A stretch of DNA of 64,000 bases, taken from Gemmatimonadaceae bacterium. Its GTDB lineage: Bacteria; Gemmatimonadota; Gemmatimonadetes; Gemmatimonadales; Gemmatimonadaceae. Shown here piece by piece: positions 1-64,000 of this stretch (within the stretch, counting starts at the first letter, position 1; each line of letters opens with the position of its first letter). Position numbers and translations under genes: made by a program. Location: assembly GCA_020851035.1 (NCBI GenBank), contig JADZDM010000021.1, forward strand, positions 372,001 to 436,000, given 5' to 3'. Below the pieces are notes generated by a model. The model was not told the DNA's origin, made no database searches, and saw only the letters and a list, made by a program, of their open reading frames with translations.

Positions 1-76
1 CGACCGCGGCACGCGTGCCCGCGCCGGCCGGCCAACCGGCCACGGCATCGGTCGTCGCGCCGACACCCAGCTGACC

Positions 77-131
77 GGTCACGGGGACCGGGACTTCATC
101 CCCGCGGTCACGGGGACGGGGATCGTGAACA
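77..131. repeat. G-rich direct repeat; copy 1 of a dispersed 23-mer
   Basis: Two near-copies of GGTCACGGGGAC[C/G]GGGA lie at 77-93 and 106-122. The 23 nt at 109-131 are identical, on the opposite strand, to 32896-32918. In both places the repeat follows a stop codon (14 nt after the stop of the gene at 145-633 here) and has the same orientation relative to that gene. A role in 3' end formation is possible but unproven. I see nothing else in the first 144 bases. Confidence 0.6.
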
Positions 132-144
132 CGCTCACCAGCGG

Positions 145-633
145 TCAGTCGCAGGATTGCCGCAGCGCGTGGAACCGGCCCACCACCCGCACCCGCGAGC
201 GGACCGTGTCCATGGCGCCCGTCACCACGGGGTGGCCCACCGTCCAGTCGATGTGGCCATCCACCGCCACGCTGTCGGCACGCGTGATGGTGGTCGTGCC
301 ACGCACGAGCGGAAAACTCGAGCCGATCCCGGAGACATTCAGGTAGCCGCGCGTGGAGAACCGCACCCGCGGCAGCGTGTAGGTGCCCACGGCCCAGCCG
401 GAGAACGGCGTCTGGATCACCAGCACACCGAGCCCGCTCGCATCACGGAAGTTGACGCCGATCGGCTGCACGCACGCCTGGCGGTCCAGGCGGATCGCGA
501 TCTCGCGACGCATGCTGTCCACCGTGATGTGCCCGCTCGCGTGCACGGATGCCGCACCCACCTGCACCGGCGCCGCGTCCTGGCAGCCGACGCAGAACAG
601 GCTACCGACGAGTGCGATCCGTCGCCACGTCAT
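145..633 (-). CDS. Small putative lipoprotein, function unknown (162 aa)
   Basis: No family recognised. The chosen ATG at 633 gives an N-terminus MTWRRIALVGSLFCVGC, a convincing lipoprotein signal with the lipidated cysteine at about residue 17. A longer reading of this frame adds 40 residues with no signal character. The mature part is beta-rich by composition and has two more cysteines, near residue 54 and at the next-to-last position, which could form a disulfide. Its ATG overlaps the stop of the upstream PagL-like gene (ATGA), so the two are translationally coupled. An envelope role linked to that enzyme is inference from context only. Confidence 0.72.
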   Translation of the reverse strand: MTWRRIALVGSLFCVGCQDAAPVQVGAASVHASGHITVDSMRREIAIRLDRQACVQPIGVNFRDASGLGVLVIQTPFSGWAVGTYTLPRVRFSTRGYLNVSGIGSSFPLVRGTTTITRADSVAVDGHIDWTVGHPVVTGAMDTVRSRVRVVGRFHALRQSCD

Positions 634-1310
634 CGCGGCAGGCGCGCTGTCCACTGGTATCCCGCGTACACGAGGTTGCCGTCCAGCCCCGGATTCGCGA
701 ATGCCGTGCCGGCGTTGGAGAGGTGGTGGTACTTGTAGCCGAGTTGCGTCCACTGGTCACGACCGGTGCGGATGCGCACGCCGCCGCCCGCCTCGAGCGT
801 GAAGTTCGTGCGACGCCCGGTCACGTCGGGGAACGCACGGGAGAAGATCAAGCCGCCGCCCGCCGAGGTGAGGAAGGCGCTCACCCGCCGCCCCGCCGGC
901 GTGGAGAGTTCGAGCCCGAACGGGGCCACGCCGAACGCATACGCCCGCCGAGGCAGGCGCGGGAGCCCTGCCTCATCGAGGTCGGCGTCGAACCGGGCGG
1001 CCTGGCGGTCGCTCACCACCACCAGCGGCAGCAGCTGGGCGATGTAGTTGATCGACACACGACCCATCCGCAGCACGGTCGTTCCCGCCTGCAGGCCCAG
1101 CATGACGTGGTCGCGCGCCGGCATCGTCCCCAGCACGCCGTTGCCCGGTGAGCTGCGTGCCGCGCCGAGGTAGGCACCGACCTGCCACGTCGCGCGCGCC
1201 GTGCTGCCGCCCACCGCCTGCGCCTCCGCTGCCGCGGTGCACACCGGCAGCACCAGCAGCAGGCTGGCGCGGACCACGGCGGCGATGTGTGCGAAGCGCA
1301 GTGTCGTCAC
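630..1310 (-). CDS. PagL-like lipid A deacylase / acyloxyacyl hydrolase family protein
   Basis: A predicted outer-membrane beta-barrel of 226 aa resembling the lipid A 3-O-deacylase family (PF09411), which removes an acyl chain from lipid A. The C-terminal YHHLSNAG segment (about residues 194-201) carries the family's His-x-Ser pair (H196, S198), and the protein ends in alternating barrel-like strands. The third catalytic residue of Pseudomonas PagL, a Glu about 12 residues after the Ser, is not obvious here (NPGLDGN instead). I chose a GTG start at 1310 because it gives a clean signal peptide; the frame is open further upstream, but that part looks like non-coding GC-rich sequence. It overlaps the downstream lipoprotein gene by 4 nt. 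Confidence 0.75.
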   Translation of the reverse strand: MTTLRFAHIAAVVRASLLLVLPVCTAAAEAQAVGGSTARATWQVGAYLGAARSSPGNGVLGTMPARDHVMLGLQAGTTVLRMGRVSINYIAQLLPLVVVSDRQAARFDADLDEAGLPRLPRRAYAFGVAPFGLELSTPAGRRVSAFLTSAGGGLIFSRAFPDVTGRRTNFTLEAGGGVRIRTGRDQWTQLGYKYHHLSNAGTAFANPGLDGNLVYAGYQWTARLPR

Positions 1311-1550
1311 GGCGGGCGCGGGCGATTCGGGGGAGGAACGGCGGCGGTGCCACGCCGCACACCGCGCGTGGACCGGTCCCCCATCACGACGGGCCGGCGC
1401 GAGGGGAGCGGGAAGAATCAGCCCGGGCGCAGCGTCAGCGTCAATGTCGCGCGTGCACGACAGTCGCCACGCCGCCATGCCACCCCGGTGCCGCCCCCGC
1501 CTGCGCAACGACCGTGCGCGCCGGGGACGTTCGGGCGTCCCACCACGCGG

Positions 1551-2630
1551 TCACTCGCCGAACAGGGCGTCGCGAAGTGCCACCCGGTAGTCGCCGGTAG
1601 CGGGATCGAAGAAGCCGAAGCCGGCCGCGAACTCCCAGTACGCCCACGTCATGCCACGCGATTCCATCGCGGTGCGGAACGCACGCGTGTATGCCACGCG
1701 TGATGCGTACGGCCCCCTGTCGTACGAGCCGAACTCGCCGATCCACACGGGGCGTCCCGACGCCTCGCGCCAGCGCTGCGCGCGGTCCAGCGGCGCCTCG
1801 AGCTGGGCCAGCTGCGGCAGGCTGCAGCAGGTCACCCCCACCTGGTCCTGCAGCCCCACCCAGCCGGCGCCCTGGTGCGTGAAGGTGAACGGCTCGTAGT
1901 TGTGGATGGTCACGAGCAGGCGCTGGTCCACCGACGGCAGCGCGAGGTTGTCGAGCTGCGAGGCGTTGTTCCACCCTACGGGACCGATCACGACGTACCG
2001 CGCGGTGTCGACGGCGCGGATCGCCGCCAGCGCCTGCGCCAGGAGCATGTTCCAGCGTGCCGCCGTCATGTCGCCATGCGGTTCGTTGTAGAGCTCGAAC
2101 AGCACCGTCACGGGACGGCTTCGATAGCGCGTGGCGAGCTGCCGCCAGATCGCGACGAACCGTGCCTCGATCACTGCCGGTGCCACCGCGAACTCGCCGG
2201 CATCGAGGGCATCGCCGTCGAGCTGCCGGTGGTGGTGCATGTCGAGAACGATGCGCAGGCCGCGCGCGAGTGCCGCATCCACCGCCCAGTCGACCCGCAG
2301 CATGAACGCCTCGTCCAGCGCATACGGCGCCGTGGCAGCCGCATGGTTGCTGAACCGCACCGGGAGCCGGATCGTGGTGGCGCCGGAGGCCTTCGCCGCG
2401 TCGAACAGCGCGTCGCTGAGGCGCACACCCCACGCCCCCTCCGACGGCCCCTCGAGGGCATTGCCGAGGTTCACCCCGCGGCCCAGCTCACGCGCAACGG
2501 TCGCGGCATCGCCATGCACGATCACCGGCGTGACCACCGGCACCGGCTGTGTCGCCGCGCCGCCGTCGCCGCAGGCGGCCAGCAGCGGCAGCAGCAACGG
2601 CAACAGGATCGACACGGGGCGGCGGCTCAT
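1551..2630 (-). CDS. Glycoside hydrolase family 5 (endoglucanase-like) lipoprotein
   Basis: A secreted GH5-type beta-glycanase of 359 aa. The N-terminus (MSRRPVSILLPLLLPLLAAC) is a lipoprotein signal, so the enzyme should be membrane-anchored. GH5 landmarks appear in order: GVNLGNALEG near the start of the barrel, TIRLPVRFS, DMHHH, the acid/base Glu in LYNEPHG and the nucleophile Glu in WIGEFGSYD, then WAYWEF near the end. Both catalytic Glu are present, so it is probably active on beta-glucan or mannan; the subfamily cannot be told by eye. The start at 2630 is preferred over an upstream in-frame Met because the lipoprotein signal begins there. Confidence 0.88.
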   Translation of the reverse strand: MSRRPVSILLPLLLPLLAACGDGGAATQPVPVVTPVIVHGDAATVARELGRGVNLGNALEGPSEGAWGVRLSDALFDAAKASGATTIRLPVRFSNHAAATAPYALDEAFMLRVDWAVDAALARGLRIVLDMHHHRQLDGDALDAGEFAVAPAVIEARFVAIWRQLATRYRSRPVTVLFELYNEPHGDMTAARWNMLLAQALAAIRAVDTARYVVIGPVGWNNASQLDNLALPSVDQRLLVTIHNYEPFTFTHQGAGWVGLQDQVGVTCCSLPQLAQLEAPLDRAQRWREASGRPVWIGEFGSYDRGPYASRVAYTRAFRTAMESRGMTWAYWEFAAGFGFFDPATGDYRVALRDALFGE

Positions 2631-2682
2631 CACGGGAGACGGACCGTCGCCCGCCAGGTCACCATTGCATCCCCGCGGCGGG

Positions 2683-3051
2683 TCAATCCACCTCGGCGTT
2701 TTCGGCAATCCGCGCCCGCACCAGCTTCTTCACGAGCGCCGCCGGGAGCGGCGCGTCCGGCGTGAAGCGGATCGTGCCGGTGCTCGTGTCGAACGCCGCC
2801 AGCTCGGCCGCGAAGCGCGCCACCAGCGTCGAGCTCATGGTGTAGAACGCGCAGTGCTTCTTCGTCGCACCGAAGCCGACCAGCATGCCATCCTGCCGGA
2901 ACGCGGGGATGGCATAGCTGATCGTCTCCTCGGCCGACGGCGCGGCCGCGCGGATCTGCCGGCGCAGCGCCGTGAGCGCGGCAGCCTGCGCGGCGGGCAG
3001 GCGCGCGAGATACTCGTCGATGGTGGCGGGCTTCGAGGCAGTGGAGCGCAT
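2683..3051 (-). CDS. DUF1801 domain protein (YdhG-like)
   Basis: A 122-aa cytoplasmic protein matching the DUF1801/YdhG fold throughout: IDEYLARLPAAQ at the N-terminus, ETISYAIPAFR in the centre and FYTMSS followed by the C-terminal LVKKLVRARIAEN helix. Some members of the family, such as Bacillus Fra, are iron chaperones, but the biochemical role of most is unknown. It sits 52 nt upstream of the GH5 gene on the same strand, which alone does not link their functions. Confidence 0.82.
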   Translation of the reverse strand: MRSTASKPATIDEYLARLPAAQAAALTALRRQIRAAAPSAEETISYAIPAFRQDGMLVGFGATKKHCAFYTMSSTLVARFAAELAAFDTSTGTIRFTPDAPLPAALVKKLVRARIAENAEVD

Positions 3052-3078
3052 GGGGTCGCGTGCTGCTGCCGGCGATGC

Positions 3079-3957
3079 TCAGCGTGTGCCCAGCTTCTTC
3101 CGCGCCCACGGACGCGCGAAGGCCGCTGGCGGGTTGTGGCCGGTGGAGAGGTCATACGCCTTCTGCACCAGCGGCGCGGCAGCCGCCGCGTCACCCTTCT
3201 TCTCGTACGTCATCGCCAGCAGCGCATGCAGGAACGGGTCGTTCGTGTTGCCCGGCATCGCCAGCGCGCGCGACAGTTCCGCCTCGGCGGTGGCGAGGTC
3301 GTTGGTGTACAGCGCGACGTAGCCGACGAGGTACGGGTAGAACCGCGCCTGCTGCGATGCCATGGCGGTGTCTGCGTCCAGCAGCGACTTCGCCACCTCC
3401 ACCTGCTGCTTCGCCTCGGCGGCCCGGCCGCGCCGTGCCGCGATGCGCGCCCGCGCATGCGCCAGCCTGAATTCCCACAGCGACACCGGGTGCGTGCGCG
3501 GGGTGGGTTCGCGCAGGCCCAGCTCCGTCCCGCGACGATACATGCGCTCGGCGGTGTCGATGTCGCCCGCATCGATGCAGACCCGCGCCGCCTCGTTGGC
3601 CATCTCCCCCTGCTGGTAGAACGCGTTCTGCGGCTCGGCAGCCTCGCGCGTCTTCCAGTAGGCGATGACCAGCTCCTCGTAGCGCACCGCCTCCCGGCAC
3701 TGGCCCTCGAACGCGTGCGACAGCGCCATGCGACGCTGCGCGGCCGCCTTCGCGGCGGGATCCGGGGCCCCGTCGATCAGTCGCTGGAAGATCACGCGCG
3801 CCGCGATGTGCTGGCCATCGGTGTCGAGACGCGACGCCATGCGCAGGCTGTCCGCGCGCGGCGACGCGGGCGGCGCTCCCTGCGCATGCGTCGAGATCGG
3901 GGCGGTCGCGAGGGCGAGGGCGCCACCGAGGAGCAATCGGGCAACGTGGACAGTCAT
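3079..3957 (-). CDS. Secreted tetratricopeptide-repeat protein
   Basis: A 292-aa protein with an N-terminal signal peptide (MTVHVARLLLGGALALATAPISTHAQG) followed by an all-helical, Ala-rich region. Several TPR-like helix pairs are visible (for example the stretches around AERMYRRGTELGLRE, ATAEAELSRALAM and ALLAMTYEKKGD). It is probably a periplasmic or outer-membrane scaffold protein; no enzymatic domain is visible. The start at 3957 was chosen because the signal peptide begins there. It lies 27 nt upstream of the DUF1801 gene and could be cotranscribed with it. Confidence 0.75.
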   Translation of the reverse strand: MTVHVARLLLGGALALATAPISTHAQGAPPASPRADSLRMASRLDTDGQHIAARVIFQRLIDGAPDPAAKAAAQRRMALSHAFEGQCREAVRYEELVIAYWKTREAAEPQNAFYQQGEMANEAARVCIDAGDIDTAERMYRRGTELGLREPTPRTHPVSLWEFRLAHARARIAARRGRAAEAKQQVEVAKSLLDADTAMASQQARFYPYLVGYVALYTNDLATAEAELSRALAMPGNTNDPFLHALLAMTYEKKGDAAAAAPLVQKAYDLSTGHNPPAAFARPWARKKLGTR

Positions 3958-4141
3958 CGGAGTCGAGCTGTGTGGTGACCTGTGCGGCACGGGAACCGGC
4001 CGCCGGACGGGAGAATGACCGGGCAGTGTGCGCGCCACGGCTCCTGTACGATGCCCTCCCGGACCGGTGCGAACCAGTGGGCCCCGCGACGCACGCCACG
4101 TCCGATCCCGCGCGCCGGCGTGCGCCGGCCGCAGGGCCTCC

Positions 4142-4816
4142 TCAGTTCCCCGTGAACAGCTCCGGGAGACGCCGCTTGAGGAGCTCCAGCTTCGGCAGGT
4201 CGTTCAGCACGATGTACGGCTGGTCGGGATGCTGCGCCAGGTAGTCCTGGTGGTACGCCTCGGCCGCGAAGAAGCCGTGCAACGGCTCCAGCGACGTCAC
4301 GATCGGTTGCCGGAAGACCCGGGCCTTGCCCAGCTCCGCGATGTACGCCACCGCGGCGGTCCGCTGCGCGTCGTTGGCGAAGAAGATCGCGGAGCGGTAG
4401 TGCGACCCGACATCCGGCCCCTGCCGGTTCAGCTGGGTGGGGTCGTGGGCGATGGTGAAGAAGACCTTCAGCAGCGTGCCGTAGGAGACCACCGCCGGAT
4501 CGTACGTGACCTCCACCGCCTCCGCATGCCCGGTGGTCCCGGTGCCGACCTCCTCGTACATCGCCGTCTGGCGGGTGCCGCCGGCATACCCGGACACGAC
4601 GCCGGTCACCCCCTTCACGTGCCGAAAGACGGCATCAACGCCCCAGAAGCACCCACCTGCGAACACCGCCGTCTGGGTCCCGATCGCGATCGACGGGGCA
4701 TCACTCATCGGCTCCGGCACCGTGGCATCCGCGCTGCTCGCCGCCGCCGCGCTGCCGCACCCGAGCAGGACGGCCATCGGTGCGGCGGCAAGGAGGCGGA
4801 GGAGCGGTGGCAGCAT
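4142..4816 (-). CDS. msrA: Peptide methionine-S-sulfoxide reductase MsrA, lipoprotein form
   Basis: MsrA reduces methionine-S-sulfoxide in oxidised proteins. The GCFWG motif at residues 55-59, with catalytic Cys56, opens a full MsrA domain that continues through GYAGG, GHAEAVEVTYDP, FFTIAHDPTQLNRQGPD and YRSAIFF to the C-terminal YIVLNDLPKLE. The first 20 residues (ending VLLGC) form a lipoprotein signal, so the enzyme should repair envelope proteins; the usual MsrA is cytoplasmic. No MsrB domain is fused or adjacent. The 242 nt between this gene and the serpin hold nothing I can identify. Confidence 0.95.
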   Translation of the reverse strand: MLPPLLRLLAAAPMAVLLGCGSAAAASSADATVPEPMSDAPSIAIGTQTAVFAGGCFWGVDAVFRHVKGVTGVVSGYAGGTRQTAMYEEVGTGTTGHAEAVEVTYDPAVVSYGTLLKVFFTIAHDPTQLNRQGPDVGSHYRSAIFFANDAQRTAAVAYIAELGKARVFRQPIVTSLEPLHGFFAAEAYHQDYLAQHPDQPYIVLNDLPKLELLKRRLPELFTGN

Positions 4817-5058
4817 GGTCGTGGAGGCGTCGGTGAGGCCGGCACAGGCTCAGGGGGTGCACGGCGCCGTCACCGTGGCCTGTCTCCGGGCGCGGGCTCC
4901 CGCACCCGGCACCGGGCGCCTCACAGGGCGCAGATTGGCACGATCCCCTGCAGCGCTCGCAGCATACACCGCGCGCACAGGCGCCCGCAATGACGCGACC
5001 GCCGGAGCACGCGCCGGGCGGCGGCCCGACGGCGCGGCGACCGCCCGGCCGGCCGCCG

Positions 5059-6324
5059 TCAGGCGGCGACGGGCTTCACGACCTTGCCGAGGAAGAGCAC
5101 CGTGCCGGTCAGGCGGTCACGGATCGCGAAGAGGAACGGCCTGTCGATCACCAGCGCCGGGATCGGCCCGGCCGAGGTGGTCCGGATCGTGATCGCGGTC
5201 ACGGCCGCCGCCTCGGTGCCTTCCTCGTTCACGTCCACGAACACCTTCTGCAGCACGCTCGACACGAACCGCTCGGTGCTCGGGTCGCGGAACATCGGGT
5301 TCAGGTCGGCGGTCGCGAACGGGCGCGGCATGCCGATGTCGGAGAGCGCACGCTGCAGTTGACGGGTGACCTCGAGCCGGAACTTCGGGAGCTCGACCAG
5401 CATCGTGGTGCTCGCCGCGGGCAGCCCGGCGACGGTCGCCTGCCAGCCGGCCGGCGTGAGCGTGTCCACCAGTGCCTCGATCCGGCCGAGCGGCGGCATG
5501 ACGATGGTCATCACGAATGCATCGCCCCCGTAGGGCAGCTCGCCGACGACGGTCCCGTCCCCGAGCAGCGTGGCCCGTGCCAGTCCGGCGGGCGCACTCA
5601 TCATCTGCACCGGGACCGACGCGCCGATCCCGGTCGCAAACGGTGCGCTGCGTGTGGCGGACGGCGCGAACTGCGCACGCCACTTTCCCTTGAAGTAGGT
5701 GGCGTTGACGAGGATCGCGATGTCGAGGCGATCGAACCCGTCGACGATCGTGCGGATCCGGGCATTCGTCGCGGCCGAGACCCAGGCGTTGATCCGCGTG
5801 ACCGTCGCCGGATCCACCAGGGACGCGGTGTCGACCGTCGCCCCGAAGGTCTCCGCCACGCGCTGCGAGAACGTGGTGGACGGCGGCGACCCACGATCGA
5901 ACCAGGCCGCGTTCGCGAACGTCATCGTCACCGACGGGTCGAGCGTGCCGAGCAGCGGGATCAGCGCCTTGTAGGCGGCATTCACCTCGCCCAGCCCGGT
6001 GCTCCCGAATCCGAGCGTGCTGCGCACCTGCGCCAGGGTCTCCCCTTCAGCGCCATTGAGCAGCATCCCCAGCGCGAGGGATGCGGAGACGGGCGAGAGC
6101 ACGAGGTTCTGGTCGCGCGCGGTCTGCGCATTGACGCTGCGGAAGAGCGTGAGCCCGAACGACGTGGTGGCCGTGGCTGCCACCTGCTCGGCACCCGAGA
6201 GCGCACGCGGGAGGGTGGTGATCAGGGGTGGCACGGGATTGGGTTCCGTGCTCCCGCTGCACGCCGCGACGAGGATCGCGCCGGCTGCCCACACCATCCG
6301 CCCACACCGCTGCACGTCCCGCAT
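5059..6324 (-). CDS. Serpin-family protease inhibitor, lipoprotein
   Basis: A bacterial serpin of 421 aa, the usual size for the fold plus a signal. Serpin segments run throughout: NLVLSPVSASLALGMLLNGA, TFANAAWFD, ILVNATYFKGKW, MTIVMPP, VELPKF, VFVDVNEEGTEAAAVTA and RPFLFAIRD with TVLFLGKV at the end. The hinge EEGTEAAAVTA before the reactive-centre loop has the small residues typical of inhibitory serpins, so it probably traps a serine or cysteine protease. VAACSGS after a hydrophobic stretch marks a lipoprotein. The ATG at 6324 is chosen over two upstream in-frame ATGs because GGGGGAG lies just before it. The target protease is unknown. Confidence 0.93.
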   Translation of the reverse strand: MRDVQRCGRMVWAAGAILVAACSGSTEPNPVPPLITTLPRALSGAEQVAATATTSFGLTLFRSVNAQTARDQNLVLSPVSASLALGMLLNGAEGETLAQVRSTLGFGSTGLGEVNAAYKALIPLLGTLDPSVTMTFANAAWFDRGSPPSTTFSQRVAETFGATVDTASLVDPATVTRINAWVSAATNARIRTIVDGFDRLDIAILVNATYFKGKWRAQFAPSATRSAPFATGIGASVPVQMMSAPAGLARATLLGDGTVVGELPYGGDAFVMTIVMPPLGRIEALVDTLTPAGWQATVAGLPAASTTMLVELPKFRLEVTRQLQRALSDIGMPRPFATADLNPMFRDPSTERFVSSVLQKVFVDVNEEGTEAAAVTAITIRTTSAGPIPALVIDRPFLFAIRDRLTGTVLFLGKVVKPVAA

Positions 6325-6443
6325 GACTCCCCCCGTTGCCGGTGCCATGATGCGCGACACTGCGCATCCGGCGTGGGTACTGCGGCGCCCCGGGGGGGGT
6401 CACACGCCGCGGCGCGTGCGGAGCGCCGCGGCAACCGCCTCCG

Positions 6444-7217
6444 CTACCAGCGTCGCGACACGCCCACGCCGAGCTGGAAGCTGGACGGTGTGCCGGAGAT
6501 GGCGCGGGCCACCCAGGTGTCGAGCTGGAGGTGGGCGGCGGGAACGAACGTCAGCCCGGTGTTGAGGTACTGCGAGTCCGGGCCGTTCCGGCGCGTGCCG
6601 CTGTACTCGACGTACGTGTTCAGCGTGCCGGTCAGGGCGCGCGACAGGCTCGCACCGCCGCCGAACTCGCGCGTGCGCGCCCCGTCGCCGGCCACGCGGC
6701 TCGCCACGCCGGTGTTGGTGACGAGCGCGAGCTTCGCGGGGAGCTGCCAGCCAAGCGACGCCGTGAGTTGCGGCTCGACGCCGGAGCGCCCGAAGGCACC
6801 GCCGGTCGGGATGTTCGAGCTTGCGATCATGGAGACGGCCGGCAGCAGCGACACACCCGCCGGCGCCGACCGGAGGCGCACCTTGGTGCCGATCGAGGCA
6901 TCCTCGAAGCCGTGCGTCACGGTGCCGCCGGCACGATCGAAGTCGAGCGAGCTGAAGCCGACGCGCAGTTCGGCGCGCGAGCTGAGTCCGATCCGGAGCA
7001 GCGACTCACCGATCGCGAGATGCTGGAACCCGGGTTGGCGCTGCAGCGACGTGCCGGCTTCCAGTTCGCTGAAGCCGCGCGGCATCACGGACGGGCCGGT
7101 GGTGAACCCCGGTCGGTCGGGAGCCAGGGTGCCGGGCGAGGCGGGCAGGTCGCGCGTGGAATCGGTGACCTGCTGGGACTGGAGCGTGGCGGCGAGCAGC
7201 GCGGCGGCGATGAGCAT
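6444..7217 (-). CDS. Outer-membrane channel-like protein (phenol MetA-pathway/PF13557 type)
   Basis: A 257-aa protein with a short signal peptide (MLIAAALLAATLQSQQ) and a predicted beta-barrel made of alternating strands ending in an aromatic residue (GVGVSRRW), typical for outer-membrane insertion. The segment DRPGFTTGPSVMPRG followed by GFSELEAGTS is characteristic of the 'MetA-pathway of phenol degradation' putative transporter family. Substrate unknown. It is encoded upstream of the serpin on the same strand with a gap of about 120 nt. The start was set at the signal peptide at 7217. Confidence 0.75.
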   Translation of the reverse strand: MLIAAALLAATLQSQQVTDSTRDLPASPGTLAPDRPGFTTGPSVMPRGFSELEAGTSLQRQPGFQHLAIGESLLRIGLSSRAELRVGFSSLDFDRAGGTVTHGFEDASIGTKVRLRSAPAGVSLLPAVSMIASSNIPTGGAFGRSGVEPQLTASLGWQLPAKLALVTNTGVASRVAGDGARTREFGGGASLSRALTGTLNTYVEYSGTRRNGPDSQYLNTGLTFVPAAHLQLDTWVARAISGTPSSFQLGVGVSRRW

Positions 7218-7391
7218 GGGAGTCGGGCGACAGGGGAGAAGCCCGCACGTCGGCGCCGCGGTGCGCCTGGCAGGACTCCCTGCCAGTCTCGACCCTAGCG
7301 GGCTCATCCTTTACACTCGAGCCGCTCGTGTCGCTCGCCCACCCGGTCGCGCCGTCTGTTTCCGGACGCGCGCCGGGGTGCATGCCACTCC

Positions 7392-8453
7392 TCAGACGAT
7401 CAGCGACCGATCGAGTGACGCGAGGCTCGGCGCCCCGGCCAGCGCCATCGAGAGCGCGAGATCGTCCCGGATCAGCGACAGCACCCGCCGCACGCCGCGC
7501 TCGCCATCCACGCCGAGCGCCCAGAGGTACGGCCGGCCGAGCAGCACGGCCCGCGCACCGAGGGCAATCGCCTTGAGCACGTCGGTGCCGCGGCGGATGC
7601 CCCCATCGACGTAGACCTCCGCCTCGCCGCGGACGGCATCCACGATCGGCGCGAGCGCGTCACACGAGGCGATGACGGTGTCGAGCTGCCGCCCGCCGTG
7701 GTTCGAGACGGCGATGGCCCTGGCGCCGTGCTCGAGGCAGCGCCGCGCGTCGGCTGGGGCGAGCACGCCCTTCACCACCACCGGCAGGGATGTGATGCTG
7801 CAGAGCCAGCGCAACGCCTCCCAGCTCAGCGACGGGTCGAACTGGTCGTTGATGTACTTGAGGAGGGCCGAGCCGGACTCGGTGTCCTCGATGGCCGCGT
7901 CGAAGTTCGCGGCACGGATGTGTGCGGGCACGCGAAAGCCGTTGCGGTGGTCGCGCTCGCGGTTGCCGGGGCGCTGCACGTCCACCGTCACGCAGAGCGC
8001 CGCGTATCCCGCCCGCTCCGCGCGCTGCACGAGCGCACGCGTGACCTCACGATCCCGGTACACGTAGAGCTGGAACCAGCGCGGTGCCGGCGCCGCCTGC
8101 GCCACCGCCTCGAGGGAGTACGAGCTGAGCGTGCTGAGCACCTGTGCGATCCCCTCGGCGGACACCGCCCGGGCCACCGCCAGTTCCCCGTCGTCGTGCG
8201 CGAGGGCGTTCAGTGCACAGGGTGCCGTGATCACCGGCATCGTGATGGGCTGTCCGAGCACGGTGGTGTGCAGGTCGCAGGCCGACACGTCCACCAGCAC
8301 GCGTGGCAGCAGCCGCACGCGCTGCCACGCCGCCTCGTTCTCACGTACCGTGATCTCGTCGCCGGCGCCGCCGGCGTAGTAGTCGTACACCGGCTGCGGC
8401 AGCACCTCGCGCGCACGGTCCTCGAAGTCACGCATGTTCAGCAACGGGGTCAT
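7392..8453 (-). CDS. FMN-dependent alpha-hydroxy-acid oxidase/dehydrogenase (LldD/glycolate oxidase family)
   Basis: A 353-aa TIM-barrel flavoenzyme that oxidises an L-2-hydroxy acid such as lactate or glycolate. Family landmarks are all present: VYDYYAGGAGDE with its active-site Tyr, QLYVYRDR, VTVDVQRPGNRERD, the FMN-binding Lys in VVVKGVL, the catalytic His and substrate-binding Arg in SNHGGRQLD, and VYVDGGIRRGTDVLKAIALGA with LLGRP for phosphate binding. The ATG at 8453 has GAGGTGAGG just upstream. Lactate, glycolate and mandelate dehydrogenases cannot be separated by eye. A purine-rich SD and a stand-alone setting suggest its own promoter. Confidence 0.92.
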   Translation of the reverse strand: MTPLLNMRDFEDRAREVLPQPVYDYYAGGAGDEITVRENEAAWQRVRLLPRVLVDVSACDLHTTVLGQPITMPVITAPCALNALAHDDGELAVARAVSAEGIAQVLSTLSSYSLEAVAQAAPAPRWFQLYVYRDREVTRALVQRAERAGYAALCVTVDVQRPGNRERDHRNGFRVPAHIRAANFDAAIEDTESGSALLKYINDQFDPSLSWEALRWLCSITSLPVVVKGVLAPADARRCLEHGARAIAVSNHGGRQLDTVIASCDALAPIVDAVRGEAEVYVDGGIRRGTDVLKAIALGARAVLLGRPYLWALGVDGERGVRRVLSLIRDDLALSMALAGAPSLASLDRSLIV

Positions 8454-8602
8454 GCCCTCACCTCTGCGCCGCGGGTCCATGCCGCGGGCGATGACGCCGC
8501 GCAGCAGTCAATGCATAACGTCGTGGCCGGGGTGCGCCAGTGCGGGGTGTGCCCATGCGAAACGTGCGTGCCGCGAATGTACGGTTCGGGGGGGGAAGAT
8601 CG

Positions 8603-8761
8603 CTGGTTCCCACGGAGCCACGGAGACCACGGAGTGCACGGAGAAGAACTTGGGGGAACTGCGCGCGCGACTCGAGGGCCGCGTCGACGCACGCAGTTCC
8701 CCTACAAGGCAGTTGTCGTTCTCCGTGCACTCCGTGGGCTCCGTGGCTCCGTGGGAACCAG
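8603..8761. repeat. Long imperfect inverted repeat, 'CCACGGAG' type (copy A)
   Basis: Left arm 8603-8625 and right arm 8739-8761 are perfectly complementary over 23 bp. They continue inward with about 19 more pairs after a single mismatch. The arms are built from iterations of CCACGGAG. Inside is a second perfect 11-bp stem, GGGGAACTGCG (8653-8663) with CGCAGTTCCCC (8692-8702), around a 28-nt loop. The element lies between the end of the ABC exporter operon and the oxidase gene. Related elements are at 52204-52357 and 61052-61237. It could act as a terminator, an RNA or a mobile palindrome. Confidence 0.85.
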
Positions 8762-8804
8762 GATTGCCCGAGCCACACCGCCCCCGCGCGACCCGCACGA
8801 GTCT

Positions 8805-8884
8805 CCGTGTCTCGTGCCACCCGTGTCTCGTGCCACCCGTGTCTCGTGCCACCCGTGTCTCGTGCCACCCGTGTGCCGCGCCAC
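8805..8884. repeat. Tandem array of five 16-bp units abutting a stop codon
   Basis: CCGTGTCTCGTGCCAC occurs four times without change at 8805-8820, 8821-8836, 8837-8852 and 8853-8868, followed by a degenerate fifth unit at 8869-8884. The array ends exactly at the stop codon (8885) of the distal permease gene. The 430 bases between 8454 and 8884 otherwise hold only the hairpin element at 8603-8761; no gene is visible. The array should be prone to length change by slippage. Confidence 0.9.
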
Positions 8885-10048
8885 TCAGGCCGCCCGCTTC
8901 CGGTACTGTGCCACCGCCAGCGCGAGGATGCCGGTGCCGAGCAGCGCCAGCGCGAGCAGCTGCCGCCACACATCGGCGATGCCCGCCCCCTTGAGCAGCA
9001 CGGCGCGCACCATCGCGATGAAGTGCATCATCGGGTTGAGCTGCGCCACGACCTGCACCCACGACGGCATCGCCCGGACCGGCGTGAACAGCCCGCTCAT
9101 CAGGATGTAGACCATCATCAGCGAGAACGTCACGAACAGCGCCTGCTGCTGCGTGTCGGAGACGGTCGAGACCCACAGCCCAACGCCGAGTGCGGCGAGC
9201 AGGAACACGCCGGCGCCGAGGAACAGCAGCGGCAGGCTGCCCTCCATCGGCACGCGGAAGACCACGGCAGCCACCAGCACGCCGACCGCGAACTCCACCA
9301 GCCCGATCACCCACAGCGGCAGCAGCTTGGCGGCGATGAACACCGCCGGCCGAACCGGCGTCACGTTCAGCTGGTCGAGTGTCCCGGCCTCCTTCTCGCG
9401 CACGATGTTCAGCGCGGTCATCAGTGTCCCGATGAGCGTGATCAGCTGGACCAGGATCCCGGGCACCATGAAGCGGCGGTAGTCCAGCGAGGGATTGTAC
9501 CGTGAGCGCGTCCGCACCTCGATCACCGGCCTTCCGCGCACGGGCGCCGCATCCCCCGCGCCGTGCACCACGCCACCGCGCCGAGCCGGCTGCCACGTCT
9601 CTCCCCCCAGCTCGCGCGCATGCCGCGAGATGATCTCCGCGGCATACGCCTGTGTCACCCCCGCCTGCGACCCGTTCTCGGCGTTCAGCACCAGCTGCAG
9701 CACGGCATGCCGGTCCCGCACCACGTCGCGCGCGAATCCCGGCGGGATCACGAGCATCGCAGTCGCCGCGCCCGAGAGCAGCGCATCCTCGCCCGGCGCC
9801 GCCACCACCGACCACCCGGCCACCGCGAACCGGCCGCTGGCCGTGAACCGGTCTGCCAGTGCCCGCGCCGCCGGCGTGTGGTCCTGGTCCACCACCCACA
9901 ACTGCGCCGTCTTCACCTCGAAGGTCGCCACGTTCGACAGCACCAGGAGCTGGATCATCGGCATGATGAAGAGCATGCGCAGGATGACCGTGTCCCGCCG
10001 GATCTGGAGGAATTCCTTCCGCAGCAGCACCCGCAGCGCGCGCCACAT
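8885..10048 (-). CDS. ABC-2 type permease (YbhR-like), last gene of efflux operon
   Basis: A 387-aa membrane subunit of an ABC exporter. One N-terminal helix (about residues 20-45) precedes a large periplasmic domain, followed by five C-terminal helices from about residue 180. The FNPS-like segment is RYNPSLDYRRFMVPGIL and the conserved NIVREKEAGTLDQLNVTP follows the second helix, as in ABC2_membrane_3 proteins. The true start is MWRALRVLLRKEF at 10048, whose ATG overlaps the stop of the preceding permease gene. A longer reading of this frame extends upstream but is antisense-like sequence within the next gene. Confidence 0.9.
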   Translation of the reverse strand: MWRALRVLLRKEFLQIRRDTVILRMLFIMPMIQLLVLSNVATFEVKTAQLWVVDQDHTPAARALADRFTASGRFAVAGWSVVAAPGEDALLSGAATAMLVIPPGFARDVVRDRHAVLQLVLNAENGSQAGVTQAYAAEIISRHARELGGETWQPARRGGVVHGAGDAAPVRGRPVIEVRTRSRYNPSLDYRRFMVPGILVQLITLIGTLMTALNIVREKEAGTLDQLNVTPVRPAVFIAAKLLPLWVIGLVEFAVGVLVAAVVFRVPMEGSLPLLFLGAGVFLLAALGVGLWVSTVSDTQQQALFVTFSLMMVYILMSGLFTPVRAMPSWVQVVAQLNPMMHFIAMVRAVLLKGAGIADVWRQLLALALLGTGILALAVAQYRKRAA

Positions 10049-11172
10049 CAGGACAGCCGCACCGAGGTGCGCCGGATCGCCAGCGCCAGCAGCACCACCA
10101 GCATCAGCAGCAGCACCGAGAGCTGCGGCCAGAGCAGCGAGACCCCGACACCCTTGAGCATGATGCCGCGCACGATCTCGATGAACCAGCGCGCCGGCAC
10201 GATGCCCGTCACGAACTGCAACGGGCGCGGCATGCTCGCCACCGGGAAGATCAGCCCCGACAGCATCGTGTTCGGCAGCATCATCCCGCCCAGTGCCGCC
10301 AGCATGGCGGCCAGCTGCGAGGAGGTGACCGCCGCGATCAGCACGCCCACGGCCAGCCCCACCAGCGCGAACAGCATGCTCGCTGCCAGCAGGAGCACCA
10401 CGCTCCCGCGAAACGGCACCCCGAACACCAGCCACGCCGCCAGCAGCACCGTCACCACGTTCGCCATCGCCAGCGCGAGGTAGGGGAGCACCTTGCCGAT
10501 GATGATCTGCCACGGGTGCAGCGGCGAGACCAGCAGCAGCTCGAACGTCCCCTGCTCCTTCTCGCGCGAGAGTGAGATCGCCGTCATCAGCGAGGTGACC
10601 ATCGTCAGGATCAGCGCGATCAGTCCGGGCACGAACAGGTTCACGCTCTCGAGGGTGGGATTGAAGCGCATCCGCACCCGCGTCTCGAGCGTCACCGCCC
10701 CCGGTGCGGCGCCCAGCGACGCCTGCCAGTCGCGCAGCACGGCGCTGGCGTAGTTCTGCATCATGGTCCCGGTGTTCGGGTCCACCGCATCCGCCACGAC
10801 CAGCACCCGGACCGCCTGGCCCGCCGCCAGTGACGCCGCCATCGCCGGCTCCAGCACCACCCCCACGTCCACCCGGCCGGCACGCAACAGCGGCTCGAGC
10901 GCCGCCGCCGTCGCGATCGGCGGCAGCAGGAGGAAGCGCCCGCCATGCTCGAAGCGGGCACGCAGCGCCGCCGCCGCGGCATCCGGCGCCGGCGCCACCA
11001 CCCCCACGCGCACACTGGTGATGTCGGTCCGGACCGCGAACCCGAACAGCAGCAGCTGCGCCAGCGGCAGCAGCAGCAGGATGGCGAGCGTGCGCCGGTC
11101 CCGCAGCAGGTGGCGCACCTCCTTGCGCATGAAGGCCATCAGCGCCTGCCAGGCCCCGCCGCGGCGCGACAT
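10048..11172 (-). CDS. ABC-2 type permease (YbhS-like)
   Basis: A 374-aa paralogue of the adjacent permease with the same plan: N-terminal helix (LAILLLLPLAQLLLFGFAV), periplasmic domain containing PNTGTMMQNYASAVLRDW, then five or six helices starting at FVPGLIALILTMVTSLMTA. The coupling segment SLSREKEQGTFELLLVSPL is typical of the YbhS/YbhR family. The start is the ATG at 11172; it overlaps the ATPase gene stop (TGATG). The two permeases probably pair as a heterodimer, as in E. coli YbhS/YbhR. Confidence 0.92.
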   Translation of the reverse strand: MSRRGGAWQALMAFMRKEVRHLLRDRRTLAILLLLPLAQLLLFGFAVRTDITSVRVGVVAPAPDAAAAALRARFEHGGRFLLLPPIATAAALEPLLRAGRVDVGVVLEPAMAASLAAGQAVRVLVVADAVDPNTGTMMQNYASAVLRDWQASLGAAPGAVTLETRVRMRFNPTLESVNLFVPGLIALILTMVTSLMTAISLSREKEQGTFELLLVSPLHPWQIIIGKVLPYLALAMANVVTVLLAAWLVFGVPFRGSVVLLLAASMLFALVGLAVGVLIAAVTSSQLAAMLAALGGMMLPNTMLSGLIFPVASMPRPLQFVTGIVPARWFIEIVRGIMLKGVGVSLLWPQLSVLLLMLVVLLALAIRRTSVRLS

Positions 11173-11930
11173 CACCCGGGCACCGGCACCGCCGGCCCCC
11201 GCACCAGCCGCACGAACACCTCGTCCAGCGTCACCACGCCGAACGTCGCCTTCAACTCGCCCGGCGTGCCGATCGCCGCCAGCCGCCCGTCCACCATGAT
11301 CGAGAGCCGGTCACAATACTCCGCCTCGTCCAGGTAGTGCGTCGTGACGAACACCGTCGTACCGCGCGCCGCCACCTCGTAGATCATCTCCCAGAACTGC
11401 CGGCGCGTCACGGGATCCACGCCCCCGGTCGGCTCGTCGAGGAACACCACCTGCGGCTCGTGCAGCAGCGCGACCGAGAAGGCGAGCTTCTGCTTCCACC
11501 CCAGCGGCAGCGCGCGCACCAGCACCGTCGCCGACGCGTCGAGCTGCAGCTCGCCGAGCATCCGCTCGCGCCGCACGCGGATGGTGGCATCGTCCAGGCC
11601 GTAGATCCCGCCGTACAGCTCGATGTTCTCGCGCACGGTGAGGTCGTCGTAGAGCGAGAAGCGCTGGCTCATGTACCCGATGTGTGCCCGCACCTGGTCG
11701 GTCTGCGTGCGCACGTCGAAGCCGGCCACCGTCGCCTCCCCGTCGCTGGGCGCGAGCAGCCCGGTGAGGATCCGGATCGCCGTGGTCTTGCCGGCACCGT
11801 TGGCGCCAAGGAAGCCGAACACCTCGCCGGGTTGCACCGCGAACGAGACATCGTCCACCGCCGTGAAACTCCCGAAACGCCGCGTCAGCCCGCGGGCGAC
11901 GATGGACGGTGCCGCTCCGGTGTCGGTCAC
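11172..11930 (-). CDS. ABC transporter ATPase (second half of YbhF)
   Basis: A 252-aa nucleotide-binding subunit powering the two ABC-2 permeases. Walker A is GANGAGKT (about residues 42-49), the Q-loop region is YMSQRFSLYDDLT, Walker B is VVFLDEPTGGVDP and the switch His lies in VTTHYLDEAE. The ABC signature is unusual: LPLGWKQ stands where LSGGQ is expected, a variant I associate with the C-terminal half of YbhF-like proteins. The start is GTG at 11930, overlapping the stop of the upstream ATPase gene (GTGA). In E. coli both ATPase domains are one polypeptide. Confidence 0.93.
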   Translation of the reverse strand: MTDTGAAPSIVARGLTRRFGSFTAVDDVSFAVQPGEVFGFLGANGAGKTTAIRILTGLLAPSDGEATVAGFDVRTQTDQVRAHIGYMSQRFSLYDDLTVRENIELYGGIYGLDDATIRVRRERMLGELQLDASATVLVRALPLGWKQKLAFSVALLHEPQVVFLDEPTGGVDPVTRRQFWEMIYEVAARGTTVFVTTHYLDEAEYCDRLSIMVDGRLAAIGTPGELKATFGVVTLDEVFVRLVRGPAVPVPG

Positions 11931-12871
11931 GCGGCGGCCGGCTCGCGCGTGCCCATCAGCTCCATGAACGCATCCTCGATCCCCGGTGCCACCGGGTCGA
12001 TGCCGATCCCGCCGATGCCGGCTGCCGCGAGGTGCGCATGCAGCTCCGCCACCAGCGCCGCCACCGGCAGCCCAGTGCGCGTGTCGCTGAAGTGCACCGA
12101 CTCACCGAACGGGTACGCCGACGCCACGTGCGGGTGCGCGCGCAACGCCCGCAGCAGCGCCGCGCGCGGCGTCCCCCGCACGGCCAGCAGCGGCCGCGGG
12201 AACCGGTGGCCGACATCGGCCGGCGCATCGATCGCCAGCACGCCGCCATCCTGCATCAGCGCGATCCGGTCGCAGCGCGCCGCCTCGTCCATGTACGGCG
12301 TCGACACCACGATCGTGAGCCCCGACCCGCGCAGCTCGGCCAGCAGGTCCCAGAACTCACGACGCGACACGGCATCCACACCGGTCGTCGGCTCATCGAG
12401 CAGCAACAGCTCCGGGCGGTGCACCAGCGCACAGCAGAGCGCCAGCTTCTGCTTCATGCCACCCGAGAGCGCCCCGGCACGACGGTCGCGGAAGGGCTCG
12501 ATCTGCCGGTAGATCGGGTCGATCAGCGCGCGCCCCTCGGCCACGCTGGTGCCGAACACCGAGGCGAAGAACGCGAGGTTCTCCTCCACGCTCAGGTCCG
12601 CGTACAGCGCGAAGCGGCCGGGCATGTAGCCCACGCGCGACCGGATGTCCCACAGGTCGCGCACCACGTCGCGGCCGAGCACACTCGCACTGCCGGCGTC
12701 TGGGAGCACCAGCGTCGTGAGGATGCGGAAGAGCGTGGTCTTCCCCGCCCCGTCCGGCCCCACGAGCCCGAACAGCTCGCCCGCCCCGACCTCGAACGAC
12801 ACGCCGGCCCGCGCCGTCACGGCGCCGTAGCGCTTCACGACGTCGCGCACGATCACGGTGGGCGCGGTCAT
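11927..12871 (-). CDS. ABC transporter ATPase (first half of YbhF)
   Basis: A 314-aa ATPase with Walker A GPDGAGKT, a canonical signature ALSGGMKQKL, Walker B LLLLDEPTTGVD and the H-loop position occupied by the Thr-Pro of VVSTPYMDEA, where His would be expected. This reproduces the known asymmetry of YbhF: a canonical signature in the first ATPase and an altered one in the second. A C-terminal extension of about 90 residues ends in DAFMELMG. The ATG at 12871 overlaps the HlyD gene stop (ATGA). The missing switch His suggests that the two ATPase sites of the heterodimer are not equivalent. Confidence 0.92.
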   Translation of the reverse strand: MTAPTVIVRDVVKRYGAVTARAGVSFEVGAGELFGLVGPDGAGKTTLFRILTTLVLPDAGSASVLGRDVVRDLWDIRSRVGYMPGRFALYADLSVEENLAFFASVFGTSVAEGRALIDPIYRQIEPFRDRRAGALSGGMKQKLALCCALVHRPELLLLDEPTTGVDAVSRREFWDLLAELRGSGLTIVVSTPYMDEAARCDRIALMQDGGVLAIDAPADVGHRFPRPLLAVRGTPRAALLRALRAHPHVASAYPFGESVHFSDTRTGLPVAALVAELHAHLAAAGIGGIGIDPVAPGIEDAFMELMGTREPAAA

Positions 12872-13812
12872 CGCGACGGCGTGGACGCGGCCACCGGTGC
12901 GGCGGACAGCGTGACGTCGGCCGGCATGCCGACCTTGAGGTGACCATCGCGATGGGCGACGCGCACCTTCACCGCGTACACGAGGTCACCACGATCCTCG
13001 CGCGTCTGCACCGGCGTCGGCGTGAACTCCGCCCGCGACGACACCCACGTCACGTCGCCGGTGAAGGACTCGGGCGCGCCGGCGTCGCCCACCGTCACCG
13101 CCACGCGCGTGCCGAGCCGGAACGACGTGAGTTGGCTGCCGGTGACCCAGGCACGCAGCGTGAGCGTGTCGAGGTTCGCGATGCGGTAGAGCGGCTGTCC
13201 GGCCCCCACCATCTCGCCGGTGCGGGCGTAGGTCGCGAGCACGGTGCCACCCACCGGGTTGTGCACCGTGGTCCGCGCCAGGCGATCGGAGAGGCTGGCG
13301 ATGCGGGCCTCGAGGGCGTCGATGTCCGCGCGGCTGCGATCGATGGCGGCGCGGCCCCCCTCCAGTTGCGCCGCCAGCACTCGCACGTCCCGCTCGGCCT
13401 GGTCGCGCTGCATCGCCGTGGCCGCCTGTGCGGCGAACAGGCGCTCGACGCGGGCACGCGTGCGTGTCGCGATCTCGCGCTGCACCTGCAGCGCCGTGAG
13501 CTGGTCAGTGCCTTCCCGCCGCCTGGCCACGAGCCCGGCCCGCTGCGCCACGAGCTGTGCTCGCTCGAGCGCCAGCGGCACGGTGTCCACCTGCGCGACC
13601 ACCGCACCCGCGGCCAGCTCGCGCCCCTCGACCGGCGCGAATGCGGTGAGCTGCCCCGCCACCTCGCCGCCGACCACGACCTCCTCGGCCTCGAAGTTGC
13701 CATAGGCGTCGGCAGGTGCCGGTTTCGTGCACGCGGCCACCAGCAGCAGCGTACCCGCCAGCATGACGCGCCGGCCACGGGCGCCCGATAGCATTGCATG
13801 GATGATCTGCAT
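12868..13812 (-). CDS. HlyD-family membrane fusion protein (YbhG-like) lipoprotein
   Basis: A 314-aa periplasmic adaptor bridging the ABC permeases to TolC. After a hydrophobic segment with lipobox VAAC come a split biotinyl-lipoyl domain (YGNFEAEEVVVGGEVAGQ at about residue 38 and TTVHNPVGGTVLATYARTGEMV in the centre), a long Ala/Arg-rich coiled-coil hairpin between them, and a beta-barrel part (LRAWVTGSQL, VKVGMPADVTL). The ATG at 13812 overlaps the tolC stop. A second in-frame Met seven codons later would still leave the lipoprotein signal intact. Confidence 0.92.
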   Translation of the reverse strand: MQIIHAMLSGARGRRVMLAGTLLLVAACTKPAPADAYGNFEAEEVVVGGEVAGQLTAFAPVEGRELAAGAVVAQVDTVPLALERAQLVAQRAGLVARRREGTDQLTALQVQREIATRTRARVERLFAAQAATAMQRDQAERDVRVLAAQLEGGRAAIDRSRADIDALEARIASLSDRLARTTVHNPVGGTVLATYARTGEMVGAGQPLYRIANLDTLTLRAWVTGSQLTSFRLGTRVAVTVGDAGAPESFTGDVTWVSSRAEFTPTPVQTREDRGDLVYAVKVRVAHRDGHLKVGMPADVTLSAAPVAASTPSR

Positions 13813-15128
13813 CAGCGGACCTCGAGCCCCATGGTCGTGAGGTAGCGTGCACGCGCCTCCTCGAGCCGGACGCGGCGTGCGTCGCGGTCGAGTTGCGCCG
13901 AGAGATGTTCGGTGAGGCGGGCGATGTAGTCGGCGGCACTGACCTCGCCCTCGTCGTGGCGCACGCGCGTCTCGCGGAGGATCTGCGCGCGCAGGGCGAC
14001 GATCGAGTCGTCGGCCGCGAGCCCACCGGCCAGCGCGCCGATCTGCGCCCGCTGCGTGACGCCGGCACGGCGCAGCGCGTCGCGGAACGCGCGTTCGTCG
14101 GCACCGATGAGCTCCGCCTGCAGTGCCTGCACTTCCAGCTCGCGGCGGGTGCGCCCCCACGTCCACGGACTCCACTCGACCTGCAGGCCCGCCAGGAAGT
14201 AGGCGTCGAAGGCGCGATTGAGGGCGTTCAATCCTGGCCGCCCATACCCTGTCCGCCCGAAGACCGACAGGCGCGGCAGGTCCTGCGCGCTGGTCGCGGC
14301 GCGGCGGGCGTCGAGCGTGGCACGCGCCCGGTCGAACTGCGCGAACTCGGGTCGATCGCGACCCGGAGTGTCCGTCGTTCCGGCCGATGCGCCGCCGGCA
14401 GCGACGCGCGATGCCAGGACGACCGTCGACACGATGCTGCGCCCGGTGAGGAGGCCGAGCACCTCGCGGGCCGCATTTCGCTCACTGACGATCTCGTCTC
14501 GCGCCTGCCGGCGGCGCAACAGCTCGGTCTCCAGCAGCAGCGCTTCGCTCGGCAGGGCGGCTCCGGCCGAGACCCGCGTGCGCGCCATCGTCAGCCGCGC
14601 GTCGAGGTCGCCGATCGCGGCATCCAGCGAGCTGAGCTGACTGGATCGCAGCAGCGCGCCAAAGAACGCCTCGTTCACCGCCACGCGCTGCTGCCAGAGC
14701 GCCGTCCGGACCCTGGCAGCGGACTCGGCTTCACCGGCTCTCTCGACTGCGGCACGACCGGCACGCGTCGGATCGATGAGGGGCTGTCGGACCGTGAGGT
14801 ACAGGTCGTACTGGTCGTGCGGCGGCGCCGGGACCGTCAGCGACGGCATCAGTGCCCCCACCGACACGACATCGGAAACGTACTGGGCCGTTCCCGTCAC
14901 TCCCACGGCTGGCAGCCGCTCGCGCCGCAGCGTCTCGAGGCGGCTCGCTGACTGGCGGGACAACAACCCAAGCTGGATCCCGCGCGGGTCGGCCTGTTCT
15001 GCAGCGCGCTGGAGCTCGTCCAGATACAGCGTGTCACGCGGTACCTGCGCGAGTGCGGTCGTCGCCGTGAGCATGAGCGCGACCGTAACTGTCGCTTTGA
15101 TGATTTGATTGTGGTTCGATGAATGCAT
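13812..15128 (-). CDS. TolC-family outer membrane efflux protein
   Basis: A 438-aa outer-membrane channel. The signal peptide ends at TTALAQ; LYLDELQRAAEQADPRG starts the first TolC helix repeat, and the second half carries a matching repeat (PEFAQFDRARATLDARR and following). LNALNRAFDAYFLAGLQVEWSPWTWGRTRRELE is the typical outer-membrane strand region preceding the last helices. The protein is slightly short but complete. It is separated from the TetR gene by one nucleotide (TGAGATG), so regulator and channel are cotranscribed. Confidence 0.94.
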   Translation of the reverse strand: MHSSNHNQIIKATVTVALMLTATTALAQVPRDTLYLDELQRAAEQADPRGIQLGLLSRQSASRLETLRRERLPAVGVTGTAQYVSDVVSVGALMPSLTVPAPPHDQYDLYLTVRQPLIDPTRAGRAAVERAGEAESAARVRTALWQQRVAVNEAFFGALLRSSQLSSLDAAIGDLDARLTMARTRVSAGAALPSEALLLETELLRRRQARDEIVSERNAAREVLGLLTGRSIVSTVVLASRVAAGGASAGTTDTPGRDRPEFAQFDRARATLDARRAATSAQDLPRLSVFGRTGYGRPGLNALNRAFDAYFLAGLQVEWSPWTWGRTRRELEVQALQAELIGADERAFRDALRRAGVTQRAQIGALAGGLAADDSIVALRAQILRETRVRHDEGEVSAADYIARLTEHLSAQLDRDARRVRLEEARARYLTTMGLEVR

Positions 15129-15129
15129 C

Positions 15130-15810
15130 TCAGCCTCGCAGGGCTCGCATGATGAACCCCGGCAGTTCGCGGCGCCGCTCGTCGAGGATTGCCTCGAACT
15201 CCGCATCGCTCGCCCCCAGCACCGTCGAGATGATGGGCCGGAAGACGAACGGGAAGGCGACCAGCGACATCACGTTCATGAACAGGAAGCGGGGCGCGAC
15301 AGGCCGCATGGTCCCGGCCGCCACCTCGGCGTCGATCAGCGTCCGCAGCCGTGTGATGGCCTGGCCCGCCACCGACGCCGGTGCCGATCCGACCGCCCGC
15401 TGCATCAGCAGCTCGAGCCGCGCCGGATTCTGCTGCGCCTCGGCCAGCAGGTACCCGGGGAGGTATGGCGTCGCCCGGACCGTGTCGATGTAGACCTGCA
15501 CGAACCGCCGGATCAGCTCCTCGAGGCTTGCGGTCGGGTCCGCCACGACGGCCAACGCCGGGAACAGGCGCCCCGCCGCCTCCAGGAAGATTCGCTCGGC
15601 CAGCGCCTCCTTCGACCCGAAGTAGTAGTGAATCAGCGCCTGGTTCACACCGGCCTCGGCCGCAATCTCCTGGACCCGCGCACCGGCCGTCCCACGCCGG
15701 ATGAAGACCCTGCGGGCCCCCTCCAGGATGCGTGCCTCCGTGTCGAGATCCGCCCCCCGCGCTGACCGGGTCACCCTCGAACGCCTCGTCTCCATTCTGC
15801 CAGTTGCCAT
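15130..15810 (-). CDS. TetR-family repressor, first gene of the efflux operon (CecR/YbiH-like role)
   Basis: A 226-aa regulator with an N-terminal helix-turn-helix (ILEGARRVFIRRGTAGARVQEIAAEAGVNQALIHYYFGSKEAL, about residues 28-70) and an all-helical ligand-binding C-terminus. The start at 15810 is the Met of MATGRMETRR. It is the promoter-proximal gene of the seven-gene export operon, so it very likely represses the operon and itself, with derepression by an exported compound. E. coli CecR (YbiH) controls ybhGFSR in the same way. Confidence 0.93.
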   Translation of the reverse strand: MATGRMETRRSRVTRSARGADLDTEARILEGARRVFIRRGTAGARVQEIAAEAGVNQALIHYYFGSKEALAERIFLEAAGRLFPALAVVADPTASLEELIRRFVQVYIDTVRATPYLPGYLLAEAQQNPARLELLMQRAVGSAPASVAGQAITRLRTLIDAEVAAGTMRPVAPRFLFMNVMSLVAFPFVFRPIISTVLGASDAEFEAILDERRRELPGFIMRALRG

Positions 15811-15813
15811 CGT

Positions 15814-15832
15814 GTTAACTGTTTGATTAAAC
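15814..15832. promoter_or_regulatory. Candidate TetR operator upstream of the efflux operon
   Basis: Just upstream of the TetR start codon lies GTTAACTGTTTGATTAAAC, an AT-rich imperfect palindrome with TTAA half-sites 8 bp apart in otherwise GC-rich DNA. Position and symmetry suit an autoregulatory TetR site. No convincing -35/-10 pair was seen. The rest of 15811-16077 carries no gene. Confidence 0.55.
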
Positions 15833-16077
15833 CATAAGACCAATCTGTGCGACGCCCCGGCTTACGCAAGGGCGGACCTCCCCCCTTGCCTCCTCGCTCG
15901 GACGGGATGCGTGACGGCGGTCAGACTCCACGCATCCTGCGCCCCACCGGCCCACGGCGCTCCCCTCCGGCTGCCCGACAGACATCCAACTGCGGAAGGA
16001 GGTAGGATGCCGCATCGGCGTACCGGTGCGACTGCAGCGCGCGCTATGCAGTCGTCCGCTTCCTGAACCGGGTTGTC

Positions 16078-16773
16078 ATGCTCGTCCACACCGAAGGACA
16101 CAGGACCTCGCACATCGGCTGGCTTCGCGCCGCCGTGCTGGGCGCGAACGATGGCCTGATCTCCACCAGCAGCCTCGTGGTCGGCGTCGCGGCGGCACAG
16201 TCGGATCGGGCGCCGGTGCTGCTGGCAGCCCTCGCCGGCCTGGTGGCCGGCGCACTGTCGATGGCGGCCGGAGAGTACGTGTCAGTCAGCTCGCAGTCGG
16301 ACACCGAGATGGCCGACATGGAGCGCGAGCGGAAGGAACTCGAGATGCAGCCCGACTTCGAGCGCGCGGAGCTGACGGCGATCTACGAGGCGCGCGGCCT
16401 CACCAGGGAGCTCGCCGCACAGGTCGCCGACCAGCTCATGGCGAAGGACGCACTCGGCGCGCACCTGCGTGATGAACTCGGACACTCGGAGATGACGAAG
16501 GCCCGACCCATCCAGGCCGCACTCTCGTCGGCGGCGGCCTTCGCCGTCGGTGCGTTGCCACCACTGCTGATCGTCCTGTTCGTGCCGCTGGCCTCGGTCT
16601 CGCTCGCAGTGACCGGGGTCACGATCGCACTGCTGGTGGGCCTCGGTGCACTGGCAGCCTGGATGGGCGGCGCGCCGATGCTGCGGGGTGCCGTCCGTGT
16701 CACCTTCTGGGGCGCTGTGGCGATGGGCGCAACGGCCCTCGTGGGTCGCCTCTTCGGGACATCCGTCGGATGA
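16078..16773 (+). CDS. VIT1/CCC1-family metal (iron/manganese) transporter
   Basis: A 231-aa membrane protein of the vacuolar iron transporter family. The first helix motif GWLRAAVLGANDGLISTSSLVVGV and the second helix AGALSMAAGEYVSVSSQSDTE carry the acidic and Gly residues of the metal pathway. A charged cytoplasmic helix bundle rich in Glu (MERERKELEMQPDFERAEL to HLRDELG) follows, then three more helices. The family exports Fe2+ or Mn2+ from the cytoplasm. Transcribed divergently from the efflux operon. Confidence 0.92.
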   Translation: MLVHTEGHRTSHIGWLRAAVLGANDGLISTSSLVVGVAAAQSDRAPVLLAALAGLVAGALSMAAGEYVSVSSQSDTEMADMERERKELEMQPDFERAELTAIYEARGLTRELAAQVADQLMAKDALGAHLRDELGHSEMTKARPIQAALSSAAAFAVGALPPLLIVLFVPLASVSLAVTGVTIALLVGLGALAAWMGGAPMLRGAVRVTFWGAVAMGATALVGRLFGTSVG

Positions 16774-17298
16774 TGCAACGCGGCGCACGGCACACGGTCG
16801 CCGCCACTCGCCGACGCCCGTGCCGCGAGTGCCACCGGACATCGCCGGGCGCGACGGGCTGACAGACGCGCACGCGAAACGGCAGCCATCGTGACCCTCC
16901 CGCCACGCTGACTGCCGCTTCCAAACCGCAGGCCGTTCCGCAACGAACCTGCGGCCAAATTCTCTGCGCGCTGGGCGAACATCCGGATTACTGCGCATCA
17001 ACAATGCACCCGGATGTCTGCTGACGATTGCTTTTGCATCTTTCGCGCCAGCGTGTCATATCAGAATATCCCAACCGGAGCGGTGCCGTTCGCGTGACAC
17101 GCGTCCAGCGCGCAAGTCGATGGCAGGAAACGAGTTGTGCGCGAGTGCCGGCACCGGCACCATGGGGCGTCCGAAGTACGGCAGAGCTCGTAACGTTTTG
17201 TGCGGCCACCTGCACCACCCCGTGCTTGGTTGTCGAAGCCGTCGCCACACCGCGCCGCGGCCTTGGCATCACCCGGACACGCACGGTAGCATCGGGTC
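16774..17298. other. 525-bp gene-free, relatively AT-rich gap with a potential stem
   Basis: No ORF here looks coding. The segment 16950-17080 is much poorer in GC than the window average. It contains the inverted repeat ACATCCGG (16979-16986) and CCGGATGT (17010-17017) with TGCgcAT/ATGCA pairing inside, giving a bulged stem of about 13 bp. It lies some 280 nt before the DUF1080 gene and after the VIT gene. A leader RNA or a remnant of foreign DNA are both possible. Confidence 0.4.
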
Positions 17299-18735
17299 AT
17301 GAGAACACGTGGCCACGCGGTGCCGACGGCGTACAACGGGAGGCATCTCCGTCAGGCTGGCCTCTGGTCCGCCGTGGCATGCGCGGTGGCCATGGATGCC
17401 GGGGCCCAGCGCGCCGGCGAATGGCGTGTCCTGTTCGACGGCCGGTCGCTTGAGGGATGGCACCAGTGCAACGGCACCGCACGATACGAGGCGGCCGATG
17501 GCACCATCATCGGGCGCGCCGTGCTCGGATCACCGAACAGCTTTCTCTGCACGCGCGACAGCTTCGGCGACTTCATCCTCGAGTACGAGACGCAGCAGGA
17601 TACCGAACTCAACGGTGGCGTGCAGATCCGCAGCATCGTCGACCCCGCCGTGAAGGAGGGTCGCGTGCACGGCTACCAGGTGGAGATCGATCCGTCGCCA
17701 CGGCGCTGGACCGGCGGCATCTATGACGAATCGCGCCGCGGATGGCTGCATACGCTGGACAGCCAGCCCGCCGCGCAGCGGGCGTTCCGGCGCGGCCAGT
17801 GGAATCACTTCCGCGTGGAGGCCATCGGCCACTCCATCCGCACCTGGGTGAACGGTGTCCCCGCCGCTGACATCCTCGACGACCTCACTCCGCGTGGCAT
17901 CATCGCGCTGCAGGTGCACAACATCGGCACCGACACCGCGATGGCCGGCGCGGCGATCCGGTTCCGCAACATCCGTATCCGCACGGCGAACCTCCCCGCG
18001 TCCCGCACCCCCGTGCGTGCCGGCACGCCGCAGTACAACCACGTCGCCAACACCCTGTCCCCGCGGGAGCACGCCGAGGGCTGGATGCTGCTGTGGGATG
18101 GGCGGACCACCGCCGGCTGGCGCGGCGCCAAGCGCACCACCTTCCCCGACCACGGCTGGGCCGTGCGCGACGGCACGCTCTCCGTGCTGGGCGCCGAGGG
18201 AAAGGAGTCGGCCGATGGCGGCGACATCGTGACCGAGGCCGAGTACGAGAACTTCGAGCTGCAGGTGGAGTACCGGCTCACCCGCGGCGCGAACAGTGGC
18301 ATCAAGTACTTCGTGAACACCGCCCTGAACCAGGGCGAGGGAAGCGCGATCGGCTGCGAGTTCCAGCTCCTCGACGATGCGGTGCACCCGGATGCGAAGC
18401 TCGGGCTGGGTGGCAACCGCACCAACGCCGGCCTCTACGACCTCATCCCGCCGGTCAGCCAGCGCGTCAACGGCATCGGCGAATGGAACCGCGCCCGCAT
18501 CGTGGTGCGCGGCCGCCACGTGGAGCACTGGCTGAACGGCTTCCGCACGGTGGCGTACGAGCGCGGCACGCAGCAGTGGCGCGCACTGGTCAGCCACAGC
18601 AAGTACGCCGTCTGGCCCGCATTCGGCGAGGCGCGCCGCGGCCGCATCCTCCTGCAGGACCACGGCAACGACGTCTCCTTCCGCTCGATCAAGCTGCGCG
18701 TGCTGCCAGCCGCCGACACCACGGGGCTCCGGTGA
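17299..18735 (+). CDS. Secreted protein with two DUF1080 (3-keto-disaccharide hydrolase-type) domains
   Basis: A 478-aa protein with a signal-like N-terminus ending near MDAGAQ and two tandem DUF1080 domains. The first starts at EWRVLFDGRSLEGWHQ (about residue 41), the second at EGWMLLWDGRTTAGWRG (about residue 260). Each has the family's lectin-like features: DFILEYE and NFELQVEYRL, NGGVQIRS and NSGIKYFV, and YQVEID and CEFQLLDD. Proteins of this family have been described as hydrolases of 3-keto-disaccharides. Its stop overlaps the GTG start of the following Gfo/Idh gene, which fits a two-step oxidise-then-cleave pathway (inference). Confidence 0.88.
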   Translation: MRTRGHAVPTAYNGRHLRQAGLWSAVACAVAMDAGAQRAGEWRVLFDGRSLEGWHQCNGTARYEAADGTIIGRAVLGSPNSFLCTRDSFGDFILEYETQQDTELNGGVQIRSIVDPAVKEGRVHGYQVEIDPSPRRWTGGIYDESRRGWLHTLDSQPAAQRAFRRGQWNHFRVEAIGHSIRTWVNGVPAADILDDLTPRGIIALQVHNIGTDTAMAGAAIRFRNIRIRTANLPASRTPVRAGTPQYNHVANTLSPREHAEGWMLLWDGRTTAGWRGAKRTTFPDHGWAVRDGTLSVLGAEGKESADGGDIVTEAEYENFELQVEYRLTRGANSGIKYFVNTALNQGEGSAIGCEFQLLDDAVHPDAKLGLGGNRTNAGLYDLIPPVSQRVNGIGEWNRARIVVRGRHVEHWLNGFRTVAYERGTQQWRALVSHSKYAVWPAFGEARRGRILLQDHGNDVSFRSIKLRVLPAADTTGLR

Positions 18736-20138
18736 CCGACGCCCCGTCGCGACGGCAGTTCCTGGGCACCTCCGCGGCCGGCGCGGCGTCGCTGCTGCTC
18801 CCCACGTACATCCCGCGAACCTGGCTGTTCGGCGGTGGCACGCCACCCAGCCGCGCCATCACCGTGGCGCAGGTTGGCTGCGGGCGGATGGGCATGGAGG
18901 ACCTGCGCGGCACGATCGTGCACGACCTCTGCCGCGTGGTCGCGGTGTGTGACCTCGACGCCACCCGTCGTACCGCGGCGCAGGCCGAGGTCGAGCAGTT
19001 CTATCGCGCGCGGGGTGAGCAGCGCGTGGCGGTGCAGGCGTACCACGACTTCCACGAGGTGCTGGCCCGCCCCGACATCGATGCCGTGATCATCACGCCG
19101 CCCGATCACTGGCATGCGCTGCTGGCCACGCACGCGCTCCTGGCCGGCAAGGATGTGTACGTGCAGAAGCCGGTGACGTACGACATCGAGGAGTCGGTGT
19201 CGTTGCGGGCCACGGTGCGCCGGACGGGGCGCATCCTGCAGACCGGCAGCCAGCAGCGCTCGTCGACGCCCTGGCAGACCTTCCGCATCGCGAGCGAGGC
19301 AGTGCGGAACGGGCGCATCGGGACGCTCAGGACCATCCGCATCGGCATCGGTCGTGACGAGCCGAAGGGGCGCCCCCCGGTCCCACAGCAGGTGCCGGCC
19401 GGCTTCGACTACGACACCTGGCTCGGGCCGGCGCCGGAGCAGCCGTACATGGAGGACCGGGTGCACCCGCAGTCCGGGTACGGCCGGCCGGGGTGGATCA
19501 CCACCGAGGACTTCGGGCTCGGCATGATCACCAACTGGGGCGCGCACCACATCGACATCGCGCAGTGGGCAATGGGCATGGAGCTCAGCGGGCCGACCCG
19601 GGTGAGTGCCCGCGCGGACTTCATGCGGCGCGACGTGTGGACGGTGCACCATGGCTACCACATCGAGATGGAGTATGCCACCGGCGCGACGGTGATCCTC
19701 GACGACCGGTACACCAACGGCCTGCGCTTCGAGGGCAGTGACGGCTGGGTGTTCTGCGCGCGCGGGGACGTGCCCGTCACGGCCAGCGACCCGCGTGCCG
19801 CCACGCCGGACGGCGCGAAAGCCCTCGACGCCAGTGATCCGCGCCTGCTCACGGAGCCACACCCGGCCGGCGCCGTGCGCTGGGCGCCGAGCGACAACCA
19901 CTACCGGAACTGGCTCGAGGCGATCGCGGCGCGTCGCGACCCGGTCGCACCGATCGAGCAGTCGGTGCGCAGCCTGCAGGCCTGCGCGACGGCGTGGATC
20001 AGCATGAAGCTGGGCCGGCCGGTGGTCTGGGATCCCCGCGACGAGTCGTTCCCGGGGGACGCGGCGGCGAACGCACTGCGGCGGCGCCAGCCGCGCGCCC
20101 CGCAGTACGACGCGATCCGCCTCGCGCTCACGAAGTGA
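18732..20138 (+). CDS. Tat-exported Gfo/Idh/MocA-family oxidoreductase
   Basis: A 468-aa NAD(P)-dependent sugar oxidoreductase. GTG at 18732 overlaps the previous stop (GTGA), giving the twin-arginine signal PSRRQFLGTSAAGAASLLLP. A Rossmann fold follows with QVGCGRMGMEDL, then VVAVCDLD, DAVIITPPDHWHALLATHALLAGKDVYVQKPVTYDI; the usual EKP is QKP here. The C-terminal domain has GMITNWGAHHIDIAQWAMGM, with the family's substrate-site GxHxxD pattern. Tat export fits a folded protein carrying its cofactor. It probably oxidises a sugar ring hydroxyl, feeding the DUF1080 partner. Confidence 0.92.
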   Translation: MTDAPSRRQFLGTSAAGAASLLLPTYIPRTWLFGGGTPPSRAITVAQVGCGRMGMEDLRGTIVHDLCRVVAVCDLDATRRTAAQAEVEQFYRARGEQRVAVQAYHDFHEVLARPDIDAVIITPPDHWHALLATHALLAGKDVYVQKPVTYDIEESVSLRATVRRTGRILQTGSQQRSSTPWQTFRIASEAVRNGRIGTLRTIRIGIGRDEPKGRPPVPQQVPAGFDYDTWLGPAPEQPYMEDRVHPQSGYGRPGWITTEDFGLGMITNWGAHHIDIAQWAMGMELSGPTRVSARADFMRRDVWTVHHGYHIEMEYATGATVILDDRYTNGLRFEGSDGWVFCARGDVPVTASDPRAATPDGAKALDASDPRLLTEPHPAGAVRWAPSDNHYRNWLEAIAARRDPVAPIEQSVRSLQACATAWISMKLGRPVVWDPRDESFPGDAAANALRRRQPRAPQYDAIRLALTK

Positions 20139-20155
20139 CGCGGGCCCCGGCGGTG

Positions 20156-21640
20156 TCAGCCCGCGTACGCCGGCGGGCGTGACCGCGCCACCGCCTGGTG
20201 ACGACGCGGCGGTCGACCGCGCCCGACGTTGTGTGCCTCCGCCACATCGAGCTCGAACGTCGACACCGTGTCGTTCAGCGTGGCCGCCTGCGCGTTCAGC
20301 TCCTCGGCCGCGCTCGCCGACTCCTCGGCGCTGGCCGCCACCTGCTGCGTGATCGTGTTCACCTGCGCCACCGCGTGCGTGATCTGCGTCACGCTCTCCA
20401 CCTGGCTCACGCTCGCCGTCGCGATCTCGCTGGCCACGGTCACCACCTGCGCGATCTGGCCCGAGATCTTCTGCAGGCTGCCGAGCACCTCGTCGTTGAG
20501 CACGACACCGCGCTCGGTGGCGGCCACGCTCTTCTCGATCATCTCCTCGGTGCTCTGCGACGCGGTCGCCGCCCGCAGGGCCAGGGCACGCACCTCGTCA
20601 GCGACGACCGCGAAGCCACGCCCCGCATCACCGGCACGCGCCGCCTCGACCGCCGCATTCAGCGCCAGCAGGTTGGTCTGGAACGCGATCTCGTTGATCG
20701 TCTTGATGATGCGCGCCGTCTCCTGGGTGGAGGCCTTGATGTCGCGCATGGCGGCCGTGAGGGTCTCCATCCGCGCCTCGCCATCGGTGGCGTGGGCACG
20801 TGCCTCCTCGGCCAGCATGTTCGCCCTGCGCGCATGCTCGGCATTGGTGCCCGCCATCGACGTGAGCTCATCGAGGTTCAGTGAGACGTCGGCAAGGCTC
20901 GAGGCCTGGCGGGTGGCGCCGTCGGCCAGCGAGCGGCTGGCGTTGGTGATCTCCCCGCCGGCGTTGCGCACCTCGGACGAGGCCGCACTCACCTGCGCGA
21001 TCGTGGCGTGCAGCCGCTCCATCGAGGTGTTGAAGCTCGCCTTCAGCGACTGCGCGGCCGGGGGGAAGTCGGCGGTGATGCGATGCAGCAGGTTGCCATC
21101 GGCGAGCGCGGTGAGCCCCTCCGCCAGCGCCGCGATCACGACCTCGTTCTGCGCCGCGTCACGCGCGATCTTCTCCTCCACCAGCTTCTGCTCGTGGATG
21201 TACGTGAGCGAGCCGCAGGCACGGATGGTCCGGCCGTCTGCCGAGTGCTTGCAGCCGCCGGTGGCCCGGAACCAGCGGTACACACCGTCCTTCATCTTCA
21301 GGCGGTACGTCACGTCGTAGCGGGCCCTGCCCGACGTGTCGGTGAGGTGGCCCCCGAACGCGGCGAAGGTGGCCGGCACGTCATCGGGGTGCAGCTTGTC
21401 CGACCACGACTGGCAGACGTCGGGGAAGTCCGCCGCGCTGCTGTAGCCGATCAGCCGGCGGAACTCCGGTGACCAGACCCACGTGCTGCGCGGGTCGAGC
21501 GCGTCGGCGTTGTGGAGCACCGCCGCCCAGAGCCCCACACCGCAGGCATCGTCGAGCACGTCGGAGCGTTCCTTCACCTCGGTGAACGCCGCCTGGAGCT
21601 TCGTGAGCGCCGCTGAACTGCCGAATCCGGGGAATGCCAT
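20156..21640 (-). CDS. Soluble methyl-accepting chemotaxis protein with PAS sensor
   Basis: A 494-aa chemoreceptor with no transmembrane helix. Residues about 20-160 form a PAS fold ([60 protein letters not shown]). A linker with [13 protein letters not shown] leads to the signalling domain with the highly conserved hairpin tip [23 protein letters not shown]. The C-terminus is a basic, Pro-rich tail without an obvious CheR-binding pentapeptide. It probably senses an intracellular signal such as redox state or a ligand. The start at 21640 is set by the MAFPGFG reading. Confidence 0.94.
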
Positions 21641-21823
21641 CGATCTGTGCTCGGGCCAGGGTGGTGGTCGCGCAGGAATGCGCGGGTCGTGTCCTGATTC
21701 TCGGTCGTGCGCCACGTGACCTGAATGGCCACGGCCCATCATGAGAGCACGCTGACCTTGCGCCGGCGCAGTCCGTGGGACAGGCTGTGGCACGGCACCC
21801 ATTCCATGTCCGGGGGGGTGTTC

Positions 21824-22246
21824 ATGAGAACGTTCATATCATCACGCAACCATATGCGACACATCATGTTCGCCGCCGCACTCGTGCTCCTCGCCGCCGC
21901 TGCAGGGGCGCAGGCGCCGCGTGAGATCGGTCGGACCGCCGCCGGGAATCCCGTGCTCGTGGAACCGCGATCCGTGCGTCGCCAGTCGCCACTGGTCGAC
22001 GGCGTGGTGCGCGTGAAGTTCGCGAAGGCGGTCCGCGCGCCGGGTGGCGACTGGTGGAGCTCACGCACGCGGCTCACGCTGGACTGCTCCGCGCGCCAGG
22101 TGAAGATCCTCGAGAACTGGTACTACGCCGACACCCTCTGGCGACGCGTGGCCAGCCACAGCCGGAGCGGCCAGCCGGCGTTCGGCACGGTGATGGGTGG
22201 ATCGATGACGTCGGTGGCGTACGATGCGCTGTGCGCGGCCCGCTGA
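21824..22246 (+). CDS. Small secreted protein resembling surface-adhesin E (PF16747-like)
   Basis: A 140-aa protein with a signal peptide ([21 protein letters not shown] preceded by ten residues). The mature part has the layout of the adhesin-E-like family seen in many secreted proteins: a beta-strand VRVKFAKA, the pattern [22 protein letters not shown], and a second Cys near the C-terminus (YDALCAAR) that could pair with the first. The start at 21824 has GGGGGG about 6 nt before it; an alternative ATG is at 21854. Function unknown. Its promoter region is shared with the divergent chemoreceptor. Confidence 0.65.
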
Positions 22247-22387
22247 GTCAGCGCCGTGCTTCCGGCGCCGCGGGGCGGTGCGCCAGGTGAATCACCTACG
22301 GAGCCAGCGGCCTGCACGACCGCGACCCTCGACAGGCGTGCGACAGGCGCCGTCAGGCCGCCGATGGCGGCGTGACGCGGACCGGCC

Positions 22388-23164
22388 TCAGGGCCGCGGC
22401 ACGACGCCGGCGAGGGATGCCCGCGTGGCGGTCGACATGGGCTCGGGGCGCTTCAGGTAGAGCCACGCGAGCACCGCGAGGCCGAGGATGATGCCGGCAA
22501 CGAAAGGCATCGCGCTCCCGACCGTTGCCGCGGCGGAGAGCGGCATCACGGGGGCTGGCAGGCGCGGATTGCGGGTGGGGGTCGGGGTGGGAGTCCGCCC
22601 CGCCGCAGGGCTGCGGTTGGCGAATTGGCTGATCTGCAGTAACCCGCCGATGGGTCCCGGCACCGCGCGCATCAAGCGCTCCTTCTCGGCCGCGAGCAGG
22701 CCGGCGAGCGCCGCTGCATCGAGGCCTTCGCTGCGAACCCGGTTGCCGATCAGGCTCAGGGCCAGCCCTGCCGTGACGTCCACGATTCCAGCGCCTGCCT
22801 CGCCGTCATCCGCCATCCGCCCGACCATCCCGGCGATGGCATCGCCCGATCCGCCGAGGAGCGTCACGGCGGTGTCGTGGCCCAGTTCGAGCAGGAAGGA
22901 GCGCCCGCCGTTGGCCAGCGATTCCGCGAGCCCGGCCGCGGCCGTCGACGCCTCACCCGCGTTGGCGGCGTGGGTCGCGGACTGCAGGAACTCGCGCATG
23001 AACGCCGCGTCGGCGCTCCGGTCCGCGGCGGTGCCAAGCACCGTCGGCAGGGCGGCGGCCAGGGCCTTCCGCATGCCGTCGGGTGGCACCCCGAACGCGT
23101 GCGCCGCACCCTGTACGAACTCGGGGGTGAGGAGGCTCGCGGCTTCGTTGAGGAGCGAGGACAT
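22388..23164 (-). CDS. DUF937 family protein with C-terminal membrane helix
   Basis: A 258-aa protein. Residues 1-180 form a mostly helical, Gly/Ala-rich DUF937-type domain (LLTPEFVQGAAHAFGVPPDGMRKALAAALPTVL and related repeats, GLALSLIGNRV). A Pro/Thr linker (TPTPTPTRNPRLPAP) is followed by one transmembrane helix (AMPFVAGIILGLAVLAWLYL). Function of DUF937 is unknown; similar proteins are annotated in bacteria with OmpA fusions. The helix suggests an inner-membrane anchor with the N-terminal domain in the cytoplasm. Confidence 0.75.
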   Translation of the reverse strand: MSSLLNEAASLLTPEFVQGAAHAFGVPPDGMRKALAAALPTVLGTAADRSADAAFMREFLQSATHAANAGEASTAAAGLAESLANGGRSFLLELGHDTAVTLLGGSGDAIAGMVGRMADDGEAGAGIVDVTAGLALSLIGNRVRSEGLDAAALAGLLAAEKERLMRAVPGPIGGLLQISQFANRSPAAGRTPTPTPTRNPRLPAPVMPLSAAATVGSAMPFVAGIILGLAVLAWLYLKRPEPMSTATRASLAGVVPRP

Positions 23165-23289
23165 GGCGTCGGATCCGGTTCGTTTGCGGGCTGCAGCACC
23201 TGCGGCCCGCTCACCTGATCGGGTGATGACGAGTAAGAAGTCTCTAATCTATGTGGTGTCTCGAGGAGGGAAAGAGGCTGGCAGGGCCC

Positions 23290-23332
23290 AAATCCCGAAA
23301 TCTGAGCCCGCAAGTCTCACTTTTCGGGATTT
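23290..23332. terminator. Perfect 11-bp inverted repeat after the GH130 gene
   Basis: AAATCCCGAAA (23290-23300) and TTTCGGGATTT (23322-23332) are exact complements separated by 21 nt, starting about 10 nt after the GH130 stop codon at 23343. The surrounding segment 23220-23335 is noticeably AT-richer than its neighbours. It may be a long-loop terminator or the end of a small lost insertion. Confidence 0.5.
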
Positions 23333-23342
23333 ACTGTGCTTG

Positions 23343-24503
23343 CTACGGCGTCCTGGCCGGCCGCGAGACGGCCACCCCGACCCGCGAGTCGGCCGTGCCG
23401 TAGTACAGAAGCCACTGTCCCCGGAACGGGATCAGCGCCTCGGTGAAGGTCGTCCCTTCCACATACTGTCCGGTCTTCTCGTAGTCCTCGGTGGGCCGGA
23501 TGAAGGGCGTGTCGGCGCGATCGAGCAGGCGGATGGGATTCCGGGCATCGTAGAGCGCCTGCCCGCCGGTGTAGATCCGCTTCGGCAAGGAGGGATCGCC
23601 GTTGGTGCCCAGGTTGCCGGCGTTGTAGAGGAGCACGATCCCGCGGTCGGTGAGGATGGCCGGCGGCCCCGCCTCCACCAGCCAGGAGTCGAAGTAGCCG
23701 GCGCGCGGCGAGAGCACCCGGAGGGCGTTGCCGTCATCGTCCTGAAGCGGCGTCCAGTCGATCAGGTTGTCCGACGTGGCGACCTGGATGTGCGGCACGT
23801 TGAAGTACATCCAGTACCGGCCGTTCACGCGGGTGGCCACGAGCCGGTCGCCGACCTGCCGCACGAGGATCGCCCCGGACTTGCTCTCGGTGCGCAGGAA
23901 CCGGCCGTCTGCGGCCTTCGCGAACGCCGGCCCATGCTTCTGCCAGGTCACCAGGTCGGTCGAGGTCGCGACCGCGAGGCGCGGCACGTCGCCATTCCAC
24001 TGTGTGTAGGTCAGGATGTAGCGCCCGTCTTCCGACTCGACGAGGCGCGGGTCCTCCACGCCGCCCGTCCACTCGTATCGCGCCTGCGCATCACGGTCCG
24101 GCTGCAGCACGGGGAGCGGCCGGCGAGTGAAACGGAGCCCGTCCGCACTCTCGGCCAGCCCGAGCCGTGACGTGTGCCCACCGATCTGCGCCGCACCGGT
24201 GGCGTCTTCGGCCCGGTAGAGCAGGAAGACACGCCCGTTCCGTACCACCGCGGCCGGGTTGAAGGTGGCGTACGCCTCCCACTGCACCACGCTGTCGGTC
24301 ATGGGCGAGCGCAGGGTGGCGGCGGGGCTCGGCGAAATCACCGGGTTCACCGATCGTGGCTTGTCGAACGGGCCGAACATCCACGAGCGGTCGGGTGCCT
24401 GCGCCGTCGCCGTGACACAGGGCAGCAGCGAGAGGACGACGACACCGGGGCGTAGTGCCCGTGGCAGGCGCAGGCAGCGGGGGATCGGGGGGGTGGTCTT
24501 CAT
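23343..24503 (-). CDS. GH130-type beta-mannoside phosphorylase/hydrolase, secreted
   Basis: A 386-aa five-bladed beta-propeller enzyme of the GH130 type. The signal peptide ends at VTATAQA. Family segments are WEAYATFNPAAVVRNGRVFLLYRAED, GGVEDPRLVESEDGRYILTYTQWNG with its catalytic Asp, RYWMYFNVP, and YVEGTTFTEALIPFRGQWLLYYGTADSRVGVAV near the end. GH130 enzymes phosphorolyse or hydrolyse beta-mannosides; a secreted form is more likely a hydrolase (inference). The start at 24503 was chosen at the signal peptide. It faces the GH127 gene across 118 nt, so the two may share a control region. Confidence 0.9.
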   Translation of the reverse strand: MKTTPPIPRCLRLPRALRPGVVVLSLLPCVTATAQAPDRSWMFGPFDKPRSVNPVISPSPAATLRSPMTDSVVQWEAYATFNPAAVVRNGRVFLLYRAEDATGAAQIGGHTSRLGLAESADGLRFTRRPLPVLQPDRDAQARYEWTGGVEDPRLVESEDGRYILTYTQWNGDVPRLAVATSTDLVTWQKHGPAFAKAADGRFLRTESKSGAILVRQVGDRLVATRVNGRYWMYFNVPHIQVATSDNLIDWTPLQDDDGNALRVLSPRAGYFDSWLVEAGPPAILTDRGIVLLYNAGNLGTNGDPSLPKRIYTGGQALYDARNPIRLLDRADTPFIRPTEDYEKTGQYVEGTTFTEALIPFRGQWLLYYGTADSRVGVAVSRPARTP

Positions 24504-24621
24504 CGCGGAAGTATGCCACGCGGACCGGCGCGCGCGTCCGGCGTGTCGCGACTTGTCAGGGCCCGGCACCGCGGGAATGCTTCGCCGGGGTTCCCGACCG
24601 CGTACCTTCGCCACTCCGGCC

Positions 24622-27117
24622 ATGTCCCACGATCGCCGCACGTTCCTGAAGGCCACGGCCACCACCGCGGCCGCGCTCGCCCTGCCGGCGGCGGCCGACG
24701 CGCGTGCGGTCACACCGCCCAGCGCCGGGGCCACACCGAAGGAGACGGAACGCCGTCTCCAGCGTGCCCGCCCGGTGCCGCTGGACCGCGTGCGCCTCAC
24801 CGGCGGTCCGCTGCTCGCCGCCCAGCAGGTGACGGCGAAATACCTGCTCGCGCTCGAGCCGGACCGGATGCTGGCGTACTACCGCACCCGCGCCGGCCTC
24901 GCCGCACGCGCCGAGCCGTACACCGGGTGGGATGGCGACGGCAAGAACCTGACCGGCCACATCGCGGGGCATCATCTCTCCGGTGTGTCGCTGATGTACG
25001 AGGCGACAGGTGACCGGCGATTCCTGGACCGTGCGAACTACATCGTGCAGGAGCTGGACCTCGTGCAGCAGGCCAACCGCGATGGCTACCTCGGTGCGAT
25101 CGGCGGGCTGCGGGAGGCGTTCGCGGCGGTGTCGACGGGCGACATCCGCGCCGCGTCGTTCGACCTCAACGGGCTCTGGTCGCCCTGGTACACGCTGCAC
25201 AAGACGTTCGCCGGCCTGCGCGATGCGTACCGGCACGCCGGCAACGCGCGCGCGCTGCAGCTCGAGGTGGGCTTCGCGGCCTGGGCCGAGGGGGTGCTGG
25301 CCCCGATGGACGACGCCCAGGTGCAGCGGATGCTGAACACCGAGTTCGGTGGCATGAACGAGGTGCTGGTGGACCTCTACGCCGACACCGGCGAGGCGCG
25401 CTGGCTGGCGCTCTCGCGGCGATTCGAGCACCACGCCGTGATCGACCCGATGCGGCGGCACCAGGACAACCTCACGGGCAAGCATGGCAACTGCCAGATC
25501 CCGAAGCTGATCGGCTCGGCCGGCCGCTACGGCTACACCGGCGATGCCGACGACCTGATCGCGGCGTCGTTCTTCTGGGACCGGGTGGTACGCCACCACA
25601 GCTACGCCACCGGCGGCCATGGGCTGAACGAGTACTTCGGGCAGCCGGACCATCTCGCCGCGCGGGTGGACGGGCGCGCGGCCGAGACATGCAACGTGTA
25701 CAACATGCTGAAGCTGACGCGGCGGCTGTTCGCGTTCCGGCCGGACGCGTCGTACGCCGACTTCCATGAGCGCGCGCTGTTCAACCACATCCTCGCCTCG
25801 ATGGACCCGTCGGACGGGCGCATGTCGTACATGGTGCCGGTGGGCCGCGCCGAGCAGCAGGAGTACCAGGACATGCAGCGCGACTTCACCTGCTGCGTCG
25901 GGAGCGGCATGGAGAGCCACGCCCTGCACGCGCACGGCGTGTGGTACGAGTCCGACGACACGGTGTGGCTGAACCAGTTCGTGCCGTCGAGTGCACGCAC
26001 GACGGTGAAGGGCGCGCGAATGGACCTCACGACGTCATTTCCCGATGGGGACAGCGCCACGATCCGGGTCACGCTGCCGGCGCCGGCCACCTTCACGCTG
26101 ATGGTGCGGCGTCCGTGGTGGGCGGGAGACGGCTTCACGATCGCGGTGAACGGCACGCCGCTGCCCCAGCCGCCGCTGGCGTCACTGACGGACCTGGTGG
26201 CGGGTGGGCGCGCAGGCGGTCCCGGCAATGAGTCCACCGAGCCGTCCAGCAGCTACGTGCGCATCACGCGCCAGTGGCGCGTGGGCGACCTGGTCACGCT
26301 GTCGCTGCCGAAGGCGCTGCGGCTGGAGCCCACGCCGGACGACCCCACCGTGAGCGCGATCATGTGGGGCCCGCTGGCGCTGGCGGCCGACCACGGCCCG
26401 CGGCATCCCGACACCGACAACAGCGCGCAGACGACGCCGGCCAGCGTGGTGCCGATGCTGGTGAGCGACACCCGCGCGCCCGAGGCGCTGCTGGAGCCGG
26501 TGACCCCGACCGGTGACTTCCGCACACGCGGCGTGACCCGGGTGCCCTTCGCGACCGGCGCCGCCGCCGCGCTGACGCTGGCACCCTTCCACCGCACGCA
26601 CGGCAAGCGCTACGCGGTGTACTTCGACGTGGTGACGCCCGCACAGTACGACGCGCGTGTTGCCGCGATGACCGCAGCGCGCGAGGCCGAGGCAGCGGTG
26701 CTGGCTGCGACGGTGGGCTTCGTGGTGCTGGGTGACACGGCCAGCGAGAGCGCCGCGTCGTACCGCAGCGACCCGGACACGCGCCCGGTTGCGCGCAGCG
26801 AGGGGCGCACGCAGCGCAACGGCGCGGGGTGGATGAGCTTCACGCTGCCGGTGAGCGCGACGAAGCCGACGGAGCTCGTCGCCACCTACTTCGTGGAGCC
26901 GGGCTTGCCGGCGCCGCTTGGCCCGTTCGACATCACGGGCGACGGCACGCTGGTGGCGCACTATGCGCCCGATCATGCGCGCGCCGGGTTCTACCGCGTG
27001 CGGTATCCGCTGCCCGATGCGATCACGCGCGGCAAGGCGACGGTGACGTTCAGGCTGGAGGCCGCCAGCGGCGGGAAGATCGCGCCGGTGTTCGAGCTGC
27101 GGACCATCGCCCCCTGA
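24622..27117 (+). CDS. GH127-type beta-L-arabinofuranosidase, Tat-exported
   Basis: An 831-aa glycosidase starting MSHDRRTFLKATATTAAALALP, a twin-arginine signal. The (alpha/alpha)6 barrel (about residues 50-480) contains the GH127 metal/nucleophile set: ETC at 355-357 and TCC at 423-425, matching Glu338, Cys340 and Cys417/Cys418 of Bifidobacterium HypBA1, a Zn-dependent cysteine glycosidase. Beta-sandwich domains follow, ending in a DUF4986-like region (about residues 600-830). It should release L-arabinofuranose or a related sugar. The gene is intact and larger than the minimal enzyme owing to the C-terminal domain. Confidence 0.93.
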   Translation: MSHDRRTFLKATATTAAALALPAAADARAVTPPSAGATPKETERRLQRARPVPLDRVRLTGGPLLAAQQVTAKYLLALEPDRMLAYYRTRAGLAARAEPYTGWDGDGKNLTGHIAGHHLSGVSLMYEATGDRRFLDRANYIVQELDLVQQANRDGYLGAIGGLREAFAAVSTGDIRAASFDLNGLWSPWYTLHKTFAGLRDAYRHAGNARALQLEVGFAAWAEGVLAPMDDAQVQRMLNTEFGGMNEVLVDLYADTGEARWLALSRRFEHHAVIDPMRRHQDNLTGKHGNCQIPKLIGSAGRYGYTGDADDLIAASFFWDRVVRHHSYATGGHGLNEYFGQPDHLAARVDGRAAETCNVYNMLKLTRRLFAFRPDASYADFHERALFNHILASMDPSDGRMSYMVPVGRAEQQEYQDMQRDFTCCVGSGMESHALHAHGVWYESDDTVWLNQFVPSSARTTVKGARMDLTTSFPDGDSATIRVTLPAPATFTLMVRRPWWAGDGFTIAVNGTPLPQPPLASLTDLVAGGRAGGPGNESTEPSSSYVRITRQWRVGDLVTLSLPKALRLEPTPDDPTVSAIMWGPLALAADHGPRHPDTDNSAQTTPASVVPMLVSDTRAPEALLEPVTPTGDFRTRGVTRVPFATGAAAALTLAPFHRTHGKRYAVYFDVVTPAQYDARVAAMTAAREAEAAVLAATVGFVVLGDTASESAASYRSDPDTRPVARSEGRTQRNGAGWMSFTLPVSATKPTELVATYFVEPGLPAPLGPFDITGDGTLVAHYAPDHARAGFYRVRYPLPDAITRGKATVTFRLEAASGGKIAPVFELRTIAP

Positions 27118-27148
27118 TCGGCGGTGCGGGGCGCGCCAGCATCGCCCG

Positions 27149-28231
27149 TCAGCGCGGGCGTGCCCGCACGGGACGGGTTGGCTGCACGCGCAGGGTCGGC
27201 GGCCGCCACGTGGCCGAGTCGCCACTCACGCCGAGCGTGGAGCTCACGACCTCCAGCTGCTCGGCCTGGACGGCGATGAGCACCACGCTGGCGTCACGGT
27301 CGGGATAGAACGCGTCCCAGGCGGGCGTCCAGTGCGCGGCCTTGGTGGCGCGGTCGCGCACCACGCGGGCGCGGCCGATGAGCGAGACGTAGCTCAGCGT
27401 GGCCTGGTCGAAGTAGTGCAGCACCACGCGCGGGTCACGCTGGATCTCGGTCACCTTGCGGGTGCGCGGGTTGGTGGCGAACCAGACGGTCCACGTGCTG
27501 TCGGGCGCCAGCGGCTGCACGGTGCGCGCCTGCGGGCGCCCGGTGGCGTCGGTGGTGATGAAGGTGGGGTACGGCGCAGCCCGCACGATGAGGCGCGCGA
27601 CCTGCTCGAGGCGCGTGGTGCCGCTGGTGATGACCTGGAAGTCGCCCTCGGCCGCTGCAGGAGGTACGACGAGTGGCCGCGTGCGCGTGACGGCTGCCAC
27701 GTCACGCTTCGGCGCGAGCTCGCGCAGAGTTCCGGCCATGAACTGCTCCGTCTCGAAGACCACGTCACCCGCCTCGGTGCGTGTGAACGGGAAGATCACG
27801 TTCGCGCGATACCCGCTGCGATGCTCGAACTCCACCATGATGGCGTCGGCCTGCGGACCGGACGGCGTGGTGCGCCGGATGCGGTAGCCCAGTCCGATCG
27901 CCGGGCTGCGCTGCGTACGACCCGCGGCGCCGAGCAGTGTGCGGAACTCCACCAGCGCCGGCTCGCGTGTGTACGGCTCTTCCTTGCCGCTGCCGACCAC
28001 CGACGACACGTTGCCCGCGGCATCGAGCAGGCCGCCGACGGGGATGTGTGCCGCCGGCGTCTGCACGGCCCACGCCGCCATGTCGCGCATCGTGACCACG
28101 AACGAGTCCACCGCCGCGCGGGTGGCCGAGTCGGGGGCGGGGCGGCCGCGCTGGGCCGCGACGCGCGTCGGGAGCGCGAGCAGTGCGGGTGCGATGACGG
28201 CGGCGCAGAGGCCGGAGAGGAAGCGACGCAT
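27149..28231 (-). CDS. Secreted protein with pyridoxamine-oxidase-like (FMN split-barrel) domain
   Basis: A 360-aa protein with a signal peptide (MRRFLSGLCAAVIAPALLALPTRVAAQ). The N-terminal half (about residues 30-190) is not recognised. The C-terminal half resembles PNPOx-like general stress proteins: PYPTFITTDATGRPQARTVQPL, TVWFATNPRTRKVTEIQRDPRVVLHYFD and TLSYVSLIGRARVVRDR, ending with a C-terminal strand containing the binding-site-like AEQLEV. Export of a flavin-type split barrel is unusual; whether it binds FMN or F420 cannot be said. The start at 28231 is set by the signal. Confidence 0.8.
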   Translation of the reverse strand: MRRFLSGLCAAVIAPALLALPTRVAAQRGRPAPDSATRAAVDSFVVTMRDMAAWAVQTPAAHIPVGGLLDAAGNVSSVVGSGKEEPYTREPALVEFRTLLGAAGRTQRSPAIGLGYRIRRTTPSGPQADAIMVEFEHRSGYRANVIFPFTRTEAGDVVFETEQFMAGTLRELAPKRDVAAVTRTRPLVVPPAAAEGDFQVITSGTTRLEQVARLIVRAAPYPTFITTDATGRPQARTVQPLAPDSTWTVWFATNPRTRKVTEIQRDPRVVLHYFDQATLSYVSLIGRARVVRDRATKAAHWTPAWDAFYPDRDASVVLIAVQAEQLEVVSSTLGVSGDSATWRPPTLRVQPTRPVRARPR

Positions 28232-28359
28232 GTGGACCGGTGCGGAAACCCCGTGAGGAGCCAGGCGGGAAACCCGACGCAAGATACGCCGGCGCCGTGC
28301 CCTGCCCATGCATTGACTATCGCCGTCCCGCCCCGGATCGTTTCCCCGCTCCCCTCAGC

Positions 28360-29739
28360 GTGACCGACTCCTCAGCCGAGAGCACCGTCGTGGCTTCCTC
28401 CCGTCGCACCTTCATCAAGCAGTCGGCCGCCGCCGTGACCGGCGCCACGCTCGGCGCCGCCCTGCCGCCGGCCGCGCAGGCCCAGGGCGGCCAGCGTCGC
28501 GTGGCACCGTCGGACCAGGTCAACCTGGCCGTGATCGGCGCCAAGGGCATGGGCTGGAGCGATGCGCGCTCGCACCTGAAGATCCCCGGCGTGAACCTCG
28601 TGGCACTGGCCGACGTGGACCGCAGCGTGCTCACGCAGCGTTCCGAGGATGCGCGCAAGCTGAAGGGCACCGTGCCGCGCACGTATGACGACTACCGGAA
28701 GATGCTCGAGTCGAAGGACATCGATGCGGTGATCGTCGGCACGCCCGACCACTGGCACTGCCTGGCGATGGTGGAGTCGCTGGCGGCGGGCAAGCATGTG
28801 TACGTGGAGAAGCCCATCGCGCACACGATCGAGGAGTGCCAGGTGATGCAGGCGGCGACGCGTCGCTACGGGAAGATGGTGCAGGTGGGCCAGTGGCAGC
28901 GCAGCGGCACGCACTACGCGAACGCGATCGAGTACGTGCGCTCGGGGAAGCTGGGGAAGATCCGGGTGGTGAAGGTGTGGGCGTACCAGGGGTGGATGAA
29001 GCCCGTGGCGGTGCAGCCGGACAGCGCGCCGCCGGCGGGGGTGAACTACGCCATGTGGCTGGGCCCCGCGCCGAAGCGGCCGTTCAACCCCAACCGCTTC
29101 CACTTCAACTTCCGCTGGTTCTGGGACTATGCCGGCGGCCTGATGACCGACTGGGGGGTGCACGAGATCGACATCGCGCTCTATGCGATGAACGTCAGCG
29201 CGCCGAAGTCGGTGGTGGCGAGCGGTGGCAAGTTCGCGTATCCCGACGATGCCAGCGAGACGCCGGACACGCTGCAGGCGGTGTTCGAGTACGACGGCTT
29301 CACGATGTTGTGGGAGCACGCCACGGGCATCGACGGCGGGCCGTACGGGCGGCCCGAGGGGATCGCGTTCGTGGGCAACAACGGCACGCTGGTGGTGAAC
29401 CGCGGCGGGTGGGAAGTGCTGCCCGAGGTGGTGACGGTGGATGGCGTCCGCGGGTACCGGACGCCGGCGTTGCCGATGCAGTACAACAACGAGGAGATCC
29501 TGGACCGGCACACGCTGAACTTCGTGGAGGCGATCCGGAAGAACGATGCGTCGGGGCTGGCGTGCGGCATCGACACCGGGAGCGTGGCGGCGATCAACGC
29601 CTCGATGGGCAACATTGCGCTGCGGACGGGGCGGAAGGTGCACTGGGATGCGGCCGCCGGGCGGTTCACGGGGGACGCCGAGGCGAACGCGATGATCGGG
29701 GCGCGGTACCAGAACGGGTACGTGCTGCCGACGGTGTGA
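28360..29739 (+). CDS. Tat-exported Gfo/Idh/MocA-family oxidoreductase
   Basis: A 459-aa paralogue of the oxidoreductase at 18732-20138, with GTG start at 28360 and signal ASSRRTFIKQSAAAVTGATLG. The nucleotide-binding turn is AVIGAKGMGWSD (Lys at the second Gly position), followed by VVIVGTPDHWHCLAMVESLAAGKHVYVEKPIAHT with canonical EKP, and GGLMTDWGVHEIDIALYAMN in the substrate domain. It probably oxidises an exported sugar or inositol derivative with NAD(P). It stands alone, divergent from the split-barrel protein gene, without a DUF1080 partner nearby. Confidence 0.92.
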   Translation: MTDSSAESTVVASSRRTFIKQSAAAVTGATLGAALPPAAQAQGGQRRVAPSDQVNLAVIGAKGMGWSDARSHLKIPGVNLVALADVDRSVLTQRSEDARKLKGTVPRTYDDYRKMLESKDIDAVIVGTPDHWHCLAMVESLAAGKHVYVEKPIAHTIEECQVMQAATRRYGKMVQVGQWQRSGTHYANAIEYVRSGKLGKIRVVKVWAYQGWMKPVAVQPDSAPPAGVNYAMWLGPAPKRPFNPNRFHFNFRWFWDYAGGLMTDWGVHEIDIALYAMNVSAPKSVVASGGKFAYPDDASETPDTLQAVFEYDGFTMLWEHATGIDGGPYGRPEGIAFVGNNGTLVVNRGGWEVLPEVVTVDGVRGYRTPALPMQYNNEEILDRHTLNFVEAIRKNDASGLACGIDTGSVAAINASMGNIALRTGRKVHWDAAAGRFTGDAEANAMIGARYQNGYVLPTV

Positions 29740-29763
29740 GGTCAGGGGGGCGGGATTTGTGCG

Positions 29764-29823
29764 CCTTCACAAGGACTCCTTCACAAGGACTCAGAGTGAA
29801 ATGCTGGTGCGGGACTCTGAGTC
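29764..29823. repeat. GACTCAGAGTC palindrome family, copy 1, with 14-bp tandem duplication
   Basis: CCTTCACAAGGACT is repeated directly at 29764-29777 and 29778-29791. It runs into a hairpin with 10-bp perfect arms, GACTCAGAGT (29788-29797) and ACTCTGAGTC (29814-29823). The right flank CATTTCCCTCTGG matches the flank of copy 2 (33014-33055). It starts 25 nt after the oxidoreductase stop. Confidence 0.8.
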
Positions 29824-29936
29824 ATTTCCCTCTGGCAGCCGGTCCCAACCCGTCAGCAAAAGCGCGCGGCATCATCGAATTCGTAGCGCGAACGCCGCCG
29901 CGACCGGGCGCGCCGAGGGGTGCGTTTCGGGATCGC

Positions 29937-29974
29937 TTGACACCTTGTGTGTACTAGATCATATAGTACACCAC
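29937..29974 (+). promoter_or_regulatory. Promoter and palindromic operator of the YtrA-like operon
   Basis: A TTGACA box at 29937-29942 and a TATAGT box at 29962-29967 (19-bp spacer; CATATA at 29960 gives 17) lie just before the regulator's ATG at 29975. The palindrome GTGTACTA-N7-TAGTACAC (29949-29956 and 29964-29971) covers the spacer and the -10 box, an ideal repressor site. Transcription starting 6-8 nt after the -10 would begin at or next to the ATG, so a leaderless mRNA is likely. Confidence 0.75.
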
Positions 29975-30418
29975 ATGCTCCCCTTCGACGTCAGCATCGC
30001 CCCCGGCGACTCGCCGTACCGGCAGGTCGTCTACGCCGCCACCAAGGCCATCCTCGGCGGCGTGCTGGTGCCGGGCGATGCGTTCCCGTCGGTGCGGGAA
30101 CTCAGTCAGGCGCTCAAGATCAATCCGAACACGGCGCAGAAAGTGGTGGCGGAGCTGGTGCGCGACGGCCTGCTCGTGGTGCAGCCGGGCGTGGGCACGC
30201 TGGTGGCGCGGGCGCCGAAGGGCCATGCCGACGAGCGCCGTCGGTTGCTGGCGGCGGGGGTCGAGGCACTGCTGGTGGAGGCGCGCCGGCTGGGCGTGGA
30301 TGTGGCCGACCTGCACGATGCCGTCGACGCGCAGTGGGGTCGACTCTTCGGCGACGAGGGCGCGCGTCCGGTGCCGCAGGCACGCAGTGGCACGAGCGCG
30401 GCCCGGCGGCGCGCATGA
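29975..30418 (+). CDS. GntR-family regulator, YtrA subfamily
   Basis: A 147-aa repressor with a winged helix (YRQVVYAATKAILGGVLVPGDAFPSVRELSQALKINPNTAQKVVAELVRDGLLVVQPGVGTLVA, about residues 14-78) and the short helical tail typical of YtrA proteins, which lack a large ligand domain. YtrA-type regulators usually sit before ABC transporters and autoregulate. Here the gene overlaps the following ATPase gene by 4 nt (ATGA), and a matching palindrome covers its promoter. No Shine-Dalgarno sequence precedes its start. Confidence 0.92.
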   Translation: MLPFDVSIAPGDSPYRQVVYAATKAILGGVLVPGDAFPSVRELSQALKINPNTAQKVVAELVRDGLLVVQPGVGTLVARAPKGHADERRRLLAAGVEALLVEARRLGVDVADLHDAVDAQWGRLFGDEGARPVPQARSGTSAARRRA

Positions 30419-31332
30419 ACGCCATCGACGTCGCGGGCTGCTCGTACCACTACAAGCGCGGCACCGATGCGCTGCATGCGCTGGACCTGGCGGTCCCCAC
30501 CGGCGCGATCTACGGGTTGATCGGCGTCAACGGTGCCGGCAAGTCCACGCTGCTGCAATGCTGCGCCGGCTTGCGCGTGCCGTCGGCCGGCCGCATCGAG
30601 GTCTTCGGTAAGCCGGTGCTCGCCGACAGCCCGATCGTGGCCGGTGTGCTGAGCTACGTGGCCGAGGCGGTGAAGCTGCCGCAGCGGATGACGTTGCGTG
30701 CGGTGCTGGACTACGTCGCGCCGCTGCACCGCCGCTGGGATGCGGCGCTGCTGCAGGCGCTGCTGGAACGCTTCTCGCTCGACCCATCGCAGCGCGTCAG
30801 CGTCCTCTCGCGCGGATCGCAGATGAAGGCGGCACTGCTCTGCGCGCTGGCCGCGAGGCCGCGCCTGCTGGTGATGGACGAGCCCTTCACCGGCATGGAT
30901 GCGCTGGTGCGCGATGACCTCGTGCGCGGGCTGCTCGGGGCGGCCACCGACGCCGGCACGACGGTGCTGGTCGCCTCGCACGACCTGGCCGAGCTGGAGA
31001 CGATGATCGACCACCTCGGCATCATCGCCGGCGGGCGGATGGTGGTGAGCGGTGCGATGGATGCGCTGCGCGAACGGTTCCAGCGCGTGACCGTGAGCGC
31101 GACGGGTGCGGTGCTCGATGCCGGTGGGGACGAGCGTGCATGGCTTGGCGTGGAACGCAGCGCGCGACGGTTGTCGTTCCTTGCCGACGCGAGCGTGGTT
31201 CCGCTGCACCCGGAGATGCTGCGGGCGCGGTTTCCCGGCGCGGACGTGCAGGTGCAGGAGCCGTCGGTGCGGGAGCTCTTCACCACACTGGCGCGGCGGG
31301 AGTTGCCGGCCGAACGGCGAGCGTCGGCATGA
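30415..31332 (+). CDS. ABC transporter ATPase (YtrB-like)
   Basis: A 305-aa ATPase. Walker A is GVNGAGKST, the Q-loop region is SYVAEAVKLPQRMTL, the signature is degenerate (VLSRGSQMKAALLCALA with SRGS for SGGQ), Walker B is LLVMDEPFTGMD and the H-loop is VASHDLAELE. A C-terminal extension of about 90 residues is predicted to fold separately. Degenerate signatures are common in YtrB-like transporters that work with large integral-membrane partners; the next gene is such a partner, overlapping by 4 nt. Confidence 0.92.
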   Translation: MNAIDVAGCSYHYKRGTDALHALDLAVPTGAIYGLIGVNGAGKSTLLQCCAGLRVPSAGRIEVFGKPVLADSPIVAGVLSYVAEAVKLPQRMTLRAVLDYVAPLHRRWDAALLQALLERFSLDPSQRVSVLSRGSQMKAALLCALAARPRLLVMDEPFTGMDALVRDDLVRGLLGAATDAGTTVLVASHDLAELETMIDHLGIIAGGRMVVSGAMDALRERFQRVTVSATGAVLDAGGDERAWLGVERSARRLSFLADASVVPLHPEMLRARFPGADVQVQEPSVRELFTTLARRELPAERRASA

Positions 31333-32888
31333 CGTGGCGCGGACAGGTGTGGCATGTGTTCCGGAAGGACTGCCGGAATCTCTGGGCGCTGTACCTTCTG
31401 GTGGCGGTGGCTGCGCTGATCAACGCCAGTCTCGCGTTGCCTGGCGGGGTAGACCTCGGGATGGGCGGCATCGTCCCCGGCATGCTGTTCCTGTACGCGG
31501 CGCCGGCGGTCACGCTGGCGGTCGTCTTCTCGGACAACCCCGCGACGCCGCTGGAGTTCTGGGGCACACTGCCGCTTGAACCGTCAGCGGTGGCGGCATC
31601 CAAGCTGCTGGCGATCGTGACGACGATGGCGCTCGTCACCGGCACATTCGTCGCGCTCTCGCAGGTGTGGGGCGCGAGCATCCCGAGCATCATCGCGACG
31701 ATGCCACGCCTGCTCGGCGCAATGCTCGCGCTCACTTCGGTTGGGCTGGGTTTCGGCCTCTCGCGTGGGGGCCGGCCGCACTTCATCATCGTGACGAGCC
31801 TCTACCTGAGTTTCGGGTCATGGGCAGCCATCATCGCTCGACGGTCCACCGCAGCGGTCGACTTCGGTCATCGGATCGCGAATGCCGTGCCGCATGCGGC
31901 GTGGCTGCTGGCAGCAGGCGCACTCGTCTGGGCACTGGTGCGCCTGTACCGCGTGCGTGAGGCCTCTCGCACGCTGCAGACCGCCGTCGGTCTCGCGCTG
32001 ACGGCGCCGGGCCTGATGGTCGCGCGTGAGATCTACGCCGGCCCACTCTCGTCGCACGGCCTGGACGTGGCGTCGGTCCGTGCACAGGCGCACTGGGATC
32101 CCGTGACCGAGGATCGCCTCGAGATCGCCCTCACCACCACCGATGACGATCACGGTCGCCTGCGGGTGCTGCACGATGGCGTCGTCATCGCGGAGCTGCG
32201 GGACGGCACACGTGAACAGCTCGAGATCACCGGGCCTCGCGCGCTCGAGCGGGCCGACGGCCATATGGGAGGCGTGACGCTACGCGCCGGCACGCCGGTC
32301 GTGATCGGCGGCCAGCCCGCGCCCGCTGCAATCACGCGCTACGCCGCCGTCTGGGTCAACAACAGCACGCGCGCACGCCGGGAGGTGCACGGCGTCGCAC
32401 GGTTCATCGTCGAGGGACGGCTCGAGACGTACGACGTGCACGAGATCGACCGTTTTCCCACGCGCGGCCAGCGGGCGGCGCTCGCCGACGGGCGCGTGCG
32501 CACGGTGCGGCTCTCGGGCGCGAGCGGTGACACGGCGGGGCCGCGCATCCACCTCGGCGAACGCTGGCTGATGCTGGGCGGTCGCGACGAGTCGCCCTGG
32601 CCACTGCCCAATGGCCTCAACCACCTGCAGCTCCGCTTTGCGCTGCTCTCCGGCGATGGACGGCAGTTGCTGCCGCTGCGCAGCGGCGTCGAGGGCTATC
32701 CCAACAGCCTCGGGATGCCCGGCTTCACAGCCGCGCAGGTGGTGTGGACGCTGCGGCCCGCGGTGTGGAGCGTCGCCCGCCCACCCGTCACCAACGCCTG
32801 GCTGGACAGTGCGCAGGTCATCGTCGGCGCGCCCGTGTTCCGGAGCGCCGTCCGCGTGCGCGCGGTGGCGGAGATCACGCCGCCCTGA
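31329..32888 (+). CDS. Membrane protein with N-terminal ABC-2-like helices and large extracytoplasmic domain
   Basis: A 519-aa protein, third gene of the YtrA-like operon. About six transmembrane helices fill residues 18-240 (AALINASLALPGG, IVPGMLFLYAAPAVTLAVVF, LLAIVTTMALVTGTFVALS, MLALTSVGLGFGL and others). The remaining 280 residues contain no helix and are beta-rich. The helices probably form the permease for the upstream ATPase. The soluble domain is not recognised; it could sense or bind an envelope-active compound. ATGA-type overlap with the ATPase gene. Confidence 0.78.
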   Translation: MTWRGQVWHVFRKDCRNLWALYLLVAVAALINASLALPGGVDLGMGGIVPGMLFLYAAPAVTLAVVFSDNPATPLEFWGTLPLEPSAVAASKLLAIVTTMALVTGTFVALSQVWGASIPSIIATMPRLLGAMLALTSVGLGFGLSRGGRPHFIIVTSLYLSFGSWAAIIARRSTAAVDFGHRIANAVPHAAWLLAAGALVWALVRLYRVREASRTLQTAVGLALTAPGLMVAREIYAGPLSSHGLDVASVRAQAHWDPVTEDRLEIALTTTDDDHGRLRVLHDGVVIAELRDGTREQLEITGPRALERADGHMGGVTLRAGTPVVIGGQPAPAAITRYAAVWVNNSTRARREVHGVARFIVEGRLETYDVHEIDRFPTRGQRAALADGRVRTVRLSGASGDTAGPRIHLGERWLMLGGRDESPWPLPNGLNHLQLRFALLSGDGRQLLPLRSGVEGYPNSLGMPGFTAAQVVWTLRPAVWSVARPPVTNAWLDSAQVIVGAPVFRSAVRVRAVAEITPP

Positions 32889-32895
32889 CGCGGGG

Positions 32896-32918
32896 TGTTC
32901 ACGATCCCCGTCCCCGTG
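32896..32918. repeat. Copy 2 of the dispersed 23-mer
   Basis: These 23 bases are the exact reverse complement of 109-131. They start 7 nt after the stop of the membrane protein gene and have the same orientation relative to it as copy 1 has to its upstream gene. CACG and CCGTG at its ends could pair. Confidence 0.75.
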
Positions 32919-32926
32919 CACACGGC

Positions 32927-33010
32927 TCACTCACGCGCCGACCACACCTCCCCGGGCAGTTCCCCACCGTCTCCGCCGGTGCGTCCACCTCCCGGATGTG
33001 CACGAGTGTA
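32927..33010 (-). pseudogene. Truncated, frameshifted second copy of the small Cys-rich gene
   Basis: On the minus strand this reads LVHIREVDAPAETVG, then after a frame change ELPGEVWSARE and stop. The intact neighbour (33111-33308) ends CVHIWEVEAPDEAVAELPAAVWSVG. The two match at most positions over about 25 residues, including the last. Everything upstream of the His-Ile-Arg part is missing, and the break lies directly at the palindrome 33014-33055. I read this as the remnant of a tandem gene duplication cut by the palindromic element. Confidence 0.7.
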
Positions 33011-33013
33011 AAG

Positions 33014-33055
33014 AACGACTCAGAGTCAGGCCAGGGGGCCTGACTCTGAGTCGTT
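33014..33055. repeat. GACTCAGAGTC palindrome family, copy 2
   Basis: A perfect 19-bp stem: AACGACTCAGAGTCAGGCC (33014-33032), a 4-nt loop AGGG, and its exact complement at 33037-33055. The flank TTGCCCTCTGCG after the right arm is shared with copies 1 and 3. It lies between an intact small gene and its truncated copy. With strong GC pairing and no T-run it is not a standard intrinsic terminator. Confidence 0.9.
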
Positions 33056-33110
33056 TGCCCTCTGCGCGACCCGCCAACAGCGGTACCGTTCCCACGCGCG
33101 CGGACCGGAT

Positions 33111-33308
33111 TCACCCCACCGACCACACCGCCGCCGGCAGCTCGGCCACCGCCTCGTCCGGCGCCTCCACCTCCCAGATGTGCACGCAGCACCCGCACCC
33201 ACGGTTGTCGCTGCACGACGCCAGCCGCTCCCGCCACCGCGCCATCCAGGCATCCACGCACGCCAGCGCCTCCGGCCGGTCGGATTCGACGATGATCGTG
33301 ATGCGCAT
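33111..33308 (-). CDS. Small Cys-rich protein, unknown (65 aa)
   Basis: The reading MRITIIVESDRPEAL starts at 33308; upstream in-frame sequence does not look coding. The protein has an N-terminal beta-strand, a helix (EALACVDAWMARWRERLASC) and a compact cysteine cluster CSDNRGCGCCVHIWEVEAP, then a short tail ending VWSVG. Five or six Cys within 35 residues suggest metal or cluster binding. I do not recognise the family. A degraded second copy lies just downstream, which supports it being a real gene. Confidence 0.65.
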   Translation of the reverse strand: MRITIIVESDRPEALACVDAWMARWRERLASCSDNRGCGCCVHIWEVEAPDEAVAELPAAVWSVG

Positions 33309-33430
33309 GGAGAAGACCGCCACTGGACCACGGGGAAGCGACGCGACGGCACCAGGCCACCGTGACACGCCGGCGCAGATCGGCGCGGCCCGACCATCCG
33401 GCCGGTGATCGCCCGCCCGCGATTCCGTTA

Positions 33431-34195
33431 ATGTACGGCATGACACCCTGGGTCTCCCGGCTTCTGATCGCCAACATCCTCGTCTACTTCCTGCAGCTCT
33501 CCCTCAAGGGGGCCACCGGACAGCTGGCGCTGGTCCCCGCCCTGCTGCTGCAGCGCCCGTGGACGATCCTCACCTACATGTTCGCGCACAGCACCATGGG
33601 GTTCTCGCACATCGCGTTCAACATGCTGGCGCTCTACATCTTCGGGCCGCGCGTCGAGCTGCGACTCGGCGGCACCCGGTTCATCACCCTCTACCTCATC
33701 GCCGGCATCAGCGGCGGCCTCCTCTCGCTCGTCTTCACCCCGTACTCGCCCATCGTCGGCGCCTCGGGCGCGATCTTCGGCGTGCAGCTCGCCTTCGCCA
33801 AGTTCTTCCCGCGCGAGCGCATCTTCATCTGGGGCGTGATCCCGGTGGAGGCACGGCTGCTGGTGCTGATCATGACCGTCATCTCCGTCTTCGGCGGGCT
33901 CTCCGGCGGCGGCAGCACGGCCCACTTCGCCCACCTCGGCGGCTACGTCGGTGCCTTCTTCTACCTGCTCGCCATCCAGAAGTCCCTGCCGAAGGAACAG
34001 TGGGTGAAGAAGGTGGAGGGACCGGCGCCACACGCCATCCCGATCGGCGACTGGAACGCCATCGACCTCACCAGCGTGCACGAACTGAATCGCGGCGAGG
34101 TCCAGCGCATCGTCGACAAGATCAAGGCCACCGGTGAACGCAGCCTGAGCGTGCAGGAGCGGCAGTTCCTCGGACACTTCACCCCGAAGGCCTAG
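33431..34195 (+). CDS. Rhomboid-family intramembrane serine protease
   Basis: A 254-aa polytopic membrane protein. The catalytic Ser is in VGASGAIFGVQ (S112) and the catalytic His in HFAHLGGYVGA (H168); the oxyanion-helper Asn is in HIAFNMLALYIFG. Six helices are arranged as in GlpG. The C-terminal 60 residues form a soluble tail with LDLTSVHELNRGEVQRIVDKI and the conserved LSVQERQFL of this bacterial subfamily. It cleaves transmembrane segments of unknown substrates. ATG 33431 chosen; an ATG at 33440 is also possible. Confidence 0.93.
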   Translation: MYGMTPWVSRLLIANILVYFLQLSLKGATGQLALVPALLLQRPWTILTYMFAHSTMGFSHIAFNMLALYIFGPRVELRLGGTRFITLYLIAGISGGLLSLVFTPYSPIVGASGAIFGVQLAFAKFFPRERIFIWGVIPVEARLLVLIMTVISVFGGLSGGGSTAHFAHLGGYVGAFFYLLAIQKSLPKEQWVKKVEGPAPHAIPIGDWNAIDLTSVHELNRGEVQRIVDKIKATGERSLSVQERQFLGHFTPKA

Positions 34196-34226
34196 CCTCC
34201 AGCTCGTCCAGCCGCCGCGGCCCGGG

Positions 34227-37127
34227 TCAGCCGCGCCGCCCTGACCCAGTCCGCGCCTTCGCCTTCGCCTTCGCTTTCGCTTTCGCCTTCGATTTCGGTC
34301 TCGGTGCCGCCGTCGGCGGGCGTGCGACCCGACGCGACACGGACGCCTCCGTCTGGCGCACGCGCGCGTCCGGCGCCACCAGGTCGAGCCCGGCGAGCAG
34401 CGACTGCGCCAGCTCGGTGGCGTCGAGGGCCCCGGCCAGCCGCGCCGCGATGGAGCGCGCTCCCTCGAAGGCGAGTCGCGCCGCAGCGCGCTGCTTCTCG
34501 TGCAGCGCGATCGAGCCCCGCACGGCCTCGATCCGCCAGAGTAGCGGTGCAGCGCCCTGCCGCTGCGCCTCCGTTTCGGCCGCATCGAGTGCATCGACCG
34601 CCAGCGCGACATCACCGAGCGCAAGGTGCGCCTGCGCGCGGAGGAGCTGGGCGCGCGGGACCTTCCGGAACGCGTCGCGCGGCAGGAGCGCCAGGACCGC
34701 CGTGCCATCGTCGCGGGCCAGCGCATGCTCCGCCCGCGCGATGGCCAGCGCACGCGTGCCGAGGGTGTCGTCGGGGAAGGCGGTGTTGCCGTGCGGGCGT
34801 CGCACACTGTGGTCCACGATGTCGAGCACTGCCACCGCCTCGGTGCGCCGGCCCGCCCGCACCAGCGCGATGGCCAGCGGAGCCCCGGTCCAGCGCGTCC
34901 ACGTGGCCGAGGCGATCCCGCGCGCGATCTCGTGCGCCGCGTGGAGTTGCTCCACCGCATCGTCCAGCGCGCAGAGCTCGAGCGAGATCACGCCCAGCAC
35001 GCGCAGCGCACCACACTGCCACTCGGGATTCGCCAGGTCGCCGGCCATCGCGAGCGCCTCGCGCGCCAGCTGCAGCGCACGCGAGTACTCCCCGCGCCAG
35101 GCCAGGCAGTCCGCCGCGAGGTAGCGTCCCCGCACCTCGCCACCACGCCAGCCGATGCCGGTGGCGAGCGCAATGGCGCGCTCGTGCACCAGCAGCTCGC
35201 CCGCATGCCCGCTCACCGCCACCTCGGCCGCCGACGAGTGATGGCTCGGACCGCACACGGCGAGCATGGCCATCGCCCCGGCCACGCCGCGCCGGTCCGC
35301 CAGCTGCGTGTGCAGCACGATGCACCGCGCATACAGCTCGGCCGCCTCGATCGCGAACCCGGCGATGTGGTGCGCCATCGCCAGCAGCTCCACCGTCTCC
35401 GCCACGCGGCGCGTGTCACCGATGCGGTCGAAAAGTGCCAGCGCCTCCTGGTGATGCGGGATGCCGGAGGCAGGATCCTCGCGGCTCACGTACCAGGTGC
35501 CGATGCGGTTCAGGCTTCGGGCCACCAGCGCAGGATCCTCGATCGCGCGGGCCAGGGCCAGCGCGTCCCGCCGGTACTGGCCGGCGCGCTCGTAGTCGCG
35601 CGTCGCCCAGAGCCCGCCAAGGGCGTGCAGCGCAGCCCACAGCGCATGGCGGTCGCCGGTCGCGCGGGCCGTGTCCACCGACGCGGCAAAGTCGGTGTGG
35701 GCATCGTCGAACTGGCCGAGGGCCTCGTGCGCACGGGCGCGTGACGCGAGCACGGCGGCGGTTGGGGCGTCGTCGGCGCGGACGGTGGCACTGACGACGC
35801 GGTCGAGGTGGTGGAGCGTCTCGCGTGCAGCGCCCAGCGCCCACGCACGCTCCGCGGCATGCGCACTGCACCGGCGCGCCACACCCCAGTCGTTGCAGGC
35901 GTAGGCATGTGCCGCGAGCGCCACGTCCACGGCAGGGTCATCCTCGCCGGACCGCAGTTCCAGCGCTCGCGCGATCATCCGGTGCAGGACCAGCTCCTCG
36001 CGCCTGCCAAGCTGCGCGCGGAGGCCATCGCGGAGCAGCGCGTGCCGGAAGGCAAGGCGACCGTCGGGGAGCCGCATCGCGAGGTCAGTGTCGACGAGTT
36101 CCTGCACGCGCGCCGCCAGCGTCACGTCGTCATACCCCGTGATCGCCTGCAGCAGCGCCAGGTCGGGGCGGCGACCCGCCACCGCGGCCAGCAGCGCGAC
36201 GCGGCGGGCTCCATCGGTGAGCATCGCGACGCGCGGCGCGACGACATCGGCCGCGCTCCGTGGCACACGCGCCGTCTCGCCCAGCGTCCAGCGCCCGTCA
36301 TCGGCAACGAGGTCGCCGGTCAGCCGCAGTGCCGCCACCGCCTCGCGCACGAAGAACGGGTTCCCCGACGTGACGCGGTGCAGCGTGTCCGCCACCTGCG
36401 CATCGAGCGGCAGCGCATCACCGAGCATGGCCTCCACCAGCGCCCCGACCTCGCGGACGTCGAGTGCGTCGAGCGTGATCACGCGTGCGGACGGCGCACG
36501 CCGGAGCTCCCCCTTCAGCGCCGCGAGCGCGGGGCCCGCGTTACCGGCACGACAGGTGAGCACCAGCACCACCGGCATGCCCGCCACGTGGCGAGCGAGG
36601 TGTTGCACCAGCTCGAGGGTCGCCTCGTCGGCCCAGTGCACGTCTTCCAGCACCAGCAGCAGCGGCTCCGCCCGCGCCATCCCCTCGATCGCCGCACTGA
36701 GCGCGAGGCGCAGTCGGTGCCGGTCGTCCTCCGGGCCGAGTGAGGTCAGTGGCGCGGTGTCCGGGAAGAGGTGCCGCAGGCATGGGAAGAGGGTGACCAG
36801 GTCGGCCGCGGCCGGTGCGAACCCCTGTGCGGCGGCGGCCGGCGACCGGACGGCAGCGAGGGAGCTGACGAGGTCGTGGATGGGCGCGTACGGCTGCGCC
36901 TGGTCGGCGTCGAAGCAGGTGCCGGTGAGGGTGCGGAAGCCGCTCGCGGCGGCCTGCCCTGCGAGCGTTTCGACCAGTCGCGTCTTGCCGGAGCCGGCGT
37001 CCCCGCCGATCAGGAGCGTCGTGCCGACACCGTCGCACGCCGCCGGCGCGAGGGCGCTGGCGGCGGTGTCGAAGGCAGCCTGGCGTCCGGACAGTGGTGC
37101 GCAGGAGACGCTGGGTGCGGCAGGCAT
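34227..37127 (-). CDS. Large AAA-ATPase/TPR signalling protein with Lys/Ala tail (966 aa)
   Basis: Residues about 10-290 form a STAND/AAA_16-type ATPase: Walker A GGDAGSGKT (41-49) and Walker B LLLVLEDVHWAD, as in LuxR- and adenylate-cyclase-type regulators. From about residue 420 to 900 there are long helical repeats resembling TPRs. No helix-turn-helix, cyclase or kinase domain is attached, so output must go through a partner. The C-terminus is PKSKAKAKAKAKAKARTG, like a histone-H1 tail, which could bind nucleic acid or acidic surfaces. Start at 37127 gives MPAAPSVSCAPLSGRQ directly before the ATPase. The 280 nt upstream, facing the next gene, hold no gene. Confidence 0.85.
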   Translation of the reverse strand: MPAAPSVSCAPLSGRQAAFDTAASALAPAACDGVGTTLLIGGDAGSGKTRLVETLAGQAAASGFRTLTGTCFDADQAQPYAPIHDLVSSLAAVRSPAAAAQGFAPAAADLVTLFPCLRHLFPDTAPLTSLGPEDDRHRLRLALSAAIEGMARAEPLLLVLEDVHWADEATLELVQHLARHVAGMPVVLVLTCRAGNAGPALAALKGELRRAPSARVITLDALDVREVGALVEAMLGDALPLDAQVADTLHRVTSGNPFFVREAVAALRLTGDLVADDGRWTLGETARVPRSAADVVAPRVAMLTDGARRVALLAAVAGRRPDLALLQAITGYDDVTLAARVQELVDTDLAMRLPDGRLAFRHALLRDGLRAQLGRREELVLHRMIARALELRSGEDDPAVDVALAAHAYACNDWGVARRCSAHAAERAWALGAARETLHHLDRVVSATVRADDAPTAAVLASRARAHEALGQFDDAHTDFAASVDTARATGDRHALWAALHALGGLWATRDYERAGQYRRDALALARAIEDPALVARSLNRIGTWYVSREDPASGIPHHQEALALFDRIGDTRRVAETVELLAMAHHIAGFAIEAAELYARCIVLHTQLADRRGVAGAMAMLAVCGPSHHSSAAEVAVSGHAGELLVHERAIALATGIGWRGGEVRGRYLAADCLAWRGEYSRALQLAREALAMAGDLANPEWQCGALRVLGVISLELCALDDAVEQLHAAHEIARGIASATWTRWTGAPLAIALVRAGRRTEAVAVLDIVDHSVRRPHGNTAFPDDTLGTRALAIARAEHALARDDGTAVLALLPRDAFRKVPRAQLLRAQAHLALGDVALAVDALDAAETEAQRQGAAPLLWRIEAVRGSIALHEKQRAAARLAFEGARSIAARLAGALDATELAQSLLAGLDLVAPDARVRQTEASVSRRVARPPTAAPRPKSKAKAKAKAKAKARTGSGRRG
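34255..34296. repeat. Hexanucleotide repeat inside the AAA-TPR gene
   Basis: Seven consecutive 6-bp units of the form GCCTTC/GCTTTC/GATTTC encode the alternating Lys-Ala tail. Because the unit is 6 bp, slippage changes the tail by two residues and keeps the frame, so tail length may vary between strains. Confidence 0.85.
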
Positions 37128-37407
37128 GGCGAGGAACGGGCGGGGCGGGGAGCGTGGGGTGGCATGCGTGGACACGCCCGGACGTCCGGGCGGTCGCAGC
37201 CAGGCACCGGACTGACGACCGTGCCCCCGCCGACGTACCATCCCGCCGCGTGCCGTCCGCCGTCGCCGCGGCGGGCTGAGCCGACGGGCATCCCCGATGC
37301 GTGACACCGGCGGGCCGATCGGGCGCAGGTCGCCGCGGACTTCCGGCACCGGACCGTCCAGCCCGGGTAGGATGCAGCGGACAACACCTTCCCTCCGGGA
37401 GCCACCG

Positions 37408-38388
37408 ATGCGCATGCGCGCCGCCCGCCTCGCCGTCCCCGCCATCGCCCTCCTCTGCGCTGCCGCCCCCCTGATCGCGCAGACGGTGCCGATGCTCCGC
37501 GGCACCGTCCGGGACAGCACCGGCCGCGCGCTGCCGGATGTCATCGTCTCGTACAAGACCACGAAGACCACCTCCGACTCGGTCGGCCGGTTCCTGCTCG
37601 TGCCGGTGCCACTGGGACGGATCACCGTCCGGTTCGAGCGCGACGGCCTGCTGCTCGGCGAGATCGAGGCGAACGTGACCAGCGACACCACGCCCAGCGT
37701 GGTGGTCGAGGCAATACCGAACCCGACCGAACGACGGTCCCTGCTCGGCACCGTGGTCGACTCCAGCGGTGCACCGGTGCGAGACGCGACCATCGAGGTG
37801 GTGACCGCCCTGCTCGAGCAGCGCTCCGACTCGCTCGGCCGGTTCGCGTTCCGGAACCTGCCGCCACGGCGACACATCGTGCGGGTGCGCCGCGTGGGCT
37901 ACTCGCCGACCTTCCTCTTCGCCGACCTCACCGACAGCACCGCCACCCGCGCGCGCATCGTGGTGCGCCAGTTCGCGGGCCAGAACCTGGGGCTGGTGGT
38001 GGTGCGCGCCACGCGGATGCCGGTGCGCATGCGCGGCTTCCTGCAGCGTGCGGAGCGTCGCTCGGGGTGGGGGCGGATCATGACGGAGAAGGAGATCCTG
38101 GAACGGCACCCGCTGCAGACCACCGACCTGCTGCGCATGATCCCCGGCGTGCGCGTGAACTTCGACTCCCGCCGCTCGTCGATGGTGACGGGCCGCGGCG
38201 GGTGCCTGATGGGCGTGTTCATCAACGGCTTCCCCGCACCGCAGCTGAGCGGCATGGGGATCGACGACATGGTGAACACCCTCGACCTGGCCGGCATCGA
38301 GGTCTACAACGGGATCGGCGGCGTGCCGGCCGAGCTGACGATGGGACCGTCCAACCCCTGCGGCACGATCGGGATCTGGACGCGGTAG
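37408..38388 (+). CDS. Carboxypeptidase-regulatory-like protein with orphan TonB plug domain
   Basis: A 326-aa secreted protein with signal peptide ending at PLIAQT. Two carboxypeptidase-D-regulatory-like beta-sandwiches follow (LRGTVRDSTGRALPDVIVSY at about residue 30; LLGTVVDSSGAPVRDATIEV at about 110). A plug-like domain comes last (EKEILERHPLQTTDLLRMIPGVRV, GCLMGVFINGFPAP, IEVYNG). There is no beta-barrel after the plug, so it is not a complete TonB receptor. GGGAG precedes the ATG at 37408. Such barrel-less plug proteins are frequent in Gemmatimonadota by my recollection; the role is unknown. Confidence 0.82.
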   Translation: MRMRAARLAVPAIALLCAAAPLIAQTVPMLRGTVRDSTGRALPDVIVSYKTTKTTSDSVGRFLLVPVPLGRITVRFERDGLLLGEIEANVTSDTTPSVVVEAIPNPTERRSLLGTVVDSSGAPVRDATIEVVTALLEQRSDSLGRFAFRNLPPRRHIVRVRRVGYSPTFLFADLTDSTATRARIVVRQFAGQNLGLVVVRATRMPVRMRGFLQRAERRSGWGRIMTEKEILERHPLQTTDLLRMIPGVRVNFDSRRSSMVTGRGGCLMGVFINGFPAPQLSGMGIDDMVNTLDLAGIEVYNGIGGVPAELTMGPSNPCGTIGIWTR

Positions 38389-38511
38389 GGGCGGAGGCGA
38401 GGCGGCGTGCGTGGCGCAGGGCGGTAGCTTCCGGGGTTCGCGCACACCACGCAGGGGCCGCACCTCGCGCCACGCCACGTGCGACACGGCCTTCGCACCA
38501 CCCGCTCCCGC

Positions 38512-41500
38512 ATGCACGGCGTTCCCAACCTCTCCCCGGCCGACGCGGGCGCGCTCGCGGCGCAGCTCTACGGCCTGGCCGCCACCGCCACGCCGCTCCC
38601 CAGTGAGCGCGACCAGAACGTGATGCTGCTGGCCGGCGATGGCGCGCGGCACATCCTGAAGGTCGCCAACGCCGGTGAGGCGCGCGCGGTGCTCGAGGCG
38701 GAGTGTGCCGTGATGCAGCACCTCTCGCACACCGGCCTGACCCCGCGCGTGGTGCGCACGCTCACCGGTGACGAGATCGGCCACCACGACGGCCACATGG
38801 TCCGCCTGATCACGGCGTTGCCGGGCACGCCGCTTGGCGCCACCCGGTACCAGACCGCCAGCCTGCGGCAGGACATCGGCAGGGCGCTGGCCGCGGTGGA
38901 CGAGGCGCTCGCCTCCTTCGCGCACCCGGCGTTCCACCGCGACTTCCACTGGGACCTGGCCAACGCGGGGCGCGTGGTGCCGGACCTGCTCCCGCTGGTG
39001 TCCGATGCAGCACTGCGACGCCACATCGCGCACTTCACCGCGCTGCACGCCGCAGAGGTGGTGCCGCTGCTCCCGCAGCTCCGGCGCGGGATGATCCACT
39101 CCGACGCGAACGACTGGAACCTCCTCGTGGACGGGCGCGCGCAGCGCGTGACGGGGGTCATCGACTTCGGCGACATGGTTCACAGCCATGTGGTCAACGA
39201 CCTCGCGATCGCGATGGCCTACATCGCGCTGCAGTCGCCCGACGATCCGCTCGCGGCGGCCGCCGAGGTGGCGGCGGGCTACCATGCGGTACACCCGCTC
39301 ACCGAACCCGAGATCCGCGCGCTCTTCCCGCTGCTGGCCATGCGGCTCTGCACCAGTGCCTGCGTGGCCGCGAAGCAGTGGTCCGAGCGGCCGGATGAAG
39401 CGTACCTCGGCATCAGCCAGGGGCCGATCGCGCGCGTGCTGCCGCGCCTGGCTTCGATCCATCCGCGCTTCGCGCACTACCTGCTGCGCGATGCCTGCGG
39501 GCTGCCCCCCGTGCCACACGCACCGCAGGTGGTGCGATGGCTGGCGCGGCACCAGCCAGGCTTCGCACCGCTCCTCGGCGACGCGATGCGGGATGGTGGC
39601 CCGATCCCGCTCGACTTCAGCGTCGGGAGTGCCCTGCTCGACGGCGACCCCGCCGGCAACGCGCCCGTGCTGCTCGACGCGCGCATCCGCGCCCTGCTCG
39701 CGGCCAATGGTGCCGCATACGGCGTGGGCGGCTACGACGAGGCGCGGTTGATCTACCACTGGCCCGACGAGCCGGCGGCACCGGAACCACGGACGATCCA
39801 CCTCGGGATCGACCTGTCCACCGCGCCGGGCACGCCGCTCTTCGCCCCGCTGGATGGCGTCGTGCACGGGTTCGAGTTCGCCGACAGCCATCACGACTAC
39901 GGGCCGGTGGTCGTGCTCCGGCACGTCACGGACGACGCCACGCCGGTGGAGTTCTTCACCCTGTACGGTCACCTCACGCCCGACTCCCTCGACGGGCTGG
40001 TGATCGGTGGCACCGTCACGCGGGGCGCGGAGTTCGCGCGCATCGGCAGCGCACCGACGAACGGCGACTGGTGGTCGCACGTGCACGTGCAGGTGATCAC
40101 CGACATGCTCGACGTGCCATGCAACGTCAACGGCGCCTGCCGCGCGAGCCAGCGCCGCGTGTGGCACAGCCTCTGCCCGGACCCGAACCTGGTCCTGGGC
40201 CTCGCGCCGTGGATCGTCGCCCCCGCCGGCGACTCCACCGGCGAGATCGCTGCCCAGCGCCGCGAGCACGTCGGCGCGAACCTGAGCGTGTCGTACGGGG
40301 CCCGTCCGCTGCAGGCGGTGCGCGGCGTCATGCAGTACCTGTACGACGAGGACGGGCACCGCTTCATCGACGGCTACAACAACGTGGCACACGTGGGCCA
40401 CGCGAATCCGCGCGTCACGCAGGCGGTGGCCCGGCAGCTCGGCGTGCTCAACACCAACACCCGGTACCTCCAGTCGCAGCTCACGCACTACGCGACGGAG
40501 CTCACGGCACTCTTCCCGCCCGACCTCTGCACCTGCTACTTCACCGCATCGGGCAGCGAGGCGAACGAGCTGGCGCTGCGGCTCGCGCGGACGTACACCG
40601 GCGCGAAGGACCTGATCGTGATGGAGGCGGCCTACCACGGCCACACCACCACGCTGATCGACATCAGCCCCTACAAGCACGACGGTCCCGGCGGGCAGGG
40701 CGCACCGGACTGGGTGCACACGTCGCCCATCCCGGACACGTACCGCACACGCGGGATCACGGGGGATCCGGGGGCGTGGTTCGCGGCCCGGGTCGGTGAG
40801 GTGATCGACGGCATCCACGCCCGCGGGCGGCGGCTCTGCGGCTACATCGCGGAGACCTGTCCCAGCGTGGGCGGGCAGGTCATGCTGCCCGACGGATTCC
40901 TCGCGGACACCTATGCCCGCGTGCGCGCTGCCGGGGGGGTGTGCATCGCCGACGAGGTGCAGACGGGGTTCGGTCGCATCGGCACCCACTTCTGGGCCTT
41001 CGACGCCCACGGCGTCACGCCGGACATCGTGGTGCTCGGCAAGCCGATCGCGAACGGCTACCCGATGGGCGCGGTGATCACGACGCGCGCCATTGCCGCG
41101 CGGTTCGACAACGGCATGGAGTTCTTCAGCACCTTCGGTGGCAGCACCGCCGCCTGCGTGGCGGGGCTGGCCACGCTGCAGGAGACGAGGGACCGGCAAC
41201 TGCAGGCGAATGCCCGTCAGGTCGGCGCACACCTCCGCGCGTCCCTCGCCGCGCTGATGCCGGAATTCCCGCTCATCGGCGACGTTCGCGGCTCCGGGCT
41301 GTTCCTCGGCGTGGAGCTGGTGCGCGATCGCGGGACACTCGAGCCGGCGGCCAGCGAGGCGTCGTTCGTCGTGCACCGCATGCGCGAGCGCGGCGTGCTG
41401 GTCGGCACCGACGGGCCGCACCACAACGTGATCAAGATCCGCGGGCCGATGGTGCTCACACGCGCCGATGCCGACCACATCGTGAGCGCCATGCGGCAGG

Positions 41501-41529
41501 GCCTCCGCGAACTCGGTGCGCTGCGGTAG
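38512..41529 (+). CDS. Fusion: APH/HYKK-type kinase - M23 peptidase domain - class III aminotransferase
   Basis: One 1005-aa polypeptide with three domains. Residues 1-330: aminoglycoside/homoserine-kinase-like fold with HSDANDWN (H196-N203) and the Mg-binding D218 in GVIDFGDM. Residues about 420-560: an M23 (LytM) domain with zinc ligands H430 and D434 (HLGID) and H523/H525 (HVHV). Residues about 590-1005: class III PLP aminotransferase with K844 in LGKPIANGYPMG. Kinase plus AGXT2L-like lyase acting in sequence is known for 5-hydroxylysine and phosphoethanolamine catabolism (HYKK, AGXT2L1/2), so it probably phosphorylates an amino alcohol and then eliminates phosphate. The role of the intact M23 domain is unclear. 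All active-site residues I checked are present. Confidence 0.9.
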   Translation: MHGVPNLSPADAGALAAQLYGLAATATPLPSERDQNVMLLAGDGARHILKVANAGEARAVLEAECAVMQHLSHTGLTPRVVRTLTGDEIGHHDGHMVRLITALPGTPLGATRYQTASLRQDIGRALAAVDEALASFAHPAFHRDFHWDLANAGRVVPDLLPLVSDAALRRHIAHFTALHAAEVVPLLPQLRRGMIHSDANDWNLLVDGRAQRVTGVIDFGDMVHSHVVNDLAIAMAYIALQSPDDPLAAAAEVAAGYHAVHPLTEPEIRALFPLLAMRLCTSACVAAKQWSERPDEAYLGISQGPIARVLPRLASIHPRFAHYLLRDACGLPPVPHAPQVVRWLARHQPGFAPLLGDAMRDGGPIPLDFSVGSALLDGDPAGNAPVLLDARIRALLAANGAAYGVGGYDEARLIYHWPDEPAAPEPRTIHLGIDLSTAPGTPLFAPLDGVVHGFEFADSHHDYGPVVVLRHVTDDATPVEFFTLYGHLTPDSLDGLVIGGTVTRGAEFARIGSAPTNGDWWSHVHVQVITDMLDVPCNVNGACRASQRRVWHSLCPDPNLVLGLAPWIVAPAGDSTGEIAAQRREHVGANLSVSYGARPLQAVRGVMQYLYDEDGHRFIDGYNNVAHVGHANPRVTQAVARQLGVLNTNTRYLQSQLTHYATELTALFPPDLCTCYFTASGSEANELALRLARTYTGAKDLIVMEAAYHGHTTTLIDISPYKHDGPGGQGAPDWVHTSPIPDTYRTRGITGDPGAWFAARVGEVIDGIHARGRRLCGYIAETCPSVGGQVMLPDGFLADTYARVRAAGGVCIADEVQTGFGRIGTHFWAFDAHGVTPDIVVLGKPIANGYPMGAVITTRAIAARFDNGMEFFSTFGGSTAACVAGLATLQETRDRQLQANARQVGAHLRASLAALMPEFPLIGDVRGSGLFLGVELVRDRGTLEPAASEASFVVHRMRERGVLVGTDGPHHNVIKIRGPMVLTRADADHIVSAMRQGLRELGALR

Positions 41530-41582
41530 CCGGTGCAGGTCGTAGCCTCACGCACGTCCCCACTTCCGTGTCCGGAGCCCGC

Positions 41583-42557
41583 ATGCTGCGCCGACTGACC
41601 CTGCTGTTCGCCGTCCCGCTCGTGCTGCACGCCCAGGCTGCTCCCCCACCGGCACGGCCGGGCTGGAAATGGACCATGGACTCCGTCCGCACGGTGGTGA
41701 ATGCCGTGCGCGCCGGCCGGTCACTCCAGCCGCGCACCTGGCCCGGCGGTGCGCAGGTGGCCGTGCTGCTCTCGTTCGACGTGGACAACGAGACGATTCC
41801 CCTCCGCTTCGGCGAGCCGACCGTCGGCACCCTCGCCTCGGCGCAGTACGGCGCGCGACGCGGACTCGGGCGCCTCGTTCGCCTGCTGGATGCACATCGG
41901 ATTCCCGCGTCGTTCTTCATCCCGTCGGTGAGCCTGGCGCTCACGCCATCGATGGCCGACACCATCCGGCGCAGCGGCCGGCACGAGTTCGCCGTGCATG
42001 GCTGGATCCACGAGCTGAATGCGACGCTGCCCGACAGTGCCGAGCGCGCGCTGCTCACGAAGGCGGTGGCGGAGCTCACACAGCTCACGGGCACGACGCC
42101 GGTCGGGTATCGCGCGCCCTCGTGGAACTTCAGCCCGAACACGCTCTCGATCCTGCGCGACATGGGCTTCCGGTACGAGAGCTCGTTGATGGCCGACGAC
42201 AGCCCGTACGAGCTGCTGCAGGATGGCGCGCCCACTGGCCTCGTCGAGCTCCCGGTGGAGTGGATCCTGGATGACGCGCCGCTGTTCGACCCGCGCGGCA
42301 ACACCTACATGAACCCCCGCGACGTGGCGAGGGTCTGGATGGACGAGTTCGACAAGGCGTACGCCGAGCACGGGATGTTCCTGCTCACGATGCACCCGCA
42401 TGTGTCGGGGCATCGCTCGCGCATCATCGCGCTCGAGCTGCTGCTGGCGCACATCCGCGCCGTCGCCGGCCCGCGTGCATGGTACGCGACACACGCCGCG
42501 GCGGCCGAGTACGTGCGAGCGCAGGCGTCACTCGGGGAGCCGATTCCGAGGCGCTGA
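41583..42557 (+). CDS. Secreted polysaccharide deacetylase-family protein
   Basis: A 324-aa NodB-like enzyme with signal peptide ending LVLHAQA. The metal-site motif is LSFDVDNET (Asp-Asp region), the second motif HEFAVHGWIHELNAT supplies the His pair, and GYRAPSWNFSPNT is the third motif; TMHPHVSGHR near the end supplies the final His. All catalytic positions are occupied, so it should be active, on an unknown N-acetylated or acylated substrate (some relatives act on small molecules such as allantoin). It follows the fusion gene by 53 nt and may be cotranscribed. Confidence 0.9.
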   Translation: MLRRLTLLFAVPLVLHAQAAPPPARPGWKWTMDSVRTVVNAVRAGRSLQPRTWPGGAQVAVLLSFDVDNETIPLRFGEPTVGTLASAQYGARRGLGRLVRLLDAHRIPASFFIPSVSLALTPSMADTIRRSGRHEFAVHGWIHELNATLPDSAERALLTKAVAELTQLTGTTPVGYRAPSWNFSPNTLSILRDMGFRYESSLMADDSPYELLQDGAPTGLVELPVEWILDDAPLFDPRGNTYMNPRDVARVWMDEFDKAYAEHGMFLLTMHPHVSGHRSRIIALELLLAHIRAVAGPRAWYATHAAAAEYVRAQASLGEPIPRR

Positions 42558-42588
42558 TCGCGACGGTCGCTCGCGGTGGAAGACCGTC

Positions 42589-42614
42589 AGTTTCACGCGG
42601 AGTCGCGTGAAACT
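42589..42614. terminator. Perfect 11-bp hairpin between convergent genes
   Basis: AGTTTCACGCG (42589-42599), loop GAGT, and CGCGTGAAACT (42604-42614) pair exactly. The site lies between the deacetylase stop (42557) and the M28 gene stop (42644), which converge, so it can serve as a bidirectional terminator even without a clear U-run. Confidence 0.65.
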
Positions 42615-42643
42615 CACGATCTCCAAATCAACAGCGACCGCCG

Positions 42644-44320
42644 CTACTGCCGACAGGGGGCGTTCGGGTCCGTCTTTGGCTTGTCGAGCCGTGGCCGATC
42701 CGCCCGCGTCGCCAGTGAAATCGCGGCATCCTTCACGAACGTCGCCACACGCGCCAGCGCATCGTAGTCGATGTACTGTGCCTCGTCGGTGACCTGGTGG
42801 TAGTCCATGTGCTCGCCCCGTGAGAACACCGCCGCCGGGATGCCGTAGCGCGCATACGAGTAGTGATCAGCGCGGCAGTAGTACTGGAGCGGATGGTTCG
42901 GTGCGTCGAACGTCATGTTGAACACGAACGGCTGCGGTTGTTTCGCATTGGCGGCCGCCAGCACGTCGCCGAACTCGGTGCTCAGCCGTCGCAGCCCGAT
43001 CGCCTCCAGGTACGTCGGGCCGGCATCCGGGAGGTCGTGCACACTGCCGCGGCCGATCATGTCCATGTCGATCTCGCCGATGATCGAGTCGCGGGCGACG
43101 GTCGGATGGTCCGTGAACCACCGCGAGCCGAGCAGTCCGAACTCCTCGGCGGTGTGCGAGACGAACAGGATCGAGCGGCGCAGGCGCGGTCCATGGCTCA
43201 GCAACTCGGCGATCTCCAGCAGGGCGACGGTGCCGGTGCCGTCATCGTCAGCGCCGTTGCGGATCGAGTCGGGGCGTGCGGTGGGACGGATGGCGCGCAG
43301 CGAGTCGAGGATCTGCTTCACGCGCCGCGCCTCCTCCGGCGTGGCATCGCGCGCCGGCGAATCGGCACCCATCGGTCGCACCACCGCGTTGAACGCGCGC
43401 AGTGAGTCGTGGTCGACGGGATTGTGGTCGAATCCGACGTGATCGTTGTGCGACGTGAGTGACACGAACTGCCCGTTGACGCCCGGGTCGGAGCCCGGCA
43501 GCACCGCGACCACGTTGCGCGCGGTGAACTCCAGCGGAAACACACCCACGCGCATGGCGCCGCGCAGCGTGCGGCCCAGGGTGCCCGGTGTGGCCTCATC
43601 CAGCGCACGACCAAGCAGCCTGGCGGCGAAGGCGTTCGTCACCAGCGCCATCGTGGGCACGTCACGCCAGGTCGTATCGAGCACCAGGTTGCCGGTGAGA
43701 TACGCGGCGGCGGACGATGCGCCAGCCGCGTCCAGTTCCGACACGAAGATCGTCGCCGCGCCCGCGAATCGCGGGGCGAGTCGCACGGCGTTGAGGTCGG
43801 TGCGGCGCGTGGCCACCGTGCGCTGGGACACCGGGATCACGCTGAAGAGCAGTGCCTTGCCCTGAGCCGTTGCCGCATCGATCCAGGTGGACGGATCCGA
43901 GGCAAGGCCGGCGTAGACCACCTGGCGCCCATCGATGTCGCGGCTGCGCGCGTTGCCCGGTGATGGCGCATAGTCGGTGCCCAGCTTCGCCGCGTAGCCG
44001 TCCACCCGGATCGTGTCACGCCGGTCGGCGGTGCGTCGCCAGAACGGCACCACCTGGAACCAGCCGCCATCGTCGCCGGCGGGTCGTAGACCGAGGCGCG
44101 CGAACTCCGAGGCGATGTAGGCCGTGGCCTTGTAGTTGCCGGCGTCACCGGGGGCGCGGCCCATCATCGAGTCGTGCGCGATGGCGAAGAGGCGGGTGCG
44201 GAGGTCGGCCGCGCTCAGCGCCGACGATGTCGCGAGCCCCGCCCCAGCGTCGTTGCGCGCCACCAGCGACGGCGTGCATGCAGCAAGCAGGACGAACGGA
44301 ACGAGTCGCCGAATGTGCAT
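42644..44320 (-). CDS. M28-family zinc metallopeptidase lipoprotein
   Basis: A 558-aa exopeptidase. MHIRRLVPFVLLAAC is a lipoprotein signal. The catalytic part carries M28 features: SLTSHNDHVGFD, NGADDDGTGTVALLEIAELL, the catalytic pair in SHTAEEFGLLGSRWF, IGEIDMDMIGRG and YYCRADHYSYARYGIPA. An inserted PA-like domain lies between about residues 130 and 260. It removes N-terminal residues from peptides in the periplasm or outside. It follows the M1 gene with only 1 nt between stop and start, so the two peptidases form an operon. Confidence 0.93.
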   Translation of the reverse strand: MHIRRLVPFVLLAACTPSLVARNDAGAGLATSSALSAADLRTRLFAIAHDSMMGRAPGDAGNYKATAYIASEFARLGLRPAGDDGGWFQVVPFWRRTADRRDTIRVDGYAAKLGTDYAPSPGNARSRDIDGRQVVYAGLASDPSTWIDAATAQGKALLFSVIPVSQRTVATRRTDLNAVRLAPRFAGAATIFVSELDAAGASSAAAYLTGNLVLDTTWRDVPTMALVTNAFAARLLGRALDEATPGTLGRTLRGAMRVGVFPLEFTARNVVAVLPGSDPGVNGQFVSLTSHNDHVGFDHNPVDHDSLRAFNAVVRPMGADSPARDATPEEARRVKQILDSLRAIRPTARPDSIRNGADDDGTGTVALLEIAELLSHGPRLRRSILFVSHTAEEFGLLGSRWFTDHPTVARDSIIGEIDMDMIGRGSVHDLPDAGPTYLEAIGLRRLSTEFGDVLAAANAKQPQPFVFNMTFDAPNHPLQYYCRADHYSYARYGIPAAVFSRGEHMDYHQVTDEAQYIDYDALARVATFVKDAAISLATRADRPRLDKPKTDPNAPCRQ

Positions 44321-44321
44321 G

Positions 44322-45959
44322 TCAGCGTGGGTCGAGGGACAGGGCCGCAAGCAGGCGGACCCTTGGGTCGAGCTCCAGCGAGCGTGGTGCGCTGCCGGCA
44401 GCAAACCTGAACTCGGCAGAGCGAGCCGACAGGTCGGCGCGCTCGATGCGCGTCGATCCATCCGCCATCGTGATGCCGACTTCGATCGGCAGCGCGTACT
44501 CGGCACCTGCCTGTGCCTGATGGAGCGTCAGCACGACTTGTTTCGCGCCGGCATCCCAGCGCCAGCGTCCGGTCACCGCTGGCACATCACCGCGCCGCAG
44601 CCACTGCTCGAAGAACGCGCCCAGGTCGCGGCCTGAGGCACGCTCCATCGCGGCGCGGAAGTCGGCGGTGGTGGCGTTGCGGTCGCGATGCCGTGCGTAG
44701 TAGTCGCGAATGCCCGCCCAGAAGCGATCGTCACCGATCTCGCTGCGCAGCATGTGCAGCGCCCAGCTTCCCTTCTGGTAGGTGATCGCGCTGGTGACCT
44801 GCGCCATGTCCGTCAGGTCGCGGTGGATCACCGGCCTGTCCGGCGTCTTCGCATCGACCTCGATCACCGTCTTCCGCGATGCGTGCAGTCCAGCCACGAA
44901 CTCGTCATGCCCGTACGCGTGCTCGATGAACAGCAGCGTGAAGTAGGTCGCGAAGCCTTCGCTGAGCCAGACGTCGTTCCAGTCACGCTCGGTGACGGCA
45001 TCGCCGAACCACTGGTGCGCGATCTCGTGGATCACCACGTTGCGCCACCGCACCGGGCGCGTGCCGGCCACGCTGCCGGCGCTGTAGAAGATGGCCGACG
45101 CTGCCTCCATGCCACCGCTGACGGAGTTCGACTGCACGTTCGCCAGCTTCTCGTACGAGAACGGGCCGACGTACTCGCTGTAGAACGCCAGCGCATCACG
45201 CGTGGGGACGGCGAAGTCGTGGAAACCGGCGTCGCGCTGCTTCGCGAACACCCACGTCTCGATCGGGATGCCGGCGTAGTCGTCCACCTGCTGCACCGCG
45301 AACGCTGCCACGCCAAGCGCGTAGAGCCAGGGCGAGATCGGCACCGACTCGCGCCAGACGGTGCGTCGCAGGCCGGCCGTGGTGTCGGTCGTCTCCATGC
45401 GCCGGCCGTTCGAGATCACCTGGTAGTGCGACGGTGCCAGCACCGACATCTCCATCGTCGCCTTGTCGGCGACGTGGTCGATGAGCGGGATCCAGTGGTG
45501 GCCCTTGTCCGGCCAGTTGTCGGAGAAGAAGGCGCGATCGCCAAGGGGCGTCGGCCTGATGTACAGCCCGTCGGCGGGGAGGCCAGCGTAGCGGAGGCGC
45601 ACCTCGATCACCTCGTCGCTGGCCAGGCTGCGCCCGAGCGTGATCGTGACGCGGTCGCCGGCGTGCTGGAAGTCGGCTGGTGCGCCCGCGACCGTGACGG
45701 CGCTCACCCGCATGCCCTTGCCTTGCCGCGCCGGCGTGATCGACGCGAGGTCGAACCAGACGCTGGCCAGGCCGGCGCCCACCGCGCGGACCCGGATGGT
45801 GGCGTCGCCGTGGATGCGGTCGGTGCTGTCAGCCAGCGTCAGCACGAAGCGGTAGTGCTCCACGTCGATCGGCTGGCGCGGGTACGGGTCGGCGCGCAGG
45901 GGCAGCGCGCAGAGGGACAAGCCCGCGAGCAGGCACCGAACGGCAATCCGCAGCGTCAT
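44322..45959 (-). CDS. M1-family aminopeptidase, secreted
   Basis: A 545-aa gluzincin. A signal peptide (MTLRIAVRCLLAGLSLCALPLRA) is followed by the N-terminal beta-saddle, the substrate-binding motif SGGMEAAS (GAMEN variant), the zinc site HEIAHQWFGDAVTERDWNDVWLSEGFATYF with the third ligand Glu in the second part, and a C-terminal beta domain. It lacks the long ERAP-type helical domain. Together with the adjacent M28 enzyme it should degrade extracellular peptides to amino acids. Start at 45959 chosen at the signal peptide. Confidence 0.94.
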   Translation of the reverse strand: MTLRIAVRCLLAGLSLCALPLRADPYPRQPIDVEHYRFVLTLADSTDRIHGDATIRVRAVGAGLASVWFDLASITPARQGKGMRVSAVTVAGAPADFQHAGDRVTITLGRSLASDEVIEVRLRYAGLPADGLYIRPTPLGDRAFFSDNWPDKGHHWIPLIDHVADKATMEMSVLAPSHYQVISNGRRMETTDTTAGLRRTVWRESVPISPWLYALGVAAFAVQQVDDYAGIPIETWVFAKQRDAGFHDFAVPTRDALAFYSEYVGPFSYEKLANVQSNSVSGGMEAASAIFYSAGSVAGTRPVRWRNVVIHEIAHQWFGDAVTERDWNDVWLSEGFATYFTLLFIEHAYGHDEFVAGLHASRKTVIEVDAKTPDRPVIHRDLTDMAQVTSAITYQKGSWALHMLRSEIGDDRFWAGIRDYYARHRDRNATTADFRAAMERASGRDLGAFFEQWLRRGDVPAVTGRWRWDAGAKQVVLTLHQAQAGAEYALPIEVGITMADGSTRIERADLSARSAEFRFAAGSAPRSLELDPRVRLLAALSLDPR

Positions 45960-46141
45960 GGTCGTCACGAACCGGGGTGGAGGAACGGCACCGGCGCCGG
46001 TGCATCGCCAGAGTCTAGCGCGGCGCACGCCCGGTCGTCAGGCGAATCGAGTATGCGTCCGCCGCGGCGACCATGGCCATTTTCGCGCGTGGCCAATCCC
46101 AACGATGCGGACTCGATGGCTCCCGCAGAGGGCCCGGCAAG

Positions 46142-46252
46142 CGACTCAGAGTCCGAGGGACCCGCGTGACTCAGACCCCTTTTCCCACGGCAAACGACTC
46201 AGAGTCCGAGGGACCCGCGTGACTCAGACCCCTTTTCGCGCAGACCCCTTTT
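46142..46252. repeat. GACTCAGAGTC family, copies 3a and 3b (53-bp tandem)
   Basis: A 42-bp block is repeated exactly at 46142-46183 and 46195-46236. It begins CGACTCAGAGTC and ends GACTCAGACCCCTTTT. The 11-nt spacer CCCACGGCAAA resembles the sequence before the first block. A third partial unit, CAGACCCCTTTT, is at 46241-46252. The family core GACTCAGAGTC and the flank (CGCTTGCCGGGCCCTCTGCG on the minus strand) match copies 1 and 2. The gap 45960-46322 holds no gene. Confidence 0.85.
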
Positions 46253-46322
46253 CGCGCCACCGAAAGCCGACAAGCGGGCGGCGACGGGACGGGACGGGCG
46301 CCCATCGCCACGCGGCTTGCAC

Positions 46323-47366
46323 CTACTGCACCACGCCCGTCACCCACGCCGCCCGCAGCACTCTGCCGCACCGCACCGACGCAGCGGTACCCCCCGCGGA
46401 GTCTGCACGCACGACCATGCCATACATGTCAGCGCGCGCCGTGATCCACGGATAGAAGCCGCGCGCTCCCGGGTTGCTGTATGCCCCGTCCCCGGTGACG
46501 GGATCATTCTCCACCCAGTGACCAACCGAGTACGACCAGCGCGAACCGGGCGTGACGGGTAGCGGCGTTGCCGTTGGCACCGCGCTTGCACAGGTCGCGG
46601 GATCGGTGCAGGTCAGGTTGGTGCCCAGCAACGCGCCGAAACGCAGCTCACCGGCAAGCACCTTGCGCAGAAAACTCGCATAGCCGGTCGGGCTGATCGC
46701 GATGTCCTCGGGGATGCGCTGCCCGGCGACCGACAGCGCCGTCCCGACACCGAGTGCGGAACGCATTGCGATCTCGAGCGCCACGTTGTCCTTCGCGGCA
46801 AAGTCCATCCCGGGAGCCGGCTGGCTCGCATGCTGCTGCAGGTGCGACCCACCGTACCCGAACCGTCCGACGGCGGCGGCGTCCCGCACGGCGTTGCCAC
46901 CCGCTGCCGCGCAGCTGCCGATGGTGGTACTCGCGCGACAGGCGTCGGAGGCGCTCACGAAGCCACTGCGCATGGTGAGGAACTCGACATCCTGCGGCGT
47001 CAGCACGTATCCGCGGCGTGACGCAACAAAGGCCGAATAGAGCCACTCACCCGCCGATCCAACCGGCAGCACGACGGTCCGGCTCGCGGTCGCCCCCGAC
47101 GGCCCGTCCACCGAGCCACCGGTGATCAGGCCGCTCCGGTCACCGATCTCCCAATAGAACGGCCGCGCCGCAGCGCAGACTCCATCGCTGCGGTTGGCCG
47201 TGGCAAAGACCGCGGCCATGCCGGCGGGGTTGCTGGTCCGCGGCGGCACGGTGATCGGTCCGCTGGGGGACTCCGAACCACCGCCACCGAAGCCACAGGC
47301 CGTGCCGAGGAGGACGCCCAGCCCGAGCGACAGCAGCACCGCTGCGGACTGCGCCTTCGTGGTCAT
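46323..47366 (-). CDS. Lipoprotein with class C beta-lactamase-like fold, altered SxxK
   Basis: A 347-aa protein with lipobox GTAC and a strong AGGAGG 7 nt before its ATG at 47366. The order of segments follows serine beta-lactamase/esterase proteins: VLPVGSAGEWLYSAFVASRRGYVLT, EFLTMRSGF, FGYGGSHLQQHASQ, FLRKVLAGEL, WSYSVGHWVEND and NPGARGFYPWITARADMYGMV. The SxxK motif expected at residues 104-107 reads SAGE, so Glu replaces the general-base Lys. Four or more Cys suggest disulfides. It is probably an inactive or altered relative; the assignment is by pattern and should be treated with caution. Confidence 0.6.
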   Translation of the reverse strand: MTTKAQSAAVLLSLGLGVLLGTACGFGGGGSESPSGPITVPPRTSNPAGMAAVFATANRSDGVCAAARPFYWEIGDRSGLITGGSVDGPSGATASRTVVLPVGSAGEWLYSAFVASRRGYVLTPQDVEFLTMRSGFVSASDACRASTTIGSCAAAGGNAVRDAAAVGRFGYGGSHLQQHASQPAPGMDFAAKDNVALEIAMRSALGVGTALSVAGQRIPEDIAISPTGYASFLRKVLAGELRFGALLGTNLTCTDPATCASAVPTATPLPVTPGSRWSYSVGHWVENDPVTGDGAYSNPGARGFYPWITARADMYGMVVRADSAGGTAASVRCGRVLRAAWVTGVVQ

Positions 47367-47458
47367 GGACGGCCCTCCTGGGATGTGCACGCCGGCCCGC
47401 CTTGGAGCTACGTCGACACCAACATCAAGTCAACACCGCAGCGCCCGGCTGGTTCACG

Positions 47459-48367
47459 TCACGCCACCTCGTGCCCGCTCGCGGCCATCCAGATCTCGGT
47501 CCAGTCCTGCGCATCGAGCGTGACCCCCAGCGCCGCCACCGCCTCCTGCATCGCCTCGATGCGCCGCGAACCGGCGACGGGAATCGGCCGGCTCGGATGC
47601 CGCAGCAGCCACGCGAACGCCATCGTGGCGACACCCACCCCGTGGCGCGCACCCACCGCCGCCAGCGCCACCCGCACGCGGTGCGCCACGCCGCCCTCGT
47701 CCGTCATGAGCCGGCCACCAGCCAGCGGCGACCAGATCATCGGCGACAGCCGCAGCCGCTGCGCCTGGTCCAGCGTGCCATCCGTCAGCGGCGCCAGGTG
47801 CAGCGGATGCAGCTCGACCTGGTTCGTGACCAGCGGCACCCGGCTGGCCAGCAACTCGAACTGCGAGGGCGTGAAGTTGGACACGCCGAACAGCCGCACC
47901 TTGCCCTGCAACTGCAGGTGCGTGAACGCCTCGGCCACGACATCCGCATCCATCAGCACGTCGGGGCGGTGGATCAGCACCAGGTCGAGCTGCTCGGTGC
48001 CCAGCATCCGCAGTGAATGCTCCACGCTGCCCACGATGTGTGCGAACGACGTGTCGTAGTGCTTGATCCGGTGCGCCGGCCGCGCCGGCAGGGTGAGGCA
48101 GATGCCGCACTTGGTCACCAGCTGCATGCGCTGCCGGAGCCCCGGGGCCAGCGCCAGCGCCTCGCCGAAGAGCTGCTCGACGGCGTACCCGCCGTAGATG
48201 TCGGCATGGTCGAACGTCGTGACGCCGAGGTCGAGGCACTGCTCGATCCAGCGGAGGCGCTCCTGCGGGGTCCAGTGCCAGTCGCCCATGCGCCAGGCGC
48301 CGGCGACGATCGGTGACAGGCCAGGCGCGGCGGCGGCGGGGTCAGCGGGGCGGATCATCTGGTGCAT
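47459..48367 (-). CDS. Aldo/keto reductase (YdhF-like)
   Basis: A 302-aa NADPH-dependent TIM-barrel reductase. The catalytic tetrad appears as Asp and Tyr in TTFDHADIYGGY, Lys in LVTKCGI and His in LVLIHRPD; the nucleotide-binding part is WSPLAGGRLM and IPVAGSRRIEAMQEA. GAGGAG lies 8 nt before the ATG at 48367. It is the last gene of a four-gene run with a sugar ABC transporter, so it probably reduces or oxidises the imported sugar. Confidence 0.93.
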   Translation of the reverse strand: MHQMIRPADPAAAAPGLSPIVAGAWRMGDWHWTPQERLRWIEQCLDLGVTTFDHADIYGGYAVEQLFGEALALAPGLRQRMQLVTKCGICLTLPARPAHRIKHYDTSFAHIVGSVEHSLRMLGTEQLDLVLIHRPDVLMDADVVAEAFTHLQLQGKVRLFGVSNFTPSQFELLASRVPLVTNQVELHPLHLAPLTDGTLDQAQRLRLSPMIWSPLAGGRLMTDEGGVAHRVRVALAAVGARHGVGVATMAFAWLLRHPSRPIPVAGSRRIEAMQEAVAALGVTLDAQDWTEIWMAASGHEVA

Positions 48368-48394
48368 GCGGGCACTCCTCGGTCTTGGGTTCGG

Positions 48395-49330
48395 TCACTT
48401 CACGAGGCTGATGGGCACCGGCTGCTCCGCCGGCACGGCCTCACCACGGATGAGCCGCATGGCGGTGATCACGGCCAGTCGTCCCATCTCGCGCGGGTTC
48501 TGCGCGATGGTGGCCGCCATCCGCTTCTCGCGGATCGCCGTGCGGGCATCGTCCTGCGCGTCGAAGCCCACGACGCTGACGGCCCCGCCCTTCCCCGCCG
48601 CGGCGATCGCCTCGAGCGCTCCGAGGGCCATCACGTCGTTGCAGGCGAAGAGTGCGGTGATGTCGGGGTGCGCCTGCAGGATGTTCTGCGTGACGTTGAA
48701 GGCCTGGTCACGCTCCATGTTCGCCGGCTGCGACGCGACGACGGTCATGCCGGGGGCGGCGGCCATCGCCTTCCGGAAGCCGCGCAGCCGCGCATCGGCC
48801 GTCTCGTGCCCGGGCACGCCCTCCAGCACCGCCACCTTCGCGGTCCCGCCGAGGCGCTCGGCCAGGTAGGCACCCGCCATGCGACCACCATCCTCGTTGT
48901 CCGAGCCGATGAAGGTCGCGACGGTGCCTCCGTCCGCGGCCAGGGTGGCCGCATCCACCCGCGTGTCCACCGTGACGACCGGAATCCGTGCCGCGTTCGC
49001 CTTCACGATCGCCGGCACGATCTCCTTCGAGCCGTTCGGCACCAGCATCAGCACCTGCACCTTGCGCTGGATCAGGTTCTCCACGATCTGCATCTGGCGC
49101 TCGACGTCGATCTCGCGATCCGGCGCCTGCACCACCAGGTCCAGCCCGAGGCTGTCGGCCGCGGCCTTCGCCCCCGCCTCCATGTCGATGAAGAACTGGT
49201 TGTTCAGCGTCTTCACGACCAGCGCGACGGTGGGTTTCGCCGCCGGTGCCCCGCGGTTGCACGCAACGGGGAGCAGGCAGGCGCCAGCCAGCAGCGCAAG
49301 GCGACGGAAGGACAGCGCTGCAGGGCGCAT
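48395..49330 (-). CDS. Sugar ABC transporter substrate-binding lipoprotein (RbsB-like)
   Basis: A 311-aa periplasmic-binding protein of the ribose/xylose type. The lipobox LLPVAC anchors it. TVALVVKTLNNQFFIDMEAGAKAAAD, DVERQMQIVENLIQRKVQVLMLVPNGS, FIGSDNEDGGRMAGAYLAERL and ALFACNDVMALGALEAI are the standard core segments. It delivers a monosaccharide to the permease encoded 5 nt upstream. Ligand cannot be inferred from sequence alone. Confidence 0.94.
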   Translation of the reverse strand: MRPAALSFRRLALLAGACLLPVACNRGAPAAKPTVALVVKTLNNQFFIDMEAGAKAAADSLGLDLVVQAPDREIDVERQMQIVENLIQRKVQVLMLVPNGSKEIVPAIVKANAARIPVVTVDTRVDAATLAADGGTVATFIGSDNEDGGRMAGAYLAERLGGTAKVAVLEGVPGHETADARLRGFRKAMAAAPGMTVVASQPANMERDQAFNVTQNILQAHPDITALFACNDVMALGALEAIAAAGKGGAVSVVGFDAQDDARTAIREKRMAATIAQNPREMGRLAVITAMRLIRGEAVPAEQPVPISLVK

Positions 49331-49335
49331 GCGGG

Positions 49336-50310
<975 letters not shown>

Positions 50311-50314
50311 CGCG

Positions 50315-51820
50315 TCACGACCCCACCGCGCACGCCATCACTCGCTCCGCGGTCGCCTCGCTGCGCGTGAACTGTCCCGCGATGCGCCCAGCGCGCATCA
50401 CCAGCACGCGGTCGGCGAGCCCCAGCACCTCGGGCAGGTCGGACGACATCAGCACGATCGCCACGCCGGCACGGGCCAGGTCCTGGATCAGCTGGTAGAT
50501 CTCCTGCTTCGAGCCCACGTCGATGCCGCGGGTGGGCTCGTCGAGGAACAGGATGCGGGCGCCGGTGGCCAGCCACTTCGCCAGCACGATCTTCTGCTGG
50601 TTGCCACCGCTGAGGTGCTGCGCGAGCTGGCGCGTGGACGGGGTCCGGATGCGCAGGTCGCGCACGGCCGTGTCGGCCGCCTGCTGCTCGCGACGCGTGT
50701 GCACCACGCCGAGGCGTGCGAGCCGCGACAGGATGGGCAGCGCCACGTTGTCGCGCACCGACCGTTCGAGCACGAGCCCCTCGCGCTGGCGATCCTCCGT
50801 CACGAAGCCGATCCCCGCCGCGATCGCATCCTGCGGCGACCGGATCTCGCACGGCTGCCCATCCACGAGGATCGTGCCGCGGTCGAACGGCTCGAGTCCG
50901 AACACGGCGCGCGCGATCTCCGTGCGGCCCGCACCGAGCAGGCCGTAGAAGCCCACGATCTCACCTGCCCGCACGCTGAAGGAGACGTCGCTGAGCGCCT
51001 CCCCGCGCGACAGCCCCTCCACGCGCAGCAACGGCCGGCCCGGCGTGTGCGTGCCGGCGGGCACGAGCTCCTCCACGTCGCGGTCAGCCATGAGCCGCAC
51101 GAGCTCGCGGCGGTCGGCGGCCTGCACGTCGCGGGTGGCGACATGGCGCCCGTCGCGCAGCACGGTGATCCGGTCACCGATGGCGAAGATCTCGTCGAGC
51201 CGGTGTGAGATGTAGATGATCGCGGTACCGGTGGCGGTGAGCCCCTCGATGGTCCCGAAGAGGCGCTCCGTCTCACGCTCGGTGAGGGCGGAAGTCGGTT
51301 CGTCCATGATCAGGATCCGCGCGCGCAACGAGAGCGCCCGCGCGATCTCGACCAGCTGCTGCTGCGCGATGCTGAGCGACCCGACCAGCGCGTTCGGGTC
51401 GATGGTCGCGCCAAGCTGTGCCAGCAGCGCAGTGGCCTCACGCACCATCCGCGGCTGGTCCACGACGCCGAACCGCGCCGGGGCCCGCCCGAGGAAGACG
51501 TTCTCGGCCACGGTCATCTGCGGCACCAGCGCCAGCTCCTGGTGGATGATCGCGATCCCGGCATCCCGGGCCGCACGGGGCGACGCGAGGTCCACATCCC
51601 GGCCGAAGACCTCGATGCGACCGGCATCGCGGGCCACGGACCCGCTCAGCACCTTCATCAGCGTGGACTTCCCGGCGCCGTTCTCGCCGAGGAGCACGTG
51701 CACCTCCCCGCAGCGCACCACGAGGTCGACACCCGCCAGCGCCTGCACCCCCGGAAACGCCTTGCGGATCCCGTGCATCTGCAGGGCGACGGTTCCCTCC
51801 GGGTGGGCGGCGGCTGGCAT
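50315..51820 (-). CDS. Sugar ABC transporter ATPase with two nucleotide-binding domains (RbsA/MglA-like)
   Basis: A 501-aa tandem ATPase. The first domain has Walker A GENGAGKST, signature SIAQQQLVEIARAL, Walker B ILIMDEPTSALT and His in ISHRLDE. The second has the degenerate GLLGAGRTE in place of Walker A, signature LSGGNQQKIVLAKWL and Walker B LFLDEPTRGIDVGSK, the usual asymmetry of this family. ATG at 51820 is chosen; a GTG eight codons earlier is the only other in-frame option. First gene of the operon with permease, binding protein and aldo/keto reductase. Confidence 0.95.
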   Translation of the reverse strand: MPAAAHPEGTVALQMHGIRKAFPGVQALAGVDLVVRCGEVHVLLGENGAGKSTLMKVLSGSVARDAGRIEVFGRDVDLASPRAARDAGIAIIHQELALVPQMTVAENVFLGRAPARFGVVDQPRMVREATALLAQLGATIDPNALVGSLSIAQQQLVEIARALSLRARILIMDEPTSALTERETERLFGTIEGLTATGTAIIYISHRLDEIFAIGDRITVLRDGRHVATRDVQAADRRELVRLMADRDVEELVPAGTHTPGRPLLRVEGLSRGEALSDVSFSVRAGEIVGFYGLLGAGRTEIARAVFGLEPFDRGTILVDGQPCEIRSPQDAIAAGIGFVTEDRQREGLVLERSVRDNVALPILSRLARLGVVHTRREQQAADTAVRDLRIRTPSTRQLAQHLSGGNQQKIVLAKWLATGARILFLDEPTRGIDVGSKQEIYQLIQDLARAGVAIVLMSSDLPEVLGLADRVLVMRAGRIAGQFTRSEATAERVMACAVGS

Positions 51821-51853
51821 CCGGCGGAATTTACACGCCGGCACGCCACACGA

Positions 51854-52063
51854 TCAGCGTCGTGGCTGCGCCTTCGCCTTGCGGTGGTAGTAGATGCCTG
51901 CGCCGAGGGAGTACACGCCCAGCACGCCGAGGAGCGTGAGCACGACGACCGTCGCACGGTAGGGATTCCCGCGCGCGAAGTTCAGGGTCTCCGCGACGAA
52001 GCAGAGACACACGAACGCCACCGCGAAGTACGTCTGCGACCTGTTCTTGTAGTCGGGTGCCAT
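51854..52063 (-). CDS. Small membrane protein, two helices (69 aa)
   Basis: MAPDYKNRSQTYFAVAFVCLCFVAETLNF then ATVVVLTLLGVLGVYSLGAGIYYHRKAK: two transmembrane helices separated by a short polar loop and a basic C-terminal tail. Family not recognised. The start at 52063 is set where the coding character begins; an upstream extension of the frame runs through repetitive DNA. It is encoded upstream of the sugar ABC operon with a 33-nt gap and might be cotranscribed with it. Confidence 0.6.
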   Translation of the reverse strand: MAPDYKNRSQTYFAVAFVCLCFVAETLNFARGNPYRATVVVLTLLGVLGVYSLGAGIYYHRKAKAQPRR

Positions 52064-52104
52064 GGCGGGGTCCGGGAGCGGGGCCTGCGGGGCTCGGGTG
52101 GTCA

Positions 52105-52220
52105 GTGCGTGGGGGAAGTGCCTTGTTCCCACGGCGCCGTGGCGTGCGCAGGGGGAAGCGACTCGTTCCCACGGCGTTGCGGCGTGCGCGGGGGAAGTGA
52201 CCTGTTCCCACGGAGCCACG
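52105..52220. repeat. Three tandem units of about 40 bp leading into hairpin copy B
   Basis: Units start at 52105, 52144 and 52184, each of the form GTGCGYnGGGGGAAGYG...GTTCCCACGGCG. The third unit's GTTCCCACGG is also the beginning of the left arm of the inverted repeat at 52204-52357. The gap 52064-52416 contains this array and the hairpin but no gene. Confidence 0.85.
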
Positions 52221-52357
52221 GAGTCCACGGAGCGCACGGAGAAGGACGATGAGGAACCGCACGTGTGGGGCGGTACTCTGCCCACGCGCACGCAGTTCCT
52301 TTCAATCGCTGTGGCAGCCCTCCGTGCGCTCCGTGGGCTCCGTGACTCCGTGGGAAC
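52204..52357. repeat. Long imperfect inverted repeat, 'CCACGGAG' type (copy B)
   Basis: Left arm 52204-52223 pairs with 52338-52357 with one mismatch, and pairing continues inward through CGCACGGAG/CTCCGTGCG. Inner stems AGGAACcGC/GCaGTTCCT and GTGGG/CCCAC repeat the architecture of copy A (8603-8761), including the CACGCAGTTCC core, but the connecting sequence differs. It lies downstream of the aminotransferase gene stop (52417). Confidence 0.85.
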
Positions 52358-52416
52358 CCACCACCCCCACCCCGCCCGACGCCCCGGACCAGAAGGAGAA
52401 CCTCCCCCACGGCACG

Positions 52417-53664
52417 TCAGCCCAACTCCACCGACAGCGCCGCGAGCAGTGCATCCACATCAGCCGCGGTGTTGAAGAGGTGGGTCGAGATGCGATGACC
52501 GTTGAACCACTGGCCGGGCACCACCTTCACCACCACGTGATGCCGGGTGAGGAGGCGTTCGTAGAGGGCGCGCGCCGTCACGGTGTCAGGCAGGACGTAC
52601 GACGTGAGCGGCGATGCCATCGGTCCTGACTCGACGCTCGCAAGGCGCAGGCGCGGCAGGGTGCGCAGGCCGGCCACGAGGCGCGCGCGCAGTGCGAGGT
52701 TGTGCCGCTCGACCGCCGCGATGCCGATGCGCTCGACGTAGCCGATGGCCGCACCAAGCCCGTGCACGCTCGGCAGCGAGCAGACGCCCGTGGACGCCGT
52801 GTACGCATTGCGTCCACCCTGCAACACGACCGGGTCGATGGTGCCGGCGGGCAGGTCGGCGCTGAGGTACAGCAGCCCTGTGCCCTTCGGTGCCAGCAAC
52901 CACTTGTGCCCGCTCGTGGCGTACACGTGGCACCCGAGCGCCTTCACGTTCACGTCGATGGCGCCGACAGCCTGCGCACCATCCACCACCACAACGCATC
53001 CGTGTGCCTTCGCGAGAGCCGAGAGCTCGGCCACAGGCATGCGCAGTCCGGTGGATGAGAGCAGGTGCGAGAACGACAGCACCCGCGTGCGCGGCGTGAT
53101 GGCGGCGGCGACGCGCGCGACGATCACGGCAGGATCGTGATCCGTCGGACCGATGGGCACCACATCCAGCACGACGCCCTTGCGACGCACCGCCCAGTCC
53201 CAGCAGGCGCGCCCGCCGGGGTGCTCCTGGTCGGTCGTCAGCACATGATCGCCCGCCGCCAGCGACAGCCCCTCGGCCACCCAGTTCATCCCCTCGGTGG
53301 TGCAGTTGGTGAGCACCAGCTCGCCCGTGGTGCAACCGAGGAAGCTGGCGGCCTTCGCTCGAACCGATTCGAGCGCCTGCTCGTGCGCGCCATACCCGTA
53401 CAGCACCGGGTTGCGCTCGAGCTCGCGCCAGGCCTGCATCGTGGCGTCGATCACCGGGCGCGGCGACGGGCCGAGTGAACCCGTCTGCAGGTACGTCAGG
53501 CCCCGGTCCAGGAGGAAGTCGCGCGCGTCCGGCGCGAGGCCCCGCGATGGTGCCGTGTCCTCCACGCCCAGTCCCGGCGGCAGTGCTGTCGCGGCCAGCG
53601 CCGCCCCGATGCCGGAGACGAACGCGCGGCGCGAGGTCCCGCCGGGAAGGGAGTTCGTGGTCAT
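52417..53664 (-). CDS. Tat-exported class V aminotransferase-family enzyme
   Basis: A 415-aa PLP enzyme starting with a twin-arginine signal (GGTSRRAFVSGIGAALAATALPPG). Fold-type I features: LVLTNCTTEGMNWVAEGL, HPGGRACWDWA, VVVVDGAQAVGAIDV with the cofactor-binding Asp, and the PLP Lys in ATSGHKWLLAPKGTGLLYLS. It resembles isopenicillin-N epimerase/cysteine desulfurase-like proteins acting outside the cytoplasm. Substrate unknown. Export through Tat fits folding with bound PLP first. Confidence 0.92.
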   Translation of the reverse strand: MTTNSLPGGTSRRAFVSGIGAALAATALPPGLGVEDTAPSRGLAPDARDFLLDRGLTYLQTGSLGPSPRPVIDATMQAWRELERNPVLYGYGAHEQALESVRAKAASFLGCTTGELVLTNCTTEGMNWVAEGLSLAAGDHVLTTDQEHPGGRACWDWAVRRKGVVLDVVPIGPTDHDPAVIVARVAAAITPRTRVLSFSHLLSSTGLRMPVAELSALAKAHGCVVVVDGAQAVGAIDVNVKALGCHVYATSGHKWLLAPKGTGLLYLSADLPAGTIDPVVLQGGRNAYTASTGVCSLPSVHGLGAAIGYVERIGIAAVERHNLALRARLVAGLRTLPRLRLASVESGPMASPLTSYVLPDTVTARALYERLLTRHHVVVKVVPGQWFNGHRISTHLFNTAADVDALLAALSVELG

Positions 53665-53719
53665 GCGGGAGCGTAGCGTGGAACGACGGCCGGCACCATG
53701 CCCGCCTCGGGCCATACCG

Positions 53720-54094
53720 TCAGCGACGCGACGGTGCGAGCTGGAAGACGTTGCCCTCCGGGTCGAGCCCGTCACAGGTGCCCCACGACCGGAGCGCGTG
53801 CATGACGGCGCCCCGCGACGCAAGACGGGCACGGGCCTCCGCCACGTCGGGCACCTCGAAGATCAGCTTGACCGGGGAATCCTCGCGTGCCGCCGGCGGC
53901 GCGGTGATAACGATGTCCGCCGCATGGGCGGGTGGGATGACATGGAGTGCAATCGTCGCACCACCGGCATCCAGCTCCACCCAGTTCGGGTCCGACGCAT
54001 CCCCGAGCACGGCGAACCCCATCGCATCACGATAGAAGGCGAGCATCGGGGCCATCTCCTTCACGAACAGCATCGCACAGCGCAGGCGCAGCAT
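53720..54094 (-). CDS. VOC-superfamily (glyoxalase/bleomycin-resistance-like) protein
   Basis: A 124-aa protein made of two beta-alpha-beta-beta-beta units: MLFVKEMAPMLAFYRDAMGFAVL with NWVELDAGGATIALHVI, and VKLIFEVPDVAEARARLASRGA with DGLDPEGNVFQLAP. The metal-binding pattern is partial, so function (dioxygenase, isomerase or resistance) is open. The ATG at 54094 is chosen. Convergent or divergent neighbours give no functional clue; it is transcribed divergently from the D-aminoacylase-like gene 119 nt away. Confidence 0.87.
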   Translation of the reverse strand: MLRLRCAMLFVKEMAPMLAFYRDAMGFAVLGDASDPNWVELDAGGATIALHVIPPAHAADIVITAPPAAREDSPVKLIFEVPDVAEARARLASRGAVMHALRSWGTCDGLDPEGNVFQLAPSRR

Positions 54095-54213
54095 GAAACC
54101 GGCTCCCGGGGATGGAGGACATGGGGGTGCCGGAAGGTGCGCAGACCGCCGCACCCGACGCTAGACTCAGCCCACCACGCACCTCCGCCGGTCCGCCACC
54201 CCCAGGTGTCCCC

Positions 54214-55986
54214 ATGACTCCCAGCGTCCCGACCGCCAGCCGACGGTGCCGCGCCACACGCCGCGCGCTCACCCTCGCCAGCCTCGCCGTCACCACCGCC
54301 TGCGCCACCAGTCGCACCGCGGACACGTCGGCCGCCTACGATCTCGTCATCACGCATGGCCGGATCGTGGATGGCACGGGCAACCCGTTCTACTACGGTG
54401 ACGTCGGCGTCCGTGGTGACCGGATCGCGACCATCGCACCGGCAGGCGCACTGGCGGGAGCAGCGGCGAAGACCACCGTCGATGCGAAGGGGCTGGTGGT
54501 CTCCCCCGGCTTCATCGACATCCAGTCGCACTCGTGGAACGCGCTGCTGTTTGCCGACGGCCGCGTCATCGGCAAGGTGTCACAGGGGGTGACCACCGAG
54601 ATCCTCGGAGAGGCCACCACGCCGGCACCCTCCAACGCCAACGTCGATTCACTCTTCGCCGGCGGCGACCCGGACGATGCGCTGATGCTGGAACGGGTGA
54701 GGACCTTCCGCGGCGAGCATGGCTTCGGCCAGTGGCTGGCGGCAATGGAGCGGAACGGCATTTCCGTCAACGCCGGCAGCTACCTCGGTGCCACCACGGT
54801 CCGCGGGTACGCGATGGGCCGCGTGGAGGGCGCGGCGTCACCAGCGCAGCTCGACACGATGCGCTCCGTCGTCCGGAACGCAATGCGCGACGGCGCCTTC
54901 GGCATCTCCAGCGCACTGATCTACCCGCCAGGCAGCTATGCCAACACGGCCGAGCTGATCGAGACCGCGAAGGCGATGTCGCCGCTGCACGGCACCTACA
55001 TCACGCACATCCGCAGTGAGGAGGGAGCGCTGCTGCCGGCGATGGACGAGGCGATCCGGATCGGCCGCGACGGCGGCGTGCCAGTGGTGATCTACCACTT
55101 CAAGGCCTCAGGGCAGCGCAACTGGCCCCTCGCGGCACCGGCCATCGCGAAGGTCGACTCGGCGCGTGCGGCCGGCCAGGATGTGAAGGCCACGATGTAC
55201 TCGTACCCCGCATCGGGAAACAGCCTCTCCGCCTGCATTCCCGGCTGGGTGCACGCCGATGGCAAGCTGATCGAGCGGCTGCAGGACACCACGCTGCGCG
55301 CGCGCATCCGGCGCGAGATGACGGACCTGACAACGGGCGTGATCAGCTACTGCCAGGACAACCCGCCCGGCGCCTACCAGATCGCCGGGTTCAAGACGCC
55401 CGAGTGGAAGCAGTTCGAGGGCAAGCGGCTCGATGCCATCGCCACGGCGCTGAAGATGGACTGGGTTGATGCCGTCATCACGCTGGTGGTCGGCGAGAAG
55501 AACATGCTCGGCAAGGTGACCTTCGGCATGTCGGACGCGAACGTCTCGTCGATGCTGTCACGCCCGTGGGTGGTGCTCGGCAGCGACGCCGGTGGTCACG
55601 ATCCCGACACGACGACGGCCCTCGTGCATCCCCGCTCCTACGGCACCTTCGCGCGCGTACTCGGCAAGTATGCCCGCGACGAGCGCCTCTTCACGCTCGA
55701 GGAGGCGGTGCGGAAGATGACGTGGTCCACTGCGCAGATCCTTGGCCTCCGGGACCGGGGGCTGATCAAGGAAGGCAGCTTCGCCGATATCGTCGTCTTC
55801 GATCCGGCCACCGTGATCGACAAGGCGACCTTCGAGCAGCCCCACCAGCTCTCGGTGGGCGTGCGGGACGTGTTCGTGAACGGTGTCGGGGTGTGGCGGA
55901 ACAACCGGCACACCGGCGCGAAGCCGGGACGGGCGGTGTACGGGCCGGGGTGGGATGGGCAGCGACGGGGCGCGCCAGCGCAGTAG
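54214..55986 (+). CDS. D-aminoacylase-like amidohydrolase, lipoprotein
   Basis: A 590-aa amidohydrolase. The N-terminus has a lipoprotein-type signal (LTLASLAVTTAC). The sequence then follows N-acyl-D-amino-acid deacylases: DLVITHGRIVDGTGNPFYYGDVGVRGDRIATIAP, VSPGFIDIQSHS, THIRSE with a metal His, and SDAGGHDPDTTTALVHPRSYGTFARVLGKYARDERLFTLEEAVRKMT. The usual first-metal HxH motif is altered (IQSHS, with His only at the second position), as in some relatives that use one zinc. It is probably a periplasmic hydrolase of N-acylated D-amino acids or peptides. Confidence 0.9.
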   Translation: MTPSVPTASRRCRATRRALTLASLAVTTACATSRTADTSAAYDLVITHGRIVDGTGNPFYYGDVGVRGDRIATIAPAGALAGAAAKTTVDAKGLVVSPGFIDIQSHSWNALLFADGRVIGKVSQGVTTEILGEATTPAPSNANVDSLFAGGDPDDALMLERVRTFRGEHGFGQWLAAMERNGISVNAGSYLGATTVRGYAMGRVEGAASPAQLDTMRSVVRNAMRDGAFGISSALIYPPGSYANTAELIETAKAMSPLHGTYITHIRSEEGALLPAMDEAIRIGRDGGVPVVIYHFKASGQRNWPLAAPAIAKVDSARAAGQDVKATMYSYPASGNSLSACIPGWVHADGKLIERLQDTTLRARIRREMTDLTTGVISYCQDNPPGAYQIAGFKTPEWKQFEGKRLDAIATALKMDWVDAVITLVVGEKNMLGKVTFGMSDANVSSMLSRPWVVLGSDAGGHDPDTTTALVHPRSYGTFARVLGKYARDERLFTLEEAVRKMTWSTAQILGLRDRGLIKEGSFADIVVFDPATVIDKATFEQPHQLSVGVRDVFVNGVGVWRNNRHTGAKPGRAVYGPGWDGQRRGAPAQ

Positions 55987-56011
55987 CCGGGCCACGCGGC
56001 GCACGCGCCGA

Positions 56012-56641
56012 CTACGCCCCGTCGAGCTGCCCGTGCAGGTCGGCCAGCAGCGCTGACGCGGTCAGCGTGCCGCCGGCCTGCGCTGCCAGCAGGCTGCGGA
56101 GCCAGTCGCGATACGCCACACCGAGCCGTACGCCGTTCGAGAGCGTGATGAGCGGCCCCACGAGCAGTCGGGCGTGCGCGGCGATGGCCTCGGCGGTGCC
56201 CGCATCCCGCTCGACCGCGGCCGTGTCCTGCTCGATCGACGCGAGGATGGCACGGAAGCTCGCCAGCTCGGCGTCGGTGGCGGCCAGCTCGGCGCCAAGC
56301 AGCGCGGCGAGGTCATCGCCCTGCACGCGGCTGGCGAAGAACAGCTTGAGGAGCAGCGGCTCACGGCGCACCTGCGAAGGCGCCGGCTGCGTGAGCCATG
56401 CGTCGAGCGCGCGCACCCCCGCCGGCGTGATGTGATAGACCTTCCGGTCCGGCCGAGTCTGCTGTTCGACCCGCTCGTAGACCACGAGCTCCTCGCCCTC
56501 GAGTTCGGCAAGCGTCCGGTAGATGGCGGCCTGGTCAGCGGACCAGAAATGGCGGACCGAGGCGTTGAAGAACCGCTTCAGGTCGTAGCCGCTGTACGGA
56601 CTGATGGAGAGGAAACCGAGTACGGCGTACCGCAGGGACAT
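56012..56641 (-). CDS. PadR-family transcriptional regulator
   Basis: A 209-aa repressor. Residues 1-90 are the PadR winged helix (MSLRYAVLGFLSISPYSGYDLKRFF, HFWSADQAAIYRTLAELEGEELV, KVYHITPAGVRALDAWL) and residues 95-205 form the AphA-like C-terminal helical domain used for dimerisation and ligand sensing. It is divergent from the CocE-like hydrolase gene, with AT-rich palindromes in between, so it most likely represses itself and that gene. No Shine-Dalgarno sequence is visible upstream of its ATG. Confidence 0.94.
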   Translation of the reverse strand: MSLRYAVLGFLSISPYSGYDLKRFFNASVRHFWSADQAAIYRTLAELEGEELVVYERVEQQTRPDRKVYHITPAGVRALDAWLTQPAPSQVRREPLLLKLFFASRVQGDDLAALLGAELAATDAELASFRAILASIEQDTAAVERDAGTAEAIAAHARLLVGPLITLSNGVRLGVAYRDWLRSLLAAQAGGTLTASALLADLHGQLDGA

Positions 56642-56665
56642 GGATCGGGGGAGGAGTTGCCCGTA

Positions 56666-56716
56666 ATATAGGGTGCGGATATTATGTGATCTATCCTATA
56701 TATGAGCAAACATATA
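56666..56716. promoter_or_regulatory. Divergent PadR control region with two palindromes
   Basis: In AT-rich DNA, ATATAGG (56666-56672) pairs with CCTATAT (56695-56701) across 22 nt, and TATATG-N6-CATATA (56699-56716) is a perfect 18-bp palindrome of the type bound by PadR regulators. The second palindrome covers the proposed start codon of the hydrolase at 56702 and directly precedes an in-frame ATG at 56717. TATAAT at 56713-56718 is a consensus -10 sequence without a good -35. Confidence 0.65.
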
Positions 56717-58426
56717 ATGAATTCACTCTCCGGAATCCTGGCTGGCCGCGCCCGTCGCGTGCTGCTGGGCGTGTGCGCGGTGGCTGCGGTCGCCGGGTGT
56801 CGCGCGGTGCCGGCCACGGTGACGCGGCCCGTCATCCCGGGGGCGGATGATGTCGGGATCGCGGCCGACGTGGTGCTGCCGCCGCAGGTGCCGCCGAATG
56901 GCGTGCCGGTGATCCTGATCCAGGCCCGGTACTGGCGCAGCTTCCAGCTGCGCGGTGGCGGGCGGTCGAACCGCGTGCCGATGGGCCCGCGCGATGCCAC
57001 CGTGGAGCGGCTGGTGGCGGCAGGCTTCGGCGTGGTGGTGACCGACGTGCGCGGCACCGGCGCATCCACCGGCACGTGGGCATGGCCGTGGTCGGCCGGT
57101 GAGGTGCGCGACATGGGTCCGGTCATCGACTGGATCGTGGCGCAGCCCTGGTCGAACGGCGCGGTGGGTGCGACGGGTGCGTCGTACGAGGGCACGACGG
57201 CGCTGCTCGCCGCCACGACCGGTCGCCCCGCGCTGCGCGCCGTGCTGGCGCGCGAGATCGAGTGGAACCTGGTGGACGAGATCATCGCACCCGGTGCGGT
57301 GCGCAACATCGGCTTCGTGGATGCGTGGAGCCGGTCTGTCGATGCGCTGGATCATGGCAGGGTGCCGGAGCTGTTCCCACGCCTGGCGCGATTCGGGATC
57401 CGGGGCGTGTCGCCCACGTCGGACGACCCCAAGGGGGCTGCCCTGCACGCCCGCATGTCGGCGCGTCCGGCCACGGCGGTGGCCCGTCGCGCAGCCGCGG
57501 TCCGCAGCGGTGACGATCGTTTCGGCGCCGACGCCCCGCCCACCGACTCGCTGGGTCCCGCCGGTCACACGTCCGAGCTGGCGACGACGCGGGCGGTGGT
57601 CGGGATCTGGGGGAGCTGGTGGGATGGCGCGACGGCCGATGCCGTGTTCCGCGCGCAGGCCGCGATGCCGGTGGCGGAGGCGGTGATCGGGCCGTGGGCC
57701 CATGAAGGGGAGACGAACGCGAGCCCGCTGCGCCGCAACGACAGCGAGCGTGCGACGGTCGACGTCGAGGCGGTGGTCGCCTTCTTCCGCCGGCACCTGC
57801 TGCCGGCCGACACGACGGCCTCGTCACCACGGCTGTCGTGGTACGTGGCCGGCGCGGAGCGCTGGCACTCCGGCGACCGATGGCCGGACACGCGGTCCGA
57901 CACATTGCACCTGGTGCGCGAGCGGCTCACCGCCGCATCGGCGGTGACCGCAGGCGCCGCGTCGCCTCGCACGCTGGTGGTGGACTGGGCGGCCTCCACC
58001 GGCCGCAACTCGCGCTGGACGACCGGACTGGCGCGCCCCGTGGACGCGCCGGAGCGCGCCGATGCCCGCGGCCTGCTCTCGTGGCACAGCGCGCCGCTCG
58101 AGGCACCGCTCTCGGTGTTCGGCGCCGCGGAGTTCACCTGCCCCGTCGCGCTCGACGTACCCGAGGCGGCGCTGCACGTCTATCTCGAGTCGGTGGATCC
58201 GGCGCGGCGCGTACGGCTGCTGACCGAGGGGGTGCAGCGGATCCGTGGGGGCGTGGCGCGTGTGCGGATCCGTCCGACGGCGTTCGCGCTGCCGGCAGGG
58301 TGGTCGCTGCGGCTGTCGGTGGCCGGCGCCGACGCCGGGGCATTCGAGCGGGTGCCCGCCGCCGGATCGCAGCGGCTGCAGTTCGGCATCGAGGGGTGCC
58401 AGGTGCAGCTGCCGGTGGTGCGGTGA
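56702..58426 (+). CDS. CocE/NonD-family (S15) serine hydrolase, lipoprotein
   Basis: A 574-aa alpha/beta hydrolase (569 aa if it starts at 56717, which is equally plausible). VAAVAGC marks a lipoprotein signal. The nucleophile elbow is GATGASYEGTTALL with Ser in GxSYEG, and the catalytic His is in IGPWAHEGETN; GVVVTDVRGTGASTG precedes them. A C-terminal jelly-roll domain ends the protein. Relatives are cocaine esterase and X-Pro dipeptidyl peptidase. It is probably controlled by the divergent PadR regulator, so it may be induced by a substrate or a xenobiotic. Confidence 0.9.
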   Translation: MSKHIMNSLSGILAGRARRVLLGVCAVAAVAGCRAVPATVTRPVIPGADDVGIAADVVLPPQVPPNGVPVILIQARYWRSFQLRGGGRSNRVPMGPRDATVERLVAAGFGVVVTDVRGTGASTGTWAWPWSAGEVRDMGPVIDWIVAQPWSNGAVGATGASYEGTTALLAATTGRPALRAVLAREIEWNLVDEIIAPGAVRNIGFVDAWSRSVDALDHGRVPELFPRLARFGIRGVSPTSDDPKGAALHARMSARPATAVARRAAAVRSGDDRFGADAPPTDSLGPAGHTSELATTRAVVGIWGSWWDGATADAVFRAQAAMPVAEAVIGPWAHEGETNASPLRRNDSERATVDVEAVVAFFRRHLLPADTTASSPRLSWYVAGAERWHSGDRWPDTRSDTLHLVRERLTAASAVTAGAASPRTLVVDWAASTGRNSRWTTGLARPVDAPERADARGLLSWHSAPLEAPLSVFGAAEFTCPVALDVPEAALHVYLESVDPARRVRLLTEGVQRIRGGVARVRIRPTAFALPAGWSLRLSVAGADAGAFERVPAAGSQRLQFGIEGCQVQLPVVR

Positions 58427-58606
58427 GCGGGTCATGAGCGGGGCATGACCGGTTCAGCATCCCCGTCCTCTCGAAGGTGGTCTCCCCTCGACGGCAGTCG
58501 AGCGCGGGAGCACCAGCGCACCGACCGGCACTGCAGCATGCCGGTAGCTTGCGCCCTCCGCAGGGCACACCTGCCGGCACGCCAACCGCCTCCATGAGAG
58601 CCCGAG

Positions 58607-59413
58607 ATGTCCGATCGTCGCACCTTCGTGAAGTCCGCCGCGATCGCCGCTGCGGCGGCGGCCCTGCCAGCTGCCGCCGCGCAGGCCTCTGCGCCAGTCG
58701 ATGCGCGCGATGCACGCGAGTACTACGAGCTGCGCGCCTATCGCCTGCGGCCGGGCACACCGCAGACGCGGCTCGACGGCTACCTCCGGTCGGCGCTGAT
58801 CCCGGCGCTCAATCGGCGCGGAATCCGGAACGTCGGCGTGTTCACGCAGCCCGATGCACCGGACGGTCCGGCGGTCTGGGTGCTGATGGCGCACCGCAGC
58901 ATGGAGTCGATCGGCGCGGTGACGGCCGCGATCAACACGGACCCGGCGGTGATCGCCGCCGGTGCAGACTACCTGGGCGCGCCCACGAAGGAGAATCCCG
59001 CATTCGACCGCATCGACAGCTGGGTGTTCCTCGCCTTCGCCGGCATGCCCCGCCTCGCGGTACCCCGCCTGACGGAGGGCAACCAGCCGCGGGTGTTCGA
59101 ACTGCGCATCTACGAGAGCTTCTCCGAGCTGAAGGCGCTGAAGAAGGTGGCGATGTTCAACGCCGGCGAGATCGAGCTGATGCAGTCGCTGCAGCAATCG
59201 CCGGTGTTCTACGGCCAGGCCCTGGCCGGCCGCGACCTGCCGCAGCTCACGTACATGCTCTGTACCCCCGACCGTGCTGCGGCCGCAGCCGCCTGGAAGG
59301 CATTCGGCGAGCACCCGGCCTGGAAGGCGCTGGTGGCCGACCACCAGTACGACGACACGGTCTCGAAGATCACCAGCCGCTTCCTCGTGCCGACGGCGTA
59401 CTCGCAGCTCTGA
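58607..59413 (+). CDS. Tat-exported NIPSNAP-family protein
   Basis: A 268-aa protein with the twin-arginine signal SDRRTFVKSAAIAAAAAALPAAAAQ. Two dimeric alpha/beta barrel-type repeats follow: YYELRAYRLRPGTPQTRLDGYL (first) and RVFELRIYESFSELKALKKVAMF (second), the NIPSNAP signature arrangement, with LTYMLCTPDRAAAAAAWKAFGEHPAWK near the end. Function of bacterial exported NIPSNAP proteins is unknown. ATG at 58607; the 180 nt upstream contain no gene. Confidence 0.9.
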   Translation: MSDRRTFVKSAAIAAAAAALPAAAAQASAPVDARDAREYYELRAYRLRPGTPQTRLDGYLRSALIPALNRRGIRNVGVFTQPDAPDGPAVWVLMAHRSMESIGAVTAAINTDPAVIAAGADYLGAPTKENPAFDRIDSWVFLAFAGMPRLAVPRLTEGNQPRVFELRIYESFSELKALKKVAMFNAGEIELMQSLQQSPVFYGQALAGRDLPQLTYMLCTPDRAAAAAAWKAFGEHPAWKALVADHQYDDTVSKITSRFLVPTAYSQL

Positions 59414-59440
59414 GGCACCGGGTGCCGTACGGCTGACTTG

Positions 59441-59462
59441 TCGGACGCGGAGCCGCGTCCGA
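59441..59462. terminator. GC-rich 10-bp hairpin after the NIPSNAP gene
   Basis: TCGGACGCGG, two loop bases, CCGCGTCCGA: a perfect 10-bp stem 28 nt after the NIPSNAP stop at 59413, followed by TGATTTC. It is a candidate terminator before the sigma-factor gene. Confidence 0.6.
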
Positions 59463-59520
59463 TGATTTCACGCCGCACGCAGCGTCCAACAGATTCCCGC
59501 GACTCCCCGGCCCATCGACC

Positions 59521-60489
59521 ATGACGACCCCAGCCCTCCTCGAGGCGCACCGCACACTGCTCACCGGCCACTGCTACCGGATGCTTGGCTCGGTCATGGA
59601 TGCGGACGACGCGGTGCAGGAGACGATGCTGCGGGCATGGCGTGCGCTCGACCGGTTCGACGGCCGCTCGAAGATGAGCACCTGGCTCCACCGCATCGCG
59701 ACCAACGTCTGTCTCGACGCCATCGCCGACCGGGAGCCGCGGGTCATGCCGATGGAGATGGGCCCGGTCGGCACCGTCGACGACACCCTCGTGGAGCTGC
59801 CACGCACGCACTGGCTGGAGCCGGTGCCCGATGCGCGCGCGATCCCGGCCGATGGGGACCCGCACGAGGTTGCGGTGCAGCGCGAGAGCATCCGGCTCGC
59901 CTTCGTGGCGGCGATCCAGTACCTGCCGCCGCGGCAGCGCGCCGCGCTGCTGCTGACGCAGGTGCTGAACTGGTCGGCGGCCGAGGTGGCGGAATGCCTC
60001 GACATGACCGTGCCGGCGGTGAACAGCGCGCTGCAGCGCGCTCGCGCCACGCTGGCCATGAAGCTCCCGCAGCGGGCCCGCGACTCGCAGTACGTGCCGG
60101 CCGCGCTGACCGCCACGCAGGAGGCACTGGTGCAGCGCTACTTCGACGCGTTCGAGGCGTACGACGTGGCGGCGCTCGCCTCGCTCATGCGCGAGGACGC
60201 GACGATGTGCATGCCACCCTACGCGCTCTGGCTGCAGGGGCCCGACAGCATCGCGCGCTGGCTGCTCGGCCGCGGTGCGGGATGCCGCGGCTCACGCCTC
60301 GTGCGCACCGCCGCCAACGGCCAGCCGGCGTTCGCGCAGTACCGGAACGGCGGCGCGGACCCATGGGCGCTGGTGGTGCTGGATCTCGACGGCGACCGCA
60401 TCGCACACAGCACCTTCTTCCTCGACACGGCCCACCTGTTCCCGAGGTTCGACGTGCCGATGCGGCTGGAGGAGCTGGCCGGCCGATGA
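59521..60489 (+). CDS. ECF sigma factor with C-terminal SnoaL-like domain (SigG/TIGR02960-like)
   Basis: A 322-aa sigma-70-family protein. Region 2 is [29 protein letters not shown] to [14 protein letters not shown] (about residues 18-72); region 4 is [44 protein letters not shown] (about 137-180). Residues 195-320 are a SnoaL/NTF2-like fold ([27 protein letters not shown]), known to modulate activity in such sigma factors in place of an anti-sigma protein. No anti-sigma gene is adjacent. The following VOC gene is the only close downstream neighbour. Confidence 0.93.
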
Positions 60490-60609
60490 GTTCCGGCCGG
60501 CCCGGGGGTCGAAGGCACGCCGCGCATCGCTGCGGGGCGCGCTCCCCCAGACCAGATCCCGATGCCCGTGCCGGTCGTCTACCCCATCACGCTCACGCCG
60601 AGTCCCGTC

Positions 60610-61014
60610 ATGGCAGCCCGCAAGCTCTTCGTCAACATCCGCGTGTCCGACCTCGAGCAGTCGAAGGTGTTCTTCGGCGCACTCGGGTTCACCTTCAACC
60701 CGCAGTTCACCGACGAGAACGCGGCCTGCATGGTCGTGAATGACGACGCGTTCTTCATGCTGCTCACCGACCCGTTCTTCCGCCGTTTCACCGACCGCGA
60801 ACCGGCCGACACGACCCGGGTGAGTGAGGCGCTGTACGCGTTCTCCTGCGACAGCCGCGAGGAGGTCACGCGCCTGACCGACGCCGCCCTCGCCGCAGGC
60901 GCCACCACCGCCATGCCGCCGCAGGACCATGGCTTCATGTACAGCACCAGCTTCCACACGCCCGACGGGCATCACTTCGAGGTCGTCTGGATGGATCCTG
61001 CGACCATCCAGTAG
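60610..61014 (+). CDS. VOC-superfamily protein (YaeR/PhnB-like)
   Basis: A 134-aa glyoxalase-fold protein: KLFVNIRVSDLEQSKVFFGALGFTFNPQFTDENAACMVV and a second half with YAFSCDSREEVTRLTDAALAAGA and FHTPDGHHFEVVWMDP. The start at 60610 (MAARKLFVN) fits the family; an in-frame ATG at 60562 would add 16 atypical residues. VOC proteins of this type often accompany SnoaL-bearing sigma factors, so cotranscription with the sigma gene is likely. Confidence 0.85.
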   Translation: MAARKLFVNIRVSDLEQSKVFFGALGFTFNPQFTDENAACMVVNDDAFFMLLTDPFFRRFTDREPADTTRVSEALYAFSCDSREEVTRLTDAALAAGATTAMPPQDHGFMYSTSFHTPDGHHFEVVWMDPATIQ

Positions 61015-61051
61015 TCCTACCAGAAGAACAACTACCACGGCGTGACGCGAA

Positions 61052-61237
61052 GGCGCAAAGGGCGCGAAGGACGCAAAGAGTTCTGCGTCGGGGGCAGTCT
61101 CCACGCGCATGAGGAGCATCATTATTGAGGGGAACCGCGGCGGCGGTTGCAGTTCCTACAGCAAGGCGATGCTCCCACGCGCATGGAAGCGTGACCAAGC
61201 GCACTTACCCCTTTGCGTCCTTCGCGCCCTCTGCGCC
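61052..61237. repeat. Long imperfect inverted repeat, 'GCGAAGG' type (copy C)
   Basis: Left arm 61052-61078 pairs with 61211-61237 with one mismatch over 27 bp. The arms iterate GGCGC(A/G)AAGG-like words, unlike the CCACGGAG words of copies A and B. Inside are AACCGC/GCGGTT with GGAAC/GTTCC, flanked by GAGCATC/GATGCTC and an 11-bp direct repeat CCACGCGCATG (61101-61111, 61175-61185). The core TTGCAGTTCCTA matches the CGCAGTTCC core of A and B. It sits between two convergent genes; 61015-61266 holds no gene. Confidence 0.8.
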
Positions 61238-61266
61238 ATTAAGTCAAAGCCGTTCACGATCTCCGT

Positions 61267-64000
61267 TCAGCGCGAAGGCTCGAGGATGAGGAGCAGCCCC
61301 CTCTTGCCAGGCACCGTGATGGGCGCGCCAGGATCGTAGGTGCCAGCAGCCTGGAAGTTCGCGATCGCTGGCGCCCGGATGCGGGTACGCGCGGGGTCGA
61401 GGCCGAGGGCCTGCCAGTCGATGGTGAGCCGCACGGGAGTGTCGTCGGCCTTCCACGAGCCGAGGGACACCATCGCCGAGCCGGGCTTCGTCCAGGTGGT
61501 GGCGAGGATGTCGGCATCCCCGGTGGTGACGGGAGCGGCACCTGACCACCAGCCGTGCATCCGGCTCTGCTGGATGCCGAACTCGTCCCACACCTTCCAG
61601 AGCGGCGTCGGGTCGCCCGCCCACGGCAGGCGCGCGGTCATGCCCATCGTCATCCCACGCCACGGGTGCCCACCCTTCTCCAGCATCTCACCCATCAGGC
61701 CGAACGGGATGCCCGAGACCTCCACCAGCCAGTAGTCGGGACGCGCGTCGTAGTCGAAGTACTCGCCGAACCAGAGCCGGTTGATGAACGGGAAGTGCTC
61801 GAGGTAGAGGTTCGCACTCGACGCGAAGCCGTCGCGCGGGTTGTACTGGTTGGCACTGTGCAGGTCGAGCAGTGCGCTGGCGTTGCCGCGGTCCAGCACC
61901 TTCCGCACGCGCTTCATGGTGATGCGGTCGAACGCCACGTCATCCAGGTACAGGCCATCGATCCGCTCGTTCTTCACCAGCCAGTCCAGCCCCTCGATGT
62001 AGAAGTTGTGCCAGCGTGACACGCCGCTGTTCACCACCGCCGCGTCCGTGATCTCCGGCACGTGCCAGGCGGCGATGTAGTCGTCCCCCAGGTGCTCCTG
62101 CAACCACGAGTATCCACCACCCGGGCCGTGCGAGAGCACCTCGTCACCCAGCGACCGCAGCGCAAAGAGCTCCGGCGCATGGTTGGTGAGCTCGCGCACG
62201 GTGTAGTAGATCTTGGCGCGCATGCCCGCCGCGTGCGCCGAGTCGATGAACGCCCGCATCCCGGCCGTCTCGATGAACGGGTAGTTGATCCACGGGTTGA
62301 CGCGGTTGGCGTGGTGCACGTTCAGCGTGTTCGCCCCGCGCCGCTTCGCCGAATCCACCGGCACGAAGGCGTGGAAGAAGCGGGTGGACCACTGGCCGGC
62401 GGTGTCCAGCGGCTTGAACGGCGTGATCATCAGCCGGAAGTCGAAGCGCAGCGAGTCGCCGGCCTCGATCACCTGCGCACCGCTGTGGCACGACGCCAGC
62501 ACGCGATCGCCCGTGCGCACGATGTCGCAGCCCCCCTTGCCGTCGTTGGCCCACGAGCGTGGCGCGACCAGCGGCTTGGAGAGGTAGAAGTTGGTGTTGA
62601 GCGGGCGGACGTAGTGTTCGTCCTTGAGCGTGAACTGGATGCCCGCGTTCACGTCACCGAGCCACGCGGCGTCCTGGTTCTGCTTCGCGACGTCCCAGGT
62701 CCAGTGGAAATCCTCGGGGCGGTAGCCGCCCTTCTGGCCCAGGCCCATCATGTATCTCGCCGCGTCGGCGCGGAGCGGCAGCTCGAACGTCACCGTGCGC
62801 AACGACGTCCGCGCACTCGCCTTCAGCGCCACCGTGTACTCGGCCGTGCCGTCGAACTCGAGCACGGCGTTCGTCTGCAGCCGCAGCGCTCCGGCCGACT
62901 TCCGTGCTTCCCAGGCCACCGCACCGGGGGCGCGTTTCGTGATCACCGGGTCGGCGCCGGTCCAGGCCACCGCGCGGTCAGCCGAGTCGCGGACGACCAG
63001 CCGGATCGGTGCGCTGAGGATCTCGCGCGGGGTGGTGCCGATGCTGGTGTTGCCCGGCGAGAAGAACGACTGGATGCTCACGGGCATGCCATCGTTGCCG
63101 AAGGTGAGCGCGCGGCCGAGGAGCGAGATGGTCGTGCCGGACACGCGCATCGGCACGTATGGCGCCACCACGCTGTCATCCGCTGCCAGCTGCGAGTTGA
63201 GCCAGCGGAGGCGCGTGAGCTGCGCCGGGGTATCGTCGCCATGGTTCGCCACCAGCCCGCTGCCCACCCGGATGGTGACGCGCACCGGTGGCGCGCTGCC
63301 GGTTGCGGTCACGAGCCGGAGGTCACCCTCGTAGTCCCCCGGCGTGATGGCCGCGGGCAGGTCCACGCCGAACCAGAGCGCCTGCACCCGTGACGAGTCC
63401 ACGTGCAGCGCACGCGTGAAGCGACGCCCCGACCAGTCAGTCCCTTCGAGGTTGAAGGCCGTGATGGCGCGCGACGGGATCACCTGCGAACCGCCCTTCC
63501 GCCGCAGTGCGCTCATACGGTAGCGCAGTGAGTCGAGCGGCCCGCGGTGCGCCCAGACACCGACCTGGAAGGTGTAGAACTCCCCGCGTCGCGCAGTGCC
63601 GGTGAAGGGCGTGAATGCCCCGCGCTGCGCCCACGCCGCCGGGATGTCGCGCGTCATGCGGATGGACAGCGCACGGTCCTCGGCGAACGCCAGGAACGGC
63701 GCCGAGGGATGCGCGCCACGCAGCGCCGCCAGTTCCGACGCGGTGGCGATGTACTCCATCGGCGTGAAGCGCGAGAACTCGTTCACGGCATCGAAGCCGA
63801 CCATCGTCGCACGTGGCAGTTCGTTGAGCGCGCCCGATCGCACCGCACCCTCGTTCAGCCCATGGGCCGACAGCCACGTGGGCTCAGCCGTGGGCTCGAC
63901 CACACGGTACGTGATCTTCGGGTAGTTGGACTTGAACGTGCCAGTGTACGGCAGGTAGTACACGTGGTACTCGCCGGCCGCCGGCGCCTGGAAGGCGATA
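61267..64000 (-). CDS. Large secreted-type glycoside hydrolase-like protein (GH123/DUF6067-like), 5' end missing
   Basis: The frame stays open to the right edge, so the start lies outside the window; at least 911 aa are present. It combines an N-terminal beta-sandwich region (up to about residue 330 of the visible part), a second beta region, and a TIM-barrel-like part with NYPFIETAGMRAFIDSAHAAGMRAKIYYTVREL, WHVPEITDAAVV, RIDGLYLDDVAFDR, ALLDLHSANQYNPRDGFASSANLYLEHFPFINRLWFGEYFDYD and GIPFGLMGEM. The C-terminus is a small beta domain. This order resembles the DUF6067/GH123-type family. Substrate unknown. The gene is convergent with the VOC gene. Confidence 0.8.
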   Translation of the reverse strand, partial: IAFQAPAAGEYHVYYLPYTGTFKSNYPKITYRVVEPTAEPTWLSAHGLNEGAVRSGALNELPRATMVGFDAVNEFSRFTPMEYIATASELAALRGAHPSAPFLAFAEDRALSIRMTRDIPAAWAQRGAFTPFTGTARRGEFYTFQVGVWAHRGPLDSLRYRMSALRRKGGSQVIPSRAITAFNLEGTDWSGRRFTRALHVDSSRVQALWFGVDLPAAITPGDYEGDLRLVTATGSAPPVRVTIRVGSGLVANHGDDTPAQLTRLRWLNSQLAADDSVVAPYVPMRVSGTTISLLGRALTFGNDGMPVSIQSFFSPGNTSIGTTPREILSAPIRLVVRDSADRAVAWTGADPVITKRAPGAVAWEARKSAGALRLQTNAVLEFDGTAEYTVALKASARTSLRTVTFELPLRADAARYMMGLGQKGGYRPEDFHWTWDVAKQNQDAAWLGDVNAGIQFTLKDEHYVRPLNTNFYLSKPLVAPRSWANDGKGGCDIVRTGDRVLASCHSGAQVIEAGDSLRFDFRLMITPFKPLDTAGQWSTRFFHAFVPVDSAKRRGANTLNVHHANRVNPWINYPFIETAGMRAFIDSAHAAGMRAKIYYTVRELTNHAPELFALRSLGDEVLSHGPGGGYSWLQEHLGDDYIAAWHVPEITDAAVVNSGVSRWHNFYIEGLDWLVKNERIDGLYLDDVAFDRITMKRVRKVLDRGNASALLDLHSANQYNPRDGFASSANLYLEHFPFINRLWFGEYFDYDARPDYWLVEVSGIPFGLMGEMLEKGGHPWRGMTMGMTARLPWAGDPTPLWKVWDEFGIQQSRMHGWWSGAAPVTTGDADILATTWTKPGSAMVSLGSWKADDTPVRLTIDWQALGLDPARTRIRAPAIANFQAAGTYDPGAPITVPGKRGLLLILEPSR

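Follow-up and report, generated by a model that had tools for sequence, protein, structure and literature searches.

TIRtron/TIRYT elements resemble REP/RAYT systems and have been reported in Acidobacteria, Stenotrophomonas and others; the motif GGGGWSAS is common to many, not all, of their TIRs (Di Nocera et al. 2013; PMC3733652). TIRYTs belong mostly to Y1 subclass 2.1, in which a C-terminal helix-turn-helix extension is usual, though not required of all TIRYTs, and the rule for REP/RAYT is one transposase, one repeat family (PMC6006769). REPs are mostly located between convergent or tandem genes, and hairpin-forming repeat dimers can stall replication, be cleaved by SbcCD and give rise to deletions (PMC3733652). 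Here we analysed a 64,000-nt stretch of a Gemmatimonadaceae genome, referred to as the window, in which a perfect palindrome lies beside the truncated copy of a small Cys-rich gene (Table 1). What had appeared as a lone, odd palindrome is now placed in a genome-wide, transposase-linked repeat family.

Table 1. Positions of the genes, repeats and edge duplications discussed in the text (window numbering unless a contig or locus is named)
Feature	Position	Strand	Description
Intact small Cys-rich gene	33111-33308	minus	65 aa, GCGCC motif
Pseudogene remnant of second copy	32926-33004	minus	last ~25 codons, 79 bp; one-base deletion; N-terminal ~40 codons gone
Perfect palindrome	33014-33055	none	arms 33014-33032 / 33037-33055, 19 bp, 4-nt loop, 100% complementary
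Second copy of element	29788-29823	none	degenerate core 29788-29798 and core 29813-29823, 25 nt apart
Third cluster	46143-46232	none	53-bp tandem unit, two cores and GACTCAGACCCC variants
Y1 transposase gene	G000:C21:174683-175498 (L068:2184-2999)		same contig as palindrome
Edge duplications	window 29774-29801; L004:1470-1505; L020:1478-1505; L070:484-513; L074:541-566
Edge duplications, further	L075:626-651; L078:690-721; L081:675-708

The palindrome consists of two GACTCNGAGTC cores, inverted, at 33017-33027 and 33042-33052, which are 25 nt apart from start to start. Folded as single-stranded DNA, it reached z = -7.7; an Rfam search of the window gave no match. Genome-wide analysis revealed 82 sites of the 11-bp core, against 0 for a reversed-pattern control, and 66 copies of the exact form GACTCAGAGTC, against 0–2 in each of 59 relatives, two same-genus ones included. 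The core spacing is exactly 25 nt in 17 of 42 close neighbour spacings, and, the core itself aside, GACTC-N26-GAGTC is the most frequent pairing. Tandem arrays hold 14 of the 31 clusters examined, and many core doublets are direct, not inverted. As read from these counts, the palindrome belongs to a transposase-linked repeat of a known kind, present in dozens of copies. A bidirectional terminator between convergent genes, instead of a mobile element, would fit a palindrome with a strong hairpin between convergent gene ends; however, no terminator-like site with a T-tract was found, and the core recurs at 82 sites, some of them in tandem arrays and some beside a transposase gene, which makes this explanation highly improbable.

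The genome carries three Y1 transposase genes (PF01797), on contigs C21, C2 and C25 (L068, L082, L083). Around the gene on C21, cores lie in inverted orientation at L068:2111, 3217 and 3276, together with GACTCTGTCCCC units. The complement of this unit, GGGGACAGAGTC, contains GGGGACAG, and five copies are found at L068:3120-3262; GGGGACAG fits the GGGGWSAS motif, whereas the upstream copy GGGGTCTGAGTC does not. The encoded protein has HTH (the HUH motif) at residue 97 and YIELNP (Y---NP) at residue 157, 60 aa apart, and its comparison with solved structures gave no match. The other two Y1 genes each lie between inverted arrays of their own repeats, which form separate dispersed families (TGCACTGTCACCGG, 85 copies; TTCAAGGGGACNGNGATCTTGAA, 65 copies). 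We infer from sequence that the Y1/HUH transposase of C21 most likely moved and spread the core repeat family.

The small Cys-rich gene is almost an orphan in its family. It is present in 2 of 179 genomes of the family, and its sole other homologue, with 49% identity, sits among different neighbour genes in the genome G009; a scan of the genome contigs for the small protein recovered this homologue alone. Matches in G018 and G089 lay inside longer unrelated frames and were discarded. Searches of Pfam and NCBIfam with the 65-aa protein returned no family. The fold predicted by AlphaFold is beta-alpha-beta-alpha-beta (pLDDT 89.8), and Foldseek retrieved nothing for this model at E 0.001 or better, just general alpha-beta sandwich folds. 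As a separate observation, outside this genome the C21 transposase is likewise matched best in G009 (47%), on a separate contig from the small-gene homologue (L087, L032); this co-occurrence may be due to chance.

Local alignment of the remnant with the intact gene gave a score of 93. The best of 2000 dinucleotide shuffles reached 54 (mean 27.8, sd 4.4), and alignments with random window pieces peaked at 50. The two copies form direct repeats of 84% identity (32938-32962 versus 33119-33143) and 85% identity (32964-33004 versus 33146-33186). One base is absent from the remnant, and as a result the C-terminal residues match across two frames: it reads VHIREVDAPAETV, then ELPGEVWSARE-stop, against VHIWEVEAPDEAV...ELPAAVWSVG in the intact gene. 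The strong similarity is limited to the coding part; the 3′ flanks alone score 16 versus 15.2 for shuffles. On these alignments, the remnant is genuinely homologous to the 3′ portion of the small gene, which confirms the claim of an earlier, sequence-only reading that about 25 C-terminal residues match between gene and fragment once a frameshift is allowed. The remnant is non-functional.

Over 64 aligned bases, the intact gene and the remnant are 81% identical to each other, and 70% and 66% identical, respectively, to the G009 homologue. At the 12 sites that differ between the copies, G009 agrees with the intact gene at 7 and with the remnant at 4. Given these identities and agreements, the two copies most likely diverged from each other later than from the G009 lineage, and both have changed since. 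The identities lend support to the duplication that had been proposed earlier, with one copy decaying afterwards, and the similarity did not vanish when tested against this intermediate homologue. The differences between remnant and intact gene number 2, 4 and 6 at codon positions 1, 2 and 3, respectively, which is too small a number for dating the decay.

The homology of the remnant stops at 33004 and the hairpin arms start at 33014. Hence the palindrome is indeed adjacent to the truncated end, but not exactly at it as the sequence-only reading had put it, since 9 bp intervene. Both lie in a gap of 222 bp, bounded by the stop codons of the ABC permease gene and the small gene, with little else inside. 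The 55 bp past the palindrome (33056-33110) score 20 against the missing N-terminal half, with a shuffle mean of 21.6. Because this half is not found on the far side of the palindrome, a clean insertion is disfavoured: the copy is truncated next to the palindrome, as had been described, but simple insertion of the element into it is not supported. Direct insertion might still apply if the N-terminal half beyond the element was then lost through the transposase reaction or a second deletion, and the element's family is tied to an HUH transposase; against this, an insertion and an immediately adjacent deletion are both required, and the N-terminal half has left no trace beyond the palindrome. 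We consider such a course of events unlikely. The more general suggestion that the element can insert is plausible, because it comes from a dispersed, transposase-linked family.

These observations enable us to propose a tentative model, which we favour at somewhat less than even weight, in which a deletion ending at the hairpin truncated the small-gene copy within a mobile-repeat scenario. Initially, the small gene would have been duplicated in tandem. An inverted doublet of the mobile repeat would then have landed in the spacer between the two copies, where such repeats are usually found. Afterwards, the downstream copy may have lost its first half, along with its upstream spacer, to a deletion with one end set at the 19-bp hairpin's base, where a replication fork might have stalled or a hairpin nuclease (e.g. 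SbcCD) might have cut. The remnant has also lost one base and no longer functions. A deletion with its end at the hairpin is reasonable, because hairpin-forming repeat dimers are known sites of replication stalling and cutting (PMC3733652). Counting for this model, the palindrome shares its 25-nt core spacing with other clusters. Counting against it are the 9 bp without assignment between remnant and hairpin, and the prospect of such an adjacency arising by chance in a 222-bp gap, perhaps one in ten by our own estimate.

Chance adjacency is nearly as likely as this hairpin-ended deletion. An unrelated deletion would have truncated the copy, and the mobile repeat would have settled independently in the non-coding gap, where such repeats survive. 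The gap between the two stops offers little else, the repeat family is spread genome-wide, and REPs favour spaces where neighbouring genes are convergent or in tandem (PMC3733652), all of which fits a coincidence; an adjacency within 9 bp, however, is somewhat improbable by chance. The palindrome may thus have disrupted the gene copy or may merely lie beside it. No close relative carries the locus, and its pre-deletion state was not seen in any relative examined. The same-genus genome G002 is without the whole 29741-33435 block: it has neither the GntR/ABC-transporter cassette nor any copy of the small gene, and its oxidoreductase and rhomboid genes are neighbours; G001 has other neighbour genes at this place; as a result, both were unusable as an empty site. 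In the window, two repeat copies (29788-29823 and 33017-33052) bracket the GntR/ABC cassette, an arrangement that may hint at recombination between the two.

Apart from the truncated copy, tandem duplications of 13-18 bp were observed at cluster edges, comprising the outer flank and the outer half of the core, and cut near the core centre. They are present in 7 of 28 clusters of the core family, with 0.9 expected from the window background rate, and were flagged in 11 of 20 clusters of a second repeat family (L117-L136). The second copy of the element in the window has an exact 14-bp tandem duplication on its left edge, and no edge duplication is present at the palindrome itself. These duplications look like the footprint of core-centre cleavage or hairpin slippage. 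That the Y1 transposase cuts at the core centre and leaves them behind, the same activity making breaks like the truncation of the gene copy, is a rather doubtful extension. The edge duplications are a more interesting side observation than the truncated copy and its hairpin, which are real but of an ordinary kind. With its three transposase-repeat pairs, the genome provides a usable case for studying the movement of small repeats and their possible role in DNA breakage.

Among known systems, REP/REPINs with their RAYTs likewise have a transposase gene between inverted palindromes and dispersed high-copy repeats confined to the genome (PMC2817692, PMC3116915), with inverted doublets that fold into a hairpin. 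However, the present repeat has no GTAG (or GTRG) foot, no conserved GTAG being found in the aligned flanks of 74 cores, and many of its doublets are direct; furthermore, the best NCBIfam match of the C21 protein, REP_Tyr_transpos, reaches 70.1 bits, under the curated cut-off of 80. The likeness to TIRtrons/TIRYTs lies in inverted repeats carrying GGGGWSAS (here GGGGACAG) on either side of a Y1 HUH transposase, in repeats scattered as dimers and clusters, and in several transposases per genome, each with its own repeat. The reserve with which we file the core repeat as a putative TIR family of the TIRtron/TIRYT kind is due to the C-terminal helix-turn-helix extension typical of subclass 2.1, which was not found in the C21 protein with Pfam. 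Our literature search found no paper describing such elements in Gemmatimonadota, and the repeat thus represents a known kind of element in a phylum without a description in the literature searched. It differs from described TIRtrons/TIRYTs also in its near-perfect 11-bp palindrome and in its favoured spacing of 25 nt.

What the first reader, a model, noticed from the sequence alone, without database searches (positions are those of the whole stretch)
38512..41529. Kinase - M23 peptidase - PLP lyase in one polypeptide
Two domains make chemical sense together: an APH/HYKK-type kinase and an AGXT2L-type PLP enzyme could phosphorylate an amino alcohol and then eliminate phosphate, as human hydroxylysine kinase and phospholyase do. 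Between them sits a M23 domain with its zinc ligands intact (H430, D434, H523/H525). M23 enzymes normally cut peptidoglycan outside the cytoplasm, but this protein has no signal peptide and the other two domains need cytoplasmic ATP and PLP. The M23 domain may release the substrate (an amino alcohol or hydroxylysine) from a peptide, or be a substrate-channelling insertion.
Basis: partly seen in the sequence, partly recalled or inferred. Interest (0 to 1): 0.8.

Follow-up and report, generated by a model that had tools for sequence, protein, structure and literature searches.

The report
Three-in-one hydroxylysine-breakdown enzyme
This gene makes one long protein that joins a kinase, a zinc peptidase and a vitamin-B6 enzyme, and it most likely helps bacteria break down hydroxylysine, an amino acid typical of collagen; the three-part family was already catalogued, but why a peptidase sits in its middle is still open.

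Summary
Window 38512-41529 (+) is one uninterrupted gene for APH kinase - M23 peptidase - class-III PLP phospholyase. The arrangement is not new: it scores above the cut-off of NCBIfam NF004799/PRK06148 ('hypothetical protein'), and all 80 best loci from a genome scan carry the three domains (14 phyla by record name, two Thorarchaeota loci included). The zinc ligands and both catalytic histidines of M23 are identical in 79 of 79 alignable homologues; its model matches lysostaphin/LytM. The PLP domain is closest to human ethanolamine-phosphate phospho-lyase. Gene context favours 5-hydroxylysine: a piperidine-6-carboxylate dehydrogenase lies nearby in three loci, and in four Bacteroidota loci the gene ends a hydroxyproline-catabolism operon, pointing to collagen. 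Against this, the window's own genome has neither partner gene over the cut-off. Eleven Gemmatimonadota loci carry kinase plus lyase without M23, so the core chemistry does not need it. In 15 genomes searched this M23 subfamily occurs only inside the fusion. Best reading: hydroxylysine kinase-phospholyase with a cytoplasmic M23 module that releases substrate from a peptide. The first two activities are strongly inferred; the peptidase role is plausible but untested.

The parts
38512..41529 (+). whole gene: APH kinase - M23 peptidase - class-III PLP phospholyase, 1005 aa from ATG (GTG 38479 is a possible earlier start)
   Evidence: open frame; NF004799/PRK06148 1136 bits, cut-off 1128; AlphaFold2 mean pLDDT 91.6, pTM 0.89
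38587..39297 (+). APH-type kinase domain, residues 37-273; HSDANDWN motif at H207-N214 and D229
   Evidence: PF01636 99.6 bits, cut-off 23.2; D209 and N214 each in 78 of 80 homologues, D229 in 79 of 80; H207 varies (His 61, Tyr 16)
39796..40098 (+). Peptidase_M23 domain, residues 440-540
   Evidence: PF01551 37.7 bits, cut-off 28.7; domain model pLDDT 90.3, VIA-align Z 14.1 to lysostaphin, 13.6 to LytM
39790..39813 (+). R438 (possible oxyanion Arg) and zinc ligands H441, D445 (HxxxD)
   Evidence: H441 and D445 identical in 79 of 79 alignable homologues, 1 of 80 rows a gap; R438 invariant in 57 rows; oxyanion role only by analogy with EnpA Arg21 (PMC9662197, passages)
39970..39972 (+). H498, catalytic His of the YGHL motif
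   Evidence: identical in 79 of 79 alignable homologues
40078..40086 (+). HxH: H534 (catalytic) and H536 (zinc ligand)
   Evidence: identical in 79 of 79 alignable homologues
40309..41499 (+). class-III PLP domain (phospholyase type), residues 611-1007; K855 the expected Schiff-base lysine
   Evidence: PF00202 218 bits; best solved relatives 6tor human ethanolamine-phosphate phospho-lyase E 2.9e-122 and 5g4i A1RDF1 phospholyase E 2e-86; Z 58.5 and 52.3; K855 in 78 of 78 rows without a gap, 2 of 80 gaps

Best explanation
A cytoplasmic catabolic enzyme for 5-hydroxylysine. Inferred order of work: the zinc M23 domain cuts a hydroxylysine-containing peptide (perhaps Gly-rich, collagen-derived) and frees the amino acid; the APH/HYKK-type domain phosphorylates the 5-hydroxyl with ATP; the PLP domain eliminates phosphate and ammonia to give 2-aminoadipate-6-semialdehyde (which cyclises to piperidine-6-carboxylate), and a separate dehydrogenase oxidises this to 2-aminoadipate. 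Shown here: the three intact domains, their active sites, their conservation and the gene context. Inferred: every catalytic step, the substrate, and above all the peptidase step. The confidence given is for the kinase-phospholyase reading with hydroxylysine as the family's main substrate; for the peptide-releasing role of M23 alone I would give about 0.45, and for hydroxylysine in the window's own organism about 0.55.
For: Kinase Asp/Asn/Asp, the five M23 residues and the PLP lysine are near-invariant in 80 homologues. The PLP domain is closest to two characterised phospholyases in sequence (412.7 and 294 bits against 174 for the next) and, for the first of them, clearly in fold (Z 58.5; A1RDF1 52.3 is close to the next at 51.0). 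L-piperidine-6-carboxylate dehydrogenase lies about 1 kb away in two related Latescibacterota loci (L051; L058, whose protein is 90% identical to that of L051) and about 35 bases upstream on the same strand in a Planctomycetaceae locus (L066); L051 and L066 were tested against NF050084 (780 and 776 bits, cut-off 730), L066 also against antiquitin/ALDH7A1 structures. A fourth lies about 3 kb from an M23-less fusion in G104. In four Bacteroidota loci (L075, L083, L090, L110) the gene directly follows a 4-hydroxyproline epimerase gene (L090 tested: 575 bits, cut-off 376; the others 78-94% identical) and a D-amino-acid dehydrogenase gene, in three of them with a DHDPS-family gene further upstream; in L110 the gap to the dehydrogenase is 1 base. 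Hydroxyproline and hydroxylysine occur together in collagen (established knowledge). Across 296 Gemmatimonadota genomes kinase-lyase and this dehydrogenase co-occur: 51 both, 68 and 17 one only, 160 neither. M23 has a complete active site and its subfamily was found only inside the fusion (207.6 bits or more against 53.2 at most elsewhere, 15 genomes).
Against: The window's own genome has no piperidine-6-carboxylate dehydrogenase over the cut-off (best 380 bits; that protein scores higher in other aldehyde-dehydrogenase families, none over its cut-off) and no hydroxyproline epimerase. In the window's own family 0 of 32 kinase-lyase genomes have the dehydrogenase, and in family f7 0 of 16. The co-occurrence test ignores shared ancestry. 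Informative neighbours were recognised in 16 of the 80 loci: 3 with the dehydrogenase, 4 with hydroxyproline genes, 9 with an Lrp-type regulator; several loci have short flanks. Eleven loci manage without M23, so a peptide substrate is not obligatory. Some rhizobial members sit beside amino-acid ABC transporter genes, which suggests import of a free amino acid rather than a peptide. No assay was found, and the closest solved structure acts on ethanolamine phosphate; the human 5-phosphohydroxylysine enzyme is not among the 60 PDB hits shown, so the two specificities could not be told apart.
Confidence: 0.65

Rival explanations
1. The fusion is an amino-alcohol kinase plus phospho-lyase for ethanolamine or 1-amino-2-propanol (the activities of EC 2.7.1.82 and EC 4.2.3.2, recalled), giving acetaldehyde or propionaldehyde; M23 is a side activity.
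For: Closest solved relatives are the human ethanolamine-phosphate enzyme and the Arthrobacter phospholyase A1RDF1; the window's own family lacks the hydroxylysine-pathway dehydrogenase.
Against: Among the neighbours that were annotated I recognised piperidine-6-carboxylate dehydrogenase and hydroxyproline genes but no ethanolamine-pathway gene; ethanolamine genes were not searched for systematically. It gives M23 nothing to do.
Confidence: 0.22
2. M23 is not a working peptidase but a zinc-bound spacer or docking domain that holds kinase and lyase together for substrate channelling.
For: Kinase and lyase also occur fused without it, or as neighbouring genes; the full-length model packs all three domains with pTM 0.89; M23 domains without a complete active site act in protein-protein binding (PMC9662197, passages).
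Against: All five active-site residues are identical in 79 of 79 homologues across many phyla; a spacer would not need them.
Confidence: 0.15
3. M23 processes cytoplasmic peptidoglycan fragments and the kinase-lyase acts on an amino alcohol from cell-wall recycling.
For: The review of the family treats M23 enzymes chiefly as peptidoglycan hydrolases (PMC9662197, title and passages); the domain's closest folds are lysostaphin and LytM.
Against: The fusion occurs in two Thorarchaeota loci (L055, L080), archaea being without murein (established knowledge); L055 has a Ras-family GTPase gene about 4.4 kb away, which fits an Asgard genome (recalled). The subfamily has its own signatures (DYGP, NGxWxPHLHFQ) and no standalone copy in 15 genomes.
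Confidence: 0.07
4. The domains are joined only by an assembly or annotation error.
For: Many of the related records are metagenome-assembled genomes.
Against: The frame is open without a break in 79 of 80 loci, including isolate genomes of Mesorhizobium, Microvirga and Emticicia, and one gene is annotated over the match on a Sinorhizobium meliloti plasmid.
Confidence: 0.01

Closest known systems
NCBIfam NF004799 / PRK06148 ('hypothetical protein' subfamily, 1015 positions)
   Same: full-length match over residues 14-1011, score above the curated cut-off (1136, cut-off 1128)
   Different: nothing structural seen; the family carries no function, which this report proposes
Human hydroxylysine kinase (HYKK/AGPHD1) and 5-phosphohydroxylysine phospho-lyase (PHYKPL/AGXT2L2), Veiga-da-Cunha et al. 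2012 (title seen in reference lists; paper not held)
   Same: same pair of enzyme types and the same proposed chemistry; I recall from its abstract that bacterial bi- or tri-functional fusions were the clue
   Different: separate proteins without M23 (recalled); no direct sequence comparison was made here
Human ethanolamine-phosphate phospho-lyase (6tor)
   Same: PLP domain fold and sequence, 44-45% identity, Z 58.5
   Different: a single-domain chain acting on phosphoethanolamine
Arthrobacter aurescens phospholyase A1RDF1 (5g4i)
   Same: bacterial phospholyase, 38% identity, Z 52.3
   Different: no kinase or M23 in the solved chain
M23 peptidases: lysostaphin, LytM, EnpA; pseudoalterin and LasA
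   Same: fold and zinc site (Z 14.1 lysostaphin, 13.6 LytM, 12.7 EnpA; pseudoalterin 8.1, LasA 7.9)
   Different: those act outside the cytoplasm (established knowledge); here the domain is predicted cytoplasmic, with its own NGxWxPHLHFQ signature and fused between two metabolic enzymes

Membership tests
NF004799 / PRK06148 three-domain family | full-length score over the curated cut-off | tested here: met
   1136 bits, cut-off 1128, residues 14-1011 of 1016
Peptidase family M23 | Pfam match over gathering score | tested here: met
   37.7 bits, cut-off 28.7
Peptidase family M23 | zinc motifs Hx3D and HxH, plus the further catalytic His | tested here: met
   H441, D445, H498, H534, H536 present and identical in 79 of 79 alignable homologues
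Peptidase family M23 | M23 fold | tested here: met
   Z 14.1 lysostaphin, 13.6 LytM, 12.7 EnpA, on a predicted model
Peptidase family M23 | peptide-bond hydrolysis | not testable with these tools
   needs an assay
APH/HYKK-type kinase | PF01636 match and catalytic Asp, Asn and metal Asp | tested here: met
   99.6 bits; D209, N214, D229 in 78, 78 and 79 of 80
APH/HYKK-type kinase | orthology to hydroxylysine kinase in particular | tested here: inconclusive
   the only two PDB sequence hits are homoserine kinase 2ppq (E 4e-4) and APH 4h05 (E 9e-4); no hydroxylysine kinase to compare with
Phospholyase clade of class-III PLP enzymes | closest to characterised phospholyases rather than to aminotransferases | tested here: met
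   6tor and 5g4i rank first and second by sequence and fold
Phospholyase clade of class-III PLP enzymes | acts on 5-phosphohydroxylysine | not testable with these tools
   needs an assay; supported only by neighbouring genes
Hydroxylysine degradation pathway | piperidine-6-carboxylate dehydrogenase in the same genome | tested here: not met
   not over cut-off in the window's genome; over cut-off in 51 of 119 kinase-lyase genomes of the phylum

The most novel reading that the evidence does not exclude
The central domain is a truly cytoplasmic M23 metallopeptidase dedicated to small hydroxylysine-containing (collagen-type) peptides, so that one polypeptide carries out peptide cleavage, phosphorylation and phosphate elimination in sequence: a recycling machine for animal-matrix amino acids spread over many bacterial phyla and some archaea, and a use of the lysostaphin fold in intermediary metabolism.
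Probability: 0.3. Interest if true: 0.72.

Novelty: new member of a known kind. Interest (0 to 1): 0.47.

Why it matters
I found no description of this three-domain protein in the held papers (searches listed under Tried and rejected). An active-site-intact M23 peptidase inside a cytoplasmic metabolic enzyme would widen what this peptidoglycan-hydrolase fold is known to do, and the question can be settled with one purified protein and its zinc-site variants.

Tried and rejected
Assembly artefact: rejected. Degenerate M23: rejected, 79 of 79 active sites intact. A standalone partner M23 in genomes whose kinase-lyase lacks it: not found in 11 of 11; the best M23 there scores 45.5 bits against 207.6 or more for fused ones. 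Aldehyde dehydrogenase near the gene in L061: first grouped with the piperidine-6-carboxylate enzymes, rejected as methylmalonate-semialdehyde type. DHDPS-like genes near L073 and L079 are only 26-27% identical to the one in the hydroxyproline operons and were not counted; the one beside L078 was not counted either. A shared neighbour for the M23-less forms: not found among the ones scanned; a permease (L125), a sodium symporter (L128), an MFS protein (L135), an amidohydrolase (L126) and an Xaa-Pro aminopeptidase (L133) were seen.

Literature: ten searches listed no paper that I recognised as describing the three-domain protein; this does not show that none exists. Passages only were seen of PMC12138971, PMC13406643, PMC8154272 and PMC9662197. 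Veiga-da-Cunha et al. 2012 is not held and its content is recalled. PMC12138971 lists it in its references, next to its gene-fusion references; that it is cited for the fusion is my inference from that order.

Limits: no coordinate file of the models was found in the Python box, so distances between the three active sites were not measured. The fold lists for the whole model are filled by the PLP domain, so the kinase fold was not tested separately. The 80 loci are the best full-length matches, which favours three-domain forms. Neighbour clustering used the 70 of 80 loci of at least 6000 bases, and the printed list stopped at 45 clusters; the output was cut in the middle. The match list was cut short, and fragments at contig ends were assigned by hand; two unclear genomes (G295, G191) were dropped before the counts. 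For the tree, 127 of 134 rows passed a filter for length and stops and one of these was dropped by a drop list, leaving 126; it was built by the quick method and many forks are weak.
Full report
What is there. Window 38512-41529 (+) is a single gene of 1005 codons from ATG (the frame is open from a GTG at 38479). Numbers below use the 1016-aa frame. Pfam places an APH kinase at 37-273, Peptidase_M23 at 440-540 and Aminotran_3 at 611-1007. The whole length scores 1136 bits against NCBIfam NF004799/PRK06148, over its cut-off of 1128, and 701 bits against the related NF004800/PRK06149, below its cut-off of 973. The arrangement is therefore a catalogued family without a function. AlphaFold2 with 57 aligned sequences gives mean pLDDT 91.6 and pTM 0.89 for the full protein.

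Distribution. All 80 carry all three domains (in which 111 of 133 examined loci had all three). In 79 the frame is unbroken over the match; in L117 it breaks inside the PLP part. By record name they come from Gemmatimonadota, Acidobacteriota, Chloroflexota, Bacteroidota, Planctomycetota, Pseudomonadota, Latescibacterota, Thermodesulfobacteriota, Armatimonadota and others, 14 phyla in all, with two Thorarchaeota loci. One archaeal locus (L055) is from a 2.58-Mb record titled chromosome and has a Ras-family GTPase gene about 4.4 kb away. Most records are metagenome-assembled, but isolates of Mesorhizobium, Microvirga, Emticicia and Oscillochloris and a Sinorhizobium meliloti plasmid also carry it. 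Within the window's phylum 64 of 298 genomes have a match over the family cut-off.

Active sites. In the alignment of the 80 homologues, M23 residues H441, D445, H498, H534 and H536 are identical in 79 of 79 rows that have a letter; I take the one gap to be L073, whose row I extended in the wrong frame (29 aa). Kinase D209, N214 and D229 are kept in 78, 78 and 79 of 80 (H207 varies, His 61 and Tyr 16), and PLP Lys K855 in 78 of 78 rows without a gap. The M23 domain modelled alone (pLDDT 90.3) matches lysostaphin at Z 14.1 (rmsd 2.6, 125 residues) and LytM at 13.6; pseudoalterin and LasA lie at 8.1 and 7.9. A review lists LasA as cutting Gly-Gly/Tyr/Leu/Phe bonds and pseudoalterin as an elastin-degrading enzyme (PMC9662197, passages), so the fold can handle animal-matrix proteins. 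Family-specific invariants include E-x-R-x-x-Y before the domain, R438 and N-x-x-W with the following HxH (the Gly after the Asn is nearly invariant). R438 stands three residues before the first zinc ligand; the review describes an Arg (EnpA Arg21) in an oxyanion role, and the equivalence with R438 is my inference. The PLP domain is nearest to human ethanolamine-phosphate phospho-lyase (E 2.9e-122, Z 58.5) and to Arthrobacter phospholyase A1RDF1 (E 2e-86, Z 52.3), ahead of dialkylglycine decarboxylase and aminotransferases (174 bits or less, Z 51 or less).

M23 can be absent. In the phylum survey (298 genomes) some matches covered only the PLP part. Fetching 17 such or related regions showed six fused kinase-lyases without M23 (L125-L130) and five loci with neighbouring kinase and lyase genes without M23 (L131-L135); L136 lies near a contig end and shows only the PLP part, L137 (with M23) and L138 are contig-edge pieces from one genome, and L139-L141 are standalone PLP relatives. 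In the PLP tree the eleven fall in about five places among three-domain rows by my reading, though many forks are weak, so M23 was probably lost more than once; repeated gain is not excluded. A profile of the fused M23 scores 207.6 bits or more for the four fused copies tested and at most 53.2 for every other M23 listed in 15 genomes; in the 11 M23-less genomes the best is 45.5. The subfamily thus exists, as far as seen, only inside this enzyme.

Substrate clues. Neighbour clustering (70 of the 80 loci), a search of all 80 with named neighbours and family searches gave two informative contexts. First, L-piperidine-6-carboxylate dehydrogenase (NF050084, over cut-off in L051 and L066; L058 by 90% identity to L051) lies about 1 kb from the gene in L051 and L058 (Latescibacterota, one lineage) and about 35 bases upstream on the same strand in L066 (Planctomycetaceae). 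It also lies about 3 kb from the M23-less fusion in G104. This enzyme uses the expected product of 5-phosphohydroxylysine elimination. Second, in four Bacteroidota loci the fusion follows a 4-hydroxyproline epimerase gene and a D-amino-acid dehydrogenase gene, with a DHDPS-family gene further upstream in three of the four (in L075 the contig ends before that point). That is the layout of hydroxyproline breakdown (recalled pathway knowledge), and hydroxyproline and hydroxylysine are the two hydroxylated amino acids typical of collagen. These four loci form one clade of the tree and count as one lineage. In nine alphaproteobacterial loci of the 80 an Lrp/AsnC-type regulator gene lies beside the fusion, and four of these have an amino-acid binding-protein gene downstream.

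Evidence against, in full. Across 296 Gemmatimonadota genomes kinase-lyase and the dehydrogenase co-occur (51 both, 68 kinase-lyase only, 17 dehydrogenase only, 160 neither; Fisher p about 5e-11, which ignores ancestry). Within the four families tabulated the picture is mixed: with against without kinase-lyase, f5 46 of 53 against 10 of 19, f2 5 of 15 against 2 of 49, but f7 0 of 16 against 2 of 6, and the window's own family f1 0 of 32 against 0 of 71. The window's genome has no dehydrogenase over the cut-off (best 380 bits, and that protein scores higher in other aldehyde-dehydrogenase families) and no hydroxyproline epimerase. The window's neighbours (a CarboxypepD_reg protein, a polysaccharide deacetylase, M28 and M1 peptidases, a rhomboid and an AAA/TPR protein) suggest no common pathway. 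Rhizobial members lie beside amino-acid transporter genes, which fits import of a free amino acid. So hydroxylysine is supported for the family and only by extension for this member.

Verdict on mechanism. The kinase-then-eliminate reaction is very likely. Hydroxylysine is the best-supported substrate; ethanolamine-type amino alcohols remain the chief rival. M23 is most simply a working zinc hydrolase that supplies substrate from a peptide: its active site is strictly kept, it is predicted cytoplasmic, it is dispensable for the core chemistry and it is tied to the fusion. No computation here tests its activity. Because the architecture is catalogued, and because I recall (paper not held) that bacterial bi- and tri-functional fusions were the clue for the human enzymes in 2012, I class this as a new member of a known kind.

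Noticed in passing
window 42644-46028 (-): Peptidase M28 gene and peptidase M1 gene next to each other, just beyond a polysaccharide deacetylase gene downstream of the fusion.
   Followed up: partly
window 34227-37877 (-): Large AAA_16 ATPase with a TPR match (1216-aa frame), possibly a regulator.
   Followed up: no
L139, L140, L141 (three Gemmatimonadota): Standalone PLP relatives (about 40% identical to the fusion's PLP domain) each have an aldehyde dehydrogenase gene, about 28% identical to the piperidine-6-carboxylate enzyme, within a few kb.
   Followed up: partly
L051:13156-14025 and L058:8167-9036: A conserved 289-aa protein that looks like a PhyH-type dioxygenase (by eye only) lies between the fusion and the piperidine-6-carboxylate dehydrogenase in both Latescibacterota loci.
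   Followed up: no
L117 (Lewinella MAG): The fusion's frame is broken inside the PLP part (793-aa frame, remainder in another frame).
   Followed up: no
L144 (Sinorhizobium meliloti CP050561.1, 1155562-1174489): The fusion follows substrate-binding and permease genes of an amino-acid ABC transporter and an SDR gene; annotated only as 'aminotransferase class III-fold pyridoxal phosphate-dependent enzyme'.
   Followed up: partly
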